Source of the DNA: a virus
Virus record (IMG/VR): IMGVR_UViG_3300043775_004247
Span: 1-26,165 of that record
Direction: 5' to 3' (one strand)
DNA: 26,165 nucleotides
The notes below the pieces were generated by a model. It did no database searches. It was given only the letters and a program-made list of their open reading frames with translations, and was not told the DNA's origin. This document shows, one piece after another, positions 1 through 26,165 of this stretch. The position numbers and the translations under genes were made by a program. The stretch's first letter is position 1. Each line of letters starts with the position of its first letter.

Positions 1-23
1 CTGCTATTCAGTACAATGCCCAT
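1..23 (-). CDS. Possible start of a further fibre-locus gene (partial)
   Basis: On the minus strand an ATG at 23-21 overlaps the TAA stop of the 461-aa fibre gene in a TAATG arrangement, and the reading frame stays open to the window edge (MGIVLNS and on). The same TAATG junction joins the gp6-like gene to the 1164-aa gene at 15065, so this coupling style is used elsewhere here. Only seven complete codons are visible, so no function can be given and the start is tentative. Confidence 0.35.
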
Positions 24-1408
24 TATACTCTATATCCTTTAAGCATTAATTTAAGACCTACACCAGCAGTAGTGGAGCCAATCTGATCGATATCTACTGT
101 TATTTCTGAATCATCAATTAAGTTAGATGTTGCAATTACTGCTGGGGTCACGGCAGTTGTGGATGTTTTTTCGTTTGAATCGATAGACAGTCTAGTAGAA
201 AAGATCGATGAACCGTTTTGATTCACATCCACGATAATCGAGCTACCATTTGGAGCAGTTCTAACGGATGCTCTTGCTTCTGTCAGAGCCATACCATACG
301 GCATTCTAAATATAAGAGCGTTTGTAGTTACCGCAAGATTTGATGTTTCATCGCTACATGCAAATACCAGATACTCTGTGTCCCAATTAGCGGAGTTAGT
401 GATGACAGTACTATGTGTACTCCACCAGTCATCTGAGCTAGCTGCTACTTCTTGTTCTGTTGACACCCAACCCGAACTTAATTGCCGTACAGTAGTATAT
501 GTAGCATCATATCGTGTTGTGTCAACTGCACTTCCCCATGTCGCACTGTTTACGTAAACCGTAGTATTCGTATCGATCCATGCCGCACTTCCTGTACGTA
601 CTATAGAAAATGCACCGCTGTTATTAGCGCTCTGCGAATTAAAGCTAGTGTATACACTTTCCCATCTACCACTATTAGGGTATACGGCTAAGTAGGTATT
701 TTGCCAGTTACCAGTTAATGCTCTTACAGCAATATCAGCTCCAGCAGAACTAACTGCAGCATCCCAATTTGCTGATTTCGCATAAACAATACTATATGTA
801 TTTTGCCAGTTGCCAGTTAAAGCTCTAACACCGAAATCTGCCGTTGCACTCCATGCCGCACTATTAGCATAAACCGAACTATATGTATTATTCCATTTAC
901 TGCCATTATCAACAATAGCTGTATACGATACATTCCAGTTAGCGCTGTTTGTGTTTACTGTAGTAAACACATTATCTGCAGTTACATTACCCCATCCACC
1001 GCTTTCTGTATTAACGAGTGTATAGACATTGTAAGCTGTATTATATGCATCATTCCAGTCACCGCTATATGCACGGGTTGTTGAAAAGACACCTGACCAT
1101 CTCGCGCTATTGGTGTATACTGTGGTATTTGTACTAACCCATGCACCACTAAGAGCGCTTAATGTATCGTAAGATGAATTCCATTTAGGGGCTAAAAAAT
1201 TATTATTGAGTTGTGTCGGTGCGTTCCATACACCCGCCTTTGGACCATACATCTGATACGTAACAGTATCGAGATAAAAATCACCATCATTACCTACGAG
1301 GGATGTAGGTGCGATACTACCATTAAGCACCGAAGTCCCGGGTTCACCTTTACATAGTGCTGTAATAGCTGGTACATTTAATGAAAGTTTTGCAGATATG
1401 TTTGCCAT
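23..1408 (-). CDS. Tail fibre-like protein with 14-residue Trp repeats and a C-terminal beta domain (461 aa)
   Basis: Probable virion adhesin or fibre. Residues about 39-61 carry the GNDGDFYLDT...YGPK...W motif that often follows collagen-like or linker segments in phage and spore-surface proteins. Residues about 76-344 consist of degenerate 14-residue units of the form W-x3-Y-x2-V-x3-S-x2, predicted to make an elongated stalk. Residues about 345-461 form a compact-looking domain (FACSDE, FRMPYGM, EITVDIDQIGSTTAG, ending LKGYRV) of a kind I recognise from the C-termini of many environmental phage structural proteins; its function is unknown to me. The ATG at 1408 has an AATAAATA box 10 nt upstream. 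Residues encoded at 383-539 are nearly identical to part of the 761-aa fibre gene. The fibre role is inferred from repeat architecture and neighbours. Confidence 0.8.
   Translation of the reverse strand: MANISAKLSLNVPAITALCKGEPGTSVLNGSIAPTSLVGNDGDFYLDTVTYQMYGPKAGVWNAPTQLNNNFLAPKWNSSYDTLSALSGAWVSTNTTVYTNSARWSGVFSTTRAYSGDWNDAYNTAYNVYTLVNTESGGWGNVTADNVFTTVNTNSANWNVSYTAIVDNGSKWNNTYSSVYANSAAWSATADFGVRALTGNWQNTYSIVYAKSANWDAAVSSAGADIAVRALTGNWQNTYLAVYPNSGRWESVYTSFNSQSANNSGAFSIVRTGSAAWIDTNTTVYVNSATWGSAVDTTRYDATYTTVRQLSSGWVSTEQEVAASSDDWWSTHSTVITNSANWDTEYLVFACSDETSNLAVTTNALIFRMPYGMALTEARASVRTAPNGSSIIVDVNQNGSSIFSTRLSIDSNEKTSTTAVTPAVIATSNLIDDSEITVDIDQIGSTTAGVGLKLMLKGYRV
361..1183 (-). repeat. Degenerate 42-bp (14-residue) fibre repeats
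   Basis: Within the 461-aa fibre gene the protein repeats with Trp about every 14 residues, mostly as W-x3-Y-x2-V-x3-S-x2, which corresponds to 42 bp of DNA. Several units are 1-3 residues longer, for example around the phrase VRALTGNW. The copies are well diverged at DNA level. Confidence 0.75.
383..539 (-). repeat. 157-bp near-identical block, copy A (partner 6611-6767)
   Basis: Read by eye, this block matches 6611-6767 over 157 bp with three mismatches and no gaps. It encodes the DTTRYDATYTTVRQLSSGWV region followed by STEQEV of the 461-aa fibre. One mismatch is synonymous; the other two change Ala/Thr residues. Confidence 0.9.
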
Positions 1409-1418
1409 GTGTGTAAAG

Positions 1419-1426
1419 TATTTATT
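1419..1426 (-). promoter_or_regulatory. T4-type late promoter-like box upstream of the 461-aa fibre gene
   Basis: The minus strand reads AATAAATA, ending 10 nt before the ATG at 1408. It is close to the T4 late promoter octamer TATAAATA and to similar boxes before nine other genes here. Promoter function is inferred. Confidence 0.5.
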
Positions 1427-1441
1427 TTAAAATTTTATTAT

Positions 1442-2374
1442 CTACAGAGGTGTTATAAGAATATAATTGTCTCCGGCTTCAAACGGTGCTGTGCCTGTTG
1501 ATACGGTGATTAGCGGGTTTGACAGGATCGGTCCTGTATTGTATGGTGGAGCGTTTACAACAGAAATGGTATCAAACACAGTAAGAAATACAGGATCGGG
1601 TACAAGACCGAGGTATGGTTCAGCCGTGTATGTAAATATATCTGTACCTTCTTCACCACTTAATGAAGTAAAGAAGCCGTTGATATTGAAGTTCTTTATC
1701 TTGAGACTTGTTCTTGTAAAGCTCGATGCAAATGAAAGACAGCAATTAAGTGATGGTGGTCTGTCTCCAGGAATATATACATCTGCGTAATTTACAAAAC
1801 ATTCACTTGACTCCGGGTGACTAAAATCAACAATCACACGTTGACAAAAATCAGTCAGCCTAACACGAACCCGCCTATACTCAAAATCACCTGCAATACG
1901 CTGTTGATATAACGAAAAAGGATACTCGTATGCCGAGCTACTCAAGCTCTCAGAGCGGTATTTAAAGTTAAATTTTGTATTATATGAATCGCGAATAGCT
2001 ATAGTATTAGATTTAGGTACTGTAAACCCACCATCTGACCCAAACCCGCTTGTTCCGAAATTCCCAGTAATATCAAACCCTACCCCTAACTCTCCATAAT
2101 ATGCACCATCATAAAAGTCACGTATACCACCGTTATCATGTGCAGAGATACCATTTGTCATTGCATAACATAAACCTGAACCCGGCCCCCCACCCTTTAA
2201 GTTATCTGCAAATGCATTAATAAAGTATACACAAAATCCTTCACTACCTGATACTTCTGTACCATAACAAGCATAATCAAAAGAAACTACTATGTCTTTT
2301 GATGTGTCGAGATTTTTTGCAAGAAAAATAGATCCTGCTATAGCTTCATATGGGAGTTGATAGAGGTTTGCCAT
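1442..2374 (-). CDS. L-type lectin-like (concanavalin A-fold) adhesin (310 aa)
   Basis: Likely a carbohydrate-binding virion protein. The order of motifs resembles legume/L-type lectins: a strand VVSFDYACYG (29-38), then GFCVYFINA (46-54), a Gly-rich turn GGGPGSGLCYA (61-71), and ELGVGFDITGNFG (95-107). The last corresponds to the strand bearing the metal-binding Asp, where L-type lectins have V-x-F-D-T-x-x-N. The C-terminal part (about 230-310) is unassigned and may attach the protein to the particle. The ATG at 2374 follows an AT-rich leader (AAGTAATATAG...) without a clear TAAATA box or Shine-Dalgarno. The gene lies between two fibre genes, which supports a receptor-recognition role. The fold is inferred from motifs; ligand unknown. 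Confidence 0.7.
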   Translation of the reverse strand: MANLYQLPYEAIAGSIFLAKNLDTSKDIVVSFDYACYGTEVSGSEGFCVYFINAFADNLKGGGPGSGLCYAMTNGISAHDNGGIRDFYDGAYYGELGVGFDITGNFGTSGFGSDGGFTVPKSNTIAIRDSYNTKFNFKYRSESLSSSAYEYPFSLYQQRIAGDFEYRRVRVRLTDFCQRVIVDFSHPESSECFVNYADVYIPGDRPPSLNCCLSFASSFTRTSLKIKNFNINGFFTSLSGEEGTDIFTYTAEPYLGLVPDPVFLTVFDTISVVNAPPYNTGPILSNPLITVSTGTAPFEAGDNYILITPL

Positions 2375-2467
2375 ATTGTAATTACTATATTACTTATCAA
2401 CTAACTTGAATTCTCAATTAGCTAGATGTATTAAAACAACTCTTCCTCCTTTATTGAGTGATGTTTT

Positions 2468-2677
2468 TTATTCAGAAACTTCAGGTACTTCGAGCAACCC
2501 AAGCCTGTTTATTTCTGCTTCACACTCTTCTTTGGTTCCAACAAATAAAGTTTTAGGCGTGGCAATGGATTGGTCTGTTTGTTCATAAAAAACAATTGAA
2601 ATTTCGTCGTAGACCAATTTCCAGTTGCCTATAGAATCGTCATAAGACCAGGTATTTTCATTTGGGAGAATTATCAT
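2468..2677 (-). CDS. Small protein coupled to the beta-helix fibre gene (69 aa)
   Basis: A 69-aa soluble acidic protein whose ATG at 2677 overlaps the stop of the 287-aa gene in an ATGA junction, so it is probably translated by coupling. It has no signal peptide or membrane segment. It contains several aromatic residues near the N-terminus (W10, Y12, W19, Y23) and a phrase FVGTKEECEAEINRLGL that looks like a short helix. I do not recognise a family. A small gene just downstream of a fibre gene often encodes a fibre assembly factor or tip accessory, but nothing in the sequence proves that here. About 93 bp without a recognisable feature separate it from the lectin-like gene. Confidence 0.65.
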   Translation of the reverse strand: MIILPNENTWSYDDSIGNWKLVYDEISIVFYEQTDQSIATPKTLFVGTKEECEAEINRLGLLEVPEVSE

Positions 2678-3537
2678 GGGACTGTTACGGAAAGGGTTGA
2701 GGTAGCTGAATTATAGGTCGCTGTTGTTCCAGCAGGGACGCCTGTCAAAGTTCCTACGCCCCAAGCGCCTGATGTTGAACCTTGAAAGAAGCGAAATGTT
2801 GTAACACCAGACGGAGGCGAAACATTGAACGAAACAGCAATGAATGAGCCAGCCGAGTTAAATGTTGCGGTCGCGGTTGATGCTCCAGTTGTTTGGAACG
2901 CTCGCAACAATCCCGTAATAATTGTTTGCCCTGTGTAGGTTAATGTTCCAGACAGAATAAGGGTTCCGTTGCCCGATTTGGTCAAGTTTCCGCCCCCTGC
3001 AATATTACCCGTAATAGTTATCGTGTTTGCTCCGAGTGTGCGATACTGAAGTGAAGTGTTTAATTGAAAATCATTAGGTAGGGTCACATTCGCCGATGTG
3101 TCGATGCGTCCTGCGGCGTTAGAGAGAGTAAAAAGTCCCGTTCCGAAAGCATTGCTTGATGTGTATAATATATAGCCAGCTAACCCAGATGAAACAAACG
3201 ATGTTCCGCCAGAGTAAGTATTGTTGCCACCTATTGTTAAAACTGCCGTTCCAGTTTTTGTCAATGATCCCGATCCACTTATAACTCCATTTAAAACGGA
3301 TGCTCCTGTTATTGTGAGGATTCCAGCATTTATTTGTGTTGGTCCTGTATAATTACAATTTCCAGACAATGTAAGTCCGCCAATTCCATTTTTAATCACA
3401 CCAATACTTCCAGTAATTACTTGTGAAATAGTTATTGCAGAATAGCACATGAATTGACGAAATGTTGCTGATGTGCTGATAATAGCACTAACCACACTTG
3501 TACGTATTCTGGCTGAAAGTGATTCTGTGAGCGTCAT
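2674..3537 (-). CDS. Autotransporter-like (PATR) beta-helix fibre protein (287 aa)
   Basis: Probable fibre tip or adhesin with a parallel beta-helix. It carries at least three passenger-associated (autotransporter) repeats of the type G-x-L-T-K-x-G-x-G-T-L-x-L-S-G-x-x-x-Y-x-G. They lie at residues about 43-72 (VIKNGIGGLTLSGNCNYTG), 86-113 (SGSGSLTKTGTAVLTIGG, then NNTYSGGT) and 178-206 (NIAGGGNLTKSGNGTLILSG, then TLTYTGQT). Such repeats are typical of bacterial surface autotransporters; no autotransporter beta-barrel or signal peptide follows, as expected for a virion protein. It overlaps both neighbours by 4 bp (ATGA), forming a coupled trio with the 531-aa and 69-aa genes. A hand count over 2701-2880 gives about 50 percent GC, against 32-37 percent in two sampled 60-base lines of the adjoining 531-aa gene. 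This suggests recent acquisition. Confidence 0.75.
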   Translation of the reverse strand: MTLTESLSARIRTSVVSAIISTSATFRQFMCYSAITISQVITGSIGVIKNGIGGLTLSGNCNYTGPTQINAGILTITGASVLNGVISGSGSLTKTGTAVLTIGGNNTYSGGTSFVSSGLAGYILYTSSNAFGTGLFTLSNAAGRIDTSANVTLPNDFQLNTSLQYRTLGANTITITGNIAGGGNLTKSGNGTLILSGTLTYTGQTIITGLLRAFQTTGASTATATFNSAGSFIAVSFNVSPPSGVTTFRFFQGSTSGAWGVGTLTGVPAGTTATYNSATSTLSVTVP

Positions 3538-5129
3538 CCTACGATTATATAAAGGGTATTTACAGCAGGAGTTATTGCATTATAACCCGCTTGTGTAATT
3601 TGCATCATATTAGTTAGCGATGTAGCTCCACCTATACCTGTTATGTTAGAAGTGACAAAACCTGACCAATTAGCGGAATTACTTTGAACTGTTGTAAAAG
3701 CACTATTAGCTTTACTAGCAACATCAGTTAATCCATTAATCTTAGATTGATCGATTTCTGCATTAGCTGCAACATCAGTATTAACTAATAAAGAAGCAGG
3801 GGTTTGATAGACACCGTTGACGGTTTTTACTAATCCCGATCCAGCAACAGACGGTAACGTAGTATGTATGTGTGAGGGATGCGTTGAATCAAACCAAAAT
3901 CTAATTTTACGAGATTGATTATCAGATTTTGCAGCCCAAAATTCTACATAAATACGATCCGAAGTAAGTAATGTAGTTTGAGGCATTGTTACATTAACAA
4001 TATACTGAGCTATAACAGTAGGATCATAAATATAAACATTTTCAGAACTTGCTAACGGAGTATATGTAGAAGTTGAAGAGGTGTATTTATAAACTCTAAC
4101 TTGCATTGATGATTGGTTTACTGAGGCATTACCAACTATATCAACCCAAATATTGAAATCCCAAAGACCAGCTGGAATATTTGTTACTGCTGGTTCTGAG
4201 GATAAAGAAACAAATCCAGCTACTAATGTATAAACATTTTGTGTCAACTCGGCTGACTCAAGAGAACCCGATCCAACTGAATATTCTCTACCTAATAAAG
4301 AAGGAGCTACGGGAGATGTAGGAAGACCATTTGTGGGAGAAATACCCGTATAGTTAGCATAATTGAAATAATAGAATACTCCACCTCCACCGCTCCCCCC
4401 AGTTGCAATAGAACCTGGAACCCATGCCGTGCCGTTCCATTGTAAAATTTGACCGTTTGCAGGATTTTGTACCGAAACTGGATTGCCTTGAATAGATACC
4501 ACGGTTGCACTTACTGATCCAGCTGAAGTGTCTGCTGTTATGTCTCCATTAAATGTTGGAAGTCTAGCAGCACCAAGAGTACCACTAGTGATATATGAAG
4601 CATCTATAGATGCACTATTTGCATTATAAGAAGTATATACACTATCCCAATTTGCAGAATTAGATCTTACTAAAGTAGTAGCCACCGTGTCTCCAGCAAC
4701 TATACCCGTTAGTTTACTACCATCACCATAGAATGAACCAGTTGCTGAAACATCATTAATAAGAGTTCCTGTTAATGTACCACCGCTTAAGGGTAAAAAA
4801 TTAATATGTGTGTATTGATTTGCTAAACTATTATCCCAATTAGTTGAAGAATTGGATTGAACATTTGTATATGTATTTTCCCAATTAGCCGTTAATCCTC
4901 TTACTTCAGTATCTGGAGCAGCAGCAGCAGCTAAATTTGTTAAACCACTACCATCACCATAAAATACACCTGATGCGCTAATATCACCGGCAATAGTCAG
5001 CTCTTCATTAGGAGTGGGCGTATTTACGCCCACTCTCCCATCCTCAGTATGAAATGTTACTACCGGTCCTGTACCGACAGAAAAGTTGTCACTGCGAACA
5101 GACAGGTCGTTAGGTATATATTCCGTCAT
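3534..5129 (-). CDS. Tail fibre-like protein (531 aa)
   Basis: Probable fibre or structural adhesin. The N-terminal part has the phage-fibre phrase VGVNTPTPNEELTIAGDI (about 33-50) followed by GDGSGLTNL, seen in many long-fibre proteins before a chaperone or tip domain. A second copy, YGDGSKLTG, comes later. Trp-repeat units are sparse here (around NWENTYTNVQSNSSTNWD, and again near the C-terminus at NSAFTTVQSNSANWSGF). A mid-to-C-terminal beta-sandwich-like region (IPAGLWDFNIWVD ... DRIYVEFWAAK ... FDSTHPSHIHTTL) resembles a domain common in phage structural proteins. No peptidase S74 chaperone is visible. The ATG at 5129 has a CATAAATA box 7 nt upstream. The stop overlaps the start of the beta-helix gene (ATGA), so the two products may form one fibre. 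Confidence 0.75.
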   Translation of the reverse strand: MTEYIPNDLSVRSDNFSVGTGPVVTFHTEDGRVGVNTPTPNEELTIAGDISASGVFYGDGSGLTNLAAAAAPDTEVRGLTANWENTYTNVQSNSSTNWDNSLANQYTHINFLPLSGGTLTGTLINDVSATGSFYGDGSKLTGIVAGDTVATTLVRSNSANWDSVYTSYNANSASIDASYITSGTLGAARLPTFNGDITADTSAGSVSATVVSIQGNPVSVQNPANGQILQWNGTAWVPGSIATGGSGGGGVFYYFNYANYTGISPTNGLPTSPVAPSLLGREYSVGSGSLESAELTQNVYTLVAGFVSLSSEPAVTNIPAGLWDFNIWVDIVGNASVNQSSMQVRVYKYTSSTSTYTPLASSENVYIYDPTVIAQYIVNVTMPQTTLLTSDRIYVEFWAAKSDNQSRKIRFWFDSTHPSHIHTTLPSVAGSGLVKTVNGVYQTPASLLVNTDVAANAEIDQSKINGLTDVASKANSAFTTVQSNSANWSGFVTSNITGIGGATSLTNMMQITQAGYNAITPAVNTLYIIVG

Positions 5130-5136
5130 ACTATAT

Positions 5137-5144
5137 TATTTATG
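5137..5144 (-). promoter_or_regulatory. T4-type late promoter-like box upstream of the 531-aa fibre gene
   Basis: The minus strand reads CATAAATA, ending 7 nt before the ATG at 5129. It overlaps the stop codon of the upstream 300-aa gene. Function is inferred from the shared motif. Confidence 0.55.
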
Positions 5145-6042
5145 CAATATCGTATAATCTAATGTACTTTGTGTTGCCGCCTATTGTTATTGGTATAAAG
5201 TCATTGATAGCAGATATCGATGTTGCGGTAGACTGTGTACCAGCAAATGTAACAGTGTTGAAATTTAATGCATTAGCATATACTGTGCCGTTACTACTTA
5301 CGCTACCCGCTACTGTTACTTCTGATGTTATGTCTGTGGTACCTACACCGACTTTACCAGTGGAATCAACGACGAATGGTGTACTGTCGGGCTTTGAATC
5401 ATCAATACGAATAGCATAACCACTGCCTTGCTGTACTATTCTTAAAGCATCTTCTGTTGTGTTTGTATCAATTAATACCGCGCTCGCTGTACTTATCTTT
5501 GTTTCAATATATGTCGTTTCACCAAAGACAGAAAGGTTTTTAGTTATTGTAACGTTTTCACTAATAGTAAGATCGCCACTTATTGTACCGCCTGTGAGCG
5601 ATAAATATGTGCTATACGCATAATCACGGGTAGCATATGTAGCACTGTTAGCATTAACGTTACTATAAACTGAATCCCAATTAGCACTTGCAGTATTAAC
5701 GCTGCTATAAACTGAAACAGCATTAGCACTGTTAGCATTAACGTTACTATAAACTGAATCCCAATTAGCACTGTTAGCATTAACGTTACTATAAACTGAA
5801 TTACCATTACCTATGCTATCATAAGCACTATTCCAATTAGCGCTCGCTGTATTAACGCTGCTATAAACTGAAACAGCATTAGCACTGTTAGCATTAACGT
5901 TACTATAAACTGAATTCCAGCTTGCACTATTTGACGTTACATTACTGAGTATATTATCATATTTTGGTAATACTGTGTCAGTACCGGTTTGAGTAAGAGA
6001 GCCGCGAAGCTCAATATTATTTGTGTAGATTTCTTGTGGCAT
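5140..6042 (-). CDS. Short Trp-repeat fibre protein (300 aa)
   Basis: Probable fibre or fibre segment. After a short head (1-30, with YTNNIELRGSL), residues 34-136 are very regular 14-residue units such as VYSNVNANSANWDS. In alternate units the Trp is replaced by Ala, and one unit is shortened by four residues (around IGNGNS). The region 145-240 is beta-rich with serial GDLTISENVTITKNLSVFG and VGVGTTDITSEVTVAG phrases typical of phage fibre shafts. The last 21 residues (NDFIPITIGGNTKYIRLYDI) match in pattern the C-terminus of the 761-aa fibre. The ATG at 6042 has an AATAAATA box 9 nt upstream. The DNA repeats are nearly identical, so copy number may vary between isolates. Confidence 0.78.
   Translation of the reverse strand: MPQEIYTNNIELRGSLTQTGTDTVLPKYDNILSNVTSNSASWNSVYSNVNANSANAVSVYSSVNTASANWNSAYDSIGNGNSVYSNVNANSANWDSVYSNVNANSANAVSVYSSVNTASANWDSVYSNVNANSATYATRDYAYSTYLSLTGGTISGDLTISENVTITKNLSVFGETTYIETKISTASAVLIDTNTTEDALRIVQQGSGYAIRIDDSKPDSTPFVVDSTGKVGVGTTDITSEVTVAGSVSSNGTVYANALNFNTVTFAGTQSTATSISAINDFIPITIGGNTKYIRLYDIA
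5635..5943 (-). repeat. Highly conserved 42-bp tandem repeats with an exact 67-bp duplication
   Basis: This region encodes residues 34-136 of the 300-aa fibre. The DNA repeats with a 42-bp unit (for example the unit starting at 5642). Positions 5693-5759 recur exactly at 5849-5915, an offset of 156 bp. The high DNA identity points to recent expansion by recombination or slippage. Confidence 0.85.
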
Positions 6043-6051
6043 ATGTATATA

Positions 6052-6059
6052 TATTTATT
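6052..6059 (-). promoter_or_regulatory. T4-type late promoter-like box upstream of the 300-aa fibre gene
   Basis: The minus strand reads AATAAATA followed by TATATACAT and the ATG at 6042, a 9-nt spacing. No Shine-Dalgarno is visible between the box and the start. Confidence 0.5.
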
Positions 6060-6097
6060 CTCTAGCACACGTAAAATATTGTGAATTTAATATTTTA

Positions 6098-8383
6098 TTA
6101 AAAATTCCACAAACGTAATGCGCGGTCTGTACCATTAATTTTTAAAATTAAAAAATCTCCACTTGCAGTTAATGGTGTTATGATGTTTTGTACTGTCGCA
6201 TTACTTAATTCTATATTATTAGCATATATATTACCGGATGTCCATATATGATTTGACGCACTTATTTCTCCATTAACCGTGAAATCTTTATTTGGGGTTG
6301 ATGTTTTTACACCAACGTTTGGAAATGTACCGTTATTCCCTCCAATATGAAAAACTTCTACTCCTGCATCAATGTCATAAAAAGATGCTATGTCTCCGGT
6401 TCCACTATTTCCTATCCATGCTGCTGGTCCCGATCCTACATGTACAACACTCAGGGCACTTGTTGTAGTAAAGATGGTATTAGCAAAAGTCTGTGTACCG
6501 GAACACGAAAGGTCACCATATATAGTAACATTTTGCTGAAATAAAGTGTTACCTGTTACTGTACCGCCTGCGAGCAGTAAATAATTACCCTGATTATCAT
6601 ACGCAGATTGCCAATTAGCAGAGTTAGTGATGACAGTACTATGTGCACTCCACCAGTCATCTGAGCTAGCTGTTACTTCTTGTTCTGTTGACACCCAACC
6701 CGAACTTAATTGCCGTACAGTAGTATATGTAGCATCATATCGTGTTGTGTCAACTGCACTTCCCCATAAACCGCTGTTTGTCCAGACTGTTGTATTAGTA
6801 TCGATCCATGATGCGCTGTTTACTGCAACGGCACTCTGTACTGCGAGGTTGTCAGCACTTTGTGAGTTAAAGCTCGTGTATACGCTCACCCAACTACCAC
6901 TGTTAGCATATACATTAGAGTATGTATTCTCCCAATTTGCTGAGCTAGCACTAACTGTTGTATATGTAGATTCCCAGTTAGCTGTTAAATTTTTTATATC
7001 TGTACCTGAATAACCCCAATCAGCAGAAAATGTATTAACAGTCGAGTATGAATCACTCCAAGACCCGGAATTACCTCTTACTGTAGTGTATGTATTTTGC
7101 CAGTTACCGGTAAGAGCGCGTACCTCATTATCACTTGAACTGTTCCATGTGGCCGAATTTGTGTATACTGTTGAATATGTATCTTGCCAGTTACCTGACA
7201 GACTAGCAATTTCAGGTATGCGTGCTACTGCATTATTCCAGTCAGCGGAATATGTCTGTGTAATTGTAGATGCTTCTGTCCACCTACCGCTGTTACTTCT
7301 TACATTAGTGTATGTATTTTCCCAGTTGCTGGTCAGTATTTTAACATCAGTTCCGTTATATGACCAGAATGCTGAGTTTGTTTGTACGGTACTATATGTA
7401 TCCTCCCAATTGCCTGTAAGTGATATAAGGGCAGTATCGTTAGATGCCCATTGTGCTGAATTGTTTTGTACGGTGGTTGATATATCAATCCATGTACTAC
7501 TGTTACTATTAACATTAGTGTATGTATTTTGCCAATTACCCGTAAGTGCTCTTACACCTAAATCCGTAGAATTATCAATCGCCCATTGTGCAGAATTAGC
7601 GTTTACTATAGTGAATGTATCATTCCATTTTCCACTGCTACCATTAACGTTAGTGTATGTGTTTTGCCAGTTACCAGTAAGCGATATGAGGGCTGTGTCG
7701 TTAGATGCCCATTGTGCAGAATTATTTTGTACATTAGTGTACGTTGATGCCCATTGTGCTGAATTGTCTTGCACATTAGTGTACGTACTTTGCCAGTTAC
7801 CAGTAAGCGTTATAAGGGCGGTATCATTAGATGCCCATTGTGCTGAATTAGCATTTACAATAGACGAAGTACCTGACCATGTACCGGAGTTAGCTTGCAG
7901 TGTATTTGTGTTATCATTCCATAGTGGTGAATAATTATTAAAAAGAAGTGAAGTATAATCCCAAGTAGCAGATTCACTCCGCATTGTTGACTCCGTACTG
8001 TCCCAACCACTACTATTAAGTGCAAAGAGACTCTCCACATCATTCCATCCCGCACTATTAGCGAGCATAATACTGTATGTATTATCCCAATTTTCGGTAT
8101 CGGTACCGCCCCAACTTGCACTAAGAGCTCTTACTGTTTGATATGTAGTTTGAAAATTACTACTATTGGCGATGTAAGATGTCGATGCATTTCCCCATGC
8201 ACTACTATTTGAGTAAACAATTGTCTGTGTTTGGTTATAAACGTTGTTTAATAGATCAATAATCGGTACACGTATTTCAGATTTTAGACCGCTATCCTGA
8301 TATCCTACAAAATAGCTTGACAGTAATAATTGACTCTTGTCACGCTTAGTAAAATCAGAAAATCTCTTAGTGCTAAATGCCAT
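6098..8383 (-). CDS. Long Trp-repeat tail fibre protein (761 aa)
   Basis: Probable main long-fibre subunit. The N-terminus (1-50, FSTKRFSDFTKRDKSQLLLS then YFVGYQDSGLKSEIRVPI) resembles virion-attachment segments of fibre proteins. Residues about 60-596 contain roughly 35-40 units of the 14-residue repeat W-x3-Y-x2-V-x3-S-x2, with interruptions such as ALISLTGNW and VRALTGNW. From residue 597 the protein turns beta-rich: GGTVTGNTLFQQNVTIYGDL, then GNNGTFPNVGVKTSTPNKDF, VNGEISASNHIWTSGNIYAN, and a closing GDFLILKINGTDRALRLWNF. This is a shaft-to-tip arrangement without a recognisable S74 chaperone. The ATG at 8383 is preceded by a perfect TATAAATA box. Part of the repeat region (6611-6767) is nearly identical to the 461-aa gene, implying exchange between fibre genes. 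Confidence 0.8.
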   Translation of the reverse strand: MAFSTKRFSDFTKRDKSQLLLSSYFVGYQDSGLKSEIRVPIIDLLNNVYNQTQTIVYSNSSAWGNASTSYIANSSNFQTTYQTVRALSASWGGTDTENWDNTYSIMLANSAGWNDVESLFALNSSGWDSTESTMRSESATWDYTSLLFNNYSPLWNDNTNTLQANSGTWSGTSSIVNANSAQWASNDTALITLTGNWQSTYTNVQDNSAQWASTYTNVQNNSAQWASNDTALISLTGNWQNTYTNVNGSSGKWNDTFTIVNANSAQWAIDNSTDLGVRALTGNWQNTYTNVNSNSSTWIDISTTVQNNSAQWASNDTALISLTGNWEDTYSTVQTNSAFWSYNGTDVKILTSNWENTYTNVRSNSGRWTEASTITQTYSADWNNAVARIPEIASLSGNWQDTYSTVYTNSATWNSSSDNEVRALTGNWQNTYTTVRGNSGSWSDSYSTVNTFSADWGYSGTDIKNLTANWESTYTTVSASSANWENTYSNVYANSGSWVSVYTSFNSQSADNLAVQSAVAVNSASWIDTNTTVWTNSGLWGSAVDTTRYDATYTTVRQLSSGWVSTEQEVTASSDDWWSAHSTVITNSANWQSAYDNQGNYLLLAGGTVTGNTLFQQNVTIYGDLSCSGTQTFANTIFTTTSALSVVHVGSGPAAWIGNSGTGDIASFYDIDAGVEVFHIGGNNGTFPNVGVKTSTPNKDFTVNGEISASNHIWTSGNIYANNIELSNATVQNIITPLTASGDFLILKINGTDRALRLWNF
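6596..8206 (-). repeat. Long array of 42-bp (14-residue) Trp repeats
   Basis: The array spans most of the 761-aa fibre. Successive Trp residues are usually exactly 14 apart (for example WQNTYTNVQDNSAQ, then WASTYTNVQNNSAQ, then WASNDTALISLTGN), with a few units of 15-17 residues. Hydrophobic positions 1, 5, 8 and 12 follow 4-3-4-3 spacing, as in two heptads of a coiled coil. Confidence 0.85.
6611..6767 (-). repeat. 157-bp near-identical block, copy B (partner 383-539)
   Basis: This segment of the 761-aa fibre matches 383-539 with three mismatches and no gaps. Flanking sequence is clearly more diverged, as expected for gene conversion or recombination between two fibre genes about 6 kb apart. 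Confidence 0.9.
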
Positions 8384-8388
8384 ACTAT

Positions 8389-8396
8389 TATTTATA
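8389..8396 (-). promoter_or_regulatory. Perfect TATAAATA late promoter-like box
   Basis: The minus strand reads TATAAATA, then ATAGT, then the ATG at 8383, so only 5 nt separate the box from the start. It is identical to the T4 late promoter consensus octamer. It lies across the stop of the 1056-aa gene. Confidence 0.65.
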
Positions 8397-11300
8397 GACT
8401 ATACATTATATTTAAGCCGTCCTCGGTTGCGATATATTCCCCATCAAAAGTAATGTATGGTACTGGTGGATCAATGTGTCCCCACACGAAAGTATTATCT
8501 GACGCGTCAATACTACCTGTTCTTGAACCTATTGTTGCGTAATTATCAAATTCTGTTAAAAAAGCAGGATTAGCGAAGTTTAAATCTAATACATCCATTG
8601 TCGGCATGTACATTGTTTGAGTTTTTATAGCTACAACACCGCTAATATATGCAAACTCTATTACGAAAATATAAAACATACATGACACATCACGTCCTAC
8701 ATATGTCAATTTGTATGTGTCAGTATCATTGTTATATGTCAAGACAGGTTTATCAATTTCTATAATATTGAGCTCTATGCTTTTGTCAATTAATGAAAAG
8801 CTACGCAACATTTCAAAAGTTAAACTCTCATCACGCTCCTGTGGATAAACCTGTGAAAATTCTTTCGTACCTATATCATATAAAAATACTTTTGGGTATA
8901 TTATTTTGTAATTTGATGCACTTAACTCCGGAAGTATACACATCTTGCATACAAGAAGATTATTATTTATTTCATCGAACCATACAGTAGATACTTTCTC
9001 AAACTCACGATGCGTACCTTTCGAGATGGCATTCATTGTACCTGTATTACTGTAAATCTTGCTACCATCAGGTGATGGTACTACGGCATCAAATATTGCG
9101 TAATTTTCTGTCTCTAATAAAATTGTATCATAATATATATCGAAGTTTATAACCTTTGTATATAGTTCTTCCTGTATAGTATTATTATATTTGATGAATA
9201 TTGCGCTTAGTGCTGAAGAGAGTGGCAATACTTTAGAGTCTGACGCGCGTCTAAAATACATATCACCATATACTCTATATTCTGCATCATAAATTGTTTT
9301 ATTTTCTGTTACATATGATGATGTGGTGTCGATGACAGTTTCACGTAAAGGTATATGGTAATCAAGGAAAAAAACAGATTCAGTATATAAGGATGGAGCG
9401 CTACCTGCTCCGCAAGGTTGACCGCTATTCGCTACAAAATAAAAACTACCATCATAATCACCGATAGATGTAAACGGTGGTGTATATGTAAAATCACCTG
9501 GGTATGCAAAAGTAGCGCGGTATGTCGGGAGATTTAAGTGATTGACGCCACCGTCTACCAGCTCTTCGTAGTACAATGCTGAGTTGTTAGGGTCATATGA
9601 TGGGCTGTCAGTTGGCATGTCTGGCAGTAACGAATCATTTGAAAGTGTAAATGATTGACCGTCTTTTACATTACAATCATACTCTACATTAATATAATCT
9701 TCACAGAAACTTTCGGGCTGAAACTCATAAGATATGATTGTATAGTCGACACTAGAAAGTGAAAATCTGCCTGTACCGGAGGGTGTGTTGTTGAAGGTAG
9801 AGGTAGATGTTTTTAAGATTACTCCAGAATAACCTTTTTCAGTATCTACAACATTATAGTTAAAATTAAACCCCGAAATAGAATCGTAAAATACATGACC
9901 GTCCAAAACGAGACATTGGAATGGCAGAGATGTAGTTTTTGAAAGCTCCTGTGTTACTTTATACGGCTCAACGTCTTTATACAATCCGTAATCGTTACCG
10001 TAAATATCACTCTTATACTGTATGAGTGTTTTATTAATAGGTAATTGTGTTTGTATTCTTTCATCAATAGGAAACAAATTGGCAGGTACCAGTGGATAAA
10101 CATCGCTGTTTGCCCATATGTTCTTTTTTTCACCTTTAAAAAATTCTTGAGAATCTGAATATCTTACTAAACCAAAGTTTGATATGTTTAAGCTCTGTTC
10201 ACGCGATTGATAAGCGCGGAAAGTATGTAGTTGATAATCTGACTTGACGTCACCGAATGCATATTGGTTAGAAAAATCGAGTTTGTTGAAATAATTTTCC
10301 TCACGAAATATAAACGGTGTTCGAAAATCCTGCTGTGTATTACTTGTAATGTTACCGTATTTTGATGGATCAGGGAAATAATATACAGTATTCGGATCAA
10401 GTACCTCTTTTACAACGGGGACGAATTTAAAATTCGTAAAGTGTAATAACCCTTGTTTGTCTGGTTTAAAAAATAAACCTACTTCTTTACCCGTCTTTAA
10501 GAATTCTTCACTAGGAACAGCTGCGACGCTAGGGTAGCGTTTATTTAAAATATTTGCAAATTCACTTTCAGCTTCAAATAAAATGCCTGAAGTGCTAATA
10601 CTGCCTGTAGAATTAGTTTGTAAATAATAAAAATCAGTACCTATAAATTTTGTAACAAAATTTTTCTGATCAACAAGATTTAAAGACTCAGGTTGCTGTA
10701 CGCTTATAAGCTTTGTATAATCACTATCTTTTAAAAATCCGAGTTGTGTAGAATTAATGGCTGGATCAATTGTTAAATTTTTACCAAGCTCGATAAGGTA
10801 AAACGGATAAAGAAATATTGCTCTTAATATACTTTCATCCAGATTTAAAAACAAATATGGGTCAACAGTATATTGGTTTAAATTAAAATATTTTGAACGT
10901 TCATCATTATTGCTATTGTACGCAGACGCAGGAGCAACTGGTGATATATCATAATAATTTGAATACACGTCGTAAATATCTTCAACTTCTACGACAGTAT
11001 CATTTTTAATTGAGGAAATAGGTGAATATAAAGATGATGTATCTCTTACATAATCATCAGTAGTTACAGTTTCGATTATAGCGTTATATATAAGTTTCTG
11101 TACACCATAATTTGAACCGTTTAAATTGTTAGCTAGTGCTGTATTTTGTACTTTGTCACGCAGTGTGGAGTAATAGAGACATATATCTTTTAGCTTTTTT
11201 GCAAAAAACGGTACTGCGGCAGCTAGATCGCGCTGATTTGTTGGATCAATATTCTTGAGAAACCTCTGTTCGTCGACAGTAGAATAATTAATAACAATAT

Positions 11301-11562
11301 CATTAATAAGGCTAAAATAAAGCTTTTGTATTGTTGCTTGACTATCTGCTTTCGATATATTTTTTTGTGTAAACCAATTATTGAGATAAGAGCTATAACG
11401 CGCAAGATATTCTTCAGTACCTGAAGTAATATTTTCACCGCCAAATTTTGCCCATTCAATAAATGTTAATGGTTCATTATTGTCAATTGGCAGTTGTGTG
11501 GGTGTTAATGATGTTACAGAGTTAGGTAACCTATCATCTATAAACCTTGTGATATCCGACAT
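8392..11562 (-). CDS. Giant virion protein, possible gp7-position baseplate component (1056 aa)
   Basis: I do not recognise a family. The N-terminal third is helical and polar, with a conserved-looking stretch (PFFAKKLKDICLYYSTLRDK, then TALANNLNGSNYGVQKLIYN, about residues 118-162) suggesting a protein-protein interface. The remainder is beta-rich with many Tyr and Asn residues, and near the C-terminus has a run of short strands. There is no signal peptide or clear membrane segment. It is third downstream of gp25- and gp6-like genes, and its length is close to T4 gp7 (about 1030 aa), so a baseplate wedge or tail structural role is plausible from position only. The base composition is AT-rich like the gp6-like gene and unlike the fibre locus. 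An ATTAAATA box ends 5 nt before the ATG at 11562. Confidence 0.7.
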   Translation of the reverse strand: MSDITRFIDDRLPNSVTSLTPTQLPIDNNEPLTFIEWAKFGGENITSGTEEYLARYSSYLNNWFTQKNISKADSQATIQKLYFSLINDIVINYSTVDEQRFLKNIDPTNQRDLAAAVPFFAKKLKDICLYYSTLRDKVQNTALANNLNGSNYGVQKLIYNAIIETVTTDDYVRDTSSLYSPISSIKNDTVVEVEDIYDVYSNYYDISPVAPASAYNSNNDERSKYFNLNQYTVDPYLFLNLDESILRAIFLYPFYLIELGKNLTIDPAINSTQLGFLKDSDYTKLISVQQPESLNLVDQKNFVTKFIGTDFYYLQTNSTGSISTSGILFEAESEFANILNKRYPSVAAVPSEEFLKTGKEVGLFFKPDKQGLLHFTNFKFVPVVKEVLDPNTVYYFPDPSKYGNITSNTQQDFRTPFIFREENYFNKLDFSNQYAFGDVKSDYQLHTFRAYQSREQSLNISNFGLVRYSDSQEFFKGEKKNIWANSDVYPLVPANLFPIDERIQTQLPINKTLIQYKSDIYGNDYGLYKDVEPYKVTQELSKTTSLPFQCLVLDGHVFYDSISGFNFNYNVVDTEKGYSGVILKTSTSTFNNTPSGTGRFSLSSVDYTIISYEFQPESFCEDYINVEYDCNVKDGQSFTLSNDSLLPDMPTDSPSYDPNNSALYYEELVDGGVNHLNLPTYRATFAYPGDFTYTPPFTSIGDYDGSFYFVANSGQPCGAGSAPSLYTESVFFLDYHIPLRETVIDTTSSYVTENKTIYDAEYRVYGDMYFRRASDSKVLPLSSALSAIFIKYNNTIQEELYTKVINFDIYYDTILLETENYAIFDAVVPSPDGSKIYSNTGTMNAISKGTHREFEKVSTVWFDEINNNLLVCKMCILPELSASNYKIIYPKVFLYDIGTKEFSQVYPQERDESLTFEMLRSFSLIDKSIELNIIEIDKPVLTYNNDTDTYKLTYVGRDVSCMFYIFVIEFAYISGVVAIKTQTMYMPTMDVLDLNFANPAFLTEFDNYATIGSRTGSIDASDNTFVWGHIDPPVPYITFDGEYIATEDGLNIMYSL

Positions 11563-11567
11563 ATATG

Positions 11568-11575
11568 TATTTAAT
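11568..11575 (-). promoter_or_regulatory. Late promoter-like box upstream of the 1056-aa gene
   Basis: The minus strand reads ATTAAATA followed by CATAT and the ATG at 11562. It differs from TATAAATA at the first and third positions. It overlaps the stop codon region of the 1164-aa gene. Confidence 0.45.
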
Positions 11576-14500
11576 TGTTATATGTTATATTAGCAGCAGA
11601 AGTAAATAGAAGTAATCCTTTTGTTAACTCATAACTTAAGAGTGTCTGTGCAATTCCGTTATCCTTGCTCCACATATCAAAAGAACTTTGATTATAGCTT
11701 AAGGTTGTATGCGGATCATCCCAATTAATAACATTATTATATATCGTACCATCATATACAGAGTTTATTTCGTAAAATTTATAATAAATGCTTATATCTA
11801 TACCTGAAATTGATGGTGGTGCTACTAAATTCCATCCCCAAAAATATGAGAAAGTTGACAGAGGTAATACACTTGACAGTGTATAATTGTTTATGCCTTT
11901 ATCGTTTACTTTAGTAAACATATCAGCAAACCTTTCATACGCAACTACTGGCTTACCTGCAATAATGGTACCGGAGAGAGGTGATATTTCTTTACCTAAA
12001 TTTACCCCATACTTTGTGTTTACAGGGTTTGTATATTTGTAATCAAAGTTACTATTATATGTGTTGACGTCACCGAAAAGATGTTTATGTTTTATTGATA
12101 AGATGTCAACTACCCGTCTAAGTTGCGGGGGGTAAGAGTAGTTGTATTTTTCAAAAGAAACTATAAATTCTGTGCAAAATGATAATAATGTTTCAAGCGT
12201 ACACTTATTAATGTCAGTTTTATTAGTAACAAAGTTTGCTATTCTTTCATATACTGTTTTGCCAAGCTCGTATGGTTGTGAACTCCCGTCACCAACGATT
12301 TTACCGAGAAAATCATCAAAAAATATTTCTTTATCAAAGAGTACTTCTTGGTGTCTTATAGATTTGTAAAATTCAGCGAGGTTGTAATCTTCATTAATTT
12401 TTGCGATATTATACATTCCCTCAGAAGAGTATATATTAAATGTATTGGATATGCCGGTCAAGTACTTGACAGTTGTAGACGGCACCATGTATTTATTAAT
12501 CCATCTTTGCCCAAACCAATCACCATATGCTTGAAATTGTTCAGTTTCAAAAGATGATAATGGGTATGATGATAATACCGGTGGGTACTGTAGATCTAAG
12601 TATGATTGAAATGTAAATGATGATGTAGGTGGTAATGTACTATCAAGAACATAAGCCTTGCGATCCATATTATTAATAACCCAAATAAAATCAGCTGTAT
12701 CACATGCAAGCCCAACAAGGCTACCGATATATGACGTCTGATTTCCTGCGGAGCCTGCTATATAATGTGTGGTATTACGTGTTATTGCATCGATTCTTGT
12801 TAAAGTTTGCTTACCATGCGTAACCCACGCATTTTGACCGCCATCGACAGCGATATTGCCAACCATTTTGAACCCGGATAGTGGGTAACCTGATACTTTC
12901 GTGCCATCTTTTTTAAATTTATATACTAAATCGTTATATGCAGTAAGCGTACTACCTGTTGTGTTGTTGTTTACTGCAGTAACCCATATGTTATAGTCCC
13001 TATCGGCACATATCTCTACAGGTTGCACGCGCTTTGGAAAGTGTATTGCAGTTAACAACACTCCGTTGGTATCATACTTACATAAAAAGTTTGAAAGAGG
13101 GTGTGTGTAAGCGACCCAAACGTTATCATCTCTATCAGTTTCGACGCATGCAGGTAATAATGTTGATTCACCGACATACGCGCTCAATCTCGGTACATTA
13201 TAAGAACTACCTTCATAATAGAAGGTATTATCGTATGGTGGTAGAGCGATATTTGTGACATACCCTTTCACATTATTAATTTTAATTACAATACCAGTTT
13301 CGTAAAGAGCACACCATACATTTTGCTTACTATCCAGCGCTATGCTTGACGGTGCTGCAGCATTAGGGTAATAAGATGCAGCACTCAACGGCACTTTCAG
13401 TCTATAGTCTCTTTGATAAATAAGACTATTAATAATAGTAGGGCATGCCGAGAGTCTAAATTGCTTGATTAACGTACCGTCAGCTTTATAATTCAGTATA
13501 GTATCATTAGTCGAGTCTGCTACCCATGCCTGATAGTCATTATTCTTACCAGCACCTGAAGGTGCTACGGAAATAGCCAGTATATTACGATTAGGTTCTG
13601 TTTTTAAGAATAATTGTGCAGCAGTTAATGTCATCGACACAAATCCAGCGCAGCTGTCGTAGAAGTTTTGTTTAAGAACCTGCATCAAATAACTATATTG
13701 CGGTACCGCTACGTAACCTAAAAGAGCATCTTTTGGAAAATTAATAGGATCAATAAGTGTAATAGCTGCTGTGAGTGCACAATTTAGTGCTGTTTCATCA
13801 GATACAAAATATCCCTTATAAAACCCACCGGTAAATTGTGGTATTTGGTCGTCAAAATCATCATAAAATTTTACATTAGTAACTGGTACAAGACCATTAT
13901 CCGTTACTTTAACAATACCTGTTTCAATAGAATTTACACCTATCGTAGAGAGCGTGGGGTGTACTGTCATTGAGGACAACGGTGGGTATGTCTTTGTTGT
14001 AAAATTATCATTATCTTTTAATTTTACAACAAAAGGTACTGGTGTATATTGCCAGCTTATTTCTGGCATTTCAAACTTTGTTGTTGAAAGAGTGCCTTCG
14101 CCATCAATACCTGTAGTGGTTATAGAGAGGTGGTCTGCAGGATTATGTCTCACTTTAATAATCGGCTGTGAGAGTGGTTTTAAGGACTGAAAGTGTGCCG
14201 GCAACGGCTTGATTACATCATAAACATTATTGTATTGTGTGAATTTATCGTTAAGTAGTGTATTATTTGGTGTAGCAAAAACAAAGATGGGGTTTTCACG
14301 AGAAGTGAAATTTTTTGCTCTATCATCAACATAATAAAACTCTGCTTCACCAGTAACACCGGTAAATATACTACCTTCCTCATCTTTTGAGCATATGTTA
14401 AATTCTTTTGTTGTATTATTGAGTTTTGCGTAAATTTCGGTTAAGTTTGCTGTTACAGTATCAACATCTGTATATGCTTCCGAACTACCTAACTTTTGTT

Positions 14501-15065
14501 TTATTTTAAAACGGCTTAGTAAGCGCAAATGTGACCATTTATCGTTAAAGAAATTATCAATATTTTGATAATCGCCGGATGCACCAGATGCATAAAGTGA
14601 AAATGTGTGGCCAGTTGCGCTAACAGCGTGGTAGTTCTGCCAACTGTCACGCACCAATATTTTTAGCGGGTCACCAATCTTGCTTGCTGGGATATCGTAA
14701 ATTAGTTTTCCAATATCATCAAATACGTAATCAAACGGTATGAAGTCAAATATTTTTACTGTTGGTGTATATATACTTTCATATGCTTCACCGTGTACGT
14801 CAAGTATTGTAAGTTTTACCTGGTATTCACCAGGCCATTGATATATATGGCTTGCTGTTAAGTTATTAGAAAATGTACCGTCGCCGAAATCCCATCTAAC
14901 TATTTTATTTGATACGCCGAGCGCACCAGAAAGTAAATCCGATGACGTTAAATCGGGTCTAAAGATAAGAGGTGTATTTTCAAGCGTATATGAAGAAAGA
15001 GCGTTACCCCCTGTATAATCATTTATATAAAAATAAAGATATGAGCGTTTAAAATCTGTATTCAT
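11571..15065 (-). CDS. Giant virion protein with PKD domain and Vgb/NHL-like beta-propeller (1164 aa)
   Basis: Likely tail or baseplate-associated structural protein. Residues about 30-105 form a PKD domain, with WDFGDGTFSNN (58-68), then HIYQWPGEYQVKLTILD (73-89), the classic strand-turn pattern of these Ig-like modules. Residues about 500-830 contain repeated blade motifs of the form D-x-x-x-N-V/I-W-V/C (for example ALDSKQNVWCAL, ETDRDDNVWVAY, CADRDYNIWVTA, AVDGGQNAWVTH, CDTADFIWVINN). These resemble virginiamycin-B-lyase/NHL beta-propellers. The C-terminal region (about 870-1164) has no recognised domain. The ATG overlaps the gp6-like gene stop (TAATG), so the two are probably translated together, tying this protein to the baseplate. 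Both domains are common in extracellular binding proteins; a glycan- or surface-contact role is inferred. Confidence 0.78.
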   Translation of the reverse strand: MNTDFKRSYLYFYINDYTGGNALSSYTLENTPLIFRPDLTSSDLLSGALGVSNKIVRWDFGDGTFSNNLTASHIYQWPGEYQVKLTILDVHGEAYESIYTPTVKIFDFIPFDYVFDDIGKLIYDIPASKIGDPLKILVRDSWQNYHAVSATGHTFSLYASGASGDYQNIDNFFNDKWSHLRLLSRFKIKQKLGSSEAYTDVDTVTANLTEIYAKLNNTTKEFNICSKDEEGSIFTGVTGEAEFYYVDDRAKNFTSRENPIFVFATPNNTLLNDKFTQYNNVYDVIKPLPAHFQSLKPLSQPIIKVRHNPADHLSITTTGIDGEGTLSTTKFEMPEISWQYTPVPFVVKLKDNDNFTTKTYPPLSSMTVHPTLSTIGVNSIETGIVKVTDNGLVPVTNVKFYDDFDDQIPQFTGGFYKGYFVSDETALNCALTAAITLIDPINFPKDALLGYVAVPQYSYLMQVLKQNFYDSCAGFVSMTLTAAQLFLKTEPNRNILAISVAPSGAGKNNDYQAWVADSTNDTILNYKADGTLIKQFRLSACPTIINSLIYQRDYRLKVPLSAASYYPNAAAPSSIALDSKQNVWCALYETGIVIKINNVKGYVTNIALPPYDNTFYYEGSSYNVPRLSAYVGESTLLPACVETDRDDNVWVAYTHPLSNFLCKYDTNGVLLTAIHFPKRVQPVEICADRDYNIWVTAVNNNTTGSTLTAYNDLVYKFKKDGTKVSGYPLSGFKMVGNIAVDGGQNAWVTHGKQTLTRIDAITRNTTHYIAGSAGNQTSYIGSLVGLACDTADFIWVINNMDRKAYVLDSTLPPTSSFTFQSYLDLQYPPVLSSYPLSSFETEQFQAYGDWFGQRWINKYMVPSTTVKYLTGISNTFNIYSSEGMYNIAKINEDYNLAEFYKSIRHQEVLFDKEIFFDDFLGKIVGDGSSQPYELGKTVYERIANFVTNKTDINKCTLETLLSFCTEFIVSFEKYNYSYPPQLRRVVDILSIKHKHLFGDVNTYNSNFDYKYTNPVNTKYGVNLGKEISPLSGTIIAGKPVVAYERFADMFTKVNDKGINNYTLSSVLPLSTFSYFWGWNLVAPPSISGIDISIYYKFYEINSVYDGTIYNNVINWDDPHTTLSYNQSSFDMWSKDNGIAQTLLSYELTKGLLLFTSAANITYNN

Positions 15066-16921
15066 TAATATTCTCGATTAATAAGTTGAATGGCGGGCGA
15101 TACAACTGAAATTTTATTAATAAATTCTGTAGTGTTGTTAAGAAATGGGTATTTAAAATACGGTAGCTGTAAATCCTGTGAAGTTATATTGATATCATTG
15201 TAAGGGTAAACAGGATTATAAAGCATAAGACTGACACCGGGTATTGAATGTACAATACCGTTGATCGTTGTCGTTGTATTTACACTAACTACACCCTCAA
15301 TCGACAATATTTCGTTGGTGATGTCAGTAAGGGATATATATAAACCGAGGTTATTGCGTGTAGTAGAAAAATAATTACTAAATATCCTATATACCAATTC
15401 TTGTACTGCCTCAGAGCTACGTGCCGATGATGGGTTGCGTATAACTTCTAGCGTAGTTATATCGCTGAGTGAAGGTGTAAGTTCAACACCCGCTACTCTC
15501 ACACCGATATCAACTGCAGTATATACCGGGTCATTGATTATTATCTCTGATGTTGTTAGTTTTATTTGTTGTAAATCGTTTAATAAAATCTGTTTTTGAG
15601 CACTGTTGAGGTAATTATTTCTTGCAGCTATGGAATTTATTTTTTCTAATTTCGGTACAGAATATATATAAACGTTATTTGAATTACTTGCATCTGCAAA
15701 TTTAAGTTGACTATAAAGTACTCTCGATTCTAAATTAGGCTTTGAGACACCGAGATCAAAATAATACTTTAAGTGACCGGAAATATATTCCCAATTGTTT
15801 ACGGCGCGCGTTGACGCAATAATATTACCGTAATTTTTCGTAATGTAGTTTTCAAAATCTGATGAAGTTATTAACCTGTATTGCGATTTAAATGTATTAG
15901 TAGCGTTTGCTTTTATACTGTTTACTGATTCAACTTCTACAAATCGTGTTGTAGGGTCGGTATTGGTGAATATTAACCCTGACGTCTGATTTGATGAGAT
16001 TAGTGTAAGGTTTGGTGGCGTAGTATCAGACTGTATGCCGTTAAATCTTACGGTATTATATAAAAACATTCTATTACCGTTTATTGTATTAGGTCCGACC
16101 TCACCTCGTGCACCATCAGATTGTAGGTAGTATATTGCTATTTCATCGTTTGGGTTTAATTGTTTACCGGTAATATCGTTACCGAATTTTATTTCATATC
16201 TTAAATTCTCGTTCAACCGTATTTCGTACGTCTTTGCATTTGCACGTTCGAGAAATAGTGATTGTGTTGCTTTCCATTTTTCCCACTTTGGGTTAGCAAG
16301 CGTATTGTCTTTTACATAGACATCAATATTAAAGTGATCTATGTACGGGCTATTACCGTTAATATCAACAATGGTAGGTGTAAGTACTTCGTATGGTTCA
16401 CCTGTTGCGAAGTATGTCGGATACTCGTGGTATAGACCTTGATATAAGAGATTTTCTTCTTCAAATTTAGTAAGTTCTTCTAATGTATTAGTAGCTTTTG
16501 TAAACGTTATATCTTTGTTAAATGAAAATGTTAACCCGTTTATAGTAAAATATGAATATCTAGGTATTGTATATGTACCAGCAGGTAATACCGTTGTCCC
16601 CGATGCTTTAAATGGTAATATTGCTGTTTGATAGCCTACTGGTGCATAATTTAATAATTTTACAATTTTGTTTATATTCTCATAAAGATCAGCAGTAGAG
16701 AATGTGCTCTCAGCGCCTGTCTTGTTAAGATAAAATAAAAGAACGTGATATGCATATCCGATAATATCAATAATAGACGACAGGTTACTACCTTCAAAGT
16801 TTTGATCAGTAAAAACATTATTCGTACTAAGCCGTTTAATAATTAAACTTTTTAAGCTTAAAGCATCAAATGCAGCGTAGCCGTCTAAGGGTATATTATA
16901 TTCTGCAAAATTATTATTCAT
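15065..16921 (-). CDS. gp6: Baseplate wedge protein, T4 gp6-like (618 aa)
   Basis: Homologue-like to the T4 gp6/baseplate J group, which forms the inner iris-like ring of the baseplate and controls sheath contraction. The N-terminal region has the expected pattern: a segment SLKSLIIKRL, then NFEGSNLSSIIDIIGYAYHV, and a helix with NKTGAESTFSTADLYENINK, then LLNYAPVGYQTA (about 40-105). In gp6-type proteins this part leads into a beta domain. The length is close to T4 gp6 (660 aa). The C-terminal part has VRVAGVELTPS and NEILSIEGVVSVNTTT, recalling baseplate J proteins. It starts 1 nt after the stop of the gp25-like gene, the usual partner in contractile-tail loci, and its own stop overlaps the next ATG. 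The assignment rests on pattern plus synteny. Confidence 0.82.
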   Translation of the reverse strand: MNNNFAEYNIPLDGYAAFDALSLKSLIIKRLSTNNVFTDQNFEGSNLSSIIDIIGYAYHVLLFYLNKTGAESTFSTADLYENINKIVKLLNYAPVGYQTAILPFKASGTTVLPAGTYTIPRYSYFTINGLTFSFNKDITFTKATNTLEELTKFEEENLLYQGLYHEYPTYFATGEPYEVLTPTIVDINGNSPYIDHFNIDVYVKDNTLANPKWEKWKATQSLFLERANAKTYEIRLNENLRYEIKFGNDITGKQLNPNDEIAIYYLQSDGARGEVGPNTINGNRMFLYNTVRFNGIQSDTTPPNLTLISSNQTSGLIFTNTDPTTRFVEVESVNSIKANATNTFKSQYRLITSSDFENYITKNYGNIIASTRAVNNWEYISGHLKYYFDLGVSKPNLESRVLYSQLKFADASNSNNVYIYSVPKLEKINSIAARNNYLNSAQKQILLNDLQQIKLTTSEIIINDPVYTAVDIGVRVAGVELTPSLSDITTLEVIRNPSSARSSEAVQELVYRIFSNYFSTTRNNLGLYISLTDITNEILSIEGVVSVNTTTTINGIVHSIPGVSLMLYNPVYPYNDINITSQDLQLPYFKYPFLNNTTEFINKISVVSPAIQLINREY

Positions 16922-16922
16922 A

Positions 16923-17465
16923 TTATGTATTAAAGAAGAAACCGGAATTATTTAATGTACCGACAAGTGTAAAGCTATTTTGATTAATAGTCGGTACATT
17001 AATGATGAGGTTTATTTGATACTGGTTAGCATCTGCATCTGCAGGTACAAAACGCACGTCGATAGGTGAATTTGGATCTTTCGCTCTGCCTTTTGCAGTA
17101 ATTGCCACAACTTGTACTTTTTTAACTTCAACGCGCGGCTCAAACGTTGTAATGCCATCGTATATGGCCTGACCTATGAGTTCTGCTGTTTCTTTAGTAC
17201 AAGGTTCAAATATATACTGTATCAAATTAATACCAAAAAAAGGATTGAGTAATTTTTGTCCAGGTATTGTTGTAAATAGATTATACAGAGAGTTTTTTAT
17301 AGCACCATAATCATAACTTAACGTAAGATCTTTTGCTTCAGATTGTTTTAATAACTCATTGTTTTTTGTATAATTCATCTTGAGATCAAGATGAAGATCG
17401 CTATACGTAAATGTAGATAAGGTTTTTTTTGGTTGCTGTATAGAGTTGAGTTTAATACTCGCCAT
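16923..17465 (-). CDS. gp25: Baseplate wedge protein, T4 gp25-like (180 aa)
   Basis: Member of the gp25 / GPW family, a conserved baseplate component that nucleates the sheath in contractile tails. Diagnostic features are PGQKLLNPFFGINLIQYIFE (68-87), matching the family pattern of PG, a fixed P-x-F-G and then FEP, and the E-P-R motif in TTFEPRVEVKKVQV (106-119). The protein is longer than T4 gp25 (132 aa), with about 45 extra residues at the N-terminus and a C-terminal extension. The ATG at 17465 is preceded by CATAAATA with 5 nt spacing. It is the first gene of the minus-strand set 17465 to 11571 and is divergent from the plus-strand gene at 17534. Confidence 0.92.
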   Translation of the reverse strand: MASIKLNSIQQPKKTLSTFTYSDLHLDLKMNYTKNNELLKQSEAKDLTLSYDYGAIKNSLYNLFTTIPGQKLLNPFFGINLIQYIFEPCTKETAELIGQAIYDGITTFEPRVEVKKVQVVAITAKGRAKDPNSPIDVRFVPADADANQYQINLIINVPTINQNSFTLVGTLNNSGFFFNT

Positions 17466-17470
17466 ATAAA

Positions 17471-17478
17471 TATTTATG
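17471..17478 (-). promoter_or_regulatory. Late promoter-like box for the gp25-gp6 set
   Basis: The minus strand reads CATAAATA, then TTTAT, then the ATG at 17465. The box sits inside the perfect palindrome ATAAATATTTAT (17466-17477), so the motif can be read on both strands. Confidence 0.6.
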
Positions 17479-17512
17479 ACGTTTTTTACTTTTAAAAAAT
17501 GTTTCTCTCGTA

Positions 17513-17527
17513 CCTAAATAATAAATA
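17513..17527 (+). promoter_or_regulatory. Overlapping pair of late promoter-like boxes for the plus-strand gene at 17534
   Basis: The plus strand reads CCTAAATA followed at once by an overlapping AATAAATA, which ends 6 nt before the ATG at 17534. Together with the oppositely oriented box at 17471-17478 it makes a compact divergent promoter region of 68 bp. Confidence 0.5.
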
Positions 17528-17533
17528 ATTATA

Positions 17534-18130
17534 ATGAATAAAAAATTCGTAAAGCTTTATGAGAGTATCCGCACCCGTTATACCAACGGCGGGCTTCTCG
17601 CCAGTGATGTTGTAAAATTTGCAGATGGCGTCTTGCGTGATCCTTTTTTTAAAGAGGTACAAGATGAATATAAAAAAGAAGTAGAAAAATATATTACATC
17701 GGGCGACACTTTACGTATTAAAAGCATTAAAACAACTATGCCAGCAGTAATGGGAGCAGGTAATACCGATAATAATGGTTATAGCTTTAATGCTGAAGTA
17801 TGCCGTGAGATTGCTCCAGGTAGATTTTCAAATGATGCTATAACTGTACCTGTACGTCTTTTAGTGCGTGTTGATTCATATCCTAACTTGCCTGAAGTGC
17901 CTGCAAAGCACAAATATGAAGATAAATCACATATCGACGCTAAGCCCGTAAAAGATGAGAGTGAAGAAGTGCCTTTCTTCTCTCCAAATAGAACACGCAC
18001 TGCAGATCTTGGTAACGGTAAAGATTCAAAAAGTGAAACTAATCTTTCTGGTAAAAACGTAAAGATCCCGAGCATGCCTGCTAAAGGTGTAAAAGATCCT
18101 GCAAGTTATACTGCAGCTTATCTCCCGTAA
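17534..18130 (+). CDS. Conserved-looking phage protein of unknown function (198 aa)
   Basis: I do not recognise a defined family, though the opening KKFVKLYESIRTRYTNGGLL with ASDVVKFADG (residues 4-32) recalls uncharacterised proteins of T4-like environmental phages. The middle has GNTDNNGYSFNAEV and EIAPGRFSNDAITVPVRLL, probably a small beta domain. The last 60 residues are polar, Lys/Ser/Pro-rich and likely disordered. There is no signal peptide or membrane segment. It is one of two plus-strand genes in the window. It diverges from gp25 through a 68-bp region with back-to-back TAAATA boxes and ends 1 nt from the stop of the clamp-loader gene on the other strand. Late expression and a virion or assembly role are guesses from promoter type and location. 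Confidence 0.75.
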   Translation: MNKKFVKLYESIRTRYTNGGLLASDVVKFADGVLRDPFFKEVQDEYKKEVEKYITSGDTLRIKSIKTTMPAVMGAGNTDNNGYSFNAEVCREIAPGRFSNDAITVPVRLLVRVDSYPNLPEVPAKHKYEDKSHIDAKPVKDESEEVPFFSPNRTRTADLGNGKDSKSETNLSGKNVKIPSMPAKGVKDPASYTAAYLP

Positions 18131-18131
18131 A

Positions 18132-19058
18132 TTAAATCTCTGATAATTTTATTAAACAGGAATAACAGTTTATTTCCTGATCAATAACAAAGCTTGATCT
18201 ATAGATATATTCCGCAAGTGTAATAAGATAGTTTTTCTTTCGTTCAATATCTTGCTCTTTTGAATCAATATAGTTAAAGAGGTCTCGCATTAAAGCTACA
18301 TAATCACTACTAAATGTGTGTTCGTTTTCAATAAGAACTTTACGAATATGATTAATGTTCTTTTTTTGTATTTCTTTAAAAATCAGCTCGAGCGTTTCAT
18401 TATTTTTTAAGTTATCAAGCTTAAGAGTACCGGTGGATGAATTCTTCTGTAGTTCATTGATGCACTTTCTTAGATCAGGGTAATTATTTTTTATTAACTC
18501 AACAAGCTTAGGTTTCTGGTCATCTGTTACACTAATATTTTCTGATTTGAGAACTACAACACACCGCTTTAGGACGCTTTCAAGTGTTGGTGTTAAGTCA
18601 AACGATTGACATCTGCTTTGAAGAGCTGGAATTACTCTATATTTGTAATTTGCAGTTAAAATAAACCGTGTTAACTTAGCATATTCCTCCATTGTGTTGC
18701 GTAATACACGCTGTGCATCAATAGTAAGACCATCACACTCGTCAAGTATTATAACTTTTGTTTTTCCATCGAAACTTCTTGTCTGTGCGAAGCTCGTCAC
18801 CTTAGTACGTATAGTATCAATACCATTCTCATCACTTGCGTTAATGTACAAATACTGACACTGTAGGATATCATTAACAATGATCTTTGCGAGCGATGTC
18901 TTACCGAGACCAGGCGTTCCGATAAAGAGCAGATTGGGTATCTCTTTTTTCTCTCTTACAGACGTAAAGAATTCACGTACAGAATCTGTACAAACATAAG
19001 CATCTAGTGTAGCAGGTCGATATTTCTCACACCATAAGGAATTAAAATCATATGCCAT
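18132..19058 (-). CDS. gp44: Sliding-clamp loader ATPase subunit, T4 gp44 / RFC small subunit-like (308 aa)
   Basis: AAA+ ATPase that loads the DNA polymerase sliding clamp. The opening WCEKYRPATLDAYV is the standard RFC box. Walker A is GTPGLGKTS (47-55) and Walker B is VIILDECD (102-109, DExx form). Sensor 1 is in LTANY (134-138), and the SRC motif with the arginine finger is at 148-150. The C-terminal third is a helical collar-like region. The length fits T4 gp44 (319 aa). Its partner gp62-like subunit and clamp are not in the window. It starts 3 nt after the dUTPase stop, so the two are probably cotranscribed. No TAAATA box at late-gene spacing precedes this pair, consistent with earlier expression than the structural genes. 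All key catalytic residues are present. Confidence 0.95.
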   Translation of the reverse strand: MAYDFNSLWCEKYRPATLDAYVCTDSVREFFTSVREKKEIPNLLFIGTPGLGKTSLAKIIVNDILQCQYLYINASDENGIDTIRTKVTSFAQTRSFDGKTKVIILDECDGLTIDAQRVLRNTMEEYAKLTRFILTANYKYRVIPALQSRCQSFDLTPTLESVLKRCVVVLKSENISVTDDQKPKLVELIKNNYPDLRKCINELQKNSSTGTLKLDNLKNNETLELIFKEIQKKNINHIRKVLIENEHTFSSDYVALMRDLFNYIDSKEQDIERKKNYLITLAEYIYRSSFVIDQEINCYSCLIKLSEI

Positions 19059-19061
19059 AAA

Positions 19062-19526
19062 TTATTTGCCTGATGAACCGAATCCTTTTTCACCTCTATC
19101 ACTTTCAATTACTTTACCCCATTCAACAGGCATATGAATATTAAAATACAATACAAATTGCGCAATTCTATCACCTTTTTGCACTTTATAATCTACATCA
19201 GTATTATTGTACAGTTTAATCCCGGCATCGCCTCTATATCCATTGTCGATGATGCCGGGGTGTGCAGAGACACCATGCTTAAAGCCTAACCCGCTTCTTG
19301 ATTCAACTTTTACCCAATATCCTTCTGGAATAAAAGCAAACTTTAGCCCTACATCTACCACAGCACTACCCCTTGCAGGTATAATAACTTCCTCTACACT
19401 GTACACATCGTACCCAGTATCGCTTTCATGGTTTTTACTTGGTAGTTTTGCATCAGGGTGTGTTTGCTCAAATTTCATTATCGGCAAATATTGAACAACT
19501 TTATCTTTCGTATCATTATAATTCAT
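19062..19526 (-). CDS. dut: dUTP diphosphatase (dUTPase)
   Basis: Trimeric dUTPase that hydrolyses dUTP to dUMP and pyrophosphate, limiting uracil in phage DNA and feeding dTMP synthesis. All five motifs are present (numbered from the ATG at 19526). Motif 1 is SDTGYDVYS (35-43) and motif 2 is SRSGLGFKHG (76-85). Motif 3 is IIDNGYRGD (92-100), with catalytic Asp 94 and Tyr 97. Motif 4 is GDRIAQ (118-123) and motif 5 is RGEKGFGSSG (144-153), with the base-stacking Phe. The reading frame extends upstream to a TTG at 19562, but the ATG at 19526 (154 aa) is preferred. An ATG at 19478 (MKFEQTHPDAKLP) also fits the family's usual N-terminus and gives 138 aa. No strong ribosome site separates these choices. 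Confidence 0.95.
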   Translation of the reverse strand: MNYNDTKDKVVQYLPIMKFEQTHPDAKLPSKNHESDTGYDVYSVEEVIIPARGSAVVDVGLKFAFIPEGYWVKVESRSGLGFKHGVSAHPGIIDNGYRGDAGIKLYNNTDVDYKVQKGDRIAQFVLYFNIHMPVEWGKVIESDRGEKGFGSSGK

Positions 19527-19573
19527 GTACGCTATTATAATTTTTGTTGTAAGGAAAATCAATGTGGTATTTT

Positions 19574-20254
19574 TTATTCAAAAAATTTTATTTTGCCTTT
19601 TCTCGCTAACTGTTTAAGATATACAAGTTCATTAACATTGTTGTGTGATCTTGTGATTGTCTCTGTATCTCTATAATAATGCTTTGTTAGCATACCATCG
19701 TAGCCTGTTACGTAAATTTCTTCTTGTGGAAATTTATTAATAATAAAATCAAGTGTTAAAATGCCGTTTGTAGGTTTAATTTTTGTATTATCTTTACATA
19801 TTGCTTTTGTTAACTCAGTGCGTCTGTTTGCACTACAATAAAAAACATTCTTTACGTGTGGGTGATGCAGCATAAAAAACTGTAGACATCTTTCATGCAT
19901 ATATCTTACCATATTATGTTTTTCAATAAACATACCCTGCACAAAAAATGCTTTCTTTATTCTTTCTGACAAAAAGTTTTCTGTTTCCATGAAATTATCA
20001 TAATCATAAATATCAGTAAAGATAACATCTTTAAACCCCGATAGTTCTGTGTCTGTATATGCAATTGTATGGTTCGCTAAATGAAAATGTTGTCTCCATG
20101 TCACTCTAAACATGTCCGTTTTTGTTCCTGTATATTTTTCATATCCCGTTATCTTACACTGACCCATTCTCACTACATAGTCAAAACTGTCTATTTTATG
20201 ACCATTTTCTTTGCATAAAACAGTACTGCCGTTACCTATTACAATTATTTTCAT
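19574..20254 (-). CDS. Family-29 (sialyltransferase-like) glycosyltransferase, tandem copy 1 (226 aa)
   Basis: Predicted glycosyltransferase with the layout of CAZy GT29. A sialylmotif-L-like region lies at 3-53 (IIVIGNGSTVL, then HKIDSFDYVVRM and GYEKYTGTKTDMFRVTW). A motif-S-like region lies at 161-187 (PTNGILTLDF ... IYVTGYDG). A motif-III-like HYY is at 192-194, and the motif VS pair H-x4-E is at H204/E209. In GT29 these motifs bind CMP-sialic acid and provide the catalytic His. No membrane anchor or signal peptide is present, so the enzyme would act in the cytoplasm. This copy differs most from the others in residues 54-66 and 101-112. It is last in the transcription order and lies 47 bp upstream of the dUTPase start. 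Donor and acceptor cannot be told from sequence. Confidence 0.82.
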   Translation of the reverse strand: MKIIVIGNGSTVLCKENGHKIDSFDYVVRMGQCKITGYEKYTGTKTDMFRVTWRQHFHLANHTIAYTDTELSGFKDVIFTDIYDYDNFMETENFLSERIKKAFFVQGMFIEKHNMVRYMHERCLQFFMLHHPHVKNVFYCSANRRTELTKAICKDNTKIKPTNGILTLDFIINKFPQEEIYVTGYDGMLTKHYYRDTETITRSHNNVNELVYLKQLARKGKIKFFE

Positions 20255-20269
20255 ATTTTACTTGTATTT

Positions 20270-20950
20270 TTATTCAAAAAATTTTATTTTACCTTTTCTC
20301 GCCAACTGTTTAAGATATATAAGTTCATTAATACTATTATGACATTTCGCATATGTCTCTTTGTCTATAAAATAATGCTTTGTTTTCAACCCGTCATAAC
20401 CTGTAACGTAAATCTCCTCACGTGGAAATTTATTAATAATAAAATCGAGTGTTAAAATGCCGTTTGTTGGCTTAATTTTTGTATTATCTTTACATATTGC
20501 TTTTGTTAATTCGACATGCCCGTTTACATTGCAGTAAAAAACGTTTTTTACGTAAGGATGGTGTGACATAAAAAGCTGTAGACATCTTTCATGCATATAT
20601 CTTGTCATATTATGTCTTACTGAATACATCTTGGATAGAAATAGTGGTTTTTTTATTCTTCTTGAAAAGAAATTTTCTGTTTCCATGAAATTATCATAAT
20701 CATAAACTTCAGTAAATAATATATCTTTAAACCCCGTTAATTCAGTGTGCATAAGTGTTACAGTGTTGTCATTCACGCAAAAGCATTTCCGCCATGTTAC
20801 TCTAAACATGTCCGTTTTTGTTCCTGTATATTTTTCATACCCCTTCATTTTACACTGACCCATTCTCACTACATAATCGAAACCATCAATTTTATGACCG
20901 TTTTCTTTGCATAAAACGGTACTGCCGTTACCTATTACAATTATTTTCAT
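20270..20950 (-). CDS. Family-29 (sialyltransferase-like) glycosyltransferase, tandem copy 2 (226 aa)
   Basis: Paralogue of the neighbouring copies with all the same motifs: GNGS and the motif-L block at 3-53, PTNG and GYDG of motif S (161-187), HYF (192-194), and the H-x4-E pair in CHNSINE (204-209). The differences are concentrated in residues about 54-66 (RKCFCVNDNTVTL), 101-111 (PLFLSKMYSVR), 141-146 and 188-203. The first and last blocks are nearly invariant. The 15-nt spacer to copy 1 is identical to the spacer to copy 3, giving a 696-bp tandem unit. The Cys-containing segment KCFC is shared with copy 3 only. Confidence 0.82.
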   Translation of the reverse strand: MKIIVIGNGSTVLCKENGHKIDGFDYVVRMGQCKMKGYEKYTGTKTDMFRVTWRKCFCVNDNTVTLMHTELTGFKDILFTEVYDYDNFMETENFFSRRIKKPLFLSKMYSVRHNMTRYMHERCLQLFMSHHPYVKNVFYCNVNGHVELTKAICKDNTKIKPTNGILTLDFIINKFPREEIYVTGYDGLKTKHYFIDKETYAKCHNSINELIYLKQLARKGKIKFFE

Positions 20951-20965
20951 ATTTTACTTGTATTT

Positions 20966-21646
20966 TTATTCTAGATATTTTATTTTACCTACTCTTGCAA
21001 GTCGCTTAAGGTATATATGTTCATTAATATTATTATGACATTTCGTATATGTCTCTGTATCTCTAAAATAATGCTTTGTTAGCATACCGTCATAACCTGT
21101 TACGTAAATTTCCTCACGTGGAAATTTATTAATAATAAAATCAAGTGTTAAAATGCCGTTTGTAGGTTTAATTTTTATATTGTCTTTACATATTGCTTTT
21201 ATTAATTGTGCGCGATTATTTGCATTGCAGTAAAAAACGTTCTTTACGTAAGGATGGTGCGACATAAAAAGCTGTAGACATCTTTCATGCATATATCTTA
21301 CCATATTATGTTTTACTGAATACATCTCGTATAGAAATGGTGGTCTTTTTATTCTTCTTGAAAAGAAATTTTCTGTTTCCATGAAATTATCATAATCATA
21401 AATATCAGTAAAAAGTATATCTTTAAACTCTGTAAGTTCAGTGTGCATATATGCGACAGTGTTGTTATTCGCGCAAAAGCATTTCGGCCATGTTACTCTA
21501 AACATATCCGTTCTTGTTCCTGTATATTTTTCATACCCCTTCATTTTACACTGACCCATTCTCACTACATAGTCAAAACTGTCTATTTTATGACCGTTTT
21601 CTTTGCATAAAACGGTACTGCCGTTACCTATTACAATTATTTTCAT
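20966..21646 (-). CDS. Family-29 (sialyltransferase-like) glycosyltransferase, tandem copy 3 (226 aa)
   Basis: All GT29-like motifs are intact (GNGS, PTNG, GYDG, HYF, H204/E209 in CHNNINE). It is closest to copy 2 in the first variable block (PKCFCANNNTVAYMHTEL against RKCFCVNDNTVTLMHTEL) and in EMYSVKHNM. It matches copy 1 at GYDGMLTKHY and Ser 23, and shares the ending GKIKYLE with copy 4. This patchwork suggests exchange among the copies rather than simple stepwise duplication. It is preceded by an 18-nt spacer (actgtattatgtgtatct on the plus strand), unlike the 15-nt spacers of the other junctions. Confidence 0.82.
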   Translation of the reverse strand: MKIIVIGNGSTVLCKENGHKIDSFDYVVRMGQCKMKGYEKYTGTRTDMFRVTWPKCFCANNNTVAYMHTELTEFKDILFTDIYDYDNFMETENFFSRRIKRPPFLYEMYSVKHNMVRYMHERCLQLFMSHHPYVKNVFYCNANNRAQLIKAICKDNIKIKPTNGILTLDFIINKFPREEIYVTGYDGMLTKHYFRDTETYTKCHNNINEHIYLKRLARVGKIKYLE

Positions 21647-21664
21647 ACTGTATTATGTGTATCT

Positions 21665-22345
21665 TTATTCTAGATATTTTATCTTACCTGTCTTTGCTAA
21701 TTGCTTAAGATATATTAGTTCATTAATATTATTATGCGATATACCATATTCATTGCTAGTCTTAAAATAGTATCTTGTTATCGATCCGTCATAGCCTGTT
21801 ACGTAAATTTCTTCTTGTGGAAATTTATTAATAATAAAATCGAGTGTTAAAATACCGTTTGTAGGTTTAATGATACTATCATCTTTACATATTGCTTTTA
21901 TTAATTCGACGCGCCCTTTTGCATTGCAGTAAAAAACGTTTTTTACGTAAGGATGATGTGACATAAAAAGCTGCAGACATCTATCGTGCATATATCTTGC
22001 CATATTATGTTTTTTACTATGAAAACTTCTGACAAACCTCGGTTTTTTTATTCTTCTTGAAAAGAAATTTTCTGTTTCCGTGAAATTATCATAATCATAA
22101 ATATCAGTAAATAATATATCTTTAAACTCTGTAAGTTCAGTATCTATATATGTAATTATGTTGTTTGCTTGATGAAAAAGCTGTTTCCATGTCACTCTAA
22201 ACATATCCGTTTTTGTTCCTGTATATTTTTCGTGTCCTTTTATTTTACATCGACCCATTCTCACTACATAATCGAAACCATCTATTTTATGACCATTTTC
22301 TTTACATAAAACGGTACTGCCGTTACCGATTACGATTATTTTCAT
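21665..22345 (-). CDS. Family-29 (sialyltransferase-like) glycosyltransferase, tandem copy 4 (226 aa)
   Basis: First gene of the array in transcription order. The frame continues 13 codons upstream, but the ATG at 22345 aligns exactly with the other three copies and has GATAAATA 5 nt upstream, so I use it. Motif-L and motif-S regions are intact, and the H-x4-E pair is in SHNNINE. It is the most divergent copy: KQLFHQANNIITYIDTEL in the first variable block, PRFVRSFHSKKHNM in the second, and SITRYYFKTSNEYGI before the catalytic His, where copies 1-3 have a K-H-Y motif. Here the motif-III His is replaced by Tyr (RYYF), a possible change in activity. Confidence 0.82.
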   Translation of the reverse strand: MKIIVIGNGSTVLCKENGHKIDGFDYVVRMGRCKIKGHEKYTGTKTDMFRVTWKQLFHQANNIITYIDTELTEFKDILFTDIYDYDNFTETENFFSRRIKKPRFVRSFHSKKHNMARYMHDRCLQLFMSHHPYVKNVFYCNAKGRVELIKAICKDDSIIKPTNGILTLDFIINKFPQEEIYVTGYDGSITRYYFKTSNEYGISHNNINELIYLKQLAKTGKIKYLE

Positions 22346-22350
22346 ACTTT

Positions 22351-22358
22351 TATTTATC
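22351..22358 (-). promoter_or_regulatory. Late promoter-like box for the glycosyltransferase array
   Basis: The minus strand reads GATAAATA, then AAAGT, then the ATG at 22345, a 5-nt spacing. It is the only such box in front of any of the four copies, suggesting that the array is read as one transcript. A T7A6 tract (22360-22372) separates it from the divergent plus-strand box. Confidence 0.6.
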
Positions 22359-22393
22359 ATTTTTTTAAAAAAGTATATATACACTAAATGTGT

Positions 22394-22401
22394 TATAAAT
22401 A
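22394..22401 (+). promoter_or_regulatory. Perfect TATAAATA late promoter-like box for the plus-strand gene at 22412
   Basis: The plus strand reads TATAAATA, ending 10 nt before the ATG at 22412. It forms a divergent pair with the box at 22351-22358, as at 17471-17527. Confidence 0.65.
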
Positions 22402-22411
22402 ATTTTCGCGT

Positions 22412-22882
22412 ATGGAAGACGAACCAAAAGTTACAGTTGAAGATTTACTAGCTCAATTACAAGCTCCCGTTGTAACTGAAAGACAGATAGAGGCTCCTAG
22501 ACCACCTCTCCGCAAGGAAGATTTAGAGGACTTTGTAATACAAAAAAGCAGTACCCTTGTTGATGAGACACTTGGCATGATAACAAACGTAAGGGATTAT
22601 ATTACTTCAGCTCCAGAGAGTAAGGATGTTTCTTCAATAGCAGAGTTAATAAACGCTGCATCTTCCGCTATAGAAACGTTAAACAAAATAGTTATATCGA
22701 ATAAAAAGAACGAAACATCTATTAAAGTCAAGGAAATGGATGTAGCTGCTAAGAAAGAAATACATACTGCGGAAGGTAATCTCAAAGTAGCACTTAAGAG
22801 GGAAGAGCTATTTAGTATGTTGTTTAACGAAGCAAAGCCTGTTGAAGCTCAGGTTGTAGAAACTAAGCAAATCGAAAACTAA
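22412..22882 (+). CDS. Helical protein, possibly small terminase (gp16)-like (156 aa)
   Basis: Mostly helical, charged protein. Residues about 35-105 form two predicted helices (EDFVIQKSSTLVDETLGMI, then SSIAELINAASSAIETLNKI) separated by a short turn with APESKDV, followed by a long Lys/Glu-rich helix (VKEMDVAAKKEIHTAEGN). This helix-turn-helix-plus-tail pattern, with a conserved-type stretch of small residues before TLNK, resembles small terminase subunits of T4-like phages (gp16), which regulate the packaging motor. The match is by pattern only, and a scaffold or other virion protein is also possible. The gene is on the plus strand with its own TATAAATA box. It ends in a 4-bp overlap with the stop of the 1054-aa gene on the other strand. 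Confidence 0.7.
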   Translation: MEDEPKVTVEDLLAQLQAPVVTERQIEAPRPPLRKEDLEDFVIQKSSTLVDETLGMITNVRDYITSAPESKDVSSIAELINAASSAIETLNKIVISNKKNETSIKVKEMDVAAKKEIHTAEGNLKVALKREELFSMLFNEAKPVEAQVVETKQIEN

Positions 22883-25800
22883 CCGCCAACTGATGGTTTG
22901 CCGGATTTATCAGCTTTCTTATATTTTTCACAGCTAAACAGCTGCTCAACAATCTTCTGTTTAATCTCTTCAAGTAATTGCTTAAATGTTTTCTTCATGT
23001 TCTTAAGTAATTTAAGAATGTTAAATTGATCGAGAATACGTTCGACAAATTTTGTAACCATATCTATAACCATTTGTTTTACATCTTTAAACTTCATTTT
23101 AAGAAGTGCTTCAAGATCTGGGAATGTAATTAAGGGTAATTCAAAATTACAAATAATTGAGTAAAGCTGTTCTTGCATTTTTATTAAACCTGTTAAGCTC
23201 GTAGGTGGCCCGGATGTGGCGACACTTGCTGCAAGGCTAAGTAAATCTTTAATAGAGCCGAGATCTACAGAAGGTAATATAGAAGGTATTTTTAACTCTT
23301 CTAAGAAAAGACCTGGATCGAGTGCTTCTAAAAGCTCTGATGATGTAGGCAGCAATCCACCTGCAAAATCAGCACCGCCTACTAGACCGCCAAGCTGATT
23401 AAGACCACCTGCTGCATCATCATATGCACTAGCCCATGGATTTTCTGCTAAAGGATCTGTAAAATTAGTAAACTGATCACTTATCGCACCCGCTAGTATA
23501 TTAGTTGTATTCTCACCACTAAAGACACCTTGAAGTAATTCGCCACCCAAGTCCGCAAATTGGGAAGGTATACCGAGGAGCGCTAATTGTGAGGATGCGG
23601 TTGCAGGTGATGATGTATCAATAGCGTTTGTTAGTGCAGGTGTCGCTGATGTTGAGAGTCTTTGTATAATAGACTTACAAGGATTAAGACCTGCAGATAT
23701 ACGTTTCAATAAGTAATCTACTTTTTGATATACACCTTCAACATTAATAAAGAATGTATATATATCAGATTTCTGTCTGTTACTGTATTTACCCGCTCCA
23801 AGGCTATCTAATAGTGTTGTCATTTGTGCTAGTACATCGGTGCTTGATTGTGCTTGCTCGTTCTGTGCTGTCTGTATGCTACTGACACCAGGCGCTGATA
23901 CTGCTCCTGAACCTTGTTGCTCGGTAGGTGTTGATGATGGGGTACTCGCTACTGGTGCACTTTGCTGTGTTTCTACTGGTACATCAGTAAAGAAAGCATC
24001 GTACTGACCTGCCGGCTGACCACCTTCTGACGGTAACTCTGATTCTATTATTTCAAGACCACGCGAATCATACTGTGTCGTCAAAGCAGCGGGTGCAGTT
24101 GCAGGTTGCGGTGCTGGTGCTGTTCCTGCCTGATCTTCATTTGCTGTATCTTCAAAAAATGCATCAGTATCTATAACTGTTTGGCCTCTTATAGTTCTTG
24201 TAGCTGCCGCTTCTTCTGCTGCAGTTACATTGCTATTTACGTTTCTACTATTTATTATTGCTTGTGCTGCTGCATTCACCCCTGCATTGTTGATAGGCTG
24301 GGTAGGTTGTGTACCCTGTACGTTGTTTAAAAATGACGTGAGACCGCTACGTGTTAAGGACCCATTCGGTACTCTAGTTGTTGGATCGAGTTGGAATGTG
24401 AGGCTATGTCCACTCCCACCGGTAACTCGTCTACCTGCTTCTGTTGTTACTATAGGTATACCGAGGGTTTGTGCTAATCGACCCGATACTTCACCCCACC
24501 CATTTTCTGCTGGTCCATTGTCACCGATAATAGCACGTACTGTTGTTCCGTTTTTATTTGTTACATAAACAACTGTACCTAAAGGATACTGCGCACCTAG
24601 TGAAGAATCATAAACATATCTTCCGTTAGCTCCGCGTACCATAGTAGGCGCAACAACGAAGATATCTGTTTCACCATTAAGAAAACCATCCTGTACTCTA
24701 TATGATGTTTTAAATTGACCGATCGCTGGTCCAGAGTATATCTTGGCGTTTGGTGAACCATCCCAATCGAGTCTAGCTTCTGCAGCATTGAATGTATTGC
24801 CGTCTGTTGCTGCTGGTATATCGTCAATAAATTCTGAAGGGGGTAGTTCTGGTAATGTTGATGATTCTGTTATTATCTCACCACTACTTATCTCCGATCT
24901 AACTACACCACCGCTTGGTGTTATAATTTGCGAACCACGGCTTTGGAAGAAATTATTAATGATATCACCTTGAGCAGCTTTTTGTACTAAAGCCTGTGCT
25001 TGCGATAAGCTTGCAATCTCGTTTATCTCATTAAGAATACCGGCTGCCTGCTCTTCGCCTGACAATACAATAAAGTCTTTATCTGCAGCTGTTGCAGGTC
25101 TGTTGTCCCGGTAATTAAACCCAGATTTGTTACCTATATTACCAAGGTAACTTATATACCTAAAAATACGTATATCACTAATTGCTGCTTTTAACCCGAA
25201 CACCAATGCTTTTACACCGGTATTAAGTTTAACAAATGTAGGTAAATCATTAATTAAGTTAACACCATGGGCGAGGGTAGCATCAACCGCGAGATTTGCT
25301 TGTACTGTTGTATTACCATAAGCAACCGGTATAAGGTTACGTCTCATTAAAGCGGTGTTAAACTTGCTTAAATTAAACATTATATTTCTTGTTGTCGGGC
25401 TTATTTTGTTTTCTGAAGATGCAGAAAATGGTATTGGTACACCGTATCTTTCTTGTGTTATGTCGATAAGTGGCAACGTGGAATCGAGTTGCATATATTT
25501 GGTATTTGCCATCACACCAATACTGTCGCTTGTAACATCAAAGAAATTACTGAGGTCAGTGCTACTCAAGTCAGTAGGCACGACACCAATAGCTGATGAA
25601 CCTGCTTGCACTAAAGGGTTATTTGCAAGATTGCGTACACTTGTAGCTGCTTCAGTTGCGAACCTAGAGAGACCTTGTGGCACCAATCTCGATAAAAAGT
25701 TATTTGTGAACGAGCTGCCTGAAGTACTTTCTCGCGTAATCTCCCTGTATGAATATTTTTTTCTTACAACCCAGTGAAGAATAGAATCGTTCGCATACCT

Positions 25801-26043
25801 AAAGGATTTAAATAGACTTTCAACATTTGTAAAAAAAGAGTTAAGTTCTGATACCACATTACCAACTTTAAAGCTATTGCGGAAATTCGCAGCAGCTTTT
25901 ATTTCTTGTTCGCTTGCCTTATTACCAAGACCGCTTTTTAATTTTATTGACCCGTTGTTTAAATATACAAGAGATCCGGTAACATTAGCGTCAGCAATGC
26001 TCTGGCTACCTGTAATAACGTTTGTATTACCTCTCCTGCTCAT
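22879..26043 (-). CDS. Large tail/baseplate protein with an embedded GH75 (chitosanase)-like domain (1054 aa)
   Basis: Residues 1-420 are a structural region of unknown fold. Residues about 424-560 resemble glycoside hydrolase family 75: RLDWDGSPNAK, then GETDIFVVAP, a strand GTVVYVTNKNGTTVRAIIGD, and DNGPAENGWGEVSGRLAQTL then GIP. The acidic residues D508 and E518 (or E513) are candidate catalytic pair members. Residues about 570-740 are Ala/Pro/Gln/Thr-rich and probably a flexible linker. The C-terminus (about 960-1054) is strongly helical and Lys-rich (ILKLLKNMKKTFKQLLEEIK). Baseplate hubs often carry a wall-degrading domain (for example T4 gp5), so a hub or tail-lysin role is plausible. 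The ATG at 26043 overlaps the upstream gene (ATGA). Catalytic activity is unproven. Confidence 0.75.
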   Translation of the reverse strand: MSRRGNTNVITGSQSIADANVTGSLVYLNNGSIKLKSGLGNKASEQEIKAAANFRNSFKVGNVVSELNSFFTNVESLFKSFRYANDSILHWVVRKKYSYREITRESTSGSSFTNNFLSRLVPQGLSRFATEAATSVRNLANNPLVQAGSSAIGVVPTDLSSTDLSNFFDVTSDSIGVMANTKYMQLDSTLPLIDITQERYGVPIPFSASSENKISPTTRNIMFNLSKFNTALMRRNLIPVAYGNTTVQANLAVDATLAHGVNLINDLPTFVKLNTGVKALVFGLKAAISDIRIFRYISYLGNIGNKSGFNYRDNRPATAADKDFIVLSGEEQAAGILNEINEIASLSQAQALVQKAAQGDIINNFFQSRGSQIITPSGGVVRSEISSGEIITESSTLPELPPSEFIDDIPAATDGNTFNAAEARLDWDGSPNAKIYSGPAIGQFKTSYRVQDGFLNGETDIFVVAPTMVRGANGRYVYDSSLGAQYPLGTVVYVTNKNGTTVRAIIGDNGPAENGWGEVSGRLAQTLGIPIVTTEAGRRVTGGSGHSLTFQLDPTTRVPNGSLTRSGLTSFLNNVQGTQPTQPINNAGVNAAAQAIINSRNVNSNVTAAEEAAATRTIRGQTVIDTDAFFEDTANEDQAGTAPAPQPATAPAALTTQYDSRGLEIIESELPSEGGQPAGQYDAFFTDVPVETQQSAPVASTPSSTPTEQQGSGAVSAPGVSSIQTAQNEQAQSSTDVLAQMTTLLDSLGAGKYSNRQKSDIYTFFINVEGVYQKVDYLLKRISAGLNPCKSIIQRLSTSATPALTNAIDTSSPATASSQLALLGIPSQFADLGGELLQGVFSGENTTNILAGAISDQFTNFTDPLAENPWASAYDDAAGGLNQLGGLVGGADFAGGLLPTSSELLEALDPGLFLEELKIPSILPSVDLGSIKDLLSLAASVATSGPPTSLTGLIKMQEQLYSIICNFELPLITFPDLEALLKMKFKDVKQMVIDMVTKFVERILDQFNILKLLKNMKKTFKQLLEEIKQKIVEQLFSCEKYKKADKSGKPSVGG

Positions 26044-26165
26044 ATACTTGTATCACTATTTAATTGATTCTTTAGGTATGTCTTCATACATCTTATATCT
26101 GTATAATATTCACCGTTAATAAAATGATGCTCAACACCTATAATAAAATATATACCTAATATTTT
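26040..26165 (-). CDS. C-terminus of an upstream gene, possibly baseplate hub-related (partial)
   Basis: The minus-strand frame is open from the window edge to a TGA at 26042-26040 that overlaps the ATG of the 1054-aa gene. The 41 visible residues include FIIGVEHHFINGEYYTDIRC and end SDTSI. A closing strand pair of this kind (I-x-G-V-x-H-x-F-x-x-G-x-Y-x-T) is common at the ends of phage baseplate-hub and tail proteins (gp27/GpD-like). The gene order, just before a possible tail-lysin, fits a hub protein. Too little is visible for a firm call. Confidence 0.6.
   Translation of the reverse strand, partial: KILGIYFIIGVEHHFINGEYYTDIRCMKTYLKNQLNSDTSI
26057..26064 (-). promoter_or_regulatory. Weak late promoter-like box before the 1054-aa gene
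   Basis: The minus strand reads ATTAAATA, ending 13 nt before the ATG at 26043. It lies inside the coding region of the upstream gene, where AT-rich codons could produce it by chance. Confidence 0.3.

Follow-up and report, generated by a model that had tools for sequence, protein, structure and literature searches.

A four-gene GT29 array between p156 and the dUTPase gene

The window, the whole 26,165-nucleotide stretch of viral DNA analysed here (IMG/VR record IMGVR_UViG_3300043775_004247, positions 1 to 26,165), carries four tandem genes of GT29, the family behind animal sialylation. The copies are numbered c1 to c4 from the one transcribed first, and the features to which we refer are the following.

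18132..19058, minus strand: gp44-like clamp loader of the T4-like backbone (PF21328 Gp44_lid)
19062..19562, minus strand: dUTPase, right neighbour of the insertion (PF00692, 1.4e-24)
19561..19570, minus strand: right junction ATACCACATT, which in the empty site reads ATACCAGGTT; weak, may be chance
19571..22390, no strand assigned: inserted segment of ~2.82 kb, found in none of 26 comparable relatives
19574..20254, minus strand: GT29 copy c4, final gene of the array (ORF, 226 aa; PF00777)
20270..20950, minus strand: GT29 copy c3 (ORF, 226 aa; PF00777)
20966..21646, minus strand: GT29 copy c2 (ORF, 226 aa; PF00777; AlphaFold model)
21665..22345, minus strand: GT29 copy c1 (ORF, 226 aa; PF00777, 39.1 bits)
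21680..21736, minus strand: residues 204-222 of c1 with the VS motif, H204-x4-E209 (H319...E324 of porcine ST3Gal1)
22178..22345, minus strand: sialylmotif L region of c1, residues 1-56, with N8 (N150 of porcine ST3Gal1) kept and G31 in place of N173
22387..22396, minus strand: left junction ATAACACATT, a 9/10 copy of the right junction; weak, may be chance
22412..22882, plus strand: p156 (ORF), divergent left neighbour of the insertion

The initial annotation had described four tandem 226-residue GT29-like genes in 696-699-bp units, and both the open reading frames and the PF00777 matches bear this out: all four frames are intact, successive starts from c1 to c4 lie 699, 696 and 696 bp apart, and the copies share 74-85% pairwise amino acid identity. 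Since 2,906 bp including the array show no differences from a second IMG/VR contig, the array does not stem from misassembly in a single record. An upstream GTG start would extend c1 to 239 residues.

A gp25-like baseplate protein and the gp44-like clamp loader support the assignment to a T4-like phage. p156 and the dUTPase gene are direct neighbours in each of the 26 comparable relatives, a close relative (L054) has an empty site, and in the window the array sits between the two genes, among baseplate and tail genes and with no adjoining fibre genes. The array is a recent insertion, amplified in tandem, probably in one branch of this T4-like group. A T4-late-promoter-like TATAAATA is present at 22394-22401, its count in the window being no higher than chance, and promoter and terminator scans returned chance-level results only.

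The adjacent dUTPase gene, the T4-like background and reports of virus-encoded glycosyltransferases that hypermodify DNA (cited in PMC12619734) would fit enzymes that glycosylate phage DNA bases as a protection against restriction, like the T4 glucosyltransferases. Against this, a search for the thymidylate synthase/dCMP hydroxymethylase family (PF00303) gave no member in eight relatives, of which four are contigs of 158-225 kb (the genome to which the window belongs is incomplete), and the dUTPase gene adjoins p156 in relatives that have no GT29 gene as well. GT29 enzymes, moreover, are known to act on glycans. With the hydroxymethylase family missing from these eight relatives we rejected DNA modification, which we regard as very improbable.

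Family, fold and active-site residues

All four copies score above the curated cut-off of the Pfam GT29 family PF00777 (39.1-46.8 bits against 23 bits; E 8e-10 to 3e-12), and in a profile search of the PDB the whole domain aligned with porcine ST3Gal1 (2e-26). For one copy, c2, the AlphaFold model (pLDDT 83.7, pTM 0.85) was compared with the PDB using Foldseek, and the best 30 matches (E<=1e-3) were all GT29 structures with moderate TM-scores of 0.52-0.63; the expected structural match thus holds for this copy. The array genes belong to GT29 in sequence family and fold, while the label "sialyltransferase" is unproven for them. The PHROGs search gave no useful family for the four copies. GT42 is not the closer family: the Campylobacter CstI/CstII enzymes share a whole-domain profile match, a related fold and a cytosolic-type form with a catalytic His, but GT42 matches more weakly both in profile (CstII at 1.6e-11, against 2e-26 for GT29) and in fold comparison (4.3e-3 against 1e-8).

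Characterized GT29/PF00777 enzymes in CAZy (porcine ST3Gal1, 2WNB; human ST6GALNAC2, 6APL; ST8SiaIII, 5BO9) share with the window copies the sequence family, the fold, the motif L/S scaffold, the VS His and Glu and the N150 equivalent. The window copies differ in their tandem arrangement, in having Gly at N173, in a fourth motif III residue that is not acidic, and in lacking both a long N-terminal extension and the cysteines of the L-S motif disulfide found in animal-type sialyltransferases (replaced by I3 and R177), from which we read them as soluble. The missing cysteines exclude the animal subgroup only, because they are absent from bacterial GT29 too, and it is this short soluble form, without cysteines or transmembrane segment, that the copies resemble (PMC5811610). 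The description of family 29 as best known from animals is correct, yet bacterial members have been published, and UniProt already names individual phage proteins of the family.

The donor-site motifs had been called invariant, and here the residues disagree. N8 and G31 are common to c1-c4, so that the equivalent of N150 is retained whereas that of N173, whose human counterpart affects ST3Gal1 activity (PMC8433944), is Gly in all four; at this position 32 other phage rows of the alignment have Asn. The two asparagines do not belong to the formal definition of the family. The motif III sequences are HYFR, HYFI, HYYR and, in c1, YYFK. Their first three positions fit the consensus (H/y)-Y-(Y/W/F/h)-(D/E/q/g) (PMC8433944) and the fourth does not; in c1 Tyr replaces the His equivalent to H302 of porcine ST3Gal1, a position that varies within the subfamily. 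The VS motif H-x4-E is intact in every copy. With Gly at N173 and a variable H302 position catalysis might be altered, and these residues suggest that the donor may not be CMP-Neu5Ac.

The same substitutions, together with the near equality of pN and pS in block 101-112, would also be expected of degenerate, non-catalytic copies, serving in sugar binding or as decoys or simply drifting after amplification. We consider this unlikely, as none of the four reading frames is interrupted, pN/pS is ~0.04-0.09 in the blocks of motifs L and S, and the equivalents of N150, H319 and E324 are invariant in an 11-sequence subfamily alignment spanning different phages.

Variable blocks and probable segment exchange

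Amino acid differences among c1-c4 are concentrated at residues ~54-68, 101-112, 141-159 and 188-203, as the initial annotation had noted in closely similar limits. By permutation the amino acid differences are clustered (p=0.0002) and the synonymous differences are not (p=0.44), which points to selection on the protein sequence and not to local mutation or homogenization; gene conversion alone, considered as the origin of the conserved blocks, was ruled out on the even spread of the synonymous differences. The substitution rates per block confirm purifying selection on the motif blocks and divergence in the loops: pN/pS is 0.026/0.304 for residues 1-53 and 0.015/0.370 for residues 160-187, against 0.436/0.455 for block 101-112 and 0.330/0.435 for block 188-203.

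In an alignment with porcine ST3Gal1, equivalents of its substrate contacts (T52=Y194, K160=Y269, H192=H302 and H204=H319, copy residue first) fall within or directly beside three of the variable blocks, and block 101-112 falls in a stretch (residues ~100-133) for which the porcine enzyme has no counterpart. The variable loops are likely to be target-recognizing. Selection has held the catalytic core, including the N150, H319 and E324 equivalents, while the loops next to the substrate site diverged, so that a common donor and different acceptors are probable for the copies. The earlier proposal, invariant donor-site motifs with the same or a similar donor and different acceptors, is supported in part: the conserved core and diverging loops are in favour, and the lost donor-site Asn (N173) disagrees with the invariance of the motifs.

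The four copies are monophyletic (support 100/99). Copy c3 is nearest to c2 except in its last ~12 residues, which match c4, and quartet sites are clustered (none of 5000 shuffles had as few runs), so the copies appear to have exchanged segments. The array probably arose within a phage GT29 subfamily by tandem duplication, with such exchange between copies.

GT29 sets, donor-sugar genes and a proposed glycan capping

A near-identical 50-kb contig contains four further, diverged GT29 genes in a second cluster and a ninth, cut gene, with tail-fibre genes adjacent, which brings the phage of the window to at least eight. The four-copy set had been called unusual; this understates the case, since sets recur in other phages, four further contigs having 4-7 GT29 genes each. 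This wider picture was drawn from IMG/VR; tblastn of phage records gave two distant motif-L matches only, and uncultured Caudovirales A0A6J5NLG3 is a phage GT29 in one copy, with no array. Three orthologous pairs connect the second cluster (G001) with L014, and its tail-fibre neighbourhood is also kept in G018. Near the older GT29 set lie a GT8-like partner (PHROG 28018), a GT32-like enzyme and an AsnB-like amidotransferase.

Genes for donor sugars lie next to many phage GT29 genes. L042 encodes NeuB, NeuC (401 bits, cut-off 235.9) and a cytidylyltransferase that overlaps the GT29 gene, L031 and L033 have a Kdo-8-P synthase above cut-off beside GT29, NeuA and NeuB adjoin the seven-gene GT29 set of L041, and LR756508.1 has NeuB in the midst of its four GT29 genes; a CMP-sugar synthetase was absent from 14 GT29-less relatives. 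Phage GT29 is thereby tied to CMP-activated acidic sugars. The association with CMP-sugar synthetases was drawn first from hand-picked loci and, to limit selection bias, was counted again across the scan's remaining GT29 contigs, with near-identical contigs and most later-scan loci left out. In the contigs of the window phage neither a CMP-sugar synthetase nor NeuA/NeuB was found; the two contigs are fragments, so such genes could lie elsewhere. Taken with the lost N173 Asn, this means that the donor need not be sialic acid.

The most likely explanation is that four soluble (cytosolic) GT29-fold enzymes transfer a CMP-activated acidic sugar to the end of a glycan. The GT8-like enzyme would build a stub that the GT29 enzymes cap. 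As no gene for its synthesis turned up, the donor probably comes from the host, as CMP-Kdo or another CMP-ulosonate. The whole reading, in which soluble transferases cap glycans and duplication has diversified their acceptor specificity, stands in our view at about an even chance. As target, the phage's own fibre or tail proteins seem slightly likelier than a host envelope glycan.

The enzymes could instead modify host LPS, capsule or exopolysaccharide, for instance to block competing phages or to free progeny from receptor debris, the copies fitting the glycans of different host strains. CMP-Kdo is universal in Gram-negative LPS synthesis, and the sporadic presence of the genes within the phage group fits a host-adaptation gene. 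Iyer et al. 2021 read the polymorphic paralogous glycosyltransferase clusters of cyanophages in this way (PMC7824862). Those surface-polysaccharide clusters of cyanophages and jumbo phages likewise comprise several paralogues in lytic phages, polymorphic between relatives; the window paralogues differ in that all belong to one family, with their core fixed and their loops diverging, and neither sialic acid nor sialyltransferases turned up in a text search of PMC7824862. Modification of host glycans is a serious but less probable alternative, as the older GT29 set adjoins tail-fibre genes and has stayed beside them in two phages, the GT29 set of L095 likewise has a tail-fibre-like ORF nearby, and an unsystematic reading of some stretches showed no flippase, polymerase or acyltransferase.

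Returning to glycan capping, phages appear to use GT29 to customize sugar coats, and at least eight paralogues with a core under purifying selection and diverging loops suggest that diverse glycans are selected for on the virion or the host surface. The published account of GT29 origin runs from bacteria to eukaryotes and does not include phages (PMC5811610). In several phage lineages GT29 genes are numerous and diverged, and neu or kds genes of the phage often accompany them; phages are thus a reservoir and should enter the GT29 origin tree. Searching 84,980 species genomes for the subfamily motifs brought up no bacterial relative, within the reach of sequences bearing those motifs.

We refer to GT29 proteins with Gly at the N173 equivalent as G-type. 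PHROG 28018 accompanies five of five G-type lineages, none of 22 other GT29 contigs and none of 15 GT29-less relatives, and the G-type goes with the absence of CMP-sugar synthetase genes (N-versus-G contrast p=0.013-0.044, the lineages not being fully independent). More tentatively, and with a probability that we put well below even, the phage G-type GT29 (Gly for N173, PHROG 28018 as regular partner, no CMP-sugar synthesis of its own) may form a distinct class with a donor or glycan type unlike that of all characterized sialyltransferases, expanded into paralogue arrays whose diversifying acceptor loops would make a combinatorial glycan-capping set for the virion, with the window array a recent and still recombining addition. 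The co-occurrence also offers a testable function for a PHROG now listed as unknown.

Two loci have mixed sets: L041, which breaks the clean split, has one G-type among seven copies, with NeuA/NeuB and without PHROG 28018, and the four copies of L095 are two G, one N and one K. The minimal pair of GT29 and PHROG 28018 is available in an isolated phage, Stenotrophomonas phage DLP6, whose GT29 gene (AAY80_202, annotated hypothetical) resembles the window copies in its Gly substitution and has PHROG 28018 (AAY80_201) next to it, but is a single copy outside any array and distant in sequence (23-24% identity).

Fold, active site and variable blocks of the four copies

The array comprises four intact ORFs on the minus strand of the window (c1–c4 in transcription order), each of 226 aa, spaced at 699, 696 and 696 bp with gaps of 15–18 bp, as the initial annotation of four paralogues in 696–699-bp units had it; c2 is 77–85% identical to the other copies. 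The proposed GT29 membership is confirmed, as all four copies exceed the Pfam GT29 cut-off and the top 30 PDB matches to an AlphaFold model of c2 (pLDDT 83.7, pTM 0.85) are GT29 enzymes without exception. A profile built from 42 sequences of phage GT29 reaches 2e-26 against porcine ST3Gal1, across the whole catalytic domain, and 1.6e-11 against Campylobacter CstII (GT42).

Equivalent residues, phage proteins = porcine ST3Gal1
N8 = N150, G31 = N173, T52 = Y194, K160 = Y269
H192 = H302, H204 = H319, E209 = E324

In ST3Gal1, H319 acts as catalytic base and the CMP phosphate is contacted by H302 (PMC4202792), while N170 of the human enzyme, which we infer to correspond to porcine N173 with a three-residue numbering offset, influences activity (PMC8433944). 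The donor-site motifs, initially called invariant, are so only in part: the catalytic base (H319 equivalent) is retained in c1–c4, but the donor-side Asn (N173 equivalent) is Gly in all four and the phosphate-contacting His (H302 equivalent) is Tyr in c1. We withhold the label "sialyltransferase" from these proteins.

The amino acid differences among the copies do fall in discrete blocks (permutation test on variance across 15-codon bins, p=0.0002), whereas synonymous differences do not (same test, p=0.44), which rules out homogenisation as the source of the pattern. Purifying selection acts on the motif blocks (residues 1–53, pS 0.304 and pN 0.026; residues 160–187, pS 0.370 and pN 0.015), and the core is thus constrained while the loops diverge, with pN close to pS in block 101–112 (0.436 versus 0.455) and at 0.330 versus 0.435 in block 188–203. 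Aligned to ST3Gal1, block 54–68 starts 2 residues past the Y194 equivalent, block 141–159 stops just short of the Y269 equivalent, and block 188–203 includes the H302 position and stops just short of the H319 equivalent; by this alignment the three would fit acceptor-side variation. Block 101–112 lies within a stretch that has no ST3Gal1 counterpart.

Recent origin of the array

A search with the clamp-loader gene returned 29 loci (L053–L081), one of which, L053, is a near-identical phage with the array. None of the 26 other loci holding both neighbouring genes, p156 and dUTPase (some near-copies of each other), has GT29 between them. Compared with the empty site of L054, whose clamp loader is 96% identical, the occupied site is ~2.82 kb longer; the extra stretch lies between two imperfect copies of a 10-bp repeat (ATAACACATT / ATACCACATT), which may be due to chance. 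The copies are monophyletic (support 100/99), and two IMG/VR records agree at every position of the array (0 differences across 2,906 bp). The insertion and amplification of the array are recent. Segments have been exchanged between copies, since quartet-informative sites are clustered (0/5000 shuffles with as few runs) and the last 12 residues favour a different pairing from the middle.

GT29 sets, donor genes and the PHROG 28018 partner

Scanning IMG/VR with an alignment of 14 sequences returned 40 loci, each of which has GT29 ORFs.

GT29 loci outside the window
LR756508.1 (484 kb; L007), 316078-328212: four GT29 with NeuB
L041 / G019:15299-23235: seven GT29 in ~6 kb, NeuA and NeuB adjacent
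L095: four GT29
G018 (contig): five GT29
L042:2130-5573: operon neuB-neuC-cytidylyltransferase-GT29, overlapping genes; near relatives L044, L046, L048-L050
L008:5295-6729 (Stenotrophomonas phage DLP6, isolated): minimal pair of PHROG 28018 and Gly-type GT29
L011:11800-14595 and L011:16464-16659 (contig IMGVR_UViG_3300044644_002471): the second GT29 cluster treated in the last section (four diverged genes and a cut ninth) beside tail-fibre genes, with GT32-like, AsnB-like and PHROG 28018 genes alongside

Sets of at least four GT29 genes, initially noted as unusual in a phage, thus recur in LR756508.1, L041, L095 and G018. Phage GT29 arrays have no published report that we found within partial literature coverage; bacterial GT29 (PMC5811610) and single phage GT29 annotations are already known, and mycobacteriophage virions have been reported to be glycosylated (cited in PMC12619734). 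Expansion was repeated, as the LR756508.1 four are monophyletic and the L041 genes sit elsewhere in the tree. LR756508.1 is unannotated; its GT29 genes and NeuB, together with genes resembling GDP-mannose dehydratase and GDP-fucose synthase, point to a large glycan-building cluster.

Donor-synthesis genes are common beside phage GT29, as in L041, L042 (neuC at 401 bits against a cut-off of 235.9), L031 and L033 (Kdo-8-P synthase above the curated cut-off), and CMP-sugar synthetase is absent from all 14 GT29-less relatives. Phage GT29 as a class is thereby linked to CMP-activated sugars, either nonulosonic acids or Kdo.

At the N173 position, 49 phage rows have Asn (32), Gly (14) or Ser (3), L041 and L095 being mixed. 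PHROG 28018, a GT8-like gene, occurs in every Gly-dominated contig or lineage (the window with its near-identical 50-kb contig G001, G018, L016/L017, L095 and DLP6), adjoining GT29 directly in three lineages and one gene off in L095, and in none of 22 other GT29 contigs or 15 GT29-less relatives (Fisher 1.2e-5 by lineage, the lineages being partly related). No CMP-sugar synthetase was detected in Gly-type contigs, against 18/28 other GT29 contigs (E<=1e-3; p=0.013, or 0.044 with near-identical contigs collapsed). The contrast between the types was spotted in the same data with no prior hypothesis, among partly related lineages and in a set of contigs of which many are fragments. The complete 168-kb DLP6 genome also lacks the synthetase. 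Neither the Gly-type donor site nor its pairing with PHROG 28018 has a published report that we found, again within partial coverage. The DLP6 pair is annotated "nucleotide-diphospho-sugar transferase" and "hypothetical protein".

We propose that the GT8-like enzyme would first add a sugar, which the GT29 enzymes, probably differing in acceptor, would then cap with an acidic sugar from a host-supplied CMP donor. LPS-making Gram-negative hosts invariably contain CMP-Kdo.

A second cluster beside tail-fibre genes, and the likely target

G001 extends beyond the window end and carries a long-tail-fibre-like gene (best PHROG 8215, 1.2e-39; also several long-tail-fibre distal-subunit PHROGs). Some 2 kb past it come GT32-like and AsnB-like genes, then four diverged GT29 genes (E 7e-6 to 3e-17) and a GT8-like gene; the contig end truncates a ninth GT29. 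In G018 the tail genes and their order are shared, and GT32-like, AsnB-like, five GT29 and GT8-like genes follow. Three GT29 genes pair one-to-one as orthologues between these two phages (support 100/98 or better), and such long retention of paralogues argues for distinct, non-redundant roles.

Similar cyanophage clusters have been read as acting on host surface polysaccharide (PMC7824862), but this older cluster lies in a tail-fibre setting that two phages have retained, which tilts the balance towards the virion as target. DNA glycosylation by these enzymes is unlikely because hydroxymethylase-family genes were not found in eight relatives.

One orthologous GT29 pair (L011:11800-12438 / L014:2194-2829) has "VARSIS" in motif L and lacks the motif III His as well as the two donor asparagines, so its catalysis may be altered or lost. 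Radical SAM-SPASM proteins near two GT29 sets (L014:6649-7527, L095:1298-2149) are possible maturases. The N-terminal part of a 1054-aa tail protein (window 25450-26165 versus L009:5777-6498) has just 71% DNA identity, a local swap between two phages otherwise 98–100% identical. Tail proteins at window 5140-8383 bear Asn/Ser-rich repeats of the type NSANWDSVYSNVN and are possible glycan acceptors.
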